From Nitrospirota bacterium (GTDB lineage: Bacteria; Nitrospirota; Thermodesulfovibrionia; Thermodesulfovibrionales; UBA6898): DNA of 55,076 nt. Under the pieces are notes generated by a model, which saw nothing but the letters and a program-made list of their open reading frames with translations, had not been told where the DNA came from and did not search any database. Position 1 is the first letter of the stretch. Each line of letters begins with the position of its first letter. The DNA lies in contig JAJRYC010000002.1 in the NCBI GenBank assembly GCA_024275975.1, positions 1-55,076 on the forward strand, written 5' to 3'. Positions 1 through 55,076 of the stretch are shown piece by piece. The position numbers were made by a program, and so were the translations under genes.

Positions 1-180
1 ACGTTCAAGGTTAACGGATAAAAGAGCATAGCGTTAAGCGTTAAGGATGAAAAACACTGACAAGAACAAAGGATAAAAGATGTTCAAGGTTCAACGTTCA
101 AGGTTAACGGATAAAAGAGCATAGCGTTAAGCGTTAAGGATAAAAGACACTGACAAGAACAAAGGATAAAAGATGTTCAG
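1..180. repeat. 93-bp tandem repeat, two copies
   Basis: Two nearly identical copies of a 93-bp unit lie head to tail, the first at 1-93 and the second from 94 to about 178. They differ by a few substitutions near 49-55 versus 142-148 and diverge after about 175. The unit is A-rich and made of shorter motifs (GTTAAGCGTTAAGG, GGATAAAAGA). The array may continue to the left of the window. Its right edge meets the 3' end of the Crp-like gene, whose stop codon is at 177-179. I see no coding sense in it. Confidence 0.85.
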
Positions 181-845
181 GTAAGGGATTTCAATTTTTT
201 CAGGTCCAGGATCACAATCTTCCCGTTTTTCGAGGTTAAAATGCCCGCCTTCGAAAGTTTGCTCATAGTCCTGATCGCTGTTTCAACCGTAGTGCCGACC
301 ATCTCCGCTATATCCTGTTTCGTAAGTTTCATGTCGATCAATAACCCGTCAGGGGCATCTTCTCCCACTTTATCGGCTAATTTGATAAGCAGTGACGCGA
401 TCCTCGACTCAACCTTTTCGAGCGCGATATTCTTCATCATCTCATGGGAGTCTTTTATCCTGTCCCCTATATTCCGGGCCATGCTATACATAAGATCAGG
501 GTATCTGTCCATGATGCTCAACAGGTCTCTCCTGGATATCCTGAGGAGTTCGGAGTCCTCCATCGCAACCGCGTTGGCCGGATAAGGGAACCCCCTTACT
601 ACGGCGATTCCGCCAAAAAATTCCCTGGGAGAAATAATCTCCAGAATAATCTCTTTGCCGTCCTGGGAAAGCTTCGTGATTTTAACCTTCCCTTTCCTGA
701 CGATATAAAGCCACTCGGATGCATCGCCTTCCGAAAAAACAGTCTCTCTTTTCAAAAACTTTTCAGGCAGAAAATAGCGGTTTATTTCATCTATTTCCTT
801 TTGACTTAATGTGTTGAAGATTGATACGTCCCTGATGTTGAACAT
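177..845 (-). CDS. Crp/Fnr-family transcriptional regulator
   Basis: Predicted cytoplasmic one-component regulator of 222 aa. Residues about 20-115 form a cyclic-nucleotide-binding-type beta-roll (VFSEGDASEWLYIVRKGKVK, then EFFGGIAVVRG). The last 50 or so residues hold a winged helix-turn-helix (LTKQDIAEMVGTTVETAIRT). There is no N-terminal cysteine cluster, so an FNR-type iron-sulfur sensor is unlikely. The canonical cAMP-contacting arginine is not obvious, so the ligand is unknown. It is divergent from acs across about 100 bp of AT-rich DNA and could regulate it, though I could not identify a clear palindromic operator there. The ATG at 845 has no good Shine-Dalgarno sequence in front of it. 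The 3' end abuts the tandem repeat. Confidence 0.9.
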   Translation of the reverse strand: MFNIRDVSIFNTLSQKEIDEINRYFLPEKFLKRETVFSEGDASEWLYIVRKGKVKITKLSQDGKEIILEIISPREFFGGIAVVRGFPYPANAVAMEDSELLRISRRDLLSIMDRYPDLMYSMARNIGDRIKDSHEMMKNIALEKVESRIASLLIKLADKVGEDAPDGLLIDMKLTKQDIAEMVGTTVETAIRTMSKLSKAGILTSKNGKIVILDLKKLKSLT

Positions 846-894
846 TGACTAGAATATATAAAAATTTAATTAAATTACAATTAATTTTTTATGA

Positions 895-941
895 TATAAT
901 TTTTTTGTTACATGAAAATTCAATTAACGCTATCAGGAGGA
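895..941 (+). promoter_or_regulatory. Probable acs -10 element and ribosome binding site
   Basis: A perfect TATAAT lies at 895-900 in the divergent crp/acs spacer, but the -35 region is poor, which would suit an activated promoter. A strong AGGAGG at 936-941 sits four bases before a TTG codon at 946. This spacing supports TTG as the acs start. Confidence 0.5.
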
Positions 942-945
942 TAAC

Positions 946-2115
946 TTGTCAAGCAATAACATCCCGGAAACTGGACCAAAGGAGCACCAGTATTTTGAAC
1001 CTCCGGCGGAATTCAAGGAAAAGGCACATATCAAAAGCAATGAAGAATATGCCGATCTCTACAGGCAGTCAATAGAGGATCCAGACGCATTCTGGTCAAA
1101 AATGGCCAGAGAAGAGCTAACATGGTTCAAAAAATGGGATGGCACGGCACAGTATAAATTTACTGATTCAGGTGTTTCATGGTTTAAGGGGGGAAAGCTT
1201 AATGTATCATATAACTGCATCGACCGTCACCTTGGCACCTTCCGGAAAAACAAGGCCGCCATTATATGGGAATCCGAATCCGGCGAAACCAGAACACTCA
1301 CATATCAGGAACTTCACCGGCAGGTATGCCGCTTCGCCAACCTGCTGAAAAAATTCGGCGTGGCCAAAGGCGACCGCGTGGCGTTTTACCTGCCGATGAT
1401 TCCAGAACTTGCCGTCGGCCTGCTTGCCTGCAGCCGTATCGGCGCTGTTCACAGTGTGGTTTTCGGTGGATTCAGCGCGAATTCCCTCAAGGACAGACTG
1501 AATGGCTGCCAGGCGAAGATACTTGTCACCTCGGACGGTTCTTTCCGGGCCGGCAGGATAATAGATCTGAAGAAAAATGCGGATGCCGCGATGGAAGGCT
1601 CTCCATCCGTCAAGACATGTTTTGTCGTCAGGAGAACCGGAATCAGCGTGGATATGAGGCACGGCCGCGACTTTTACGCTGAAGATGAACTCGCGAGCGG
1701 GGACATCTCATCGGACTGTGAACCCGAACATCTTGACGCCGAGGACCCTTTATTCATTTTATACACCAGTGGAAGCACAGGAAAACCGAAAGGGCTGCTG
1801 CATACGACTGCCGGCTACCTGCTGTACACATCCGTAACCTTCAAGTATATCTTTGATTACCGGGAAGAAGACACATACTGGTGCACGGCTGACATAGGAT
1901 GGATAACAGGCCACAGCTATATAGTATACGGCCCCCTTTCGTGCGGCGCCACAAGTTTGATGTTCGAGGGGGTACCGAATTATCCTTCACCCGCCAGATA
2001 CTGGCAGATTGTTGAAAAGCACAGAGTCAATATCTTCTATACCGCCCCGACTGTCATCCGCGCCCTGTCAAGGGAGGGAGAGAAATGGACAAAAAAAATG
2101 ACATCTCTTCGCTGA
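946..2115 (+). CDS. acs: Acetyl-CoA synthetase, N-terminal part (frameshifted gene)
   Basis: AMP-forming acetate:CoA ligase, which activates acetate to acetyl-CoA through acetyl-AMP. This frame carries the N-terminal ACS signature ([17 protein letters not shown]) and the adenylate-forming P-loop [11 protein letters not shown] near residue 272. It begins at TTG 946 behind AGGAGG. The frame ends at 2115, but homology continues in another frame. The reading passes from EGEKWTKK to [20 protein letters not shown] if one extra A is read in the A8 run at 2091-2098. The joined product would be about 659 aa, a normal length for the family. The frames meet in an in-phase A AAA AAA heptamer, so either a one-base loss or -1 slippage could explain the break. 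Confidence 0.93.
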
Positions 2116-2924
2116 GGCTGCTCGGTTCTGTAGGAGAACCGATAAATCCCGAGGCCTGGCTATGGTATTACAGGCATGTAGGACAGGAGAGGTGTCCCAT
2201 TGTGGATACATGGTGGCAGACAGAGACGGGCGGAATACTTATCGCGTCACTGCCGGGGGCCGTGCCGGTTAAACCGGGCGCTGCCGGCAGGCCTTTCTTC
2301 GGTATAACGCCCGCGATATTGAGGGCTGACGGGACCGAGGCTGATATTAATGAAGAAGGATCGCTTGCTATCAAGATGGCATGGCCGGGCATCGCAAGGA
2401 CAATTTACGGAGACACAAAACGTTATTTCGAGACATATTTCACCCAGTATAAGGGATATTATGCTTCAGGCGACGGCGCTAAAGTGGATGAAAACGGTGA
2501 CTATCAACTACTTGGGCGTATTGATGATGTTATTAACGTATCCGGACACAGGCTCGGAACGGCCGAAATCGAGAGCGCTCTTGTCTCTCATCACAGTGTC
2601 GCCGAGGCTGCGGTCGTGGGCTTCCCCCATGAAATCAAGGGACAGGGTATCTTTGCCTTTGTCATTTTAAAGAGCGGTGTAGAACAAAGCAGCGAGCTGG
2701 AAAAAGAACTGGTCCAGCAGGTAAGGAAGGAGATAGGTCCGATTGCGACTCCCGACAGGATCCAGTTTACCGATGGTCTCCCGAAAACCAGAAGCGGTAA
2801 AATAATGAGAAGAATCCTGAGAAAAATAGTAGAGCATAAAACCGACGAGATTGGAGATACATCTACTTTAGCCGACCCCTCTGTTGTTGACAAAATTGTG
2901 GAGGAAACAGCCCGCTGGGGATAA
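2085..2924 (+). CDS. acs: Acetyl-CoA synthetase, C-terminal part (frameshifted gene)
   Basis: Continuation of acs after the frameshift at 2091-2098. It carries the rest of the large domain ([24 protein letters not shown]), the hinge and AMP-contact region ([40 protein letters not shown]) and the C-terminal motif [14 protein letters not shown]. The lysine in that last motif is the one acetylated by Pat-type enzymes in characterised ACS proteins. The ATG at 2085 is probably not a true start, because it lies upstream of the junction inside the first frame and has no dedicated Shine-Dalgarno sequence. The small gene at 2958 follows after 33 bp and is probably co-transcribed. Confidence 0.92.
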
Positions 2925-2957
2925 ATAAAAGTTCAGATCAATTAAAAGGAGAAGAAA

Positions 2958-3266
2958 ATGTGGTATATTTCCACCTTTGAGGCAAAAGCTAATACAACTT
3001 CGCAGGAGATCAAAAGAGAGCGAGAAGAATGGGTAAAGCAGGAAAAAGACAAGGCGATGATGAGGAAATGCCGAACAGTCCATAGATATGAAGTTCTTGG
3101 AAAATCTCCGTTAAAAGTTTTTTTTATCATAGAGACCGATGAACCGGGCGTCCTGAATCTGCTGTCACGCCACTTCGGAAATGCATGGGATTCCGCCTCA
3201 TATCCGATAATACAGAGAGAGATTTGCGAGGCGCTAGAGGAAGACCACACGATCATCGGCGGCTGA
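2958..3266 (+). CDS. Small DUF3303-like protein
   Basis: A 102-aa soluble protein with a strong AAGGAG eight bases before its ATG. Residues 55-85 (FFIIETDEPGVLNLLSRHFG, then YPII) resemble the DUF3303 pattern of a strand, 'ETDDPEAL', a helix and 'YPV'. That pattern suggests a small ferredoxin-like alpha/beta fold. The N-terminal half is charged and probably helical. No catalytic residues are evident and the function is unknown. It directly follows acs and probably shares its transcript. The family assignment is by eye only. Confidence 0.7.
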   Translation: MWYISTFEAKANTTSQEIKREREEWVKQEKDKAMMRKCRTVHRYEVLGKSPLKVFFIIETDEPGVLNLLSRHFGNAWDSASYPIIQREICEALEEDHTIIGG

Positions 3267-3287
3267 AACGGCTCTACAAAGAACGGT

Positions 3288-3318
3288 TCCAATAGTTCCA
3301 ACCGCCGGAACTATTGGA
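3288..3318 (+). terminator. Inverted repeat after acs unit
   Basis: Perfect 12-bp arms, TCCAATAGTTCC at 3288-3299 and GGAACTATTGGA at 3307-3318, with a 7-nt loop. It starts 21 bp after the stop of the small gene at 3266. No T-run follows, so it may be a Rho-assisted terminator, an mRNA-stabilising hairpin or one of the local repeats. Confidence 0.5.
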
Positions 3319-3454
3319 CCTGATTCTCATAAACACAGGATTTCATTATAATTCACATACTTATAGACACAGCTTAATGTATAACATTCAATAATTCCGG
3401 CTGGCTGGTACAGCCGGGCTCCATTCTGACGACTATTATAAAATCCCCCTTAAT

Positions 3455-3473
3455 CCCACTTTACTAAAGTGGG
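3455..3473. repeat. Short near-perfect palindrome
   Basis: CCCACTTTA at 3455-3463 faces TAAAGTGGG at 3465-3473 with one base between, preceded by a CCCCCTTAAT motif. It looks like the intergenic palindromes of the 'aatcccccttt...aaaggggg' kind seen in many environmental genomes. Confidence 0.6.
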
Positions 3474-3514
3474 GAGGCTGTTTTAGCGTCTGCTTATATT
3501 CTGATGTTTTTTAT

Positions 3515-3576
3515 TTGTGTCATGCTCGAAGCCTGCCCTCGACTCCGATCGGGGGTCTTCGGGCATCCAGAACCTA
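3515..3576. repeat. Dispersed imperfect palindrome, copy A
   Basis: An imperfect palindrome that begins with GTCATGCTCGAAGCCTGCCC and ends near CGGGCATCC. Its core (TGCCCTCGACTCCGATCGG) is the reverse complement of the core of the copy at 47880-47938. One spacer copy here and another 44 kb away argue for a mobile or amplified intergenic repeat, not a gene-specific signal. Confidence 0.7.
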
Positions 3577-3704
3577 TTGAAAACACTGGATTCTCGATGT
3601 AAGTCCTCGCGAGAGTCGCGTCGACCGGCTTAAGAATTGACCGGGAGTAACGGCTCAATTGTTATGTTTATGAACAGACTCTATTTACCGAGTAACTCCC
3701 CCAG

Positions 3705-3725
3705 CCCCTCTTAACCTAAGAGGGG
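3705..3725. repeat. Short palindrome
   Basis: CCCCTCTTA at 3705-3713 and TAAGAGGGG at 3717-3725 form a perfect 9-bp stem with a 3-nt loop. It lies directly before the first copy of the 27-bp direct repeat. Confidence 0.6.
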
Positions 3726-3815
3726 AGTAATTTACTCTCCATCTAAGTTGAAGATATGAAGATTGAAAATGCTTCATTAGCACTTCCAGGGAGTAATTCA
3801 CTCTCCATCTAAGTT
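3723..3815. repeat. 27-bp direct repeat, two copies
   Basis: GGGAGTAATTTACTCTCCAT plus seven further bases at 3723-3749 recurs with one mismatch at 3789-3815 (GGGAGTAATTCACTCTCC...). Each copy contains a small internal inverted repeat (GGAGT...ACTCTCC). The intervening 39 bp is AT-rich and unrelated. Confidence 0.75.
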
Positions 3816-3835
3816 AGAGTCAGGCCAATAGCAAA

Positions 3836-3864
3836 TAGTCTCCCGCTTTATCAGGGGGAGACTA
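3836..3864. repeat. Hairpin-forming inverted repeat
   Basis: TAGTCTCCC at 3836-3844 and GGGAGACTA at 3856-3864 form a perfect 9-bp stem with an 11-nt loop. It is the last element of the palindrome-rich stretch. Confidence 0.6.
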
Positions 3865-4057
3865 TAATTATCATCGGCAGGTATTGCTTTCCGTCCTAGT
3901 CTTCTGTTTCCAGGCTTTAACGCTCTGCGCCATGCTCTCTGCGCTATGCCTTTCTTTCATTCCCCTTTGATTATTTTAGGGATGCTTCCGATCGTTCGAA
4001 ATAACATAAGGCTAAATCTGCCTATTTTTTAATTTACATATTACCTGCTTATTTCAC

Positions 4058-4087
4058 TTGACAAACCCCTCTAATTTTGCTTATATA
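4058..4087 (+). promoter_or_regulatory. Sigma-70-like promoter in spacer, plus strand
   Basis: A perfect -35 hexamer TTGACA lies at 4058-4063, then 17-18 bp, then a TATA-rich -10 (TTATAT/TATATA at 4081-4087) preceded by TG as in extended -10 promoters. No plus-strand protein gene follows, but a hairpin with a pyrimidine-rich tail begins about 30 bp downstream (see the candidate small RNA). Confidence 0.5.
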
Positions 4088-4092
4088 TTTAC

Positions 4093-4163
4093 ATAGCAAT
4101 TAACTTATTACCTCCCTTAGAGCTGCTGTCTACATCCCACAGGCAGCAGCTCCTTTTCTTTAT
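4093..4163 (+). ncRNA. Candidate small RNA with anti-Shine-Dalgarno-like 5' part
   Basis: Inferred transcript of about 70 nt from the promoter at 4058-4087. The 5' part is single-stranded and AT-rich and contains UUACCUCCCUU (4107-4117), which resembles the 3' tail of 16S rRNA and could pair with strong ribosome binding sites. The 3' part is a perfect 9-bp stem (GAGCTGCTG 4120-4128, CAGCAGCTC 4144-4152) followed by CTTTTCTTT, like an intrinsic terminator. It ends at the 3' end of the DUF362 gene on the other strand, so the hairpin may instead be that gene's 3' structure. No known family was recognised. Confidence 0.35.
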
Positions 4164-5282
4164 CTAAATTTCGATAATTTCGTATTTCCTGGAGCCAAGG
4201 CCGAGTCTTTCCGCCTCCTCTACCTGCAACATATACGGCTTATCATGTATTTTCATTAAAATGTCTTCGCCGTCCTTTATCTTCCTGTGTTCCGCCAGCG
4301 AACCCGGCAATGGTGACGCCTCGAGCAGCATGTCCATACTTGCCTGTTCAATAGAAACAATATCTTCCGACATAAGGATTCCCATGTCCTGGATTACAGG
4401 GACATCAGCGGCTGGCATACAGTCACATTCCGGTTGAATCTCCGTCATAAAATTTATAAAGACTATTTTTTTGGGTTCAAAGGTACTCATCACAGTACCG
4501 GCTGACTCTGCAAGCGACCGCATAAATCTCTCGTTATCAGCGGGCAGAGTCAGGGAAGCCGTCTCACATGCTCTCTCACATCTTCCGCATCTCCAGCAGG
4601 CATCGTCGTTCCAGACAAGCTCCTCCCTGCTGAAATCAATCGCATCCAGAGGACATACATCCCTGCACTGGTAGCATAGTTCGCATTTTTCCTTGTCCCA
4701 TACTAACTCCCCCCTGCCGATTAAATGCATTGAGCCTCTTCCGCATTTCCAGCCGCACGCACGGTGATAACCGCTCACCCCACCCATCGCAAGGTTTTTG
4801 ATGGCGCCGGCATAACCAGAGTTTATATGACCTTTAACGTGAGAACAGACAACCATGGCCGGCACATCATGTATAACCGAGGCAACCGCGATCTCGTCAA
4901 GGATTTCTCCTGCCTTAATCATGATACTGTCGTTACCATAAAGTCCGTCGGCAAGCACAACAGGCGCGTTTACCGAAAGATGGTTGATGCCGTTCTGGTT
5001 GGCGACTTCAAGATAATCCAGCCCGGCTATCCTGACGGTATCCGTAACAAAGGGCTTTGCCCCTATCCTCACAAGCGCGTCCACGACTTTTCTTAAAAAA
5101 ACAGGTCTTACAACCCTGTGCGCGCCTTCCGAACCAAAATGGGTCTTTACGGCAACCCACTCTTCAGGGCTGAAATAGTTCATCATACCTATCTCTTTCA
5201 GAAGCCTTTCGAGCTTGCCCGGCATACTGTCATCATATTTCCATTTTTTAGTCCCTGCTGAAGCAAAATAGACCTTTGACAT
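4164..5282 (-). CDS. DUF362 domain protein with two 4Fe-4S motifs
   Basis: A 372-aa soluble protein. The N-terminal two thirds match the DUF362 family (WVAVKTHFGSEGAHRVVRP, then GHINSGYAGAIKNLAMGGVS). About residues 195-245 form a bacterial ferredoxin with two CxxCxxC motifs, one CxxCxxCxxxCP (CELCYQCRDVCP) and one CxxCxxCxxxC (CWRCGRCERAC). DUF362 proteins are iron-sulfur proteins of poorly known role, often in anaerobes, and an electron-transfer or cofactor role is inferred. A GGAGG lies just before the ATG at 5282. It is last in the minus-strand run after the VanZ-like gene. An alternative name in databases is 'uncharacterised Fe-S center protein'. Confidence 0.88.
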   Translation of the reverse strand: MSKVYFASAGTKKWKYDDSMPGKLERLLKEIGMMNYFSPEEWVAVKTHFGSEGAHRVVRPVFLRKVVDALVRIGAKPFVTDTVRIAGLDYLEVANQNGINHLSVNAPVVLADGLYGNDSIMIKAGEILDEIAVASVIHDVPAMVVCSHVKGHINSGYAGAIKNLAMGGVSGYHRACGWKCGRGSMHLIGRGELVWDKEKCELCYQCRDVCPLDAIDFSREELVWNDDACWRCGRCERACETASLTLPADNERFMRSLAESAGTVMSTFEPKKIVFINFMTEIQPECDCMPAADVPVIQDMGILMSEDIVSIEQASMDMLLEASPLPGSLAEHRKIKDGEDILMKIHDKPYMLQVEEAERLGLGSRKYEIIEI

Positions 5283-5309
5283 ACGACCTCCAGGATTTCA
5301 GGTTAAGTA

Positions 5310-5636
5310 TTAATGTTTTCTCAATTTCATATATACTATACAGAACAATAAAGCTCCCGCGGTATTCGCAATGGCGTCTTCAGGAGAAAACGATCTCTGT
5401 GGAATAAAATATTGCAGGCACTCCATTGCAAAGCCGTACGCCGCAGAGAAAACAATAGCCTTGTACGCGGCCCTTTTGCGGGTTGTCCCGGTTTTAAAAT
5501 GTCTGAATAAAAATATCGAAGTAACTCCATAGAGGATGAAGTGTTCAATCTTGTCAATCGGCATCCCGATGTCCGGCCCCGACAACGGCAGAACCGAAAC
5601 AATCAGGATAATAACAAGCCAGGCAATTAAGAGCAT
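5310..5636 (-). CDS. VanZ-like membrane protein
   Basis: A 108-aa protein with three or four predicted membrane segments. It starts with a hydrophobic helix (MLLIAWLVIILIVSVLPLSG), followed by the family signature DKIEHFILYG, and ends in a hydrophobic stretch before a basic tail. VanZ-family proteins are small membrane proteins. The founding member gives low-level teicoplanin resistance, but most are housekeeping proteins of unknown function. It starts 8 bp after the rsmI stop and is probably in the same transcript. Confidence 0.8.
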   Translation of the reverse strand: MLLIAWLVIILIVSVLPLSGPDIGMPIDKIEHFILYGVTSIFLFRHFKTGTTRKRAAYKAIVFSAAYGFAMECLQYFIPQRSFSPEDAIANTAGALLFCIVYMKLRKH

Positions 5637-5644
5637 AAGATCAT

Positions 5645-6481
5645 TCAGGCGCGGTCAGGATCAATGGAGAGGCTCATATCATAAAGCTCCTTCCTGCTTA
5701 ATCCATACGCCCCAGCCGTCCGCTTAACCGCGTCTTTTCTCCCGAGTCCTTTTTTCATCAGCAGCTTAATCTCATCCAACGCGTCCCCAACATGGACTTT
5801 TTCATCTTCGGACATTCCCTCGACCACGATCACATATTCGCCGGCTATTTTTGTCTCTACCAGGCGCTCGGATATTTCGGCTATGCTCCCCCTTATTATA
5901 TCTTCAAATATCTTGGTCAACTCCTTAACAAGCACCGCCCTTCTCTCTCCGAATATCTGTTTCATATCGGAAAGGGACTGCAAAATCCTGTGAGGCGACT
6001 CATATATGACGATTGTCCTTCTTTCAAAACTAAGTTCCTTGAGCATCTTTTGCCGCTGCGACAGTTTGGCTGGCAGGAAACCACAAAAGATAAACTCTTC
6101 GGTCGAAAATCCTGACAGGGAAAGCGCGACGACAAAAGCGGCCGGACCGGGCACAGGAATAATCTCTATCCCTTCTTCAATCGCCTTTTTTATTAATACG
6201 CTGCCTGGGTCCGATATGCCGGGTGTTCCGGCGTCGGATATAAGCGCTACCGATTCACCTGAATTTATCCTCAGTATTAGCTCCCTGGTTTTCGCCTTTT
6301 CCCTCTCACCCCAATAACTTATCAGCGGCTTTGAGATGTTATAGTGGTTCAGAAGCTTAAGCGAATGCCTCGTATCCTCGGCGGCGATGATATCAACTTC
6401 CTTCAGAATCCGCAACGCCCTTAGAGTGATATCCTCCAGATTACCGATCGGCGTGGAGACTATATAAAGAAGGCCTTTCAC
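5645..6481 (-). CDS. rsmI: 16S rRNA C1402 2'-O-methyltransferase
   Basis: SAM-dependent methyltransferase of the tetrapyrrole-methylase fold that methylates the ribose of C1402 in the 16S rRNA decoding centre. The 278-aa protein shows the family hallmarks LYIVSTPIGNLEDITLRAL at the N-terminus, AAEDTRHSLKLLNHY, ISDAGTPGISDPG and VPGPAAFVVALSLSG. The length is typical. The start is a GTG that overlaps the TGA of the upstream small gene by 4 bp (GTGA), which suggests translational coupling. Confidence 0.96.
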   Translation of the reverse strand: MKGLLYIVSTPIGNLEDITLRALRILKEVDIIAAEDTRHSLKLLNHYNISKPLISYWGEREKAKTRELILRINSGESVALISDAGTPGISDPGSVLIKKAIEEGIEIIPVPGPAAFVVALSLSGFSTEEFIFCGFLPAKLSQRQKMLKELSFERRTIVIYESPHRILQSLSDMKQIFGERRAVLVKELTKIFEDIIRGSIAEISERLVETKIAGEYVIVVEGMSEDEKVHVGDALDEIKLLMKKGLGRKDAVKRTAGAYGLSRKELYDMSLSIDPDRA

Positions 6482-6729
6482 CGCCTGTCCAGCTCTTTCC
6501 GGAGTTTTTTGTTTATTCTTATAATCTCATCCGTGTCATCACCTTTAAGTTCCCATGTATATCCGTCTTTTACTGTTCTTTTTACTGTGATCCTGACCGG
6601 TTTTTTCGGTTTTATATTCGCCAGCCCGGTGTTTACGGCGAACCGGAAGTCTTCCTCTCCTGCAGAATATGCGACCTGCGCGAAGAATAAAAGCGCAGCG
6701 ACTATAAAAATAATCATAAAACGTTTCAT
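6478..6729 (-). CDS. Small secreted hypothetical protein
   Basis: An 83-aa product if the ATG at 6729 is used. That start gives a clean signal peptide (MKRFMIIFIVAALLFFAQVAYSA). A longer reading from 6822 adds 31 residues that overlap the end of nadE and destroy the signal, so I prefer the shorter one. The mature part is about 60 residues, basic and largely beta-like (PKKPVRITVKRTVKDGYTWE). No family was recognised, and a periplasmic location is inferred from the signal. It lies between nadE and rsmI and overlaps rsmI by 4 bp. Confidence 0.65.
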   Translation of the reverse strand: MKRFMIIFIVAALLFFAQVAYSAGEEDFRFAVNTGLANIKPKKPVRITVKRTVKDGYTWELKGDDTDEIIRINKKLRKELDRR

Positions 6730-6772
6730 AGCTGAAACATACCCCCTTTCCACTTTCAGTGAATTACCTCTG

Positions 6773-7258
6773 TCAGTAACTCCTGTATCTGTTCGTAATC
6801 GGAAACCGCCTGTCCCTGCCAAAGGCCCTCGGTGTTATTTTAATCCCGGGCGGTGACTGCCTCCTCTTATATTCACTCCTGTCTATCATACTTATAACTC
6901 TCCTGGTACAGTCAGGATCACAGCCCACTTTGACTATATCCTCAAAACTCATATCATCCTCAATGTATGACTTGAGTATCGGATCGAGCACAGGATAAGG
7001 AGGAAGTGTATCGCTGTCTTTCTGGTCCGGTCTCAGTTCCGCCGTGGGCTCTTTCCATAATACCCTCTCCGGGATGACCGGACCTTCGGATATCGAATTT
7101 CTCCACATTGATATATCATAAACAAGGGTTTTCGGGACGTCTTTGATTATCGCGAATCCCCCGGCCATATCTCCATACAGTGTGGCATAACCGACGCTCA
7201 TTTCAGACTTATTGCCTGTAGTCAGCACCAGCCAGCCGAATTTATTGGAAAAGGCCAT
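6773..7258 (-). CDS. nadE: NAD synthetase, C-terminal part (gene with in-frame amber)
   Basis: C-terminal part of glutamine-dependent NAD synthetase, in the same frame as the upstream 7307-8509 segment and separated from it only by TAG at 7307-7309. Coding resumes immediately after the stop with [20 protein letters not shown], a conserved NadE stretch, so the ATG at 7258 lies inside the domain and is probably not a natural start. It contains [19 protein letters not shown] and [10 protein letters not shown], which line the NaAD and ATP sites in characterised enzymes. It ends next to the small secreted gene. Confidence 0.9.
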
Positions 7259-7306
7259 AAGCAGGTTCCCCCTGATCCTCGCCTGAAGATTTTCCTCCGT
7301 AATATC

Positions 7307-8509
7307 CTACTCCATGCCTGAAAATTTACCTTCAAGCGCCCGGAGATATCCTTCCATGATTTCATCAATAGGTATCTCTATTATTTCGATGCCAAGGTTC
7401 TCCGCGAGCTGAAACGCATCCTCCCTGCTCTCCCTTGAAGTATACGAGGAAGGCATAAAAAGACCTTTGACATTATCCCTTCCGATCGCGTCAACGGCTA
7501 TCACAGCAACAAGTGAGGAATCGATTCCCCCGCTTAACCCGATCACCACCGATCTGAAGTCGTTTTTTCGGACATAGTCTGACGTACCGAGTGAAATCGC
7601 CCCGTAATATTCTTCTTCCTTCCTCATCAAAGGCTCAACAATCATTTGTTTTAACGGTTTCCTGCCAGGCTTTTTTTGTGCTGGTATCCAAACCATCTCG
7701 ACGGCACCAGCCTTTTTCGGCGGTTTTAATGCTTTTGCCGGGTCCCTCTTTTTCCTGAGGCTCCTCACCGGCTCCAGGTCAAGATCCACAATCATCAAGT
7801 CCTCCTGAAACTGTTTTCCCCTGGCCAGAATACGGCCACTCTGAGTAACAATCATGCTGAAGCCGTCAAATACCAGTTCATCCTGACCGCCGACAGCATT
7901 AAGATACGCTATTATAACGTCATTTTCCACCGACCTTTCAGCCAGAATTCTCTCTCTTTTTTCGGGCTTGCCGCTCTCATACGGAGACGCATTGATATTT
8001 ATGACCACTTCCGCGCCGGCAAGCGACTGTATTCGCGCGGGGCCATCTCCGTACCAGATATCCTCGCATATGTTTATCCCGAACTTGGTCCCGTTCAGGC
8101 TGTAGACAGGGAATCTCTTCGCCGCCAGGAAGTATCTGAATTCATCAAACACCCCATAATTAGGCAGAAATATCTTATGATACACATCTACGATCCTACC
8201 TTCGGAGATTACGGCCGCAGCATTGTATATCCCCTTATTCTTATGGGAATCCACAAATCCTACTATGGCTGTAATTCCATTGGTATGTCGGCCTATATCT
8301 TCTATCGCGGCAAGATTATCCGCTATAAACCGGGGCTTAAGCAGCAGATCTTCCGGAGGATAACCCGTCACCGCGAGTTCGGGAAAAACAACTATATCGG
8401 CCTTATGCCCCACGGCCCTTTTTACATGATCAATAATCTTTCTGGAATTCCCATTGATATCTCCCACAATAGAATTTATCTGGGCAAGCGCAAGCCTTAA
8501 AAATCTCAT
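7307..8509 (-). CDS. nadE: NAD synthetase, glutaminase and ATP-binding part (interrupted)
   Basis: Glutamine-dependent NAD+ synthetase, which amidates nicotinate adenine dinucleotide in the last step of NAD synthesis. Residues 1-270 form a nitrilase-type glutaminase with the expected Glu-Lys-Cys triad at E44 (VFPELAVTGYPPEDLL), K112 (HKIFLPNYG) and C148 (GINICEDIWYGD). From about residue 320 comes the N-type ATP pyrophosphatase loop LSGGIDSS. The frame stops at an amber codon (7307-7309) after KFSGME, and homology continues directly afterwards in the same frame. The uninterrupted gene would encode about 578 aa, a normal length. This enzyme is usually essential, so the stop is notable. Confidence 0.94.
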   Translation of the reverse strand: MRFLRLALAQINSIVGDINGNSRKIIDHVKRAVGHKADIVVFPELAVTGYPPEDLLLKPRFIADNLAAIEDIGRHTNGITAIVGFVDSHKNKGIYNAAAVISEGRIVDVYHKIFLPNYGVFDEFRYFLAAKRFPVYSLNGTKFGINICEDIWYGDGPARIQSLAGAEVVININASPYESGKPEKRERILAERSVENDVIIAYLNAVGGQDELVFDGFSMIVTQSGRILARGKQFQEDLMIVDLDLEPVRSLRKKRDPAKALKPPKKAGAVEMVWIPAQKKPGRKPLKQMIVEPLMRKEEEYYGAISLGTSDYVRKNDFRSVVIGLSGGIDSSLVAVIAVDAIGRDNVKGLFMPSSYTSRESREDAFQLAENLGIEIIEIPIDEIMEGYLRALEGKFSGME

Positions 8510-8745
8510 CTGAATCCGCCTTTTAACATGAATAAATGATAAGGCAAAGCGCTATATTTGTAAAGCAACCGGGCTCTTTCAGCGCTTCACAACTTAGTTG
8601 CCGCTCCCGGCCGGCTCATCACAGAGGACAACCCCTGCTTTCCGCCAATTTTGAGCAAAAAATCGATTATTGTAATACATTTTTGTAGCTAGTTTCATTT
8701 TTGTATGCGCATAAAAGCAATTTTCCCTTTGAATTCAAGGAGTTT
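8510..8745. other. nadE / Fis-like divergent spacer
   Basis: A 236-bp divergent spacer. I see AT-rich stretches (8650-8705) that could hold a promoter for the plus-strand nitrogen island, but no hexamer pair good enough to call. No RNA gene was found. Confidence 0.4.
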
Positions 8746-8979
8746 ATGCTGGCATGGTTCTGGCAAACATATAAATGGGAAAAACGGATGAGATTTCTTA
8801 AACAGAAGATAAAAGAACTTGAGACGAATGAGATAATCAGGGCACTCGAAGAGTCCGAATGGATTATGGCGAGGGCGGCAAGAAAACTCGGAATAACCGA
8901 AAGAATGATCGGATATAAGATCAGAAAATACGGAATAAAAAAGGAGGTGATAAAAGGCGCCGAACGCATCAGATGGTAG
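8746..8979 (+). CDS. Small Fis-type helix-turn-helix protein (NifA-tail-like)
   Basis: A 77-aa protein whose C-terminal 45 residues form a Fis-type DNA-binding helix-turn-helix (NEIIRALEESEWIMARAARK, then LGITERMIGYKIRKYGI). This is very close to the C-terminal domain of NifA and related sigma-54 activators. There is no AAA+ or sensor domain, so it cannot activate sigma-54 by itself. It heads the TorF-amt-glnK group, suggesting a nitrogen-related DNA-binding role. AAGGAG stands three bases before the ATG at 8746. A second candidate start at 8788 would leave only the helix-turn-helix and would lie behind a -24/-12-like sequence at 8750-8765. Longer readings from 8701 need TTG and lack a ribosome site. 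Confidence 0.7.
   Translation: MLAWFWQTYKWEKRMRFLKQKIKELETNEIIRALEESEWIMARAARKLGITERMIGYKIRKYGIKKEVIKGAERIRW
8750..8765 (+). promoter_or_regulatory. Possible sigma-54 -24/-12 element
   Basis: TGGCATG, four bases, then TGGCA. The GG and GC dinucleotides are exactly ten bases apart, and the -24 box fits the consensus fully while the -12 box has TGGC in place of TTGC. It would start transcription near 8776, upstream of the alternative start at 8788, but it lies inside the frame that begins at 8746. The neighbours (NifA-like helix-turn-helix, amt, glnK) are classical sigma-54 targets. Confidence 0.3.
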
Positions 8980-9070
8980 GCTGGCACGGGAAGTCCGGTC
9001 GCAAAAGGTTTTATGCATCTATTCAGGTAAAAAAGCATGGTATCACATAAAAAAATAAACGGAGGTAAAC

Positions 9071-9805
9071 ATGAAGACTTTAAAAATTGCAGTTATCGCC
9101 TTAATCCTGAGTTTCGGTATTTCGACCGCCAAGGTTTACGCGGACGAATCGGCAGTTTCGGGTAGCGCATCGGTGGATGTCATGAGCAACTATGTATGGA
9201 GGGGGTTCAAGCTGAGCAACAGCTATGTGATTCAGCCTTCCGTTGGAATAACCTATGGCAGCTTCGGCGTCAATCTCTGGTCCAACTATGATGGCGACTA
9301 CAATAACCGTGGAGAACTCACGGAGACTGACCTCACGCTGAACTACACATTTTCAATTGATGAAATCAGCCTTGACGCCGGTTACATCTACTATGGCCTT
9401 GAAGGCATTGACGATACACAGGAAATTTATCTTTCCGCTGGTTATGATACCATGCTCAGCCCTGCAATCACTATTTATTACGACATAGAAGAAGGTGATG
9501 GCGCATTTATAACTGCGTCAATAGGACACGACCTTGAACTCGCCAATGATATAACCCTCAGTCTCGGCGCGTCAGCGAGTTATAACATGGAGAGCGATTA
9601 CAGCGTGGGCGATTACAATGCTTTCCATAACGGCGACCTGGCGGCATCCATGAGCATCCCTCTCGGAACAAACATCACTGTCGGCCCGATGATCGCCTAT
9701 TCCTTTCCTTTGAGCGCTGACGCTAAAGATGCGATGGAGGCTGTAAGTGACGACGGTGACAAGTATATTTTATACGGCGGAGTGAACCTGTCTCTCAGCT
9801 TCTAA
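9071..9805 (+). CDS. TorF-family putative porin
   Basis: A 244-aa outer-membrane beta-barrel protein. Residues 1-24 are a signal peptide (ending KVYADES). The mature start GSASVDVMSNYVWRGFKLSN matches the TIGR02001/TorF family, and the rest is alternating beta strands ending in an aromatic residue (NLSLSF), as barrel proteins do. GGAGG lies six bases before the ATG. Members of this family often neighbour ammonium transporters and PII genes. A role in letting nitrogen compounds cross the outer membrane is inferred only from that context. Confidence 0.85.
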   Translation: MKTLKIAVIALILSFGISTAKVYADESAVSGSASVDVMSNYVWRGFKLSNSYVIQPSVGITYGSFGVNLWSNYDGDYNNRGELTETDLTLNYTFSIDEISLDAGYIYYGLEGIDDTQEIYLSAGYDTMLSPAITIYYDIEEGDGAFITASIGHDLELANDITLSLGASASYNMESDYSVGDYNAFHNGDLAASMSIPLGTNITVGPMIAYSFPLSADAKDAMEAVSDDGDKYILYGGVNLSLSF

Positions 9806-9830
9806 TTAAGGGGATTTGAAGGAGGAAAGA

Positions 9831-10448
9831 ATGAAGAAAATTATCCTGTTAACAACATTATTCCTGTTGTCACTGGGCTCCATGGTTTTTGCCGGAGAAG
9901 AAGGCGCTGTTGCGCCGGTCGCGTCAATAGGTTTGACCGCCAGTAACATCTGGATGATGGTCGCAACATTTCTGGTGTTTATCATGCACCTCGGGTTTGC
10001 TTCCCTTGAAGCAGGCCTGACACGCTCGAAAAACACAGTAAATATTCTATTTAAGAATACACTGATCCCGGCCATAGGCCTGTTGACCTATGCCTATTTC
10101 GGGTTTAACCTCATGTATCCGGGAGAGTTCAACGGCTTCCTTGGTTCTGCCGGTTTCGGACTGCCGTTCCCGACAGTAGCGGGCGGATTCCTGGATCTGG
10201 GCTACAACGAAGGCTACACCTACTGGACTGACTTTCTTTTCCAGGGGATGTTTGCCGCTACAGCTGCAACTATCGTCTCCGGTGCGGTCGCCGAAAGGAT
10301 CAAGCTGAGTTCGTTCCTTGTCTTCTCGGTAATTTTTGTAGGGCTTGTCTACCCTATAGTCGGCTCGTGGAAATGGGGCGGCGGATGGCTGGACAATCTG
10401 GGCTTCTATGATTTCGCCGGCTCAACATTAGTCCATTCTGTAGGCTGA
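9831..10448 (+). CDS. amt: Ammonium transporter, N-terminal part (in-frame TGA)
   Basis: Amt/Mep/Rh-family inner-membrane ammonium channel. It starts at ATG 9831 behind AAGGAGG, and residues 1-20 or so are a signal peptide (MKKIILLTTLFLLSLGSMVF). The first membrane helices follow, with the typical GFASLEAGLTRSKNTVNILF. The frame ends at TGA 10446-10448 directly after STLVHSVG, which contains the first of the two pore histidines. The family reads HSVGGW here, so TGA occupies a glycine position (GGA to TGA is one change). Coding continues in the same frame with WGALVGALLLGARKGKF. Uninterrupted length is about 442 aa. Confidence 0.93.
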   Translation: MKKIILLTTLFLLSLGSMVFAGEEGAVAPVASIGLTASNIWMMVATFLVFIMHLGFASLEAGLTRSKNTVNILFKNTLIPAIGLLTYAYFGFNLMYPGEFNGFLGSAGFGLPFPTVAGGFLDLGYNEGYTYWTDFLFQGMFAATAATIVSGAVAERIKLSSFLVFSVIFVGLVYPIVGSWKWGGGWLDNLGFYDFAGSTLVHSVG

Positions 10449-10535
10449 TGGGGCGCCCTTGTCGGCGCTCTGCTATTAGGCGCCCGTAAGGGGAAATTTG
10501 TCGGGGGACAGATCAGACCTATCCCCGGCCACAGC

Positions 10536-11159
10536 ATGCCGCTGGCAACAATCGGCGTCTTCCTGCTTTGGCTCGGATGGTTCGGGTTTAATGGTGGCTC
10601 TGTACTGAGCGCGGACCCGGCATTGGTTTCCCTGACGCTGATGACCACCTGCATAGCCGCTTCGGCGGGGATTATCGGCGCAATGATGGCTTCATGGGGG
10701 ATCTCGAAAAAACCTGACCTCTCAATGGTACTGAACGGCTGTCTCGCCGGTCTGGTGGGAATCACCGCAGGCGCGGACCAGATGGGACTGGGGTCCGCAA
10801 CCCTGATCGGATTGATCGCGGGAGTCCTGGTCGTACTATCGGTCATGTTTATAGATAAGATACGAATTGACGACCCGGTCGGAGCAATCTCCGTCCATCT
10901 GGTATGCGGAATCTGGGGCACCCTGGCGGTCGGTATCTTCGGCGCAATGGCTGGAGCAGAACAGTTCTGGGCCCAGCTGACAGGGGTAGCGGCCTATGGT
11001 GCCGCAACGGCCATCTCCGCCCTTGTTATTTTCTCTGTAATAAAAGCCCTCATGGGTCTGCGTGTATCAGAAGAGGAAGAAATGGGAGGACTTGACGTCG
11101 GAGAACACGGACTCGAGGCATATCCGGACTTCCAGGTACATCCGAGCGCTAGATCATAA
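10536..11159 (+). CDS. amt: Ammonium transporter, C-terminal part
   Basis: Second half of the ammonium transporter, in the same frame as the first half. Homology resumes at 10449, right after the TGA. The first ATG in frame is at 10536, inside the protein (HSMPLATIGVFLLWLGWFGF) and without a ribosome binding site, so it is unlikely to be a real start. It carries the second pore histidine in DDPVGAISVHLVCGIWGTLA and a cytoplasmic C-terminal tail (GLDVGEHGLEAYPDF), the region that PII proteins contact in AmtB. glnK follows 110 bp later. Confidence 0.9.
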   Translation: MPLATIGVFLLWLGWFGFNGGSVLSADPALVSLTLMTTCIAASAGIIGAMMASWGISKKPDLSMVLNGCLAGLVGITAGADQMGLGSATLIGLIAGVLVVLSVMFIDKIRIDDPVGAISVHLVCGIWGTLAVGIFGAMAGAEQFWAQLTGVAAYGAATAISALVIFSVIKALMGLRVSEEEEMGGLDVGEHGLEAYPDFQVHPSARS

Positions 11160-11173
11160 ATCAGGGTCTGTTG

Positions 11174-11207
11174 CACAAACCGGCCCGGTTTACCGGTGAG
11201 GTTTGTG
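11174..11207 (+). promoter_or_regulatory. Hairpin between amt and glnK
   Basis: CACAAACC at 11174-11181 pairs with GGTTTGTG at 11200-11207. A second small stem (ACCGG/CCGGT) is possible in the loop. It follows the amt stop by 14 bp and has no T-run, so it is more likely a processing or attenuation structure between the two genes than a full terminator. Confidence 0.4.
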
Positions 11208-11245
11208 TGGCAGACTTGGCAATACCCACAAAAATCCGATATTAA

Positions 11246-11608
<363 letters not shown>

Positions 11609-11658
11609 AACAGATTAATCCGCATGCTGAAGTATCGGCACCGGATAGTAGAGATAGC

Positions 11659-11698
11659 CGGCCCCTCCAATTGTAACAAAGGAGGGGCCGACCCCCTT
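11659..11698. terminator. Bidirectional terminator between glnK and rmuC
   Basis: A perfect 10-bp GC-rich stem, CGGCCCCTCC at 11659-11668 and GGAGGGGCCG at 11681-11690, with a 12-nt loop. It is located 50 bp after glnK and just before the stop of convergent rmuC. The T-tract is weak on both sides. Confidence 0.75.
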
Positions 11699-13056
11699 CA
11701 GTCTTTTTCCACGTCGGAATCCGGAACGGCCAGGTTTCTGGGCGACAGGTCCATCTTTTCAATTACAGGAATCTCGTCAGCGCCGGTAACACCCAAATCC
11801 CTGAATTTTCTGACTGTGGGCAGGATCCGGGACTCTATCGAACCGGTTGTTTTGTTATAGGCATTCATGGCCTTCCCGAGTGAATATCCTATGTCCGTGT
11901 AATGTTGAGCAAAGACTTTCATCCTGTCATACAATTGACGGCCCATTTCACTGATCACCTGCGCGTTCCGGGTAATATGCTCCTGCCGCCATCCATAAGC
12001 TATGGCCCTGAGCAGGGCGATAAAAGTAGTCGGAGTGGCGATAATCACGCGTTTCCGTATGCCGTCTTCGACAAGGGTATCGTCCATATCAAGCGCCGCG
12101 CTGAAAAAAGATTCTCCGGGGATAAACAGAATAACAAATTCAGGAGACCGTTCAAATTGGCTCCAGTATTCTTTTGACGCAAGCTTGTTCATATGGGACC
12201 GCACCTGCTGAGCGTGTTTCTCCATCCCGGTCTTTCTCTCATCATCCGATGAAGCGGCGATCGCGTCCAGATACGCCTGAAGCGATACCTTTGAATCAAC
12301 CACAATCTCCCTTTCCATCGGAAGACGCACGATCATGTCCGGCCTTATCCTGCCCTTTTCCGTATTAACGGACTGCTGCTCCGTAAAATCACAGTGAACG
12401 GACATCCCGGATAGTTCCGCCACCCTTCTTAACTGCATTTCTCCCCATCTGCCGCGCACCTGAGGTTTTCTGAGCGCCGTGACAAGGTTGCTCGTCTCCT
12501 TCTGCAGTGTCTTATGGGTAGATGCCAGTGACCGTAACTGCTCCTCCAGACTCCCGTAAGCCTTATGCCTGCTTTCTTCCATCGTTCTGACCTGCTGATC
12601 ATATCTTTTCAGCATCTCGGCCAACGGTTTTATCATTCCATCCATCGCGGCCCGGTGTTCCCCGAGTTTCCCCTTTGTATCGGCCACGACCTTTCCGAGA
12701 TGCTCGGAGGCCAGCCTGAGAAAATCCTCACTGCTGCTTTTAAGCGCTGCGGATGACAGGGCATTGAATGTATCGGTCATCTCTTTCTTCAACGCATCGA
12801 TAAGCAACTTCTGCTCATCAAAACTCTTTTCAGCGGCTTCGAGTCTGGTAAGAGCTTCGACTTTTGACTGCCTCGCATCATTCAATTCATCCCTTATCCG
12901 GCTAATCTCTGAATCCTTTTGCTGGACCTGCTGCCGCAGCTCATTATTCACCGCCTCAAAACTCCGGGACCTTCCCTCGAGTTCCGATATCTGCCTGGAA
13001 TATGTCCGCCGAAGACGGGCATTTGACAGAGTCCAGGCGGACAGGCCGCTGATCAC
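11698..13056 (-). CDS. rmuC: RmuC-family DNA recombination protein
   Basis: A RmuC-like protein (452 aa as read from GTG 13056). In E. coli RmuC limits recombination at inverted repeats, and it has a nuclease-like fold. Residues about 15-130 are a long coiled coil (RSRSFEAVNNELRQQVQQKD), followed by the RmuC domain with GRWGEMQLRRVAELSGM, RPDMIVRLP and VVDSKVSLQAYLDAI. The GTG start cuts off a membrane anchor: the same frame continues upstream to about 13095 with a hydrophobic run (ESIIYIIIAVVISGLSAW). The true start is therefore probably an unusual codon near 13085-13098, behind AAAGGGG. The membrane-tethered form is usual for this family. Confidence 0.9.
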   Translation of the reverse strand: MISGLSAWTLSNARLRRTYSRQISELEGRSRSFEAVNNELRQQVQQKDSEISRIRDELNDARQSKVEALTRLEAAEKSFDEQKLLIDALKKEMTDTFNALSSAALKSSSEDFLRLASEHLGKVVADTKGKLGEHRAAMDGMIKPLAEMLKRYDQQVRTMEESRHKAYGSLEEQLRSLASTHKTLQKETSNLVTALRKPQVRGRWGEMQLRRVAELSGMSVHCDFTEQQSVNTEKGRIRPDMIVRLPMEREIVVDSKVSLQAYLDAIAASSDDERKTGMEKHAQQVRSHMNKLASKEYWSQFERSPEFVILFIPGESFFSAALDMDDTLVEDGIRKRVIIATPTTFIALLRAIAYGWRQEHITRNAQVISEMGRQLYDRMKVFAQHYTDIGYSLGKAMNAYNKTTGSIESRILPTVRKFRDLGVTGADEIPVIEKMDLSPRNLAVPDSDVEKD

Positions 13057-13182
13057 GACAGCGATAATTATATATATTATTGATTCCAGATCAATCCCCT
13101 TTGATTAAAGACCTTGATTCCCCCACGCTCAGCCACTGCTTTTTCAACCCCGGTGTTGCATGAAATTCTTAACAAGTGCGGG

Positions 13183-14067
13183 TTAATTCATTATTTCAGT
13201 GCCTATGCCCTCTTTTGTGAAGAGTTCAAGAAGCAGGCAGTGAGGGACTCTGCCGTCCACTATATGTGTCTTGCCGGCCCCGCCTGAAAGGGCGTTCAGA
13301 CATGCCTGTACTTTAGGAAGCATTCCCCCTGTAATTACATTCTCTTTTATAAGTTTAGTTATCTGCCTCTTTTTCAGAGTGGAGATTACCCTGTCATTCT
13401 CATCGAGTATTCCCGGGACATCCGTTAGCAGGATCAGCTTTTCGGCCTTTAATGCCGAGGCTATCGCCGACGCGACATAGTCGGCGTTAATGTTTAACGT
13501 CACGCCTTCGGGACTGACCCCTATAGGAGCGATTACCGGGATAAACCCGCCCTTCTCCAGTGTATCGATTATACCGGGCTCGATAGACTTCACCTCACCC
13601 ACAAGCCCGAGGTCTATTATCTCGTCGGTCCCTGTTTCCGGAGTAAGTTTTTTTATTGTCTTCTTGTTCGCGTTTATCAGGCCACCGTCTTTTCCGCTGA
13701 GACCGACCGATCTTCCGCCATGACGGTTTATAAGAGAGACGATCTCTTTGTTTACGAGGCCGCCAAGGACCATCTCGACTATATCCATGGTCTCGCGGTC
13801 GGTGACCCTCTGTCCCTGAATAAATTCGGGTTTTTTCCCCATCTTGCCCATGATGGTCGATATTTTAGGCCCTCCGCCATGGACTATCACGGTGCGAATC
13901 CCGACAAAATTCAGCATAACAACATCCATGGCGAATGATTCTTTAAGGATGTCCTTTGTCTGGGCCGCGCCGCCGTATTTTATTACGAATGTCCTGCCAT
14001 AAAATTTCCTGATATAAGGCAAAGCATCAATCAGTATTTCGGCTTTTCTGATTATATCTTCCATCAT
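13183..14067 (-). CDS. argB: Acetylglutamate kinase
   Basis: N-acetyl-L-glutamate 5-phosphotransferase, the second step of arginine synthesis, of the amino-acid kinase fold. The 294-aa protein has FVIKYGGAAQ near the N-terminus (phosphate binding), VHGGGPKISTIMGKMG, the nucleotide site GVTLNINADYVASAIA, and a C-terminal GGMLPKVQACLNAL. That last motif, together with the N-terminal helix (EILIDALPYIRKFYGRTF), is typical of arginine-sensitive enzymes. AGAGG lies upstream of the first of two ATGs. It lies downstream of the hslVU/crcB group on the same strand with about a 108-bp gap. Confidence 0.96.
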   Translation of the reverse strand: MMEDIIRKAEILIDALPYIRKFYGRTFVIKYGGAAQTKDILKESFAMDVVMLNFVGIRTVIVHGGGPKISTIMGKMGKKPEFIQGQRVTDRETMDIVEMVLGGLVNKEIVSLINRHGGRSVGLSGKDGGLINANKKTIKKLTPETGTDEIIDLGLVGEVKSIEPGIIDTLEKGGFIPVIAPIGVSPEGVTLNINADYVASAIASALKAEKLILLTDVPGILDENDRVISTLKKRQITKLIKENVITGGMLPKVQACLNALSGGAGKTHIVDGRVPHCLLLELFTKEGIGTEIMN

Positions 14068-14175
14068 CTTTTCCTCTCAAAACAGGGAATAACCATTAAC
14101 TTGCCGTTTTCAATCATCATCCCAGCCAATCATATCTCCCTGACAGCACTTAAACCTCCGATTTAACGCTATTTT

Positions 14176-14520
14176 TCAGCTTTTCTCTTCTATTCCGCAG
14201 CACTTGACAACAATCGTATCACTAATTTCCACAAGTCCCTTTTCAACTATTTCCGTAACATAAGGCAGGACATCGCTGATGATTTCATCAGAATCCACCA
14301 CTTCTACTTTGACGGGAAGATTCATGGAAAGCTCAATCATCTTTGATGTATGAAATATGCCATCGTTTCCATAACCCGCCACACCCCTGAAGACGCTCAC
14401 GCCGGCTATCTTTCTCTTGTAGAACATGTTCATCAATACCTCATAAACAGGCTTGCCTCCATGTTTATCGGTTTCGTCCACATATATTGTAAGCTTTTTG
14501 GCTGGTCCTTTGGTCACCAT
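14176..14520 (-). CDS. DUF190 protein linked to fluoride channel
   Basis: A 114-aa soluble protein of the DUF190 family, a PII-like ferredoxin fold (KLTIYVDETDKHGGKPVYEV, then VSVFRGVAGYGNDG). DUF190 genes commonly sit beside crcB, as here, ten bases after the crcB stop, and a supporting or regulatory role in fluoride efflux is inferred from that. AGGAG precedes the ATG. Function otherwise unknown. Confidence 0.85.
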   Translation of the reverse strand: MVTKGPAKKLTIYVDETDKHGGKPVYEVLMNMFYKRKIAGVSVFRGVAGYGNDGIFHTSKMIELSMNLPVKVEVVDSDEIISDVLPYVTEIVEKGLVEISDTIVVKCCGIEEKS

Positions 14521-14530
14521 AAATTATCTC

Positions 14531-14905
14531 CTATATCGCCCTCGCGATCATCTCTCCGATTTTTAATCCGACAAATCCCAGAAAAACACTCAGAAATATA
14601 TTCATCGTTGCAAGCAGAAACTCGCCGTCCTGCAACAGGCCGCCCGTCTCATATTCAAATGTGGAAAATGTAGTATATGATCCAACAAAACCTATTACCA
14701 GGAACAATCTCCACTGAGGGTTGACCATAAATTTCCCGACAAATAATGACATGATCAGTCCGATAAGGAAACTGCCACTTATGTTAACGGCAAATGTTCC
14801 GAACGGAAATATCCTTCCCCATTTCTGTCCTATCCATGTAGCGACCAGATACCGGGTGACCGCTCCCAGGAACCCGCCGGCACCGATAATAAGATAGTTT
14901 AACAT
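14531..14905 (-). CDS. crcB: CrcB/Fluc fluoride ion channel
   Basis: A small inner-membrane fluoride exporter that works as a dual-topology dimer. The 124-aa protein (ATG at 14905; a longer reading from 14938 adds a non-hydrophobic stretch) has four membrane helices. It also shows the family motifs GAGGFLGAVTRYL, PFGTFAVNISGSFLIG and GFVGSYTTFSTFEYE; the last is the pore-lining phenylalanine/serine-threonine region. I looked for a fluoride riboswitch upstream and did not find one. Confidence 0.94.
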   Translation of the reverse strand: MLNYLIIGAGGFLGAVTRYLVATWIGQKWGRIFPFGTFAVNISGSFLIGLIMSLFVGKFMVNPQWRLFLVIGFVGSYTTFSTFEYETGGLLQDGEFLLATMNIFLSVFLGFVGLKIGEMIARAI

Positions 14906-15095
14906 TTGTTCTTTCCCGTTATCATAAGTATCTTCCACTCCCCGGATATTTCAGATTGAGAACAGACATCATCAACATTGACAGAATTCAACCCCCAATA
15001 ATGCATTTCGGGTTAAAGGTGGTCCAGCAATCCACTATTGTTCCATGCCTGTTTTGTTCCGGATTCCGGAAGAATGTATTTTCACTCCAGCTGGG

Positions 15096-15776
15096 CTAAA
15101 GCTCAATCCCGGCCCTGACAACAAGTGTCCGGTAACCTTCGCGGCTCAGTTTTTCAGCTATCGAAATTGCGCTGTCAATCCCCGCGAAATTACCGATTCT
15201 GACTCTGAAATACATTCCCTTCGCGGTATCAAGCCTTCGGATATAGGCATTATTATATTCAAGATCAAGAGCCTTCTTCAGCCTGACGGCGTTCGCCCTT
15301 ACTGTAAAAGCCCCGACCTGTATTGCGAACGGTCCCGACCTGTCAACTATCTTTATCTTCACGCTCTTAACGTATGACCTGTCCCTTCCAACTGTCTCGA
15401 TCAGGACCCTGCCTGTTCCGGGACCGACCAGGCCGATCTTTTTTGCAACCCCGTATGACAGGTCTATATCTCTTCCCCTGATAAAAGGACCCCTGTCATT
15501 CACAACACATATAGCTGTTTTATTGTTGGATACGTTCGTGACCTTCAGTCTGGTACCGAAAACATAGACCTTATGAGCACATGTATCGGCATACATATCG
15601 AATATCTCACCCGAAGCCGTCGGTCTTCCATTGAATTTCGGACCATACCATGAGGCGACTGCGTAAGTCTTTTTATAATGGACTACAGGATATACTTCCT
15701 GTCTGCCGCGGCCTGTTGAACAGGAGGTCAGCATGATGAACAACGCTAAAAATAATAAATAATTTTTTCCGCGCAT
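15096..15776 (-). CDS. rlpA: RlpA-like lipoprotein with SPOR domain
   Basis: A 226-aa outer-membrane lipoprotein. Residues 1-19 are a lipoprotein signal ending in the lipobox LTSC, with lipidation at Cys19. Residues about 35-125 are a double-psi beta-barrel (AVASWYGPKFNGRPTASGE, then VVNDRGPFIRGRDIDLS). The SPOR domain at the C-terminus (PFAIQVGAFTVRANAVRLKK) binds denuded septal peptidoglycan. Characterised homologues are lytic transglycosylases that act at the septum. It follows hslU after 17 bp on the minus strand. Confidence 0.93.
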   Translation of the reverse strand: MRGKNYLLFLALFIMLTSCSTGRGRQEVYPVVHYKKTYAVASWYGPKFNGRPTASGEIFDMYADTCAHKVYVFGTRLKVTNVSNNKTAICVVNDRGPFIRGRDIDLSYGVAKKIGLVGPGTGRVLIETVGRDRSYVKSVKIKIVDRSGPFAIQVGAFTVRANAVRLKKALDLEYNNAYIRRLDTAKGMYFRVRIGNFAGIDSAISIAEKLSREGYRTLVVRAGIEL

Positions 15777-15793
15777 ATCGAAAAATTAAAAAC

Positions 15794-17131
15794 CTACAGG
15801 ATATACTTGCTCAAGTCTTCGTCCTTGACGATCTCACTTAATTTATCTTTCACATATGACCTGTCGATCAGGAGTTTTTCGCCCTTCCTTTCGGGCGCCT
15901 CAAAAGATATGTCTTCAAGAATTTTCTCCAGGATGGTATGCAGTCTTCTCGCCCCGATGTTTTCCGCCTTGTCATTTACGATCTCCGCGATCTCCGCGAT
16001 TTCATCTATGGCGTCCTCCGAGAATTTAATCTCAACATCTTCCGTGGCAAGCAGTGCCGTATATTGCTTGGTCAACGCGTTATGCGGCTCTTTAAGTATC
16101 CTGATAAAGTCTTCTTTTCCCAGTGCTTCAAGCTCAACTCTGATAGGGAACCTGCCCTGGAGTTCAGGTATGAGGTCCGAGGGTTTTGCCGTATGAAAAG
16201 CGCCTGATCCTATAAAGAGTATATGTTCTGTTTTAACAGGGCCGTATTTTGTAGTAACAGTCGAACCCTCGACTATCGGCAGAAGGTCCCGCTGCACACC
16301 TTCCCTGGAGACATCGGGGCCATGTCCCGGACCCTTTGCTATCTTGTCGATTTCATCAAGAAACACTATGCCCGTCTGTTCGGCCCTCTCCAGTGCCTCA
16401 AGTGTGATCTTGTCCATGTCAAGCAGTTTATTCGATTCTTCCTGCTCAAGCATTATCAATGCCTCGGGGATATTCACCTTCTTTCTCTTTGCCTTCTCCG
16501 GAAGCAGGTTCCCAAGCATCGATTTCAGATTTATCTCGATCTCTTCAAGCCCCACATTCGAGATTACTCCAAAAGGCATCACCTTTTCTTTTACCTCTCT
16601 GTCGACATACCTTGAATCCAGCTTTCCATTTGTGAGCTGTTCTCTCAGCCTTTCCCTCGTCTCTGTTCTCTTCTCATAATCCTGTTCGTCGGCATCAGGC
16701 TGCTTTAAGGTCCTTGGAGATGGAAGCAGAAGGTCCAGCACCCTCTCTTCAGCAAGATATTTCGCCTTCTCTTTTATCATCTCAAGATGTTCCGCCTTTA
16801 CCATATTCATCGAGATTTCGGTAAGGTCCCTTATCATTGACTCAACGTCACGTCCGACATATCCGACTTCTGTGAATTTTGATGCCTCGACCTTGAAAAA
16901 AGGGGCGCCAGCCAATCTCGAAAGCCTCTTTGATATCTCGGTCTTTCCGACGCCCGTGGGGCCTATCATCAGAATATTTTTCGGCAGCACCTCATCCTTC
17001 AGGTCTGGAGAGAGCTTCTGTCTCCTCCATCTGTTTCTTAATGCAATCGCCACGGCTTTTTTTGCCATGTGCTGCCCGATTATATATTTATCCAGTTCTT
17101 CAACTGTCTTTCGCGGTGTAAGGTTGTCCAT
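15794..17131 (-). CDS. hslU: HslU ATPase subunit of HslUV protease
   Basis: An AAA+ unfoldase of the HslUV (ClpYQ) protease, cytoplasmic. The 445-aa protein has the N-terminal [20 protein letters not shown], Walker [11 protein letters not shown], Walker [11 protein letters not shown] and the I-domain insertion between them (about residues 110-230). The arginine finger and sensor-2 regions ([19 protein letters not shown]) follow. The end [10 protein letters not shown] fits the HslU C-terminal tail that docks in HslV. Its ATG is one base after the hslV stop, so the two are translated together. Confidence 0.97.
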
Positions 17132-17132
17132 T

Positions 17133-17663
17133 CTATATCAACTCCTCCAGACTTATATTCGCATTTGTATAGATACATATTTCCGAGGCTATCTTCATCG
17201 CCTTTTCGACTATTTCCCTGGCGCCTGCCTCCGTATTCTCATAGAGCGCCTTGGCCGCGGCCTGGGCAAAAGGACCTCCCGAACCGATCGCGGCAATTCC
17301 TTCACCGGGATCTATCACATCGCCATTGCCTGAAATAATAAACGTATACTCTTTGTCGGCAATCACCAGCAGCGCCTCAAGCCTGCGCATAATCTTGTCC
17401 GTTCTCCAGTCCTTTGCGAGTTCAACAGCCGCTCTTGTAATATTTCCCCTGTATGATTCAAGTTTGCCCTCGAATTTTTCGAATAAAGTAAACGCGTCAG
17501 CGGTAGCTCCGGCACACCCCCCGATTACCCTGCCCCCATACATCGATCTTATCTTTCTCGCATTATGCTTCAGGACGGTATTCCCCATTGTAACCTGACC
17601 ATCACCGCCTATCGCGACTTTTCCATTCCGCCTGACACATAAAATTGTCGTAGCATGAAACAT
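17133..17663 (-). CDS. hslV: HslV peptidase subunit
   Basis: The Ntn-hydrolase (proteasome-beta-like) subunit that forms a double hexameric chamber with HslU. The 176-aa protein starts [10 protein letters not shown], where the threonine after the short propeptide becomes the catalytic nucleophile. It keeps GGDGQVTMG and the [14 protein letters not shown] segment. AAGGAG precedes the ATG. Upstream is a 112-bp gap to xerC containing TATAAT on the minus strand (17720-17725), so a separate promoter is possible. Confidence 0.97.
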
Positions 17664-17775
17664 ATATTACTCCTTCTGTAATTGGTTATATATATTACAA
17701 AAAAACGGCACACTCTGTCATTATACTAGAAAATATTATAAAGTCGTCCCGGCATTCCCCCGCATCAGCCCGGCC

Positions 17776-18654
17776 TCATTCATCGGATGAAAAAGGATGC
17801 GCCCTGTCGTATACATCCATAAGGTGGGTTATATCAACATGTGTATATTTCTGGGTGGTTGAAAGTGATGAATGGCCAAGAAGCTCCTGGATTACACGCA
17901 GGTCAGCGCCCGATTGCAGCAGATGTGACGCGAAAGTATGTCTTAGTGTATGAGGGCCTATGGGTCCGCTGATCCCGATAAGCTTCGCGTATTTCACCAC
18001 TACCCGCCTTATGCCTCTCTCCGATAATCTCTCTCCTCTACTGTTCAGGAACAACGCTACGCCCTTTTTCCGGAGAAGCAGTTTTTCAACCATATACGTT
18101 TTTATCGCGTCAACAGCCTTTGAGCCGACCGGCAGGATGCGCTCTTTCCGGCCCTTTCCCCTGACAATCGCCAGACCCTCTTTAGTATTTATATCTTCAA
18201 CGTTCATCCCGGCTATTTCACTCACTCTCAAACCGCAGGAATACAACAGTTCAAGCAGGGCCCTGTTCCTGGCCGGGATGATTCCCATGCCCTCGGGTTT
18301 TTCAACAAGCGCAAAGACATCGTCCACTGAAAGGAACCGGGGCAGAAGTTGTGATTTTCTGGGATTTGATACGAGTCTGGCTGGATTGGATTTTATGTGG
18401 CCCTCCCCGAAAAGGTATTTAATAAACGACCGGACGGATGCGAGCCTGCGTCCGGCGGTTGATTTGTCAAGGCCGTTTTTGATCTGCACGGCGACAAAGC
18501 CCCTCACATCAATAAGGTCTATATCCCCGGGTCTCTTACCGCCAATAAAGTTGCTGAAATCATCAAGGTCCTTCCTGTAAGCCCTGAGCGTATGTTTTGA
18601 GGCATTCCTTTCGACATCAAGATACCTCAGGAATTTATCAATATGCCCTTTCAT
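17776..18654 (-). CDS. xerC: Tyrosine recombinase XerC
   Basis: A tyrosine recombinase that resolves chromosome dimers at dif, usually with XerD. The 292-aa protein has an N-terminal SAM-like core-binding domain (FLRYLDVERNASKHTLRAYR). The catalytic domain has the arginine in LLYSCGLRVSEIAGM, the HxxR box HTLRHTFASHLLQSG and LGHSSLSTTQKYTHV with the nucleophilic tyrosine. The order trmFO-xerC-hslV-hslU corresponds to the gid-codV-clpQ-clpY order known from Firmicutes and supports XerC over an integrase. The ATG is 2 bp after the trmFO stop. Confidence 0.93.
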   Translation of the reverse strand: MKGHIDKFLRYLDVERNASKHTLRAYRKDLDDFSNFIGGKRPGDIDLIDVRGFVAVQIKNGLDKSTAGRRLASVRSFIKYLFGEGHIKSNPARLVSNPRKSQLLPRFLSVDDVFALVEKPEGMGIIPARNRALLELLYSCGLRVSEIAGMNVEDINTKEGLAIVRGKGRKERILPVGSKAVDAIKTYMVEKLLLRKKGVALFLNSRGERLSERGIRRVVVKYAKLIGISGPIGPHTLRHTFASHLLQSGADLRVIQELLGHSSLSTTQKYTHVDITHLMDVYDRAHPFSSDE

Positions 18655-18656
18655 GA

Positions 18657-19982
18657 TTAAGCCGTCGGAGCCACCCGCCTTATATAATCACTCCATTCCC
18701 GGACCGCCTTCTCGGCGATAATCTTTCTTTTCAGTATCTTATTCTTCACTTTAGGTGCCGTCTCCGGGACAGGAAACAACCCTAAGTTTATATTGCTCGG
18801 CTGAAAATTCTTGCTTTCCGGTCGTGTAATATGACTTATTAACGCCCCGTGAGCAGTCGTCGGGGGGACTTCGACAGGACTTAAACCTCTTAATCGCAGA
18901 GCCGCGTTTATCCCCGCAATCAAGCCCATCGCAGTTGACTCGATATAACCTTCAACCCCTGATATCTGGCCCGCGATAAAGATAATGTCCTTCTTTTTTA
19001 AAGTTAAATCACTGTTAAGAAAAACAGGTGAATTTATGAACGTATTTCGGTGAATGCTGCCGAGTCTCAGAAACTCCGCGTTTTCAAGGCCGTTAATCAT
19101 CCTGAAAACCCTTTTCTGTTCCGGCCATCTCAGTCTTGTCTGGAATCCGACCATATTGTAGGCTGTAAGCTCCCTGTTTTCAGCCCTGAGCTGAACAACA
19201 GCAAACGGGTCCCTGCTGGTCACGGGCTCGGGCAGACCGACGGGTTTCATCGGACCGAACCTCAGTGTATGCATGCCTCTCTCGGCCATAATTTCAATTG
19301 GCAGGCAGCCCTCGAATATCCTCTCTTCTTCAAACCCCCTCGGGGTTATTTTATCGGCCTCCACAAGGTTTCTGTAAAAATCCTCGTATTCATCCCTGGT
19401 CATCGGGCAATTGAGGTAGTCAGCTCCTCCTCCCTTTCCATACCTTGAGGCCCTGTAGACCTTTCCATAATCAATGGATTCAGCGTCGATTATCGGCGCT
19501 ATGGCATCGTAGAAAAAGAGATGGTCCTCTCCGATAAGTTCCGATAATTTTTTTGTCATCGGCCCGGACGTGAGTGGACCAGTGGCGATTATCGCCATGG
19601 CATCCGGCAATTCAGTAATCTCTTTTCTGATTATTTCTATGTTCTCATTGCCGGAAAGTCTGCTGGTGATAAAATCCGCAAAAAGATTCCTGTCTACAGC
19701 TAAAGCCGAGCCAGCCGGAACCGAGCAGGCATCAGCGGCCTCCATAATAAGAGAACCGGCCAAAGACAGCTCTTTTTTTAAAAGGCCGGGCGCGGTGTAT
19801 GGATCATTTGACCTGAGAGAGTTTGAACAGACCAGTTCTCCAAGCATCCCGGTCTTATGGGCCTCTGTGGGTTTATCGGGCCTCATTTCGAACAACAACA
19901 CCCTTATGCCCCGCCTTGCCGCCTGCCAGGCGGCCTCGGAGCCGGCAAGGCCTCCTCCAATGATTATCAGTTCTTCTTTCAT
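18657..19982 (-). CDS. trmFO: tRNA (uracil-54) methyltransferase, folate/FAD-dependent
   Basis: TrmFO (formerly Gid) makes ribothymidine at position 54 of tRNA using methylene-tetrahydrofolate and FADH2. The 441-aa protein has the FAD-binding GGGLAGSEAAWQAARRG, EMRPDKPTEAHKTGMLGELV with the conserved cysteine following, PVGLPEPVTSRDPFAVVQLR and GFQTRLRWPEQKRVFRMI. The length is normal. It leads the minus-strand group xerC-hslV-hslU-rlpA. Bacteria that use TrmFO generally lack the SAM-dependent TrmA. Confidence 0.96.
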   Translation of the reverse strand: MKEELIIIGGGLAGSEAAWQAARRGIRVLLFEMRPDKPTEAHKTGMLGELVCSNSLRSNDPYTAPGLLKKELSLAGSLIMEAADACSVPAGSALAVDRNLFADFITSRLSGNENIEIIRKEITELPDAMAIIATGPLTSGPMTKKLSELIGEDHLFFYDAIAPIIDAESIDYGKVYRASRYGKGGGADYLNCPMTRDEYEDFYRNLVEADKITPRGFEEERIFEGCLPIEIMAERGMHTLRFGPMKPVGLPEPVTSRDPFAVVQLRAENRELTAYNMVGFQTRLRWPEQKRVFRMINGLENAEFLRLGSIHRNTFINSPVFLNSDLTLKKKDIIFIAGQISGVEGYIESTAMGLIAGINAALRLRGLSPVEVPPTTAHGALISHITRPESKNFQPSNINLGLFPVPETAPKVKNKILKRKIIAEKAVREWSDYIRRVAPTA

Positions 19983-20111
19983 AATTAATTCTAACTTAAA
20001 CTCACTAAATTACCAATAGAGAATGTATATCATTAAAATATCCGCATGGATACCACATACTGGTTTTGGTCGAACACGGCGTTTCCGCCTGCCCTTATAC
20101 ACAGACACTAA

Positions 20112-21986
20112 TTAATCTCCGTTCGACCCAGGGCTTAAATTATCAAGCCTTTCCTTAAACCGCCTGGATTCAATGTCATGCTCGCCGGACAGCTTCGCCA
20201 GTTCCCCGAAATGTGTTTCGATCTTCAGATTTGCGTTATGGACAGCTTTCGACAGTCTCCGGATGGATTCTCCGTCACCGGTTGTGGAAGCAATCAGAAG
20301 GGCCTGAGTATCCCTCTCAACCTCTTTTTCCAGGTTCATTATCGTGGCTTCAAGCCCGGTGATGCTTTTTTGGAGCGCTCCCAGAATCATTGATTTCTCC
20401 CTGATTATCCCGGCGCGCACGCGCCTCATCTCTTTTTTGTTTATCTTGTTATTCCGTCCGGTATCACCATTGCCGGAGGTTTTTTCGGAGACTTCATCTT
20501 TCCACCCGACCCGCGCCAGGAATTCCCGATACGTCCCCTCAAATACAGTTACCTCACCACCATCAAAGACTATAAGCCTTGTGGCGACGGCGTCAAGAAT
20601 CATTTCATTATGTGTCACGATTATCACAGCGCCTTTAAATTCGTTCAGGGCATCAACCATCGACTCGATCGACGTCATGTCAAGATGATTGGTCGGCTCG
20701 TCGAGCAGAAGCAGGTTGGCCGGACTCACAAGCATTTTTCCGAGCAGAACACGACTCTTTTCTCCGCCCGAGAGGACCCGCACCTTCTTGAGCGCGTTGT
20801 CACCCCCGAACATCATGGCCCCGCATATCTTCCGGGCGGCGCCCCGGTTCCTATCGGGATGTGAGTCCATTATCTCTTTTTCGACCGTATGTTCAGGATT
20901 AAGACGCTCTATATTGGTCTGTCCAAAAAAGGCCTGCATCAGATTCGGATGACGCTTGATCGCGCCTTTCACCTGCTGCAACTCACCCGAGAAGAGACTT
21001 AAAAGGGTGGTCTTCCCCTTGCCGTTTTTTCCTATAACGGCGATCCTGTCTTTTTTCCCCACCGATATACTCAATCCGTCAATTAAGGGCGGTTGTTCAG
21101 GTTCAAACGAGAAGGTTATGTCTTCTGCCTCAATCGGCCTCTTCCCGGTGAACGGAGCGGACCTGAAGCTAAAATCGAGTGATTTCAGATCAGCCAATTT
21201 ATTGAGATTTTCCATCTTCTCCAATGCCTTTACCCTCGACTGCACCGCCTTGGCCTTGGTAGCCTGGGCCCTGAACCGGTTTATGAACTTCTCTGTGTCT
21301 TTGCGTTTCTTCTGATCGTTTACCCGTGTTTTTTCATGGACTTCCTCTTCCTGTGCTATCTGCCCGTACAGTTTTCCGGTAGGGCCTTCAATTTTCCAGA
21401 GCCTTGACCGGTGTATAGCCATGGTATGGGTAGTCACACTGTCCATAAAGTTCCGGTCATGGGTGATTATGATCATTTCATCCTTCCATCCGCGCAGAAA
21501 TTGTATCAGCCAGCGGATTGAAACAATATCGAGGTAATTTGTGGGTTCGTCAAGTAGAAGCAGGTTCGGCATGGATATCAGCAGTTTCGCCAGGTGCAGT
21601 CTGACCTGATACCCGCCTGAAATTTCCGAAGGCCTGCGATTAAAATCATCAGATAGAAAACCAAGGCCGAGCAGCACGGTCTCAGCCCTGTAGGTTTCGT
21701 CCCGTCCATCCTCCGTGGCGCCAAGTCCCAGACATGCTTCTTCCAGTACGGTCTTGCTGGCAAGTCGAATCTGCTGGGAAAGATGGCCGATAGAATAGTC
21801 TTTCGGAATACTTATAACCCCTGAATCGGGTGGTTCTTCCCTCAGCAATATCCTGAACAGGGTGGTCTTGCCATGCCCGTTTCTTCCGACCAGTCCCAGG
21901 CGTTCCCCTGGATTCAGGGTAAAACCTATATCATCAAAAATCAACTGCTGTCCATACGCCTTTACTAAATTGCTGACCTTAATCAT
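20112..21986 (-). CDS. ABC-F family ATPase (Uup/YheS-like)
   Basis: A cytoplasmic ABC-F protein of 624 aa with two ATP-binding cassettes and no membrane part. Cassette 1 has GRNGHGKTTL, signature SGGYQVRLHLAKLL and LLLDEPTNYLDI. A basic linker follows at about 215-270 (the P-site tRNA interaction motif region in characterised members). Cassette 2 has GKNGKGKTTL, LSGGEKSRVLLGK and LLLDEPTNHLDM. The last 110 residues are a charged coiled coil, as in Uup-type C-terminal domains. Family members act on the ribosome or in translation stress and some give antibiotic resistance, but which role applies here cannot be told. It lies 8 bp downstream of the helicase gene. Confidence 0.92.
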   Translation of the reverse strand: MIKVSNLVKAYGQQLIFDDIGFTLNPGERLGLVGRNGHGKTTLFRILLREEPPDSGVISIPKDYSIGHLSQQIRLASKTVLEEACLGLGATEDGRDETYRAETVLLGLGFLSDDFNRRPSEISGGYQVRLHLAKLLISMPNLLLLDEPTNYLDIVSIRWLIQFLRGWKDEMIIITHDRNFMDSVTTHTMAIHRSRLWKIEGPTGKLYGQIAQEEEVHEKTRVNDQKKRKDTEKFINRFRAQATKAKAVQSRVKALEKMENLNKLADLKSLDFSFRSAPFTGKRPIEAEDITFSFEPEQPPLIDGLSISVGKKDRIAVIGKNGKGKTTLLSLFSGELQQVKGAIKRHPNLMQAFFGQTNIERLNPEHTVEKEIMDSHPDRNRGAARKICGAMMFGGDNALKKVRVLSGGEKSRVLLGKMLVSPANLLLLDEPTNHLDMTSIESMVDALNEFKGAVIIVTHNEMILDAVATRLIVFDGGEVTVFEGTYREFLARVGWKDEVSEKTSGNGDTGRNNKINKKEMRRVRAGIIREKSMILGALQKSITGLEATIMNLEKEVERDTQALLIASTTGDGESIRRLSKAVHNANLKIETHFGELAKLSGEHDIESRRFKERLDNLSPGSNGD

Positions 21987-21994
21987 TTCTCTGT

Positions 21995-24022
21995 TCAGTC
22001 TCCAAGCATCGTCTTTATATTTGCAAAAAATTCTTTCGCTTCCTTTTCTTCCTGCTCCGGGTCGCTCTCTTCATATCTGTCAAGCCTCTTTATGACTCCA
22101 TCAGGAATCTCCTCAAGAAACCTCGACGGCGCTACGGGCGCGTCCTTCCCGTACTTTATCCTGTGGTCGGCGTAAGTTATGTATAACTCCCTCATCGCCC
22201 TGGTTATTCCGACATAAAAAAGCCTTCTTTCCTCTTCAGCGGTCCCGTCGTCATGAATGGATTTTTTATGCGGCAGTATATCCTCCTCCACACCGACAAT
22301 AAAGACCACGGGGAATTCAAGCCCCTTCGACGAATGAAAGGATATGAGCGTGACCCCTCTGCCGCCCTTTTCCTCTTTGTCTTTTATCATGTCGATTAAG
22401 GCCAGTGTCTCAAGAAATCCCTGGAGTGAAGGAGCTTCCGCATCTTTCTCATAATGGGCGATGGACCCGATAAAGCCTTCCAGGTTTTCCATCTTCCTTA
22501 AGGCCGCCTCGGGCGTCTTATATAGCTCATAAATAAAATCCCTGTAATTTATCTCTTCCATGAGAGATCTCAGGACATCGGCCATTTCACCGCTTTTCTT
22601 AAACATTTCTCTGTACCGCCCGATCAAACCGGCGAATCCGGTCGCCCCTTCCGAGGCATTTCCACCGAGGCCAGGGACTTCACCCGCCCTGCCGAATGCG
22701 TCAAGGAGTGTTATAGAAGCATCCCGAGCAAAGACTGAAAGCTTACCTATAGCAGACGGTCCCAGCCCTCTTCTGGGCGTATTGGCCGCTCTCAACAGGC
22801 TCAGGTCGTCACTATGATTGGCGATAATCTTAAGATAAGCGGCGATATCCTTGATCTCTTTACGTTCGAAATAACTGGTTCCGCCCACAACCGAATAGGG
22901 TATTCTGAGTCTCCTGAGAGCCTCTTCAAACGGCCTTGAGAAGATATTCGCCCTGTAGATAACAGCGAAGTCTTCATAGGGGCACTTTCTTTTGTATTGT
23001 ATCATCGAGATCCTGTCAGCGACCCAGCCAGCTTCGTCATCCCCGTCAACCGCCTTCAGAACATTCACCATTGGGCCCTCGCCCCTGTCGGTCCAGAGGG
23101 ATTTCACCATGCGGTTCTTATTGTTCTCTATGACTCCGTTTGCGGCCGTCAATATGTTGCCATATGACCGGTAGTTCTGCTCCAGCCTGACAACCAGTGT
23201 CCCTGGGAAATCCTTTTCGAAGTCGAGGATGTTTCCCGGATCAGCCCCTCTCCAGCCATATATGGACTGATCGTCGTCTCCAACCACACACAGGTTCTTT
23301 CTCACACCGGTCAGCAGCTTTACAAGATCATACTGAACACGGTTCGTGTCCTGGTATTCGTCGACCATTATATATCTGAACCTGTCCATATATTTTTCAC
23401 GCACCTCGTGATACTCCCTGAAAAGCTTTACAGTCATAAGAAGTAGGTCATCAAAATCCAGTGCGTTAAGGGTCTTTAAGGCTTCGTGATACTTGGGGTA
23501 AAGGACTTCGGAGACCTCCTTAATGTCACCGGAATCCGGCAATCCCTTTTCCGTCGAAGGCCTGGTATTGTTTTTGGACCTGCTTATCCTGTCCAGAATG
23601 GACTCGACCTTGAAACTCCTGTCATGAAATTTAATATCGGTCAATATGTTTCGCAGAACAGATAACTGTTCGGACGTATCATAGATAGTAAAGTCTTTTC
23701 GATACCCCAGATGTTCTATTTCCTGTCTCAGGATACTCAGGCACAACGAATGAAACGTCGAGATTACCGGGCCCTTGACCCGCTTTCCGTTCAACATGGA
23801 GCGCACTCTTTCACGCATCTCCCTGGCGGCCTTGTTGGTAAATGTTACTGCCAGCACAGCTCCCGGCGGAACCCCTTTATGCAGGAGATACGCGCCTCTT
23901 GTGGTTATGACACGGGTCTTTCCCGATCCGGCGCCCGCAAGCACCAAAAGCGGACCATCCGTCTGCATTACCGCCTCCTGCTGTCTCGGGTTAAGGCGGT
24001 CAATTACTTCATTAATATCCAT
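21995..24022 (-). CDS. UvrD/PcrA-type DNA helicase
   Basis: An SF1A 3'-5' DNA helicase, 675 aa, slightly shorter than UvrD (about 720). Motifs in order: Q motif LNPRQQEAVMQTDG, Walker A GAGSGKTRV, DEYQDTN, GDDDQSIYGWRGAD, QNYRS, SFHSSKGLEFPVVFIVG and YVGITRAM. The acidic tail after residue 640 is short. Roles in repair and replication-fork clearing are known for the family. PcrA, UvrD and Rep cannot be separated by eye, so no symbol is given. Confidence 0.94.
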   Translation of the reverse strand: MDINEVIDRLNPRQQEAVMQTDGPLLVLAGAGSGKTRVITTRGAYLLHKGVPPGAVLAVTFTNKAAREMRERVRSMLNGKRVKGPVISTFHSLCLSILRQEIEHLGYRKDFTIYDTSEQLSVLRNILTDIKFHDRSFKVESILDRISRSKNNTRPSTEKGLPDSGDIKEVSEVLYPKYHEALKTLNALDFDDLLLMTVKLFREYHEVREKYMDRFRYIMVDEYQDTNRVQYDLVKLLTGVRKNLCVVGDDDQSIYGWRGADPGNILDFEKDFPGTLVVRLEQNYRSYGNILTAANGVIENNKNRMVKSLWTDRGEGPMVNVLKAVDGDDEAGWVADRISMIQYKRKCPYEDFAVIYRANIFSRPFEEALRRLRIPYSVVGGTSYFERKEIKDIAAYLKIIANHSDDLSLLRAANTPRRGLGPSAIGKLSVFARDASITLLDAFGRAGEVPGLGGNASEGATGFAGLIGRYREMFKKSGEMADVLRSLMEEINYRDFIYELYKTPEAALRKMENLEGFIGSIAHYEKDAEAPSLQGFLETLALIDMIKDKEEKGGRGVTLISFHSSKGLEFPVVFIVGVEEDILPHKKSIHDDGTAEEERRLFYVGITRAMRELYITYADHRIKYGKDAPVAPSRFLEEIPDGVIKRLDRYEESDPEQEEKEAKEFFANIKTMLGD

Positions 24023-24465
24023 ATAAAAATCCCTTTATGACACTCCGGGCGATAACAAAAAATAACGCGTTTATCATATCCGGAGGGTTATTTCCGATAC
24101 CTATTTGATTAAGGCGGATATTTATAACAGCCCTGTGTAAACCTTGGCGTTGCGTACAAATACATTAAATAGCAGCGGGCAGGAGCGATGAAAAATGCCT
24201 TGTCTGCGACACCTTAACGACCTCCGGCGCGGCCAGCCAGCCTTTTTGTGAATTCCGGATTAAGTTATGCCTGCATTTATGTGAATCATACTTAAATCCT
24301 GTCGTCATTACAAGGCTTTTTCAGCGCTTTTGACTGCTGCTTATACGGGCAATCTTTGAATTATGACCCTGTGTATATAACATTATTAAGAGGAACAATG
24401 CAATTAACCCCGAAAATATATCGGTATAGCTGCCGGTTATTATTTAAAATACTGAATTCAGAACG
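24023..24465. other. Spacer without recognisable features
   Basis: 443 bp between the helicase start and the fxsA stop, both on the minus strand. I read both strands and found no gene, tRNA, riboswitch or strong hairpin. The helicase promoter presumably lies near 24023-24130, but no convincing hexamers stand out. Confidence 0.5.
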
Positions 24466-24846
24466 TTACCGGATATGCATTGATGATATGCGGCCCTCCA
24501 TGTACCGCCTGACAATCCGCTTGATAAATCCCCTTGATGCGGGGAAAACCATAAGAAAGCCCATAACGTCTGTAAAAAAACCGGGCGTCAGGAGAAGCAC
24601 TCCCGCGACTAGAATCATCACGCCGTCAATCAACTCTTCGGCCGGGAATATGCCGTCCATTAAATTCTTCTGAATACGGTATAGAACACTCAGGCCCTCC
24701 AGCCTGACCATATAAGCGCCTATTACAGCCGTCAGAATGACTATCATTACAGTATTTAGTGTGCCGATGATGGATCCCACCTTAATCAACAGGGCAAGCT
24801 CAATCACGGGAACAACCGCGAATATCAGAAATAATTTCAAAAACAT
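24466..24846 (-). CDS. fxsA: FxsA family membrane protein
   Basis: A 126-aa inner-membrane protein with three hydrophobic segments: FLKLFLIFAVVPVIELALLI, an IGTLNTVMIVILTAVIGAYM region, and a third around GVMILVAGVLLLTPGFFTDV. The signature LTPGFFTDVMGFLM is diagnostic of FxsA (suppressor of F exclusion of phage T7). The cytoplasmic tail is short and basic. The biochemical role is unknown. It is divergent from rpsU. Confidence 0.9.
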   Translation of the reverse strand: MFLKLFLIFAVVPVIELALLIKVGSIIGTLNTVMIVILTAVIGAYMVRLEGLSVLYRIQKNLMDGIFPAEELIDGVMILVAGVLLLTPGFFTDVMGFLMVFPASRGFIKRIVRRYMEGRISSMHIR

Positions 24847-24969
24847 TATGGTTTATTATAGCCGATCACATAACTAAATGCTCAGACCTTTCCCCCTTTT
24901 AACGCGGCTTGCCCCCGGCTCCGGAATGGTCATTAAACATATACTTTTCGGAGACATAAACTTTTAATG

Positions 24970-24998
24970 TTTACAATTAATCAATCTTATACTATAAT
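24970..24998 (+). promoter_or_regulatory. Sigma-70 promoter of rpsU
   Basis: TTTACA at 24970-24975, a 17-bp spacer, and a perfect TATAAT at 24993-24998. It lies 79 bp before the rpsU start, with a terminator-like hairpin in between. Confidence 0.75.
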
Positions 24999-25013
24999 AC
25001 ACCGATATTAAAT

Positions 25014-25055
25014 TGAGGAAACCTCAGAGACCCGGACAAACTCTCTGTTTTTTTT
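25014..25055 (+). terminator. Leader attenuator upstream of rpsU
   Basis: Within the rpsU leader, CAGAGA (25025-25030) pairs with TCTCTG (25042-25047) and is followed at once by eight T residues, like an intrinsic terminator. A second hairpin TGAGG-AAA-CCTCA (25014-25026) overlaps the left arm by two bases, so the two cannot form fully together, as in attenuators. The Shine-Dalgarno sequence AAAGGAG lies just downstream at 25064-25070. Confidence 0.5.
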
Positions 25056-25076
25056 CTGTTCAGAAAGGAGAAAGAT

Positions 25077-25271
25077 ATTACAAACATTAAAGTCCATGAA
25101 AATGATATCGAAAAAGCGCTTAAATCTCTAAAACGCGTCTTACAGAAAGAAGGTCTGTTCAAAGAGATCAAACAGAGAAGCTTTTACGAAAAACCTTCCG
25201 TAAAAGAGAAGCGCAAACAACGGGAAGCAAAGAAAAAACGGATGAAGGCCATGAAGTTCAGCCGGCATTAA
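25077..25271 (+). CDS. rpsU: 30S ribosomal protein S21, apparent ATT start
   Basis: A short gene for S21, a basic protein of the small-subunit platform near the 16S anti-Shine-Dalgarno tail. The 64-residue reading begins xTNIKVHENDIEKALKSLKR and continues through VLQKEGLFKEIKQRSFYEKP to a lysine-rich tail ending KFSRH. This matches S21, including the conserved KR...R..YEKPS..KR pattern. No ATG, GTG or TTG precedes the conserved part in this frame. The only codon correctly spaced (6 bases) from the strong AAAGGAG is ATT at 25077-25079. ATT starts are otherwise well known from infC. It stands alone on the plus strand with its own promoter and attenuator. Confidence 0.85.
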   Translation: MTNIKVHENDIEKALKSLKRVLQKEGLFKEIKQRSFYEKPSVKEKRKQREAKKKRMKAMKFSRH

Positions 25272-25301
25272 AGTCGGTGTTGCTTAAAATCCATTAATAT
25301 G

Positions 25302-25335
25302 CGCAGGCAGGCCTGGGCAAAAGGCCTTGCCTGCG
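25302..25335. repeat. Strong hairpin between rpsU and histidine kinase gene
   Basis: CGCAGGCAGGCC (25302-25313) and GGCCTTGCCTGCG (25323-25335) pair with one bulged base. It lies 30 bp after rpsU and 75 bp beyond the stop of the convergent histidine kinase gene, so it probably ends both transcripts, although neither side has a T-run. Confidence 0.6.
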
Positions 25336-25410
25336 GTGCTCTGCTGGTTCCGGCTTATTGCAGCTGTATCGTTTCGTCTGTATACAGGATATACACGGGA
25401 TATGCGGACC

Positions 25411-26661
25411 TCAGTCGACTATAATTTCTCCCGGGAATTTCAGGGTAAAAGTCGTGCCCTTGTCCCTGATACCCACACCAACATCTATAATCCCTCCGTG
25501 CGAAACTACAATTTTATGTGCGATAGAAAGGCCAAGGCCTGTCCCCCTCTCTTTCGTGGTATAAAAAGGAAGAAAGATTTTGTCACGGATATTGTCCGGA
25601 ATCCCGTGACCAGTGTCCGAAATTGATATAACCAGGGAATCCCCGGTCGAGACTCCGATATTCAGACTGCCACCTTCTGGCATTGCTTCAACGGCATTCT
25701 GGAACAGATTACTGAAAAGCTGCCTCATCTGTATTTCATCTCCTTTTATGACCGGCAGCTTATCAGCCCGGATGGAGATATTTCCATACTCGTCCCGGTC
25801 TTTTATGGCCTTAATACAGGAAGTCGCGAGCTCATCCAGGTCGACGTCGTAAGGTATTAATTCCGTGGGTCGCGCGAATGACAGAAAGTCGGCTATAATC
25901 CTGTCCATAACCGCCACTTCCCTCGTAATCGAATCAATGGCCGGCATTAAAGAGTTATCCGCTTTTTTTGAAAGTATCTTTGTATACCCGGAGATGACAG
26001 CCATAGGGTTTCTTAGTTCATGAGAGATCCCAGCGGACATTTCACCAAGTGAAGACAGCCGCTCCCTCAGTTCCATCTGTGACTGAAAGGCCTTAAGCTC
26101 CGTCAGGTCCGTAAAGACCAGTATCTGTCCTATTATATTATTGGAACTGTCCTTAAGCGGCGAGATCGTAAGCCCGAGCCATATTCTCTTGCTGGTTTGC
26201 GTGGTATAGCTTATTTCCGCCCTCTCGACAGTCTTTTTGCTCTCTATAATATCGGTAATCGGGCTATTTAATATCTCATTATGCCTTCTTCCGGCAATAT
26301 TGGACTCCTTCAGTCCGAGTATTTTCGCGGCAGTTGAATTTATCCTGGTAATCCTGGATTCACAATCAAAGCTTATCACCCCGCTCGGTACGCTCTGGAA
26401 AATATTTTCATTGTATATTTCGATTGTTGACGCCTTCTCCTCCGCGTTCTTCTTCAGCATCTCGAGTTCCCTTTCTTTTTCCTTCAACCTGGAGACAAGG
26501 GTATGAAAGGTATCAACGACAAATCCGACATGACCTGCGTCATACTTCTGTATTTCAGGTCTTTTTCTGTAATACCCGACAACTATCTTTATAATGCAGG
26601 AAAAAAAGAGGATTGTACAGATCGAGAAGAGAGTAATTATCGTAACAGTATCCTGGTTCAT
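25411..26661 (-). CDS. PAS-domain sensor histidine kinase
   Basis: A 416-aa membrane sensor kinase. One N-terminal membrane helix (residues 8-30) is followed by a coiled coil and a PAS domain (about 75-185, SVPSGVISFDCESRITRINS). The phospho-acceptor histidine is in GISHELRNPMAVISGYTK, and the HATPase part has N, G1 and G2 boxes (LFQNAVEAMPEGG, ISDTGHGIP, GTGLGLSIAHKI). It resembles NtrB/ZraS-type kinases. No response regulator is adjacent, so its partner is unknown. It ends the rimP-nusA-recG-pilD run, starting 11 bp after the prepilin peptidase stop. Confidence 0.92.
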   Translation of the reverse strand: MNQDTVTIITLFSICTILFFSCIIKIVVGYYRKRPEIQKYDAGHVGFVVDTFHTLVSRLKEKERELEMLKKNAEEKASTIEIYNENIFQSVPSGVISFDCESRITRINSTAAKILGLKESNIAGRRHNEILNSPITDIIESKKTVERAEISYTTQTSKRIWLGLTISPLKDSSNNIIGQILVFTDLTELKAFQSQMELRERLSSLGEMSAGISHELRNPMAVISGYTKILSKKADNSLMPAIDSITREVAVMDRIIADFLSFARPTELIPYDVDLDELATSCIKAIKDRDEYGNISIRADKLPVIKGDEIQMRQLFSNLFQNAVEAMPEGGSLNIGVSTGDSLVISISDTGHGIPDNIRDKIFLPFYTTKERGTGLGLSIAHKIVVSHGGIIDVGVGIRDKGTTFTLKFPGEIIVD

Positions 26662-26671
26662 ACTTTAGATT

Positions 26672-27436
26672 TCAGTATAAATACCATTTCAATATCTCCT
26701 GCCCGAAAAACAGGCTGACCAGAGTTCCGAGTGCAAGAAAAGGCCCGAAAGGAATCTTGTATTTTCTTCCCTTGCCCTTAGCCGCCATCAGAAATAAACC
26801 GACAATCGAACCTGAAAGACTCCCCAGAAGAGTCGTCAGAAGTACAGCCTTCCAGCCCAGAAACGCCCCCACCATCGCCATCATTTTGATGTCGCCACCG
26901 CCCATGCCGCCCCTGCTCAACACGGCAACGAGATAAAAGAATCCCCCGCCGAAGAGAAAACCGATGACTGATGCCTTATATCCCAGCGCGGACGCCCTCA
27001 GAAAGGGGTCAGGCAGAAGAAGAGACCCTGCCAACAGCCCGATCGGGATTCCCACGAGCGTGATCCTGTCGGGTATTATCTGATAGTCCAGGTCGATAAA
27101 AGTTATGACTATCAGTGATGAAACCAGAACACAGTACAGGAGAAAATCCCATCCTGGACCGTATCTCCAGAGAAGACTTACATACAGGAAGGCGTTAATT
27201 GCCTCCACAACCGGATATCTGACCGATATCTTATCTTTACAGTGCCTGCATCTGCCCAGCAGAAGCAGATAGCTTATTAGAGGAATATTGTCCCACGGCC
27301 TGACAGGACTGTCGCATGACGTGCATCTTGATGAAGGCCACACAACGGACATGTTCCTGGGAATCCTGTATATACAGACATTCAGGAATGAGCCGATCAA
27401 TGAACCAAAGACAAAGACTGCAAAATAAAAAAACAC
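26672..27436 (-). CDS. pilD: Prepilin leader peptidase / N-methyltransferase
   Basis: An inner-membrane aspartic protease (family A24) that cleaves and N-methylates type IV prepilins or type II secretion pseudopilins. The 254-aa protein has the N-terminal GSFLNVCIYRIPRNMSVVWP, two CxxC pairs of the zinc-binding cytosolic domain (CTSCDSP and CRHCK) and the catalytic aspartates in FIDLDYQIIPD and GGGDIKMMAMVGAFLGW. GTG start behind GAGG, directly abutting the TAG of the preceding gene. No pilin genes are in the window. Confidence 0.94.
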   Translation of the reverse strand: MFFYFAVFVFGSLIGSFLNVCIYRIPRNMSVVWPSSRCTSCDSPVRPWDNIPLISYLLLLGRCRHCKDKISVRYPVVEAINAFLYVSLLWRYGPGWDFLLYCVLVSSLIVITFIDLDYQIIPDRITLVGIPIGLLAGSLLLPDPFLRASALGYKASVIGFLFGGGFFYLVAVLSRGGMGGGDIKMMAMVGAFLGWKAVLLTTLLGSLSGSIVGLFLMAAKGKGRKYKIPFGPFLALGTLVSLFFGQEILKWYLY

Positions 27437-27751
27437 CTAATCCTCCAATCCGCTGATCCCGGAGGCTTTCTGCTTCAGTTCATCTATACCCGTTTCGATT
27501 TCTTCTATTTCAGCCAGGGTATCAATCACAAGCTTGTCCCTGAATATATTCCTGTCGGTATGTCCTTTCAGGTCAAACACTCGCCGGCCTATCTTTTTTA
27601 GTAACTCATCCTTTTTCCTGTCCATCTCCTTCGACTCATACAGTAATTTGATCACGGCTATTTCAATCTTTATCCTTTCAGAAAGAATAGTGGCAAACCA
27701 TCTTATTTTTTCGATGCCTCCCTTGAATGTTTCATACAGTTTCTTGAACAT
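27437..27751 (-). CDS. Hypothetical helical protein between recG and pilD
   Basis: A 104-aa protein from ATG 27751, behind an excellent GGAGG; longer readings run into recG and lack a ribosome site. It is almost entirely charged helix with heptad spacing (IEKIRWFATILSERIKIEIA, KEMDRKKDELLKKIGRRVFD, IEEIETGIDELKQKASG), so a coiled coil is likely. There is no signal peptide or membrane segment. No family was recognised. Its place in a tight operon (10 bp after recG, 0 bp before pilD) says it is expressed with them, not what it does. Confidence 0.7.
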   Translation of the reverse strand: MFKKLYETFKGGIEKIRWFATILSERIKIEIAVIKLLYESKEMDRKKDELLKKIGRRVFDLKGHTDRNIFRDKLVIDTLAEIEEIETGIDELKQKASGISGLED

Positions 27752-27761
27752 ATCGCCTCCA

Positions 27762-29849
27762 TTATCCTGTTCTGCAGAAATCGACTTTCCCTTTCCAGAA
27801 TGCTTCGACCGACTTCCCGAGCAAAGGGTATTCTTCCAGCCCGGGACTTGCATCTATTAAGTTAAACGCCTCTGTTCTTGCTGTCTCGAGTATCTCAATA
27901 TCTCTTACTATGTCCGCATTTTTCAGCTCCGGCATCCCGGACTGCTTTGTCCCCAGAAACTCACCGGGCCCCCTAATCTTCAGGTCTTCTTCCGATATTC
28001 TGAATCCGTCATTACTCTTAATCATAATATTGAGCCGGCGTTTCGCGTCATCTCCATATGGTTCATATACTATCAGAAGACAGTACGACCTGTCAGCGCC
28101 CCGTCCTACCCTCCCCCTCAACTGGTGGAGCTGGGCAAGCCCGAACCTCTCGGCGTGAATTACAAGCATTACAGTCGCGTTAGGCACATCCATCCCGACT
28201 TCTATCACGGTTGTGCTGACAAGAATATCTATTTCTCCTCTCTTAAAAGAGGTCATCACATCTTCCTTTTCACCGGCATTCATTCTACCGTGCAGTAATT
28301 CAATCCTGAATTCAGGGAATATTTTCCTGAAGGCCTCCATCCCCTGGACAGCTGACTTGAGACCGGACTTTTCCGACTCTTCTATCGCCGGATAGACGAC
28401 ATACGACTGTCTGCCCCTCTTTGTCTCGCCAAGTAACAGACTGTATATAGCATCTTTTTGCGATGAATTAAACAATTTTGTGATCACCGGCTTCCTGCCG
28501 GGAGGCAGTTCATCGATTACCGAGCAGTCAAGATCACCGTACAGGGTAAGGGAAAGAGACCTTGGTATCGGTGTGGCGGTCATCACAAGGACATCCGGAT
28601 TCATACCTTTCTTTCCGAGTAACGACCTCTGCATAACACCGAATTTATGCTGCTCATCGATCACGGCAAGTCCAAGATTCCCGAAAATGACGCCTTCCTG
28701 TATAAGCGCATGGGTGCCTATGATAATTTTTATTTCACCAGATGCTATACGGTCCATCCGTCTGTCCCTGGAACCGCCGGAAACCAGCACCGGCTCCAGC
28801 CCGATATTTTCTATCAACCCGTAAACACCAAGATAATGCTGCTCCGCGAGCACTTCCGTGGGTGCCATTAACACAGCCTGATACCCGCATTCAACGGCGT
28901 TAAGCATAGCCAGCAACGCTACAATAGTCTTGCCACACCCAACATCGCCCTGTATCAGCCGGTGCATGGGATAGGGACTCCGCATGTCCCTGATAATGCT
29001 CTCGACCGCCCTTCCCTGTGCGCGCGTCAATTCAAACCGCAGGTTTTCCAGAAGCGCCTTTCGCATTTTTCCGGCGGACTTGAATGAGATGCCTTTATTT
29101 CTTGCCGTTCTCTTCTTCTGGAGCGCCATGCCGGTCTCGAACATAAAAAGCTCATCAAAAAAGAGTCTCTTATGGTAAAGAGTGGAACATCCGTTGAATA
29201 AGTCCATGTGGAGGTTGTCTTCAGGGAAATGCAGACGAATAATACTCTGATGTAATGCGGGCAGGTTGTTCTTTTCGATAATTTCGCGCGGTATCGAATC
29301 AATTACATCCTCCGCGTATGTGTTGACAATTGAGAAAATGATATTCCTGAACTGTCTCTGACTGAGCCCCTCGGTCACTCTGTAAACCGGGACGACCCTC
29401 TGCGTATGGATACAGGCGTCATCCCCTGTAATTATTTCATATTCGGGATTGTCGATCACCAGGCAATCGCCGGAGTAAGCGTTTCTTGCAACAGTCCCGC
29501 TGAAGACCGCTTCCAGCCCCTCGCTGAACCTCTTTTTCAGAAAGCCCTGGTTAAACCATCTGCATTTTAAGGACGCAGTGCCGTCATTAATAACGGCCTC
29601 TAATATTCTGACCTTCCTTCCACGCGCCAATGTAAGTCCCGATGAAACGATTGTCCCCCTGACAGTTTCATAACTTCCGGCCCTGATATCACGGATTTTC
29701 ACGGGATTGCTTCTGTCTTCGTATCTGTAAGGCAGGTAATAAAGCGCGTCCTTGACCGTTTTAATTCCAAGACGGCCCAGGAGAACAGCCATCCGGGGTC
29801 CTACACCTTTAGCATCCTGTATGTGGCGGTCTGAAAGATCGCTATCCAT
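27762..29849 (-). CDS. recG: ATP-dependent DNA helicase RecG
   Basis: A branch-migration helicase that regresses stalled forks and acts on Holliday junctions. The 695-aa protein has an N-terminal wedge/OB domain (GVGPRMAVLLGRLGIKTVKD) and helicase motifs RLIQGDVGCGKTIVA, MAPTEVLAEQHY, VIDEQHKFG (the DEQH box), MTATPIPRSLSLT, LHGRMN and QLRGRVGRGAD. I take the ATG at 29849 over a TTG one codon earlier. It overlaps the nusA end by 8 bp. Confidence 0.96.
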   Translation of the reverse strand: MDSDLSDRHIQDAKGVGPRMAVLLGRLGIKTVKDALYYLPYRYEDRSNPVKIRDIRAGSYETVRGTIVSSGLTLARGRKVRILEAVINDGTASLKCRWFNQGFLKKRFSEGLEAVFSGTVARNAYSGDCLVIDNPEYEIITGDDACIHTQRVVPVYRVTEGLSQRQFRNIIFSIVNTYAEDVIDSIPREIIEKNNLPALHQSIIRLHFPEDNLHMDLFNGCSTLYHKRLFFDELFMFETGMALQKKRTARNKGISFKSAGKMRKALLENLRFELTRAQGRAVESIIRDMRSPYPMHRLIQGDVGCGKTIVALLAMLNAVECGYQAVLMAPTEVLAEQHYLGVYGLIENIGLEPVLVSGGSRDRRMDRIASGEIKIIIGTHALIQEGVIFGNLGLAVIDEQHKFGVMQRSLLGKKGMNPDVLVMTATPIPRSLSLTLYGDLDCSVIDELPPGRKPVITKLFNSSQKDAIYSLLLGETKRGRQSYVVYPAIEESEKSGLKSAVQGMEAFRKIFPEFRIELLHGRMNAGEKEDVMTSFKRGEIDILVSTTVIEVGMDVPNATVMLVIHAERFGLAQLHQLRGRVGRGADRSYCLLIVYEPYGDDAKRRLNIMIKSNDGFRISEEDLKIRGPGEFLGTKQSGMPELKNADIVRDIEILETARTEAFNLIDASPGLEEYPLLGKSVEAFWKGKVDFCRTG

Positions 29850-30963
29850 CAACAGAAGGGTTATCGTTTTTCTGACGGTCCTTCTTTATTGAATCCGCAA
29901 GCGCTTTATCGGTCTCTTCCATTCTGATTTTTGAGTATTCAGTGTCACTTATTATATCGATGTCCCATCCTGTGAGCTTCATGGCAAGTCTCACATTCTG
30001 GCCCTTTTTCCCGATCGCAAGCGACAACTGCTGGTCATTTACAACAACCATCGCTGTTTTGCCCTCTTCATTAATGCCGATCTTATCGATACTGGCCGGG
30101 CTGAGAGCCCGAGCGACTAGAATTCTGGGATCATCCGTCCAGGGGATAATATCAATTCTTTCTCCCTTGAGCTCGCGTACTATAATCTGCACCCTCGTCC
30201 CCTTCATTCCGACACAGGAACCGACAGGATCAACAGTACTGTCTTTTGCATAGACGGCTATTTTCGTGCGCTCGCCAGGTTCCCTCACGATGTCCTTTAT
30301 CAAAACAAGACCCTCGTTAATTTCCGGCACTTCCAGCCTGAACAATCCGGCCACAAAATCAGGGACCGTCCTCGATAACATTATAGCAGGCCCTTTTTGT
30401 GAAACTTTCACGTCTACTATTATCGCCTTTACAGTATCGCCTCTTTTGAGGTTCTCATTTGGAAGGGCCTCTTTAAAGGGAAGCAACGCCTCTGTTTTTC
30501 CCAGATTAAGATAATACACACCCTTTTCTCTTCTCATTATCACGCCGCTGACAACCTGGCCGATCCTATCCTTGAAATCATTGTAAATAACGTCTCTTTC
30601 AGCCTCTCTGACCCTCTGGAATATGACCTGCTTGGCGGTCTGGGCCGCTATTCTTCCCAGATCATGGAGGTCAAGGGGAATGTCAACGGTCTCGCCTTCT
30701 TTACTGTCCGGAAATAATTTGCAGGCATCGACTATTGATATCTCCTCATAGGGATCTGCTACGTCTGCGACTATCGTCTTGGATTCAAAGACGTCTATGT
30801 TGCATTTCTGGCGGTCTATCGAGAGGTTTATGTTTCTCTTATCTCCGTATTTCTTCCTTATCGCGGAGACAAGCGCCGACTCAAGCGCTTCAATCAAAAT
30901 TTCTTTTGATATGCCCTTTTCCCTGCTGATCTGTTCAATTACATAACATAGTTCTTTTGTCAT
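29842..30963 (-). CDS. nusA: Transcription termination/antitermination protein NusA
   Basis: An RNA-polymerase-associated factor controlling pausing, termination and antitermination. The 373-aa protein has the N-terminal RNAP-binding domain (about 1-125), an S1 domain (about 130-200, GQVVSGVIMRREKGVYYLNL) and two KH domains (GSCVGMKGTRVQIIVRELKG, LAIGKKGQNVRLAMKLTGWD). The C-terminal acidic repeats of proteobacterial NusA are absent, as in many other phyla. The ATG overlaps the rimP stop by 4 bp. infB, the usual next gene, is replaced here by recG. Confidence 0.96.
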   Translation of the reverse strand: MTKELCYVIEQISREKGISKEILIEALESALVSAIRKKYGDKRNINLSIDRQKCNIDVFESKTIVADVADPYEEISIVDACKLFPDSKEGETVDIPLDLHDLGRIAAQTAKQVIFQRVREAERDVIYNDFKDRIGQVVSGVIMRREKGVYYLNLGKTEALLPFKEALPNENLKRGDTVKAIIVDVKVSQKGPAIMLSRTVPDFVAGLFRLEVPEINEGLVLIKDIVREPGERTKIAVYAKDSTVDPVGSCVGMKGTRVQIIVRELKGERIDIIPWTDDPRILVARALSPASIDKIGINEEGKTAMVVVNDQQLSLAIGKKGQNVRLAMKLTGWDIDIISDTEYSKIRMEETDKALADSIKKDRQKNDNPSVDG

Positions 30964-31421
30964 TTAAGCTCTATTTCCAATCTTGCTTTAGCTATCTGAT
31001 CAAATGGAATATATATTACGGCTTTTTTGTCAATCGACAATTCAAGATTGTCTCCCGTGACATCTGTAAGCCTTCCCACAAAAAACTTCTGGTTATTAAT
31101 GCTTTCTTTCGTAACAATTCTGACCAGTTTTCCGATGTTTTTCTCAAAATCTTCAGGTCCATTCAGGGCCCTGTCCAAGCCGGGAGAGGCAACCTCAAGC
31201 GTATATGAAGTCCTGATCGGGTCCTCCACGTCTAAAATAGTTGACATCGCCCTGCTGAATTTCCCACAGTCTTCAAGGGTTACTCCCTGATCCTTATCGA
31301 TAAATATTCTCACAATTGCGTTTCTCAAGCTTCCTTTCAGTTCAATATCGGCGATCTGCACGCCGTATTCAGCAGCTATTGAATCAGCCAGTTCATATAT
31401 TTTTCTTTTTACCTCAGCCAT
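30960..31421 (-). CDS. rimP: Ribosome maturation factor RimP
   Basis: A factor for 30S subunit assembly. The 153-aa protein (ATG 31421) has the two-domain RimP pattern: the N-terminal alpha/beta domain (SIAAEYGVQIADIELKGSLR, then VRIFIDKDQGVTLEDC) with TLEVASPGLDRAL, and a C-terminal SH3-like domain. The start has no Shine-Dalgarno sequence, and a terminator-type hairpin ends only seven bases upstream. It opens the operon with nusA, recG, a hypothetical gene, the prepilin peptidase and a histidine kinase. Confidence 0.94.
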   Translation of the reverse strand: MAEVKRKIYELADSIAAEYGVQIADIELKGSLRNAIVRIFIDKDQGVTLEDCGKFSRAMSTILDVEDPIRTSYTLEVASPGLDRALNGPEDFEKNIGKLVRIVTKESINNQKFFVGRLTDVTGDNLELSIDKKAVIYIPFDQIAKARLEIELK

Positions 31422-31428
31422 ATAAAAC

Positions 31429-31455
31429 AAAAGAGTGGGTATTGCCCACTCTTTT
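31429..31455 (-). terminator. Terminator-like hairpin in rimP leader
   Basis: A perfect 11-bp stem (AAAAGAGTGGG 31429-31439, CCCACTCTTTT 31445-31455) with a 5-nt loop. Read on the minus strand it is followed by GTTTTAT and then the rimP ATG. It lies between the rimP promoter (31488-31516) and the start codon, so rimP-operon transcripts from that promoter must pass it. It could also end queE transcripts. Confidence 0.75.
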
Positions 31456-31487
31456 CAATAAATCCGAACAAAAAATGAATAACATAA

Positions 31488-31516
31488 ATTATATCAATAA
31501 ACCCACCAAAAATCAA
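31488..31516 (-). promoter_or_regulatory. Sigma-70 promoter of the rimP-nusA operon
   Basis: On the minus strand TTGATT (31511-31516), 17 bp, then a perfect TATAAT (31488-31493) preceded by TGA, which also gives an extended -10. Predicted start near 31481 gives a leader of about 60 nt containing the hairpin at 31429-31455. Confidence 0.7.
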
Positions 31517-31611
31517 TTCAGCTCAATACATGGTTCTTATGCAATAATTATATTGGAATACCATTATATTGAGTATAATGTCAAGAACTATATATGTAAA
31601 GGTAGAAAACC

Positions 31612-31668
31612 ATGACAAACGATAATAAAGAAATCCTGGATACGCATACACACCCGGATGAAGATTAA
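31612..31668 (+). other. 18-codon mini-ORF convergent with queE
   Basis: ATG at 31612 opens an 18-codon frame (MTNDNKEILDTHTHPDED) whose TAA overlaps the queE stop codon on the other strand by two bases. The DTHTHPD string recalls the first strand of TatD/PHP-type metal hydrolases, so it may be the start of a lost gene or mere chance. A TATAAT lies at 31574-31579. The ribosome site is weak. I do not claim it is expressed. Confidence 0.25.
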
Positions 31669-31973
31669 ACCCCTCTCCTGTCCGGGCCGAAAATATATTT
31701 GTGGATCTGGAGATTAAGCCTTATATCCAGGTTGTCATCGACAATCCACCCAGCAAGCTCGGCGGGGTCTAACAACCCAAACACTGGGGAAAACAATACT
31801 TCAGCCCTGTCCTGGAGCTTACGCCCATGGACTATATCTTTCGCCCAATCATAATCATTCCGGCCACCCAGTACAAATTTTATCTCATCCGTGGGTTTTA
31901 TGAGATCTAAACCCGAAAAATCCATCTTATCGCTCATGCCGCTCCCAGGGGTCTTTATATCAAGGATGACCAC
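31665..31973 (-). CDS. queE: QueE, C-terminal part (gene with in-frame amber)
   Basis: C-terminal half of 7-carboxy-7-deazaguanine synthase, in the same frame as the 31992-32303 segment and separated from it by TAG at 31992-31994. Between the stop and this ATG lie six codons (GIDKRA) that continue the protein, so the ATG is internal. It has LDIKTPGSGMSDKMDFSGLD and IKFVLGGRNDYDWAKDIV, typical of QueE, and a C-terminal QIHKYIFGPDRRGV. Confidence 0.85.
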   Translation of the reverse strand: MVILDIKTPGSGMSDKMDFSGLDLIKPTDEIKFVLGGRNDYDWAKDIVHGRKLQDRAEVLFSPVFGLLDPAELAGWIVDDNLDIRLNLQIHKYIFGPDRRGV

Positions 31974-31991
31974 GGCGCGTTTATCGATGCC

Positions 31992-32303
31992 CTATATGCT
32001 TTTAGAGCCGTTGGTCTCGATTAATACATGACATCCCTCATCAAGCAGTGCAGGAACCAGAACATGCAGCTCCGCCTCCTGGAGAAGAGGTTCTCCCCCT
32101 GTAATCTCTACAAGATTCGGCCCTGACAGCCTGACCCGGCCCATAATCTCATCTACCGGCATCTCTGTCCCGTCACTATACGCGTATTGAGTATCGCAAT
32201 AAGCGCACCTCAGGTTACAGCCGCTGAACCGGATAAAAGTACATGGAAGCCCTGCATAACTCGACTCTCCCTGTATGCCCGTAAATATCTCGCTGATTTT
32301 CAT
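31992..32303 (-). CDS. queE: 7-carboxy-7-deazaguanine synthase, N-terminal part (interrupted)
   Basis: A radical-SAM enzyme that makes 7-carboxy-7-deazaguanine for queuosine (and other 7-deazaguanine) synthesis. It shows the QueE start EIFTGIQGESSYAGLPCTFI, the cluster-binding motif CxxxCxxC (CNLRCAYCDT) and the SAM-binding EITGGEPLLQ. The frame stops at amber 31992-31994 after LIETNGSKSI. The stop falls at a poorly conserved position, just before the KTPGSG region. Uninterrupted length is about 212 aa, normal for the family. No queC, queD or folE is adjacent. Confidence 0.9.
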   Translation of the reverse strand: MKISEIFTGIQGESSYAGLPCTFIRFSGCNLRCAYCDTQYAYSDGTEMPVDEIMGRVRLSGPNLVEITGGEPLLQEAELHVLVPALLDEGCHVLIETNGSKSI

Positions 32304-32346
32304 ATTATCTTAACGATATTCAAAGAAATTCCCTTGTTGTCCATTG

Positions 32347-33195
32347 TCATCCATGTTCCTCGGCCGTTTTGCCGCTACGCTTGATTATTATGATATAACC
32401 GGAAAAAATTACAAGAAAACCTCCCATAAGCGATCTGTATCCCGGTACCTCGCTGTAAAAAATAAGCGCAAGCAGCATCGCTGCCACAGGTTCAAGGTAG
32501 CCGAGCACAGCGGCCTTGGTCGCCCTCACTTTTTGCAACCCCTTAATATACAGCAAGGGCGCGACAGTGGAATGAAGAAGCCCCATCAGGACCAGATATC
32601 CCGCGATTTCCAGAGGTATTTCATTCACGAAAGGAAACAGCAATAAGACAACAACAAGGTTCTGGAAGATCGTTATTATCAATATGCTGTAATTTCTCGT
32701 CAGAAATCTGCCTATAATTATTATAAGGGCATAGGCGACACCGGACAAAACTCCGGCCGTGATTCCCGCTATATTCTCATCGGAATAAGAAAATCCGTTC
32801 AGCATCAACCAGAGGCCCGCGCTTGAGACTATTATCGCCAGGACAACAAACCTGTCGATCGCTTCCTTCAGCAGCAGGGGCGCCAGGACAGCGACAAAAA
32901 TAGGGGCGGTATAATGAGTTAATACCGCGTTGGCAATCGTAGTGTGAGTGAACGCGTAATAAAAAAACAGATTATTCAAAAGAAAAAAAGGCCCGAGTAA
33001 AAAAAGGGTGGGGATATTTCCTGGTTTGGGAAGCTTCTTGCGTTCGCTGGTCGAAAACAGAATTGTGCATTGAGCTATCAGTGCTATGAGGGCAGGGAAA
33101 AAAATCGTGTTAGTCAAAGGTGTATCGGCCATTCTGATGATAATGCCCAGAGAACTCCAGATAAATATCGCGGTAAGAATATAAATAGAAGACAT
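32347..33195 (-). CDS. EamA/DMT-family transporter
   Basis: A 282-aa inner-membrane protein with about ten hydrophobic helices arranged as two EamA halves (FFYYAFTHTTIANAVLTHYT in the first, GLLHSTVAPLLYIKGLQKVR in the second). The drug/metabolite transporter superfamily exports amino acids, nucleobases or sugars, and the substrate cannot be told here. The C-terminal tail is basic and cytoplasmic. Confidence 0.9.
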   Translation of the reverse strand: MSSIYILTAIFIWSSLGIIIRMADTPLTNTIFFPALIALIAQCTILFSTSERKKLPKPGNIPTLFLLGPFFLLNNLFFYYAFTHTTIANAVLTHYTAPIFVAVLAPLLLKEAIDRFVVLAIIVSSAGLWLMLNGFSYSDENIAGITAGVLSGVAYALIIIIGRFLTRNYSILIITIFQNLVVVLLLFPFVNEIPLEIAGYLVLMGLLHSTVAPLLYIKGLQKVRATKAAVLGYLEPVAAMLLALIFYSEVPGYRSLMGGFLVIFSGYIIIIKRSGKTAEEHG

Positions 33196-33456
33196 TGGTT
33201 AATCTAGGCGGACAACGGCTGGCCTTCCGTGTTTTTCAGCACTCTTTCACGCGATACCGCATCCTGCACATATTTAAATGGAATCTTTTCATTTTTTTTA
33301 ATATATTAACAGGAGCGTCCGCGTAACGTCCACCGCATCGGTTTCCCCTGCGCGCGCATATATTTCCCCGCCTTCCATGCTATCCCGCTGTTCAGCAGAA
33401 TGGAACGTTATACCTGCGCCTTCACGGCATAAAATCCGACGCCAGCTCAATCCCGT
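33196..33456. other. Spacer without recognisable features
   Basis: About 260 bp between the coaD stop and the transporter start, all minus-strand context. I see no gene and no clear hairpin. The transporter promoter presumably lies here. Confidence 0.4.
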
Positions 33457-33942
33457 TCAAACAACACCGAACTTCGCTCTCAACGCCTTCTCAACATGGA
33501 CCGGAACAAATTTTTTTATATTGCCGCCAAAAGAGGCGATTTCCTTAACCATCGTTGCCGTAAGGAATGAATATTCTTCACTCGGCATCATAAATACTGT
33601 CTCGATTTCAGGCAGGAGCCGCCTGTTCATCAGCGCCATCTGAAGCTCATATTCAAAATCAGACACAGCCCTCAACCCCCTGATAATAGCAACACCTTTT
33701 TTACTCTTCACATACTCAACAAGGAGTTCATTGAATTTTTCGACCTGAACCCTTCTATAGTTCTTCAGCGACTGTTTCAGCAGGGAAATGCGTTCTTCAA
33801 CACTGAAAAGCGGTTTTTTCTTCAGGCTGGGCGCAAGAGCGACGATAATTTCATCGAAGATCACCAACCCCCTGACAATAAGATCACGGTGCCCGTTAGT
33901 AAAAGGATCAAAGGTACCCGGATAAATCGCAATTTTCTTCAT
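33457..33942 (-). CDS. coaD: Phosphopantetheine adenylyltransferase
   Basis: The fourth step of coenzyme A synthesis, joining AMP to 4'-phosphopantetheine. The 161-aa protein shows the nucleotidyltransferase motif YPGTFDPFTNGHRDLIVRG (HxGH variant TNGH), KKGVAIIRGLRAVSDFEYEL and YSFLTATMVKEIASFGGNI, all diagnostic for CoaD. It overlaps rsmD by 4 bp. Confidence 0.97.
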   Translation of the reverse strand: MKKIAIYPGTFDPFTNGHRDLIVRGLVIFDEIIVALAPSLKKKPLFSVEERISLLKQSLKNYRRVQVEKFNELLVEYVKSKKGVAIIRGLRAVSDFEYELQMALMNRRLLPEIETVFMMPSEEYSFLTATMVKEIASFGGNIKKFVPVHVEKALRAKFGVV

Positions 33943-34517
33943 CTTCCCTTCCTGTACAATGTCAGCATTGTATCTCCATATCTGTAATTTTTAATAAATC
34001 CGAGGGTCTGCATCCCCTCCATTAATTTTAAGCCGGTGCGGTGCTCCACTATTAAACAGCCGCCTTCTTTAAGAACATCATTTCCGTCAAGCAATAGAAC
34101 GACATCGCTTATTTCGTCGGACGCATACGGCGGATCCGCAAACACTATATCGAAACAGATGGCCGATTCCGACGCGCCTTTCAGGAACTGGACCGTGCTT
34201 TTACTGTATACACCGGCCATTTTATCGAAGCCTGTTTTTTTTATATAGTCTTCGATAGACTTCGAGCGCACCAGGTTATCCTCAACAAAAAAAACCTTTT
34301 CGGCCCCCCTTGAAAGCGCCTCAAGGCCAACAGCGCCGGTGCCGGCATAGAGATCCAGAAAAGCCGCACCTTTTATCTCCGCCTGCAGGATATCGAAGAC
34401 CGCTTCCCTGACTTTCGCGGAAGTCGGCCTGAGCCCGCCCTTTCCGTCTCCCGATGAAAACACTTTTTTTCGATCGGCGACTTTTCTGCCCTTAAGCTGA
34501 CCGCCCGATATCCTCAT
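33939..34517 (-). CDS. rsmD: 16S rRNA (guanine-966) N2-methyltransferase
   Basis: A SAM-dependent methyltransferase of the small ribosomal subunit. The 192-aa protein begins with RISGGQLKGRKV, has motif I in FLDLYAGTGAVGLEALSRGA and the catalytic motif IV FADPPYAS. The pairing rsmD-coaD with overlapping stop and start is very common in bacteria and supports the call. Confidence 0.95.
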   Translation of the reverse strand: MRISGGQLKGRKVADRKKVFSSGDGKGGLRPTSAKVREAVFDILQAEIKGAAFLDLYAGTGAVGLEALSRGAEKVFFVEDNLVRSKSIEDYIKKTGFDKMAGVYSKSTVQFLKGASESAICFDIVFADPPYASDEISDVVLLLDGNDVLKEGGCLIVEHRTGLKLMEGMQTLGFIKNYRYGDTMLTLYRKGR

Positions 34518-34608
34518 GATATATACCGGATATGTATTATTTTAACCATTTATTATCTGATAAAATTTACCTGCTCCAGGACTATCCGCCCATAACCAGC
34601 CTTTTTTT

Positions 34609-34640
34609 ATTTTTGTCCCGCCCGAAGCCCGGAAGACCAC
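34609..34640. repeat. Degenerate copy of dispersed repeat
   Basis: TTTTTGTCCCGCCCGAAGCC at 34611-34630 resembles the left half of the palindrome at 47880-47938 (TTTTTGTCATGCCCGAAGCC). Only this half is clearly conserved. It lies between rsmD and the permease gene. Confidence 0.45.
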
Positions 34641-34653
34641 GTCGGTCGGTATT

Positions 34654-35169
34654 TTACTGCATGTTAACCGGGGGCTCCGCCACTTCTTCAACATTCCTGA
34701 AAATTTCAAACACGGAAAGAAAGACCGCCAGAATAAGGGGACCCATAATCAATCCGATAAGTCCCAGAAATTTTATCCCGCCCAGCACACTGAAGAAAAT
34801 TATAATCGTCGGCATCTTTGTCCTGGTACCTATTATCAAGGGCTTCAGTATATTGTCCACCATGCTTATAACAAAAACCCCGAATAAAAAAAGTCCTACT
34901 CCCTCGATATAGTTTCCCTGGATCATCAGGTATAAGGAATTAGGCCCCCAGATGGAGAAACTTCCAAGGAACGGCACAAATGACATTATCGACATGGCTA
35001 TGCCCCAGATCACAGGCGATGATATACCGGCAAAATAAAACGCGATGCCCCCGAGTATGCCCTGAATAACCGCCACGGCAACTCCGCCATAAACGGTAGA
35101 GACAATCATGTCCTTCACCTGGGTGGCGAGCCTTTTCTTCTGCCGTTCATTAAAAGGCAGGTAGTCCAT
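34654..35169 (-). CDS. AI-2E/PerM family permease, C-terminal part (frameshifted)
   Basis: C-terminal half of an AI-2E family (formerly UPF0118) membrane protein. It starts in the loop MDYLPFNERQKKRLATQVKD and contains the conserved YGGVAVAVIQGILGGIAFYF, VPFLGSFSIWGPNSLYLMIQ and DNILKPLIIGTRTKMPTIII helices. The frame joins the upstream half if one extra base is read in the seven-T run (35178-35184, plus-strand A7), giving KDAPGFFSRTMDYLPF. The ATG at 35169 is internal to the protein. Confidence 0.88.
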   Translation of the reverse strand: MDYLPFNERQKKRLATQVKDMIVSTVYGGVAVAVIQGILGGIAFYFAGISSPVIWGIAMSIMSFVPFLGSFSIWGPNSLYLMIQGNYIEGVGLFLFGVFVISMVDNILKPLIIGTRTKMPTIIIFFSVLGGIKFLGLIGLIMGPLILAVFLSVFEIFRNVEEVAEPPVNMQ

Positions 35170-35714
35170 TGTCCTGGAAAAAAACCGGGAGCGTCTTTAA
35201 GAAGAAAGAAAATAGTAAAAAACATAAAGATAAAATTTATGGCGGCGGATATTATATTTGTAATCCTTATTGACAGATTGTCAGTAAGTCCGAGGCCGAT
35301 CTTCTTGATATTCCCGATAATCATCTCTTCAGTCGGTAATTTTTCAGCTCCTATAAACAACTGGACCTTTTCAAGAAAATCCAGGAGCTTCGGGTGTCTC
35401 AATATATCATGTATAGTGCCGAGTTTTCCTTCATTTATGTTTGCAATAATCCCCTTCAGCTCATCAATGAGCATGACCGACAAGTAAGTAAACGGCCCGA
35501 TTATAATGATGAATATCAAAATTATGGTTATCACTGATGATATGGATTTCACCCTGATATATCTGGAAATAAACAAATATACTGGATAAAAAAGAATGGA
35601 AAAGACCACCGCCCAGGCTATGGCGGCAAGAAAAGGACTCATTATTTGATAGGTCAGATAGCCGAGCACTACCAAGAGAAAAAACAGCATTGACGAGTAG
35701 AACCGATTCGTCAT
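35115..35714 (-). CDS. AI-2E/PerM family permease, N-terminal part (frameshifted)
   Basis: N-terminal half of the same permease, with helices LLVVLGYLTYQIMSPFLAAI, IAWAVVFSILFYPVYLFI and SSVITIILIFIIIIGPFTYL and the start of the central region up to FTIFFLLKDAPGFF. After the phenylalanines the frame runs into a short unrelated tail. Family members transport autoinducer-2 or small ions (some are Na+/H+ antiporters), and the substrate here is unknown. The break is in a homopolymer, and GGT TTT TTT CCA also forms an in-phase T TTT TTT heptamer. Joined length would be about 353 aa, normal for the family. Confidence 0.88.
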   Translation of the reverse strand: MTNRFYSSMLFFLLVVLGYLTYQIMSPFLAAIAWAVVFSILFYPVYLFISRYIRVKSISSVITIILIFIIIIGPFTYLSVMLIDELKGIIANINEGKLGTIHDILRHPKLLDFLEKVQLFIGAEKLPTEEMIIGNIKKIGLGLTDNLSIRITNIISAAINFIFMFFTIFFLLKDAPGFFPGQWTTCLLMNGRRKGSPPR

Positions 35715-36066
35715 TACAACATGCCTAATCGAAAACTCTGTACAATTTTATTCAATAATAGCCTGCTTTCAGCATAAAACCATCTTTGCCGTTCATATAT
35801 AAACGGCAATTCTCCGCAATAAAGCTCCTCCGTGGCGGATATGACAGTTCAAAATGCATATTTAAGCCCTGTTGCCCGAAGAGCCTACCGACACCTATTA
35901 TCACATGGAGAGCCTGAAATTTCAAATCCGGATTTTCCGATGGAAACCAAAACAGTCATCTGAATCCCGCATAATCCCGGACAACTATTATTAATCGTCT
36001 GTTTAAACCCTCCGCCCTGAAATTGTTTTCTTGAAATAATTAAGGATATTAATTTAATATTTACAT
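35715..36066. other. Divergent spacer upstream of secA
   Basis: 352 bp between the permease and secA starts. It contains one perfect hairpin, TTGCCGTT (35786-35793) with AACGGCAA (35802-35809), without a T-run. AT-rich DNA at 36030-36066 probably holds the secA promoter (TTGAAA near 36031 is a candidate -35), but I cannot fix the -10. I found no secM-like reading frame. Confidence 0.45.
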
Positions 36067-38682
36067 ATGATTGGTTTATTAAAAAAACTTATTGGAACAA
36101 AAAACGACCGTGAAATTAAGAGGCTCATGCCGACCGTCGAGCGGATTAACCTGTTAGAGTCTCAAATGTCCGGCATGACGGATATACAACTCAGGGACAA
36201 AACCCCGGAATTCAAAAAACGACTTGAAGCGGGAGAGGCACTCGATGAAATCCTTCCCGAGGCCTTTGCGATCGTAAGAGAAGCGTCAAAACGAATTCTC
36301 AAAATGAGGCACTTTGACGTCCAGCTGCTCGGCGGGCTGGTACTTCACGAAGGAAGAATAGCGGAGATGAAGACCGGAGAAGGCAAGACCCTCGTAGCCA
36401 CACTGCCGGTCTATCTGAACGCACTTGAAGGCAGGGGCGTTCATGTAGTCACCGTTAATGACTATCTGGCAAGCAGGGACGCCAAATGGATGGGGCAGGT
36501 ATATAATTTTTTAGGCCTCAGCGTGGGGGTCATTCTGCACGGCCTTACGGATGAACAGAGAAAGGCCGCCTATAATTCTGATATTACATACGGCACAAAC
36601 AATGAATTCGGCTTCGATTACCTCAGGGACAATATGAAGTATGAGATCTCCGAGTATGCACAGAGGGAACTGCGTTACGCGATCGTCGATGAAGTGGACA
36701 GTATACTGATAGACGAGGCCCGCACGCCGCTGATAATATCCGGACCATCGGAAGAATCCACGGACAAATATTATAAAATCGACAAGATTATTCCAAAACT
36801 CCAGAAAGAGACGGACTATACGGTAGATGAAAAAGCCCGAACAGTCATACTGACCGAGGAAGGCAACACTAAAGCTGAAAAAGTCCTGGGAGTCGGCAAC
36901 CTCTATGACCCGGCGAATATTGAACTCGTACATCATCTGCTGCAGGGATTGAAGGCCCATTACCTCTTCAAAAGAGATGTTGATTACGTTATAAAAGACG
37001 GGGAAATACTGATCGTGGATGAATTCACCGGAAGGCTCATGCCGGGAAGGCGCTGGTCGGACGGACTCCACCAGGCAGTCGAAGCCAAGGAAGGAGTGAA
37101 AATCGCGAAAGAGAACCAGACGCTGGCCACCATAACCTTCCAGAACTATTTCAGGATGTATGACAAACTGGCCGGCATGACGGGGACCGCTGAGACGGAA
37201 GCGGGAGAATTCGCAAAGATATACAGGCTGGACGTGCTCGTCATACCAACAAATCAACCCATGATCAGGGTCGACAACCCGGACCTGATATACAAAACCG
37301 AAAAGGGAAAATTCAGCGCCGTGGTACAGGAAATCGAGAAACTCCACAAGAAGGGACAGCCCGTACTTGTGGGCACAATCTCAATTGAAAAATCAGAGAC
37401 TCTCAGCAGCCTTTTAAAGAAAAATGGCATACAACATTGCGTTCTAAACGCGAAATACCATGAAAAGGAAGCCGAAATAATATCTCAGGCAGGCAGGAGC
37501 AATTCCGTCACTATCGCGACTAATATGGCGGGTCGTGGAACGGACATAATTCTGGGAGGAAAACCCGCAGGAATAGCGAATGAATTACTGAAAAACAGAC
37601 AGGATTATTCCAGTGAGGATTGGGAAAAGGTGCTTGAGGAAGCCGAAAAAAAATGCAGGGCCGATAGGGAAAAAGTATTATCATCAGGCGGACTTTTTAT
37701 ATTGGGAACAGAGAGACACGAGGCCCGCAGGATAGACAATCAGCTTCGGGGACGTTCGGGCAGACAGGGTGACCCAGGGGAATCCCGTTTTTATCTTTCT
37801 CTCGAAGATGATTTAATGAGAATTTTCGGGTCGGACAGAATATCCGGCCTGATGGGAAAACTCGGTATGGATGAAGACATCCCGATAGAGAACAGAATGG
37901 TTTCCAGGGCGATCGAAAACGCCCAGAAAAAGGTTGAAGAGCAGAACTATGATATAAGAAAGCACCTGATTGAATATGATGATGTGATGAACAAGCAGAG
38001 GAAGGAAATTTATACTTTTAGGAAGGAGATACTGGAAACCGATAACATAAAAGATAAAATTCTCTCCATGATTGATGAAATCACCGCTGAACTCGTTGAT
38101 ATTTATTGTCCTGCCGCTAAAGATCATGAAGAATGGGACTTCAAGGGATTAAAAAACGCCTTTTACAGTTTCTTTGCGCTCCATATAGAAGATTTTCCCG
38201 ATGACATAACTTCGATCGGGGAATTTCTCGCCTCCGAAGCCAAGAATTTATACGAGAAAAAAGAGCTCGAAACAGGCAGCGAAATAATACGCTATCTTGA
38301 AAAAATCATAGTGCTTCAGGTTGTTGATTCACAGTGGAAAGATCATCTGCTTGCAATGGACCACCTGAAGGAAGGCATAGGACTGAGGGGTTACGGACAG
38401 AGAGATCCTTTAGTAGAATATAAAAAAGAGGCTTTCGATATGTTCTCGGAGATGTCTGGTAGAATCTCATCCGAAATTGTCACCAGGCTGTTTAAAATGC
38501 AGGTCCTAACAGATCGGGAGCCTGAAATAAAGACACATCCAAGACAATTAAATCTTAACTATAACAGAAATGACAGGGACACAGTCGGCCAGACAGTCTC
38601 CAGAGGGAAGAAAGTGGGTCGTAACGAGCCCTGCCCCTGTGGCAGTGGCAAGAAATATAAGCGTTGTTGCGGGGCTACTTGA
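36067..38682 (+). CDS. secA: Preprotein translocase ATPase SecA
   Basis: The motor of the Sec export system at the inner membrane. The 871-aa protein has Walker [15 protein letters not shown], the [20 protein letters not shown] box, the preprotein cross-linking domain between, [13 protein letters not shown], and [20 protein letters not shown] in the second helicase domain. The scaffold and wing follow ([20 protein letters not shown]). The C-terminus carries the zinc-binding SecB/ribosome-contact motif [16 protein letters not shown]. The stop overlaps the TTG start of the next gene. Confidence 0.97.
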
Positions 38683-40079
38683 TCAAAATATTCTGGTTTG
38701 GACTGGACATCCTCAAAAAAGAATACGAGGACATCCTCGAATCATCAGGCGCAACCATTACGAAATTCAAGTCAATAGACAATATAGCGCGCAAGGACAA
38801 TTACATCCCGGATGTAATCATCGCCGATAAAAATCAGAGCGTGGAATCAACCTTCAAGGAATTCACTAAGAGATACAATGATGTACCCAAAATAGTACTG
38901 TCCACTACCGGTTCATTCAGGGGATTCGCCCCATGGACAAGACTCGCCTTGACCTATCCTTTAAATAATCCGCCGGCAAAAGCGCTGAAATATTACATCG
39001 AAAGGGCAAAAAAAGAAAGGGAGCTTTCCGTTGAGTACTCGGGGCTGAAGAACAAACTTTCCACTTTAAGGCATGAACTCGACTTCTTCGAAGAAGTCAG
39101 CAGAACGCTGACCTCCACGCTAAGCCTGAATCAAATCCTCAATACAATACTGCAAAAGGCAAAAAAACTGATAATGGCGGAATCCGGGTCCATCCTTCTG
39201 CTTGATGAAGAAACCGGCGAGCTTTTTTTTGAAAAGGAGACCGGAAGAAGAAAAAATAAGGGCCAGGTCAATTCAGTCAGAATAAAAGCCGGAAAAGAGA
39301 TTGCCAGATGGGTCGCCAGGGAAGGCGTCCCAGTTGTCATACCTGATGTTTCTGCCGTTAAAAAGCGCCCTTCAGAACTGAATAAAAAAACCGCCCCAGG
39401 AATAAAATCATTAATGTGTGTTCCAATAAAAAGCAAAAACGCCACTCTCGGCGTAATCGAACTTGCAAATAAAACTGCAGGCAGGTCTTTTACCGAAAAT
39501 GACCTCGATCTTCTGCTCAAGCTTGTGGCACAGGCCGCGATTGCGATAGAAAGGGCGTCACTTTACCAGAAAATGGCGGAACAATCCATTACTGACGACC
39601 TGACAAGCCTGTTCAACACGAGGTACCTTCAAAGCACACTTGAGACGGAGATCGCGAGGTCGGATAGATACCATACACATCTTTCATTAATATTTATCGA
39701 CATTGACTATTTCAAGGCGATTAATGATAATTACGGACATCTTACAGGCAGTAAAACACTTGTTGAGATAGGACAACTACTGATTAAGGGTCTGAGGTCG
39801 ATTGACGTTGTAGTAAGATATGGCGGGGACGAGTTCGTTGTAGTGCTTCCTCAGACTTCGCATAATCATGCATTGCAGATAGCGGAACGATTAAGAAAAT
39901 CCATAACACGACATGTTTTCCTCAAAAAGGAAGGATATTCTTTCAGATTGACCGCCAGTTTCGGAGTAACAACTTATCCTGAAAGCGCAAAGACGAAGGA
40001 AGACCTTTTGGTACTTGCCGACGAGGCAATGTACAAAGTTAAATATCAGACAAGAAACGGAGTTTATGGTATAGTATAA
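38679..40079 (+). CDS. GAF-GGDEF diguanylate cyclase with receiver-like N-terminus
   Basis: A cytoplasmic c-di-GMP synthase, 466 aa from TTG 38679, a start that overlaps the secA stop (TTGA) and suggests coupling. Residues 1-110 look like a degenerate receiver domain ([28 protein letters not shown]). A coiled coil (about 115-140) leads into a GAF domain (about 150-295, [20 protein letters not shown]). The GGDEF domain (about 305-460) has [32 protein letters not shown] and an intact active-site motif YGGDEF. No RxxD inhibitory site is obvious before the motif. The GAF ligand is unknown. The MglA-like GTPase gene follows by 3 bp. Confidence 0.9.
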
Positions 40080-40082
40080 AAC

Positions 40083-41108
40083 ATGGCACTGTTCAATTAC
40101 GCAACAAAGGAAATAACACTCAAAATTGTCTATTACGGCCCTGGCCTGAGTGGCAAGACAACAAACCTCCAGTACCTGCACTCCACTTTCGCCGCCAAGG
40201 CAAAAGGCAAATTACTCTCCTTGTCGACCGAGTCGGACAGAACATTATTCTTCGATTTTTTTCCGATCGAACTCGGCAAAATAAGAGATTTCTCGATCAG
40301 ATTTCAGCTCTACACCGTACCCGGACAGGTCCGGTATAATGCAACAAGAAAGATCGTACTGAAGGGAGCGGACGCCGTTATTTTTGTGGCCGATTCCCAG
40401 GTTGAAATGAGAGAACAGAACCTTGAAAGCTTCGAAAATATGATCGAAAATCTCCTCTCCAATAATATTAACCCGGATAATATCCCGATCGCGCTGCAAT
40501 ACAACAAAAGAGATCTTCAGGACATACTTCCTATCGACCAGCTCAACAGTGACCTTAACGCCGACAGCAGGTACCATTTTCTGGAAGCCTCGGCCATTAC
40601 AGGCGAGGGCGTAGAAGATATGTACAAAATGATTACAAAGCTTCTGCTCAAAAATATCTCCACAAAACATAATATCGACATCCAGCCCCCCTCGGAAGAA
40701 GCAAAAAAAACTGGCGAACCCGAAATCCCTGAACAGGCGCGGGTCGCAACGGCGTCTTCCGTATTTGAGACTCCAAAAGTCGCGTCATCGTTCCAGGAGC
40801 GTGTACCGGAATACAAAACTGAAGATCCAGTACCGGGGCTGAAAGACAGACCTGAGTTAAAAGAAGAACGCACCATCGTTAAAAAAGTCCCCGCATTACC
40901 GGTTGAGCAGTTAAACAGGATTTCAGGTGAACTTGCAAAAATAATGGAAGTACTCTCTTTTTTGAAAAATTCGGCAGCCATCGCCGATAAGGACATTCAG
41001 GAAATAAAGGAACTCAGAAAAGAACAAAGAGAGGCGACCGCAGCATTAAAACATATTGATAGTACGCTCAGGAATATAAAAAGCAGGAAAAGATGGTTTC
41101 ATTTTTAA
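40083..41108 (+). CDS. MglA-like small GTPase with C-terminal extension
   Basis: A 341-aa Ras-superfamily protein. Residues 1-195 are an MglA-type G domain: P-loop GPGLSGKTTN, the MglA hallmark TVPGQVRYNATRKIVLKGAD (TxPG replaces DxxG), and NKRD for guanine specificity. MglA proteins set cell polarity and drive pilus or gliding motility in Myxococcus. Beyond the G domain comes a linker rich in proline and glutamate (about 200-275) and a C-terminal coiled coil (about 280-335, ISGELAKIMEVLSFLKNSAA) ending in basic residues. Typical MglA is about 195 aa, so the 145-residue tail is unusual. It follows the diguanylate cyclase gene by 3 bp. Confidence 0.88.
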   Translation: MALFNYATKEITLKIVYYGPGLSGKTTNLQYLHSTFAAKAKGKLLSLSTESDRTLFFDFFPIELGKIRDFSIRFQLYTVPGQVRYNATRKIVLKGADAVIFVADSQVEMREQNLESFENMIENLLSNNINPDNIPIALQYNKRDLQDILPIDQLNSDLNADSRYHFLEASAITGEGVEDMYKMITKLLLKNISTKHNIDIQPPSEEAKKTGEPEIPEQARVATASSVFETPKVASSFQERVPEYKTEDPVPGLKDRPELKEERTIVKKVPALPVEQLNRISGELAKIMEVLSFLKNSAAIADKDIQEIKELRKEQREATAALKHIDSTLRNIKSRKRWFHF

Positions 41109-41133
41109 TCTGATTTTCCACCCGGTAGCCACT

Positions 41134-42537
41134 CTAAAGAAGATATTCCGCTAGATTAATCTTGTATTTACCTGGATCCATAGTCTTTATAATCGAATAC
41201 AGATACTCACCATCGGCATTCTTCGCGGCCAGATCAACTACATGACTATCAACCTTTTTGCCCTTACTGTCGGTAATTATCAAGATACGGGGCCGACTTA
41301 AAAATAGCTGGTTACTCTCATAAACAAGTCCCAGCTCCTTCGAATCAAGCATCACAAGGGTACCGATGGGGAACACACCGATCATATTAATAAAAAACTT
41401 GAAAAGCAGTGGATCAAGCTGTGTCCCGTACCTTTCCATCATAATACTTAACGCTTTGTCGGGAGACATTGGTATCCTGGAATATACTCTTGCGGAGGTC
41501 ATAGCGTCGTACTGATCGGCAAAACACACTATACGGCTGAAAAGATCCAGTTCCAGCCGTTTTCTCACCCTCGGATAACCGGAATAATCAACGTGCTGGT
41601 GATGCTCAAAGGCCACAACAGCCGCCCTTATCGTAATATCATCCAGTTTTTTAAGTTTCAGTAACGCCTTAACACCCCATACCGGGTGTTTTTTTATAAT
41701 GGCCCAATCATCATCCGTGAAATTCGTCGGCTTGTTGAGAACTTCAGAAGGAATCTCCATCTTACCTATATCATGGAAAAGAGCGGCCATCCCCAGTTCC
41801 GTCAGCAGCTTACGGCTTAACCCCAGTCTCTGCCCCAACGCAATCGAAAGTATGCTCACATTTACTGAATGGTAGTAGGTATAATCATCATAGTTTTTTA
41901 TCGCGGTCATACCAAGCAAAATCTGTTCTTCCTCAAGAATATGGTCTACCATTGATTCAATTATTCTTTTTGCTTTCTTTATGTTTACTTTTTCGCCGCT
42001 TTTGATTTTATTGATGATGCCCCTTGAGTACGAAACCGCGTTAAAATAGGTTTTCTTGATCATCTTTCTCATATCAAGAAAATCTTCTTCAACTATTTTT
42101 TTAAGCCTGTCCACAGATATACCGCCCACGCCTGAAACACCCTCCCGTATACTGTCATAAGGGGTTTCAGAGGAAGCTGATACAATAAACGCCTGAATAA
42201 AGGCTTTCACGTCTTCGGGGCCGACCTCCCGGTTAAATATGACCGACCCCAGTTCTCTTTTTTTAAATTCCCCGATCAGGAAATCAAAGTTCGACAGGAA
42301 TTCAAGAGAATACCTTATGCGATAATCATTGGAATAAAAAAACTCCCCCTTCAGCGTCAGGTTAATATTGTTCTCCTGGCGGATCTGGGTATTTATAATC
42401 TTTACAAGTTTGTCCACGGCCAGAGTAACGGCTATATTGTTAGTGTCATGTATATGCGCTGTGCGTATAACAACAGAAAACTGATTGATTAAGTCCTGCG
42501 CGCTTTTATGGAAATTATATTCCTCTCTACCGGCCAT
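41134..42537 (-). CDS. HD-GYP domain phosphodiesterase-like protein
   Basis: A 467-aa soluble protein. The first 170 residues are an unrecognised helical region (RTAHIHDTNNIAVTLAVDKL). Residues about 190-390 are an HD-GYP domain: HSVNVSILSIALGQRLGLS, the HD pair in ALFHDIGKMEIPSEVLNKP, the next histidine in IKKHPVWG, EHHQHVDYSGYPR and FADQYDAMTS. HD-GYP enzymes hydrolyse c-di-GMP. Here the usual DGxGYP reads DYSGYP, a variant also carried by some homologues in other lineages. The metal ligands seem present, so activity is plausible but unproven. It overlaps the HEAT gene by 11 bp. Confidence 0.87.
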   Translation of the reverse strand: MAGREEYNFHKSAQDLINQFSVVIRTAHIHDTNNIAVTLAVDKLVKIINTQIRQENNINLTLKGEFFYSNDYRIRYSLEFLSNFDFLIGEFKKRELGSVIFNREVGPEDVKAFIQAFIVSASSETPYDSIREGVSGVGGISVDRLKKIVEEDFLDMRKMIKKTYFNAVSYSRGIINKIKSGEKVNIKKAKRIIESMVDHILEEEQILLGMTAIKNYDDYTYYHSVNVSILSIALGQRLGLSRKLLTELGMAALFHDIGKMEIPSEVLNKPTNFTDDDWAIIKKHPVWGVKALLKLKKLDDITIRAAVVAFEHHQHVDYSGYPRVRKRLELDLFSRIVCFADQYDAMTSARVYSRIPMSPDKALSIMMERYGTQLDPLLFKFFINMIGVFPIGTLVMLDSKELGLVYESNQLFLSRPRILIITDSKGKKVDSHVVDLAAKNADGEYLYSIIKTMDPGKYKINLAEYLL

Positions 42538-44170
42538 GTTCGATCCTCTTGGCCGCTGCGGACGCGAATCCTCTCAGCAGCTTGTTCCTGGCGGTCACGT
42601 ATTTATTCAGCACCCGTAAAGCCTCCTTATTGCCGATCAGACCGAGACCGTGGGCTGCGCACGCCTTATTTTCGTATTTTTTTGTCCTGCCCCAGCACAT
42701 CCTCTTCTTTAATATTCTTACGAGCAGATTAAAGACATCTTCATCCTTCCAGTGGGACAGCACTTCAAAGTACTCTTTTTTCTCATCGAAATTTTTGTCT
42801 TTAAATGTTTTGTCCAGAATCTCATCAATGATAATTCTTTTTGCCGCTTCGGAAGCAATATTTCCAAGCGCCTTCAGCGCGGCCGACCGGACCTGTGCTT
42901 CAGGTCCATAGAGACATTCACGCAGAGTCTTCAGTACAGTGTCTCCTCCGAATTCACCCAGAGATCTGATGACTTCCTTCCTGACCCTGATATCGCCGTG
43001 TTTAATGGTTTTCAAAAGGTAATCCAGCGCCCTTTTGTCACCAATCTTCCTGAATATATATATCACATTTCTGACAACAAACCATCTCGTGTCATTCAAT
43101 CCCCTTGCCAGAGTCACAATATCCCTGGGACCAAGGACTATCAGTGCGTCAATCACAATTTTTCTTGCATGAATGCTCTGTATTTCGCCAAGTATTTTCA
43201 TGAACGGCTCAATAGCGTTCCGGTCAAGCAATCCGACAAAATCCCCGAAAATCCGCTCATCAATGTTCTGTCCACTGTCAATCAACTCTCCAACCATACT
43301 TATCATCGGATCACTGCCGGCGAAGCTCACAATTTTTTTCATCCGGATTTTTATCTCTTCGGCGATATTTTTATCATTCGATATCCGTTTAACCTCTGTC
43401 AGCACATCCGTCACCGTCTGCAAGTCCCCGTTTTTTATGGCATATTCGACAGTACTCGTCAAAAATCTGCTAACCTCGGTGTAATCAACCATCGAATCAG
43501 GCATAAACAGCATTTCAAAAAGTATATCTGCTAATTTACCGCTTTTGTCCCTCAAATCTTTTTCGAATTCAGTGGAAAGTTGTAGAAGGTCATTATCCGT
43601 CAGGGGGAATATGGATATTTCCTTAATCTCTTCTTTATTGAAGGCATCTTCATATGCCCTGAGCAGATCGTCCTGTTCGGATGTATGTTCCTTTGCCTCT
43701 GTAATCGCCCTGGCTTCATAGTCTTCATCTTCTTCAAGGTAGGATTCATCAACAATGTACTGAATATTCTGAAAGTCTTTTTCCCATAACATGGTGACAA
43801 CATCATCGTCTATCAGCTCCCTGTCAAAATCCATGGACATAATCTTCAGAAACTCCACCATCTCATCGATGGACAGGTCTTTTTTAAAAGAAATCTCGCG
43901 CAATCCGTCTTTAAAGAAAAAAAGGGCGATATTATCCTCCTTTTCCGTATTGTAGTAAATCAGATCGGAATTGCAGTATATTTCATTCTGCCTTATTTTC
44001 AGGCTCAGGTCATCACTGTAATGAAAATAATTTTGAAACCTGCCAAAGCAGTCTTCGAGAGTTCTGATGAAAATAGGATTGTTCAGCGGGTACAGTCTTA
44101 ATATCTTTCTTGCTCTCAGGAATGCCTGAATTATTTCTTTGGCGGCCTTTATCTCTTCGCTATTTTCCAT
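42527..44170 (-). CDS. HEAT-repeat protein
   Basis: A 547-aa soluble protein. The N-terminal 300 residues are helical and unassigned, with an acidic stretch near 140-165 (DESYLEEDEDYEARAITEAK). From about residue 320 to the end are HEAT-type repeats (ARKIVIDALIVLGPRDIVTL, RDIRVRKEVIRSLGEFGGD-like units, AQVRSAALKALGNIASEAAK, ending GFASAAAKRI). Such solenoids act as protein-binding scaffolds. The tight overlap with the HD-GYP gene suggests the two proteins work together. No enzyme motif was found. Confidence 0.85.
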   Translation of the reverse strand: MENSEEIKAAKEIIQAFLRARKILRLYPLNNPIFIRTLEDCFGRFQNYFHYSDDLSLKIRQNEIYCNSDLIYYNTEKEDNIALFFFKDGLREISFKKDLSIDEMVEFLKIMSMDFDRELIDDDVVTMLWEKDFQNIQYIVDESYLEEDEDYEARAITEAKEHTSEQDDLLRAYEDAFNKEEIKEISIFPLTDNDLLQLSTEFEKDLRDKSGKLADILFEMLFMPDSMVDYTEVSRFLTSTVEYAIKNGDLQTVTDVLTEVKRISNDKNIAEEIKIRMKKIVSFAGSDPMISMVGELIDSGQNIDERIFGDFVGLLDRNAIEPFMKILGEIQSIHARKIVIDALIVLGPRDIVTLARGLNDTRWFVVRNVIYIFRKIGDKRALDYLLKTIKHGDIRVRKEVIRSLGEFGGDTVLKTLRECLYGPEAQVRSAALKALGNIASEAAKRIIIDEILDKTFKDKNFDEKKEYFEVLSHWKDEDVFNLLVRILKKRMCWGRTKKYENKACAAHGLGLIGNKEALRVLNKYVTARNKLLRGFASAAAKRIEHGR

Positions 44171-44243
44171 AGTAAACAGTAATTCTGAATTTCCTCCGGA
44201 TCGCTAATACACAGACTGAATATTTTATCCATTTTTATTTTTT

Positions 44244-44918
44244 TTATCGATCAAGACTATCAAGAAATTGTTTAAGAAAGTTCCGGTCCTCAGAGGACAT
44301 CTTAAGGAATTCCATACCAATTTCATACTTCACGGCATCTTCCCGCATCAATTCCTTGCAATTAACTACACGCCCGGCCACCAAAATTATTCTTTTATTC
44401 AGGAATATTTCCAGGTCGCATTTATAGTCAGCTACGAAAAAATCCTCCGTCTCTATTAACATGCCCGACAGGCTTATACGTTTTATATTGTATTCACAGG
44501 GATAGTCCAATACCGCGTTATCGACCTTCTTGATCCAGAACCTCACAAGCAGTCTTTTTTCTCCTGCATCTGTTTTATTTTGATAAATAAACTTCAGAAG
44601 ATCGGATGATTTATCATTTAAAACATTGGTAAACTTGATACCAGCCTTGTAAACCGGAACTACTTCCCCAGTAGCTTTTGTTTCCGTATGGCTCAGTACC
44701 GACCAGACAACAACTCCCCGGAGGTTTAAAACCTTTTCCTGATGCATTATTTTTAAGGCGTATTTTCTGTCTATGTTCAGTCTTTTCGTGGTCTCAATTG
44801 CGGCGCCGTCAATACTTATATTCACTATATTGAAATCAGCCGAGGAGAGCATATTGCCATATAGACCCTCCACTTTGCTCCTCTTATGCCTTCTTTTGTC
44901 TTCTTTATGGTCAAACAT
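44244..44918 (-). CDS. PilZ-domain protein (two PilZ-like modules)
   Basis: A 224-aa soluble protein. Residues 1-110 look like a PilZ domain: it opens with basic residues (KEDKRRHKRSKVEGLYGNML) and has NISIDGAAIETTKRL, corresponding to the c-di-GMP-binding RxxxR and (D/N)xSxxG motifs. A second module follows (about 120-215) with RFWIKKVDNAVLDYPCEYNI and KRISLSGMLIET, again of PilZ type but with a weaker arginine motif. It is probably a c-di-GMP receptor. It lies 73 bp upstream of the HEAT/HD-GYP pair on the same strand. Confidence 0.83.
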   Translation of the reverse strand: MFDHKEDKRRHKRSKVEGLYGNMLSSADFNIVNISIDGAAIETTKRLNIDRKYALKIMHQEKVLNLRGVVVWSVLSHTETKATGEVVPVYKAGIKFTNVLNDKSSDLLKFIYQNKTDAGEKRLLVRFWIKKVDNAVLDYPCEYNIKRISLSGMLIETEDFFVADYKCDLEIFLNKRIILVAGRVVNCKELMREDAVKYEIGMEFLKMSSEDRNFLKQFLDSLDR

Positions 44919-44969
44919 TTTTAAACCTCAATTACTGCTGACAGTCCATTTTTAATTTCAGGTTTTATT

Positions 44970-45773
44970 TCAGGATAGGATAATCCCTGCATAGCCGACA
45001 ACACTTTCAAAATCGCCGCTGACTTCCCCGGATGTCATGTATTTGATAAGACGCCCTGAGTCAGCGCCGAGTAACTTTGCGGCATGAATCATTACGGTCG
45101 CTGGAATATATCCGCACATTGATATCTTCTCTTTTCTGATAGTTTCATAAAAAGCCCCGGGGTTGATTTCGAGTATTTTACCGATCGCCATACTGTCGCG
45201 CTGTCTTGCTATTCTATCGGGCAGATAATGGCTCATATCCGAACTTGCCACTATCACCACGGAATAATCGACACTCTTAATGGCCTTTGCGATACCTTCG
45301 GCCAGTTCAATGCAATCATCGAAAGATGCAGTAAGCATGGTCATCGGGACAATTTTTACGTCTCTTGAAAAATAAGACAAAAAAGGCAACTGAACTTCCA
45401 GCGAATGTTCGAAAATATGGGCCTGCGAATCCTTTGTAACCAGGGGAGTGTTGATCGCAATTCTCCCGGCCAGCTTTCTGTCGATTTTAAAAGTACCTGT
45501 AGGAATTTCCCACTCACCCTCCCCCATCAAGGAAATCGGCGGCCCCAGTCCGGTATGGTTAGGTCCAAGCAGTAGAAAGGTTTCAGGGAATCTTATTGAG
45601 GAATATGTAGCTCCAGCCACAGCGCCCGAGTAAATCAGGCCGGCATGAGGACTGATGATGCCGATTGCGTCTTCTTTTACCGCCCTTATATCAACATATT
45701 GTTCAACCTGCTGAAACAACCTGGAACTATCATCGTAATAAAATTGTCCGGCAACAGCGGCAGATCGCTTCAT
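44970..45773 (-). CDS. MEMO1 family protein
   Basis: A 267-aa protein of the MEMO family, related in fold to class III aromatic dioxygenases (LigB). It shows RSAAVAGQFYYDDSSRLFQQ, GIISPHAGLIYSGAVAGATY, LLLGPNHTGLGPP, EHSLEVQLPFL and VVIVASSDMSHYLPD, the histidine-rich pocket of the family. In other bacteria the gene is often linked to AMMECR1 and a radical-SAM gene (the AmmeMemoRadiSam system). Neither partner is next to it here. Biochemical role unknown. It is 9 bp downstream of dnaB. Confidence 0.92.
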   Translation of the reverse strand: MKRSAAVAGQFYYDDSSRLFQQVEQYVDIRAVKEDAIGIISPHAGLIYSGAVAGATYSSIRFPETFLLLGPNHTGLGPPISLMGEGEWEIPTGTFKIDRKLAGRIAINTPLVTKDSQAHIFEHSLEVQLPFLSYFSRDVKIVPMTMLTASFDDCIELAEGIAKAIKSVDYSVVIVASSDMSHYLPDRIARQRDSMAIGKILEINPGAFYETIRKEKISMCGYIPATVMIHAAKLLGADSGRLIKYMTSGEVSGDFESVVGYAGIILS

Positions 45774-45782
45774 CCGTCCCCC

Positions 45783-47153
45783 CTAAAATGTCTCTTGTGT
45801 ATCGTAAATCTCCCTGTCTGAATAGTTTTCGAAGCTCGTACAATATGAAAGGAAAGACAAAGGGATGTCTCCTGTCGGACCATTTCTCTGTTTTGCTACA
45901 ATAATCTCGGCCAATCCCTTATTTTTATCACTATCCTTGTTGTAAACTTCATCCCTGTAAAGAAAAATGATGACATCCGCATCCTGCTCTATCGCACCGG
46001 ACTCCCTCAGGTCCGCCAGCGTCGGCCTTTTATTGCCGGTCCTGGTTTCAACCGATCTGTTGAGCTGACTCAGCGCAATAACGGGCACGCGAATCTCCTT
46101 TGCAAGTCCTTTCAGCGACCGTGATATCTCCGATATTTCCTGCTCGCGCCTCTCGGACTTTCCCCTTCCCCTCATCAGCTGAAGGTAATCCACAATAATC
46201 AGGCCAAGTCCATGTTCGACCTTGAGCCGCCTGGCTTTTGCCCTCATTTCCAGCACGTTCGTACCAGAGGAATCATCTATAAATATCGGCGCTTCCGCCA
46301 GATTAGCGGCGGCGGACGTGAGCTTGTGCCAGTCTTCCTTTACTATAAAGCCCTTTCTGATCTTGTTCGAATCAACTTTGGCTTCGGAGCAGAGCATCCT
46401 GAACATTAACTGTTCCTTGGCCATTTCAAGACTGAATATGGCCACGGGCTCTTTCTGATTGATGGCCACCTGCTGGGCGATATTCAGACTGAATGCGGTC
46501 TTGCCCATTGAAGGCCTGCCACCGATTATAATTAAATCACCACTCTGGAACCCTGTTGTAAGTTCATCCAGCTTTGTAAATCCGGAGGGTATCCCGGTAA
46601 CGGTCTCTTTTCTGTCATAGAGCTGTTCAATCATCTGAAAACTGTCTTTTATTAAATCTTTCAGTTTTACAAACGAAACGTTTATTCTTTTATCTGATAT
46701 ATCAAAAATAGTCTTTTCCGCATAATCGATCATTTCTTCAACATCGAGTTCGCCTTCATAAACATTGCTCGCGATATCGGTCACGGAGTGAAGCAGTGAC
46801 CTCATCAACGCCTTTTCTCTCACAATTTTGGAATGATACCTTATGTTGGCCGACGTTGGCACCAACGTAACAAGAGATACAAGATATTGAGTCCCGCCAA
46901 CTGCTTCATACTGATTTTTTCTCTTCAGGCAGTCTATTAAGGTAATGATATCTATAGGCTCATTCTTCTCAAAAAGCTCGGTCATGGCGATAAAGATTTT
47001 CCTGTGCGAATCCTTATAAAAAGCTTCATAGCTAAGCAGCTCAAGGGCGGTTGTCAAAGCAATATTATCTATCAGGATTGCTCCTAATACAGACTGCTCC
47101 GCCTCTATATTCTGGGGCGGAAGTTTTTTGAGGGTTGAGTCAATTTCTTTCAT
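45783..47153 (-). CDS. dnaB: Replicative DNA helicase DnaB
   Basis: A hexameric replication-fork helicase. The 456-aa protein has the N-terminal LPPQNIEAEQSVLGAILIDN, a linker, and the RecA-like C-terminal domain with Walker A GGRPSMGKTAF, ARAKARRL-type arginines, IIVDYLQLM (Walker B) and SQLNRSVETR. There is no intein. Its ATG overlaps the rplI stop by 4 bp. rplI-dnaB is a common order. Confidence 0.97.
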   Translation of the reverse strand: MKEIDSTLKKLPPQNIEAEQSVLGAILIDNIALTTALELLSYEAFYKDSHRKIFIAMTELFEKNEPIDIITLIDCLKRKNQYEAVGGTQYLVSLVTLVPTSANIRYHSKIVREKALMRSLLHSVTDIASNVYEGELDVEEMIDYAEKTIFDISDKRINVSFVKLKDLIKDSFQMIEQLYDRKETVTGIPSGFTKLDELTTGFQSGDLIIIGGRPSMGKTAFSLNIAQQVAINQKEPVAIFSLEMAKEQLMFRMLCSEAKVDSNKIRKGFIVKEDWHKLTSAAANLAEAPIFIDDSSGTNVLEMRAKARRLKVEHGLGLIIVDYLQLMRGRGKSERREQEISEISRSLKGLAKEIRVPVIALSQLNRSVETRTGNKRPTLADLRESGAIEQDADVIIFLYRDEVYNKDSDKNKGLAEIIVAKQRNGPTGDIPLSFLSYCTSFENYSDREIYDTQETF

Positions 47154-47593
47154 TCTTGTACAACTTGCACTTTAACCTGTAACGGTATCTCCGCATGCAT
47201 TTTAATATCCACGGAATAAACACCAAGTCTTTTTATCGGTTCTTCCAGGGAAATCTTCCTCCGGTCTATGTCAAAACCCTCGGCTTTCAGCGCCTCGGCT
47301 ATATCCATACTGGTTACAGCACCGAAGAGCTTATCGTCCTCACCGGATTTAGCCTTTATTGTAAGCGTTATCGCTGACAATTTGTCGGCAAGGCTCTTGA
47401 ACTGTTCCTTGATTTTGGCGGCCTTTTGAGCAATCATCTTCCTGTTATGTTCGAACTCTTTTATGTTCCTGGTATTTGCTTCAACAGCCATTTTTTGGGG
47501 AATCAGGTAATTCCTTGCGTATCCGTCGGAAACACTGACAATTTCTCCAATTGCGGCAAGATTTTTTACATCTTCCTTAAGAATCACTTTCAT
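47150..47593 (-). CDS. rplI: 50S ribosomal protein L9
   Basis: A 23S rRNA-binding protein that reaches out from the L1 stalk base. The 147-aa protein has the signature DGYARNYLIPQKMAVEAN, a long connecting helix (EHNRKMIAQKAAKIKEQFKS) and a C-terminal domain (KLFGAVTSMDIAEALK). AGGAG precedes the ATG. The usual upstream rpsF-ssb-rpsR genes are absent, and L9 has its own promoter here. Confidence 0.97.
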   Translation of the reverse strand: MKVILKEDVKNLAAIGEIVSVSDGYARNYLIPQKMAVEANTRNIKEFEHNRKMIAQKAAKIKEQFKSLADKLSAITLTIKAKSGEDDKLFGAVTSMDIAEALKAEGFDIDRRKISLEEPIKRLGVYSVDIKMHAEIPLQVKVQVVQE

Positions 47594-47628
47594 TAGAAAC
47601 TACTCTCCTTAACAATTATTTTTCTTTA

Positions 47629-47637
47629 ATTATACCA
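47629..47637 (-). promoter_or_regulatory. Extended -10 promoter of rplI-dnaB
   Basis: On the minus strand TGG-TATAAT (TATAAT at 47629-47634), an extended -10 box with a weak T-rich -35 region. The position suits transcription of rplI about 30 bases upstream of its start. Confidence 0.5.
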
Positions 47638-47879
47638 TAATACAAAACCACAAAACACTATAAAAAGCAAAAGAATTGCCATGTGGATAACCTCAGAAAA
47701 GTATCTGCCGATGGGGAATTATCATTTAATCAACAACATTAATGTGGTTATTCAGTATTTCTCTTACATTTGCATAAATATTACTGAAAGAGACCTGCAA
47801 ATGCAGGATAGCAGCACATATGAACAAAAAATAGCATGACTTTTAAAATTCACTGCAAGTTGACTCCTGAGTATACTAT

Positions 47880-47938
47880 TTTTGTCATGCCCGAAGCCCC
47901 CCAATCGGAGTCGAGGGCAGGCTTCGGGTGTGACAAAA
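47880..47938. repeat. Dispersed imperfect palindrome, copy B
   Basis: An imperfect palindrome flanked by TTTTTGTC and GACAAAAAC, with arms GCCCGAAGCC and GGCTTCGGGT and a core CAATCGGAGTCGAGGGCA. The core is the reverse complement of the copy at 3515-3576, and a half copy is seen at 34609. The flanking T and A runs make it terminator-like on both strands. Confidence 0.75.
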
Positions 47939-47978
47939 ACAAAAAAAAGCAATTCATACACGGACGCTAATTAAAAAT

Positions 47979-48006
47979 TTGACAAATTTATTTTTTATGG
48001 TATATT
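47979..48006 (+). promoter_or_regulatory. Sigma-70 promoter of DsrE-like gene
   Basis: A perfect TTGACA at 47979-47984, a 16-bp spacer, TATATT at 48001-48006 preceded by TGG (extended -10). The AAGGAG ribosome site follows at 48043-48048. One of the best promoters in the window. Confidence 0.75.
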
Positions 48007-48055
48007 GTTAATTAATTGCTAAATTAATTAATTTGATACTTATAAGGAGACTAAA

Positions 48056-48541
48056 ATGTCAGAAGAGAAGAAAAAAAAGAAGATGGCGATAATCGCCAGT
48101 AAGGGTACGCTGGACATGGCTTATCCGCCTTTGATACTTGGATCGACCGCTGCGGCGATGGATACCGAGGTGCGGATATTCTTTACGCTTTACGGCATTG
48201 ATATAATCAACAAAAAGAAAAACCATTCATTACAGGTGGCGCCGATAGGCAATCCCGCGATGCCTTCGCCGATACCAATTCCTAATATCCTCGGCATGTT
48301 GCCCGGGATGACTCCCATGGCCACATCCATGATGAAGGGCATGATAAAGAAGATAAACTGGCCCACGATCCCCGAATTGATACAGGCATGCCTTGAGATG
48401 GATGTCAAGCTTATCGCGTGCTCTCCCACTTTGGAGATGACCGGTGTCAAAAAAGAAGACCTGGAAGAAGGCGTACTAGTGGCCGGAGCCGCTGAATTCC
48501 TGGATTTTGCACTTGACGCGAACATGAGCCTTTTTGTATAA
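48056..48541 (+). CDS. DsrE/DsrF/DrsH-like family protein
   Basis: A 161-aa soluble alpha/beta protein of the DsrE-like superfamily (peroxiredoxin-like DUF1641/DsrE2 group). It shows KMAIIASKGTLDMAYPPLIL, AAAMDTEVRIFFTLYGIDII, a methionine- and proline-rich middle (about 70-100) and CLEMDVKLIACSPTLEMTGV. Relatives of the DsrE2 type carry sulfur as a persulfide or are linked to sulfur oxidation. The single cysteine in KLIACSPT is the candidate site and CLEM holds another. Expressed alone from a strong promoter. A sulfur-trafficking role is inferred from family only. Confidence 0.85.
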   Translation: MSEEKKKKKMAIIASKGTLDMAYPPLILGSTAAAMDTEVRIFFTLYGIDIINKKKNHSLQVAPIGNPAMPSPIPIPNILGMLPGMTPMATSMMKGMIKKINWPTIPELIQACLEMDVKLIACSPTLEMTGVKKEDLEEGVLVAGAAEFLDFALDANMSLFV

Positions 48542-48672
48542 ATTTGTATAAAAAAATCAGGCTGGCGGTTACACAAGCTTAACCGGCGTCGAGCAGAACA
48601 GTTTCATGCAATATCAATAAACGAGGAGGTATTTTTTTCTTAAGTCCAAATTTAAACTTCAGTAGGTATTGA

Positions 48673-49908
48673 ATGAAAAAAATTTTTCAGCTGACATTAA
48701 TTTCGTTGTTTATGTTTAGTTTTACCGGTGTTTCATCAGCCACAAATGGCGACCAGCTCATCGGTATAGGGCCTGTTTCCAGAGCAATGGGCGGCGTTGG
48801 AATCGCCGCTCCGCAGGATGCTATCAGCGCTGTTTTTGCGAATCCCGCAGCAATGTGTTTCGGGTCTTATTGTCCCGGTTCGCAATTTATTTTTGCCGGC
48901 ACGGTTTTTATGCCTAACACACGCACACGTGTAACGGCTGACGCGGCAGGGTTAGACACCGGCTGGCAAGACAGTGAGTCAGACATGTATTTAATCCCGG
49001 CAATAGGTATATCCACACCTATCTACCGGCAGTTTCGTTTCGGACTAGCGGCATACGGCGTTTCAGGTCTCGGAGTGGATTACCGCGACAAGTTTGACCT
49101 GAATCCCATGACACCGGAAATTGATGATGTTTATACCAATCTTCAGGTTATGAAATTCGCATCGAGTCTGTCTTATTTGATCAATCCGAACTTTTCGGTC
49201 GGCGCCGCATTGCATGCAAATTACGGCGCGCTTGATCTTCAAGCCGGAACTTCAACCGGATTCAGTGTGGGTGCGCAATTAGGAGCGCTTTATAAAAGCG
49301 GCCCGATTTCCGTCGGTGTAGTGTACGTCACTCCCCAGAAAATCAACCACGAAAATGTGGCCGATTTCGACGAAGACGGTAGCGCCGACGACCTTGAGCT
49401 GGAGAGCCCTCAGTCCATTGGTTTCGGAGTCGCATATGAGGCGATACCGGGCGTCCTCTTGGTCGAAACAGACGCGAAGTGGTTAAATTGGGCCGACGCC
49501 GACGGGTATAAGGATTTTGACTGGACCAATCAATGGGTCTACGCGATCGGAGTTCAGTATAAACCTGTTCCAGCGCTTGCGCTGCGCGCCGGTTTTAATT
49601 ATGGAAAAAACCCTGTTGAAGATCACGATGGCTGGGATGGCACCACATTCGAGTCAGTGCAGGGAAAACAGGTATCACGCTTCAACTATGAAGTCCTTAG
49701 AATCGCTGGATTCCCGGCTATAGTCGAAAAACATCTTACAGCCGGTATCGGTTATAAAGTATCACAGAATGTCCTGATCAACCTGGGCTACATGCATGCA
49801 TTTAAAAACACCATAAAAGAAGACGGTACTTACTTTGGCATGCCCGCATCAGTATCCGCCAGTCTGAAGGAAAACAGTATTGATTTCGGAATCACCTGGA
49901 CATTTTAA
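48673..49908 (+). CDS. FadL/OMPP1-type outer-membrane transporter
   Basis: A 411-aa outer-membrane beta barrel of the OmpP1/FadL/TodX family, which takes up long-chain fatty acids or other hydrophobic molecules. Residues 1-23 are a signal peptide (ending GVSSA). The N-terminal plug/hatch is recognisable in GPVSRAMGGVGIAAPQDAIS followed by the family's NPAAM. The rest is amphipathic strands ending SIDFGITWTF, with a terminal phenylalanine. The ribosome site before the ATG is weak (AGTAGG), although a strong orphan GAGGAGG lies at 48622-48628 without a start codon at the right distance. A terminator follows. Confidence 0.92.
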   Translation: MKKIFQLTLISLFMFSFTGVSSATNGDQLIGIGPVSRAMGGVGIAAPQDAISAVFANPAAMCFGSYCPGSQFIFAGTVFMPNTRTRVTADAAGLDTGWQDSESDMYLIPAIGISTPIYRQFRFGLAAYGVSGLGVDYRDKFDLNPMTPEIDDVYTNLQVMKFASSLSYLINPNFSVGAALHANYGALDLQAGTSTGFSVGAQLGALYKSGPISVGVVYVTPQKINHENVADFDEDGSADDLELESPQSIGFGVAYEAIPGVLLVETDAKWLNWADADGYKDFDWTNQWVYAIGVQYKPVPALALRAGFNYGKNPVEDHDGWDGTTFESVQGKQVSRFNYEVLRIAGFPAIVEKHLTAGIGYKVSQNVLINLGYMHAFKNTIKEDGTYFGMPASVSASLKENSIDFGITWTF

Positions 49909-49920
49909 CAGACTATTTGC

Positions 49921-49948
49921 GGGGGAGGTATACCTCCCCCTTTTTTTT
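49921..49948 (+). terminator. Intrinsic terminator of FadL-like gene
   Basis: A perfect palindrome, GGGGGAGGTA facing TACCTCCCCC (49921-49940), followed by eight T. Located 12 bp after the stop and just beyond the 3' end of the convergent response-regulator gene. Confidence 0.93.
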
Positions 49949-49971
49949 GATTATCCATCATGCCGCCGGTT

Positions 49972-50796
49972 TCAATCGAAAACCAAAACTACCCCTTCAC
50001 GCCCATCCGTATATGCCAGGGGAATACCCTTGACATGGACCTTGCTGTTACTTTTATTCATTGATATGTTTCCGTCAAATACCCTCTTATCTCTTATTGC
50101 ATGAATTATGTTATCCATATGTTCAGGCAGCAGTTCCTTACCGCTTTTTCCTAAAATAATTCCGTCAATACCATTAAAGAGTTCCATGCATTTTTTGTTA
50201 CACATGTCTATCACTCCATCAGGGTCAATAGCGATAATGGCGACCGGCAAGGATTCAAGAATATTTTGACTAAAAATCAACTTATTGACCTGTGATATTA
50301 ATCCTGAAGTCCTCTCCTCTACAAATTTTTCGAAATTTGCCTTAAGAGAAGAAAGCTTCTCGCTCGCCGTCTGAAGTTCCAATGTAATAAGCCTGTTCTT
50401 TACATTCAGGAAATACAGATCAATGGCATTGGAAACCGTTATCTTAAGTTCATCGTCATTCCATGGTTTAGGCACAAACTTGTATATCTGTCCCTCATTT
50501 ATAGCGGAAATAACCGCTGCCATGTCCGAAAATCCCGAAAGCACGATCCTGACCGTTTCAGGCCAATATCTGCATACCTCCTTGAGAAAATCCACCCCAT
50601 TCATCCCGGGCATTCTATAGTCGGATATCACAATCTGGACTGGCGTGACATTACGCATAATCCCGAGTCCTTCTTCTCCCGATGCCGCATCGAGGATTTC
50701 ATAATCGTCATCGATAAAAAGCCTTTTCAATGCCCGGAGAACATTTCTTTCATCATCCACACAGAGGATTCTTATCTTTTCTTCCATAATAGTCAT
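49972..50796 (-). CDS. Response regulator with PAS output domain
   Basis: A 274-aa protein. Residues about 8-125 form a receiver domain with the acidic pair (CVDDE), the phospho-acceptor aspartate in IVISDYRMPGMNGVDF and the conserved lysine in FVPKPWNDDEL. A coiled coil follows (about 140-175), then a PAS domain (ILESLPVAIIAIDPDGVIDM). There is no DNA-binding or enzymatic output, so it probably relays to the kinase next door or another protein. It starts at the stop codon of the upstream histidine kinase gene (1-bp overlap), and the two must be a pair. Confidence 0.9.
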   Translation of the reverse strand: MTIMEEKIRILCVDDERNVLRALKRLFIDDDYEILDAASGEEGLGIMRNVTPVQIVISDYRMPGMNGVDFLKEVCRYWPETVRIVLSGFSDMAAVISAINEGQIYKFVPKPWNDDELKITVSNAIDLYFLNVKNRLITLELQTASEKLSSLKANFEKFVEERTSGLISQVNKLIFSQNILESLPVAIIAIDPDGVIDMCNKKCMELFNGIDGIILGKSGKELLPEHMDNIIHAIRDKRVFDGNISMNKSNSKVHVKGIPLAYTDGREGVVLVFD

Positions 50797-52448
50797 TACT
50801 GAACAATCGGGATGCTTAACGTAAATGTTGTGCCTTCGCCCGCCTTGCTGTCGACATTTATATGTCCATTATGTTTCTTTATAATGTCGTATGCGATACT
50901 TAAACCAAGCCCTGTACCCTTGCCTACCTCCTTGGTTGTAAAAAACGGCTCGAATATCCTGTTTTTTACATCATCGGGAATCCCGCTTCCTGTATCGGAA
51001 ATAGATACGAATATCGACCCGTCCGAACTCCACGTCTTCACGGCAATCTCGCCGTTTTTTTCGATAGCGTGCGCGGCATTAATCAGCAAATTCATAAATA
51101 TCTGATTAATCTGACCCTGATTGCATTTAGTCATCGGGATATCGCCGTAGTCTTTTATTAGAACCGCCTTGTACTTCAGCTCATTCCATACTATATTGAT
51201 CGTGCTGTCCAGACCCGCGTTAATATCGGCCAGATTATCCTCTTTCTCATTGATCCTGGAGAAGCTTTTCATGTCCTGTACGATCTTATTTACCCGCTCG
51301 GCGCCATCAAGAGATTCCTTTATAAGGTCTTTGATGTCCAAAATGATGTAATCAACCTTTAACTGGTTGCGTCTTTCAGCAAGCTCTTCCATTACCGCCT
51401 TTTGCGGATGAAGACGCATTATAGTCTCTGACTGGACCCCGATAAACTCCGTAATTTTTGAAAGATATCTGTCGAGGGACCCCAGGTTGCTCGATATAAA
51501 ACCGATAGGATTGTTAATCTCGTGAGCTATGCCAGCGGCAAGCTGTCCTATGGATGCCATCTTCTCCTGCTGTAAAATCTGGGACTGCATTGACTTGAGT
51601 GCGGTATACGTCGTCTCCAGCTCATCGTTCTTTTTCTTGAGTTCCAGCGTAATTTTTTTCATCTCCGTGGAATCATGGATAATTACTACATCTCCTGAAA
51701 TCTCGGCCTCATGGATAATATTAAAGGGATATGAATTTATTATGAACCATTTACCGGAAGGTTCGTGATAGATTTCAGCTCCTTTATTCTGCAGTGCGCC
51801 CGGTTTCATCCTGTTGTTAAACAGTAACTCCCCCCAGTCGCAACCCAGAATCTCCGCATATCTTTTACCTATAAATTCCTTTAACGCCTTGTTGCATCTT
51901 TTGATTTTGCCCTGATTATCGACCAGTGCAACCATAACACCGGCGCAATCCATCGTCCTTTCCCATTCATCCTTTATTGCCTTTACCTTCCGGAAAATTC
52001 TGCTCAGCTCTTCATAGTTTTCAGACAGAACCTCATTTCTCTCTAAAAGTCCCTTTTTTTCGAGTGCCCGGCGCGTAATATCATAAATACAATACACGGA
52101 GTAATTTTTCCCATCTATCCGTGCGATCGACGTCGAAATCTCGCTGTAGAATTCCGTGCCGTCCTTCTTCCTTCCCTTCCTTTCGATGTATGCGCAAGGC
52201 GATCCGGAGCTGTCCGGCGACTGGGATCCTACGGGTAATTCCGGATTGTCGTCAATTCCGGATATAATAATTTCCGGACCCGTTCCCAAAATTTCTTCTT
52301 TGCCGTATCCGGATATCCCTAAGACAGCCTGGTTACAGAAAATGATTACGCCATCGGAGTCTGTTACGATAATGCCGTAAGGGAAAGTCTCCAGCACATT
52401 CGTAAAACAGTCCATAGTAATCTCAGAGGCGTATTTATTCCTATCCAT
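50796..52448 (-). CDS. PAS-PAS sensor histidine kinase
   Basis: A 550-aa soluble sensor kinase without membrane helices. The first PAS (about 15-130) has VLETFPYGIIVTDSDGVIIF and a PAC tail (AYIERKGRKKDGTEFY). The second PAS (about 165-275) starts AGVMVALVDNQGKIKRCNKA. A coiled coil leads to HisKA with the phospho-acceptor in GIAHEINNPIGFISSNLG. HATPase boxes follow: LLINAAHAIEKNG, ISDTGSGIPDDV and GTGLGLSIAYDI. The ligand is unknown. It pairs with the PAS response regulator immediately downstream. A stem-loop at 52460-52505 lies just upstream of the start. Confidence 0.93.
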   Translation of the reverse strand: MDRNKYASEITMDCFTNVLETFPYGIIVTDSDGVIIFCNQAVLGISGYGKEEILGTGPEIIISGIDDNPELPVGSQSPDSSGSPCAYIERKGRKKDGTEFYSEISTSIARIDGKNYSVYCIYDITRRALEKKGLLERNEVLSENYEELSRIFRKVKAIKDEWERTMDCAGVMVALVDNQGKIKRCNKALKEFIGKRYAEILGCDWGELLFNNRMKPGALQNKGAEIYHEPSGKWFIINSYPFNIIHEAEISGDVVIIHDSTEMKKITLELKKKNDELETTYTALKSMQSQILQQEKMASIGQLAAGIAHEINNPIGFISSNLGSLDRYLSKITEFIGVQSETIMRLHPQKAVMEELAERRNQLKVDYIILDIKDLIKESLDGAERVNKIVQDMKSFSRINEKEDNLADINAGLDSTINIVWNELKYKAVLIKDYGDIPMTKCNQGQINQIFMNLLINAAHAIEKNGEIAVKTWSSDGSIFVSISDTGSGIPDDVKNRIFEPFFTTKEVGKGTGLGLSIAYDIIKKHNGHINVDSKAGEGTTFTLSIPIVQ

Positions 52449-52824
52449 TCATGGCACTTAAATCAGAGTGATTCCCTGCGGCAAGCCGGGGTTTCACCTG
52501 ATTTTTGCATAATAATTGGTTTGTTTATTGCCACCCCACCCATTCAGACAACAAAGATGTATGCCCTGATATAAAGCCTCACACTTCCGGAAGACAGCCT
52601 CATATCCTTCACTACCTAAAAAATATTATATATCAGAATTTACAAATAAAATAGATAAAAAATTCATTTCGAATAAAAAAAATTTTCCGGACCAGTTTCA
52701 GCGACTGCATTGCAAATACGCTCCCGTCGGAAAAAACCGCTGCCGTCGTTATTTTTGGCCCTTTCAGGTCACAACTAACACAGCGTGACAAGCATACTTG
52801 CTAGCAAATATCAAATATTGTCGG
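52449..52824. other. Spacer between GHKL gene and sensor kinase
   Basis: 376 bp, AT-rich in the middle (52620-52690). Apart from the stem-loop at 52460-52505 I see no gene or RNA. Minus-strand promoters for the sensor kinase presumably lie here. Confidence 0.45.
52460..52505 (-). promoter_or_regulatory. Stem-loop in leader of sensor kinase gene
   Basis: Read on the minus strand, AAATCAGGTGA pairs with TCACTCTGATTT (one bulged base) and encloses CCCCGGC-TT-GCCGCAGGG, an inner GC stem. The element of about 46 nt ends 12 bases before the kinase ATG at 52448. It resembles no riboswitch I know. On the plus strand it is followed by TTTTT, so it could also act as a terminator there. Confidence 0.4.
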
Positions 52825-54315
52825 CTATTTCAGATAATCTTCCGTGTAAAGGCTCAACTCGATCATCCGCTCAAGGAGCTGGTCCGACGGCAGACCCGGG
52901 AAGTTGCGATATACAAGTTCCTTTGAGAAAAGTCGACAGATATAACGGAGCTTTCGGGTCCTGTTTTTTGATGCATAGACAAAATCCCTGTGGCCATTAT
53001 TTATAATTATGACGTTCTGCTTCTCATCATATTGAGACCGCCACAGCTCTCCCGGGGCGCGCCTGAATGTATACCCCGGCATTCCTTTCCTCGAAACACT
53101 ACTCTCGTCATGTTTCGGCATAATTGTATCGGTCACGGTTATCAATCCTTCAGCTGTGCAGGCATTCTCTCCCTGCCGTACGGTAACCGATAAGGTGGTC
53201 AGCCCGGGTTCTTCGGAAGCCCTTAATATGACGATCTCACTGGAAGGGTTCTCTAGCGAGCCAGCCCCTTCTTGAATTATCCAGTTAAAGTTCAAATCTT
53301 CTTCTATAAGTCTCCGCCTCTGGTCACGGGGAATGGCGCGGATATTTTTTGTCGTTCCTACAGGGACAACTGCTGACGCCGGTGACATTCTGACACTGTA
53401 AAGAGGTCCCGCAAATTCAAAAAATTCCTTCTGCGCCTTCCCTTCTTCTCCAGAAGAAGCTTCCATTGTTCCAATGTTATTTTCACTTAAGACAGGCGTA
53501 TGTTCATCTGGTGGATATCCGGTTTTGGCCCTCCCTCCAAGGTGAATATCAAACCAGTCATACTCATCCTGTGGAAGTGAAAGAATCGCTTCTTTCAGGG
53601 CATTCTGGACGGATTTGAGCACCTTTCGGCTTGCTCTTTCCTCTTCGGCCTTGCGCTGCTCGGTGATAATTTCAGAAAGCCTTTTCTCAAGGGGAGTAAT
53701 CAGAGAACTGAATTCAGCGAAGTAATTGTCATGGATAATCCCGCTCCTCGTACCCGGAGTAAGGCTCAGGAAAGGAACGTCGATTATACCTTCGAGCCAG
53801 CCTGATGTCCATGGTTCACTCCTGAACCTGTCGAGATCAGTAATTGAATTCAGCACCCTCGTGCCGGAGCGGTATAGGCCGACCCGGTTCTCACTGCTTG
53901 CTTCGTTGATGTAGAGTTCCGTATATATCTCCCCCAGCGCTGAAGATAGTGAAGGAAGGCGGTGCAACAATCGACCGGCGAACTCCCTCGGCTCAACCAG
54001 CATCTCCTTGCGCGCAGACCTGTCGGTTATCCTTATCCTGATTTCTGATCTTCGTATACGGTCCCTCAGTTCTGAAGCAAGGTATCGCTGTATCTTCTCT
54101 CCGCTGATGTGTCTGACGCCGGGAAGCAGTGGCGAAATGGACAATTCCGTGCCCTTGACCGGCACCAGAATACGCTTCTGGTTGATCGTATATCCAGGCT
54201 CCCCCTTGACCATCCGCATCTGATAAGTCCTGCCATCCCCCCCTGATGATACAAGGCTGAGATTCTCCCCTACAGTCCAGAAACTGAGCAACCCGATACC
54301 AAATTCACCCTGCAT
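52825..54315 (-). CDS. GHKL ATPase, main part (gene with in-frame TAA)
   Basis: Main part of a Bergerat-fold (GHKL: gyrase, Hsp90, kinase, MutL) ATPase. It is in the same frame as 54400-54663 and separated by TAA at 54400-54402 plus the conserved NGIPNFKYVATHICDSIKK stretch, so the ATG at 54315 is internal. It carries the G2 box GMQGEFGIGLLSFWTVGENL. A transducer-like domain follows (about to residue 330 of the whole), then a coiled coil (EKRLSEIITEQRKAEEERAS) and an Ig-like beta domain (VVPVGTTKNIRAIP...LTTLSVTVRQGENACTAEG). The C-terminal part is a helical segment (LRYICRLFSKELVYRNFPGL). Function unknown. MORC-like and HATPase_c_3-type proteins share this layout. Confidence 0.75.
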   Translation of the reverse strand: MQGEFGIGLLSFWTVGENLSLVSSGGDGRTYQMRMVKGEPGYTINQKRILVPVKGTELSISPLLPGVRHISGEKIQRYLASELRDRIRRSEIRIRITDRSARKEMLVEPREFAGRLLHRLPSLSSALGEIYTELYINEASSENRVGLYRSGTRVLNSITDLDRFRSEPWTSGWLEGIIDVPFLSLTPGTRSGIIHDNYFAEFSSLITPLEKRLSEIITEQRKAEEERASRKVLKSVQNALKEAILSLPQDEYDWFDIHLGGRAKTGYPPDEHTPVLSENNIGTMEASSGEEGKAQKEFFEFAGPLYSVRMSPASAVVPVGTTKNIRAIPRDQRRRLIEEDLNFNWIIQEGAGSLENPSSEIVILRASEEPGLTTLSVTVRQGENACTAEGLITVTDTIMPKHDESSVSRKGMPGYTFRRAPGELWRSQYDEKQNVIIINNGHRDFVYASKNRTRKLRYICRLFSKELVYRNFPGLPSDQLLERMIELSLYTEDYLK

Positions 54316-54399
54316 CCCCTTGGCACCGTCTTTCTTTAACTGCTTTTTAATGGAGTCACAAATATGTGTAGCTACATACTTGAAATTCGGTATTCCGTT

Positions 54400-54654
54400 T
54401 TAATCCCGCCGGATACCTTCGCCGTCGTCAACGATCTTAATATAATGGTCCCCTTTCTCCTTACCACGTACAATCGATATGTTCCCGGCACCGGCGTCAA
54501 TACTGTTCTCAACGAATTCAGCAATTGCCTTTAATGGGTTGCTCTGAGAAAGGGCGATTATTGTAATGGCATTCCAGTTGTCGCCAATACGGAGCCTGCC
54601 GCTGTCAAATGCGCCGGGTTTCTGCTGTTTTCTGACTGTCTTCTTTTTATTCAT
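54400..54654 (-). CDS. GHKL ATPase, N-terminal part (interrupted)
   Basis: First 84 codons of the GHKL ATPase (ATG 54654; a TTG three codons earlier is also possible). After a basic leader (MNKKKTVRKQQK) come the N box EFVENSIDAGA, with the magnesium-binding asparagine, and the G1 box KIVDDGEGI, with the adenine-contacting aspartate. The frame ends at TAA 54400-54402 after GIRRD. A glutamate codon (GAA) would fit there with one change. With the rest the protein would be about 610 aa. It stands alone, with no obvious operon partner. Confidence 0.75.
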   Translation of the reverse strand: MNKKKTVRKQQKPGAFDSGRLRIGDNWNAITIIALSQSNPLKAIAEFVENSIDAGAGNISIVRGKEKGDHYIKIVDDGEGIRRD

Positions 54655-54663
54655 GCCTGTCAA

Positions 54664-54941
54664 CTATCCTGTCAAGAGTAAGTTCAGTTCAAAAGGATTG
54701 AACATAATTATAAAATTCTATTCATCCTTACGCAAGCATAATTTTTCAGTTAATATGGCAGAAAGAGATAGAAATGCCCGAATCTAACGGTTAAAATACT
54801 GAACATGCCAATACAATAACCAAAGAATGGGGTATTATTATAGCTTATGGGATGACTGTGATTATAAATCATAAATTATTTATTGATTTTTTTTTTGAAT
54901 TCTGATACTGTCATTTTAAAAATTAAATTCGTCTACTATAT
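54664..54941. other. AT-rich spacer upstream of GHKL gene
   Basis: About 280 bp with long A and T runs (54888-54898) and no supportable gene. It probably contains the GHKL promoter, and no hexamer pair was clear enough to mark. Confidence 0.4.
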
Positions 54942-54974
54942 AGGTGCGCATAAGTAACCAGACAATGAGCACCT
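54942..54974. repeat. Short inverted repeat, possible element end
   Basis: AGGTGCGCAT at 54942-54951 and ATGAGCACCT at 54965-54974 match with one mismatch across a 13-nt loop. The right arm overlaps the stop codon of the ORF entering from the right edge. It could be the subterminal repeat of an insertion sequence or a simple hairpin. Confidence 0.4.
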
Positions 54975-55076
54975 AAAAAAAAGGTTTCATCAATCCCAGG
55001 ATTTCCTCAGGGTGTTGCTGGATATCAGCGAAGGTACTGAACAAACTCCGGCACAATTCTTCAGGGGTGTCGAAAT
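54973..55076 (-). CDS. C-terminus of an unrecognised protein, cut by window edge
   Basis: The last 33 residues of a frame entering from the right edge (FDTPEELCRSLFSTFADIQQ, then HPEEILGLMKPFF) and ending at TAG 54973-54975. Codon use and composition look coding. A transposase is possible given the inverted repeat at its end, but I do not recognise the family. Confidence 0.4.
   Translation of the reverse strand, partial: FDTPEELCRSLFSTFADIQQHPEEILGLMKPFF

Follow-up and report, generated by a model that had tools for sequence, protein, structure and literature searches.

What does a hairpin do when it stands between the promoter of the rimP-nusA operon and the operon's first start codon? The window (the whole stretch of 55,076 nucleotides of Nitrospirota DNA that we analysed) raises this question upstream of rimP, and a preliminary description suggested an attenuator by which NusA, encoded second in the operon, senses its own level. 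We consider it likely that this hairpin is a rimP-leader attenuator, that it serves the rimP-nusA(-recG) operon, and that NusA limits its own production through it.

All elements of this leader lie on the minus strand. The promoter was found as described, from 31516 to 31488: a -35 hexamer TTGATT (31511..31516) and, after a 17-nt spacer, a -10 hexamer TATAAT (31488..31493) preceded by TG, with a predicted transcription start site near 31481. The hexamers alone are weak evidence, as there are 33 such sites in 15 kb where 24.7 are expected. However, the position and the -35 pattern recur in relatives; a sigma-70-like TTG[AC]TT continued by T's (TTG[AC]TTTTT) stands upstream of the hairpin in most of them. 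Because the promoter recurs upstream of the hairpin, transcripts from this promoter must cross the hairpin. The hairpin itself, AAAAGAGUGGG(caaua)CCCACUCUUUU (31429..31455), is indeed a perfect 11-bp stem with a 5-nt loop, beginning 32 nt past the -10 hexamer and about 25 nt past the predicted start site. Its conserved core, GAGUGGG/CCCACUC, occupies 31451-31433. The 11-bp stem alone folds at -15.1 kcal/mol (z -6.4), the 7-bp core at -10.8 kcal/mol, which makes the hairpin a moderate one, and the leader including the start region at -22.8 kcal/mol (z -4.0).

The U-tract, UUUUGUUUU (31424..31432), reads TTTTGTTTT on the minus strand from 31432 to 31424 and has a conserved G break at 31428. Downstream of the promoter the order is AAAAGAGUGGG-caaua-CCCACUCUUUU-GUUUUAU-AUG, the AUG (31419..31421) being the start codon of rimP. 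The distance of seven bases to this codon that had been reported applies to the end of the stem, but the U-tract ends only two bases before it. Likewise, the reported lack of a Shine-Dalgarno sequence is true of this AUG, where we detected no anti-Shine-Dalgarno pairing (+0.2 kcal/mol), and of its lineage, but it is not general among carriers of the element. Several other genes in the window are also without a clear Shine-Dalgarno sequence.

By Pfam assignment, the operon begins with rimP (30960..31421; RimP_N and a C-terminal SH3 domain) and continues with nusA (29842..30963; NusA_N, S1 and KH domains, 373 aa), which overlaps the end of rimP and encodes the proposed sensor, and recG (27762..29852), which overlaps the end of nusA. 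In this operon recG occupies the place of infB, which is found on another contig. The relatives of this NusA, at 70-83% identity, come from Nitrospirae MAGs and Thermodesulfovibrionales, and nusA adjoins rimP directly downstream in the relatives searched. Upstream of rimP, on the same strand, lies queE (32303..31665), which is interrupted by a single in-frame TAG at 31992-31994, its two halves sharing one frame; the TAG could be a nonsense mutation, an assembly error or strain variation.

The hairpin is found nearly letter for letter throughout an uncultured Nitrospirota group. The motif GAGTGGG-N2..9-CCCACTC has a single occurrence in the 2.51-Mb genome, and our covariance model (R1) gave one sole strong match per genome in 60 of 61 relatives, including all 53 of the 53 high-quality genomes; R1 matches elsewhere in related genomes had E above 0.1. 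Among the 60 best matches, 59 share the strand of a RimP_N match and precede it by 27-172 nt; in G010, the exception, rimP is truncated and the best match is on another contig. Tallied over the genomes listed for a phylum-wide sample, the element is present in 58 of the 60 genomes from the order, in 7 of 8 from elsewhere in the class, and in only one from the other sampled classes. Other classes may carry different stem letters.

We aligned the RimP loci of 61 related genomes and 80 NusA loci by the RimP start. Counts from these leaders are not independent, since the leaders are mutually related, and the regular expression with which they were collected fixed part of the stem letters. AGTGG...CCRC[TC] followed by a U-tract is present ahead of rimP in all but one of the 68 distinct leaders from Nitrospirota (67/68), the exception (L115) having a longer variant hairpin, and the consensus is AAAGAGUGGG-N4-CCCACUCUUUUGUUUUAU. 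Outside the letters fixed by the regular expression, a G precedes AGTGG in 63/67 leaders, and the fifth base of the U-tract is G in 56/67 and A in 5 more; the loop and the sequence 5' of the stem are variable. The stem is conserved in sequence, nearly verbatim, beyond what pairing explains. Because it hardly changes, covariation is limited, but it is real: the covariation check named in the preliminary description yielded compensatory changes in 6 cells in 2 pairs, and none of 500 shuffles equalled the cell count or the covariation score. Slid alignments also scored lower than the true register, in pairing and in covariation. Between phyla, it is the outer pairs that differ. In Nitrospirota and Firmicutes a U-A is followed by a G-C, in Gammaproteobacteria by an A-U, and Desulfobacterota have a C-G followed mostly by an A-U; GGG/CCC is invariant across the phyla compared.

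Two further features were seen in some of the leaders. The motif TTC[AG]T[TC]C occurs a few bases past the -10 hexamer in 10/67 leaders, where 0.6 would be expected, and is confined to close relatives (carriers include L005, L006, L008, L092, L096, L105 and L117); it has no exact copy in the window, and its sharing could reflect close kinship. A second, stronger hairpin is located about 100-150 nt before rimP in L022, L090, L111, L124, L126, L130, L135, L136 and L139. It often takes the form CAGGGG...CCCCTG then TTGC(A/T)TTTT, so that its U-rich tail overlaps the promoter's -35 TTGCTT.

The break in the U-tract sets these leaders apart from other terminator-like sites. A purine break is found in 57 of 59 leaders, compared with 1 of the 43 sites in our control, a small set drawn from 1.05 Mb sampled across two genomes in the family (G000, G007); the Fisher p of about 5e-25 exaggerates the significance, the leaders being kin to one another. 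A break of this kind also occurs in 25/28 Desulfobacterota and 3/3 Gammaproteobacteria leaders, and in Firmicutes leaders the U-tract is interrupted earlier in the tract. Distal U-tract interruptions have been reported for NusA-dependent terminators and also for NusG-dependent ones (PMC8060035). Where NusA-dependent terminators are recognized by a weak hairpin and/or an interrupted distal U-tract, the present element resembles them through its conserved break, its hairpin being moderate. As a separate observation, strict terminators consisting of a hairpin and a U-tract look rare in this family, given 43 candidates on both strands of the 1.05 Mb from G000 and G007, and most termination in the family may use other means.

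Several published leaders are of this kind. Naville and Gautheret (2010) named the rimP-leader, described it as the most ubiquitous of attenuators and suggested that NusA is its effector (PMC2965389). The two agree in having a terminator hairpin in the 5' leader of the rimP-nusA operon, an invariant GGG...CCC stem, a U-stretch after the stem (here the conserved UUUUGUUUU), a terminator 4-130 nt before the gene (here 7 nt) and no visible antiterminator. Our element differs in belonging to Nitrospirota and to a rimP-nusA-recG operon without infB, in an outer stem fixed as GAGUGGG/CCCACUC, in leaving the published lower-case c-g pair unformed (the c is opposite an a), and in its conserved purine break, which the accessible part of their text does not mention. 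In Bacillus subtilis, nusA is autoregulated by NusA-stimulated intrinsic termination in its leader (Mondal et al. 2016, as summarized in PMC12288461). The resemblance to that leader, drawn from the summary's description and not from sequence, is a terminator without an antiterminator upstream of nusA; there the level of NusA sets read-through, as we suppose by analogy that it does here. In the Streptococcus agalactiae operon gbs0413-0418 (rimP-nusA-infB), leader termination was mapped 31 nt past the start site (PMC4448216), with a short terminated and a long read-through RNA sharing one start; these were mapped in that organism and are predicted for ours. NusA also represses its own operon in Escherichia coli, metY-rimP-nusA-infB, according to work cited in PMC4448216 and in PMC2965389. 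The E. coli operon differs from ours in containing metY, and gammaproteobacterial rimP-leaders differ in that they can have a second, tandem terminator.

At gathering thresholds Rfam matches nothing in the window, and relaxing the cut-off to E<=10 yields only chance-like matches at the hairpin. The Rfam rimP model, RF01770, has matches of at most 22.7 bits in the genome, all elsewhere, against a gathering threshold of 47 bits. This model is narrow, because a score above its cut-off was reached in just one of 14 control genomes. The element is not a member of RF01770 as modelled, and annotation that relies on the Rfam rimP model will overlook these leaders.

Based on these precedents, we propose the following mechanism. 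Polymerase starting from the TTGATT/TATAAT promoter would make roughly 50 nt of RNA and would then meet a hairpin of 7-11 bp, followed by a U-tract that is broken by one G, which would leave the terminator sub-optimal. When NusA is scarce, more polymerases would read through. No antiterminator would be needed, and pairing that could form one is not above the shuffled level, the longest complement to the 5' arm in the 41 nt upstream being 6.3 nt compared with 6.0 nt. From precedent we infer termination in the cell, its increase by NusA and the closed feedback loop. The earlier suggestion of a NusA-sensing attenuator gains support in that such a function is published for the element class, and in that there is one element per genome before rimP-nusA, with no antiterminator and a broken U-tract. 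However, some points count against it. A generic effect of NusA on hairpins does not require the stem to be as conserved in sequence as it is. Moreover, rimP and nusA always occur side by side here, which leaves RimP or another factor as a possible sensor; with nusA following rimP in the relatives searched, the two proteins are inseparable as sensors.

Among the alternatives, the one with the greatest weight, which we nonetheless regard as unlikely, is that the same terminator might serve another sensor, a sequence-specific RNA- or DNA-binding factor that reads the fixed GAGUGGG/CCCACUC. Candidates are RimP, the KH and S1 domains of NusA as a true RNA sensor, NusG acting at a tract resembling TTNTTT, or a further protein. 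Near-verbatim conservation of the stem across an order and in Firmicutes speaks for such recognition, as does the argument for sequence recognition made by Naville and Gautheret (PMC2965389), and TTGTTT agrees with TTNTTT, a NusG pause motif given in PMC12288461. However, the outer pairs differ in Desulfobacterota and Gammaproteobacteria (ACGGGC, AUGGGCC), only GGG/CCC being universal, and NusA autoregulation in B. subtilis was demonstrated without such a factor, according to PMC12288461. It is considerably less probable that the hairpin, seven nucleotides before the start codon, mainly blocks or gates the ribosome's access to rimP. The AUG of this lineage is within or beside the U-tract and has no Shine-Dalgarno sequence, and the ATG is at most 15 nt from the stem core in 35/67 leaders. 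Nevertheless, the distance to the start codon ranges across leaders from 9 to about 185 nt (L014, L017, L100 and L138 are examples) with no change in hairpin or U-tract, the start codon often having a Shine-Dalgarno sequence of its own, sometimes a good one, and translational control needs no conserved U-tract. Because the start spacing varies in this way, we favour transcription over translation as the main target.

Instead, the hairpin might be a plain terminator belonging to the upstream gene and merely abut rimP, as the position of queE on the same strand could suggest, but we consider this very improbable. A promoter intervenes, and several relatives have a separate terminator-like hairpin further upstream. 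In addition, the upstream genes differ among relatives, forming 17 clusters of which several long ones are divergent; because they vary and often diverge, the hairpin is not the terminator of one particular upstream gene. Terminator-like sites are common in scans, and an inverted repeat can arise by chance. For the present hairpin this idea has next to no probability and is refuted by conservation, as 60 genomes each have just one copy, at the same orthologous place.

We find it most interesting that the letters of the stem are fixed, and not only its pairing. What this analysis adds is the near-verbatim conservation, the purine break, the lack of an antiterminator, the varying and diverging upstream genes and the variable spacing between hairpin and start. 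Nitrospirota are thereby added to the bacteria with this feedback device, which serves a universal transcription factor and is apparently ancient, and 67 aligned leaders are provided. Since the stem letters and the U-tract break are kept beyond the needs of pairing, they offer point mutations for studying how NusA picks a terminator. Tentatively, and with somewhat more doubt than belief, we suggest that selection has shaped the purine break as a design feature in the rimP leaders of several phyla. The break might keep the terminator too weak to act alone, so that termination reports occupancy of the polymerase by NusA (or by NusA and NusG), while the fixed GGG/CCC stem might be read by a specific contact.

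The preliminary description also held that the same plan of promoter, hairpin and start occurs at rpsU. This comparison did not survive: rpsU has a Shine-Dalgarno sequence, its hairpin is weak (z -1.2) and distant, with about 28 nt between it and the likely start, and that plan is missing from close relatives. The gene (25065-25271, plus strand), one of two S21 genes in the genome, has no in-frame ATG, GTG or TTG before the conserved region. In the frame after AAGGAG, an ATT at 25077 is a candidate AUU start. Most relatives' rpsU genes have a TTG one codon downstream, usually just past the end of a glycine-rich open frame.
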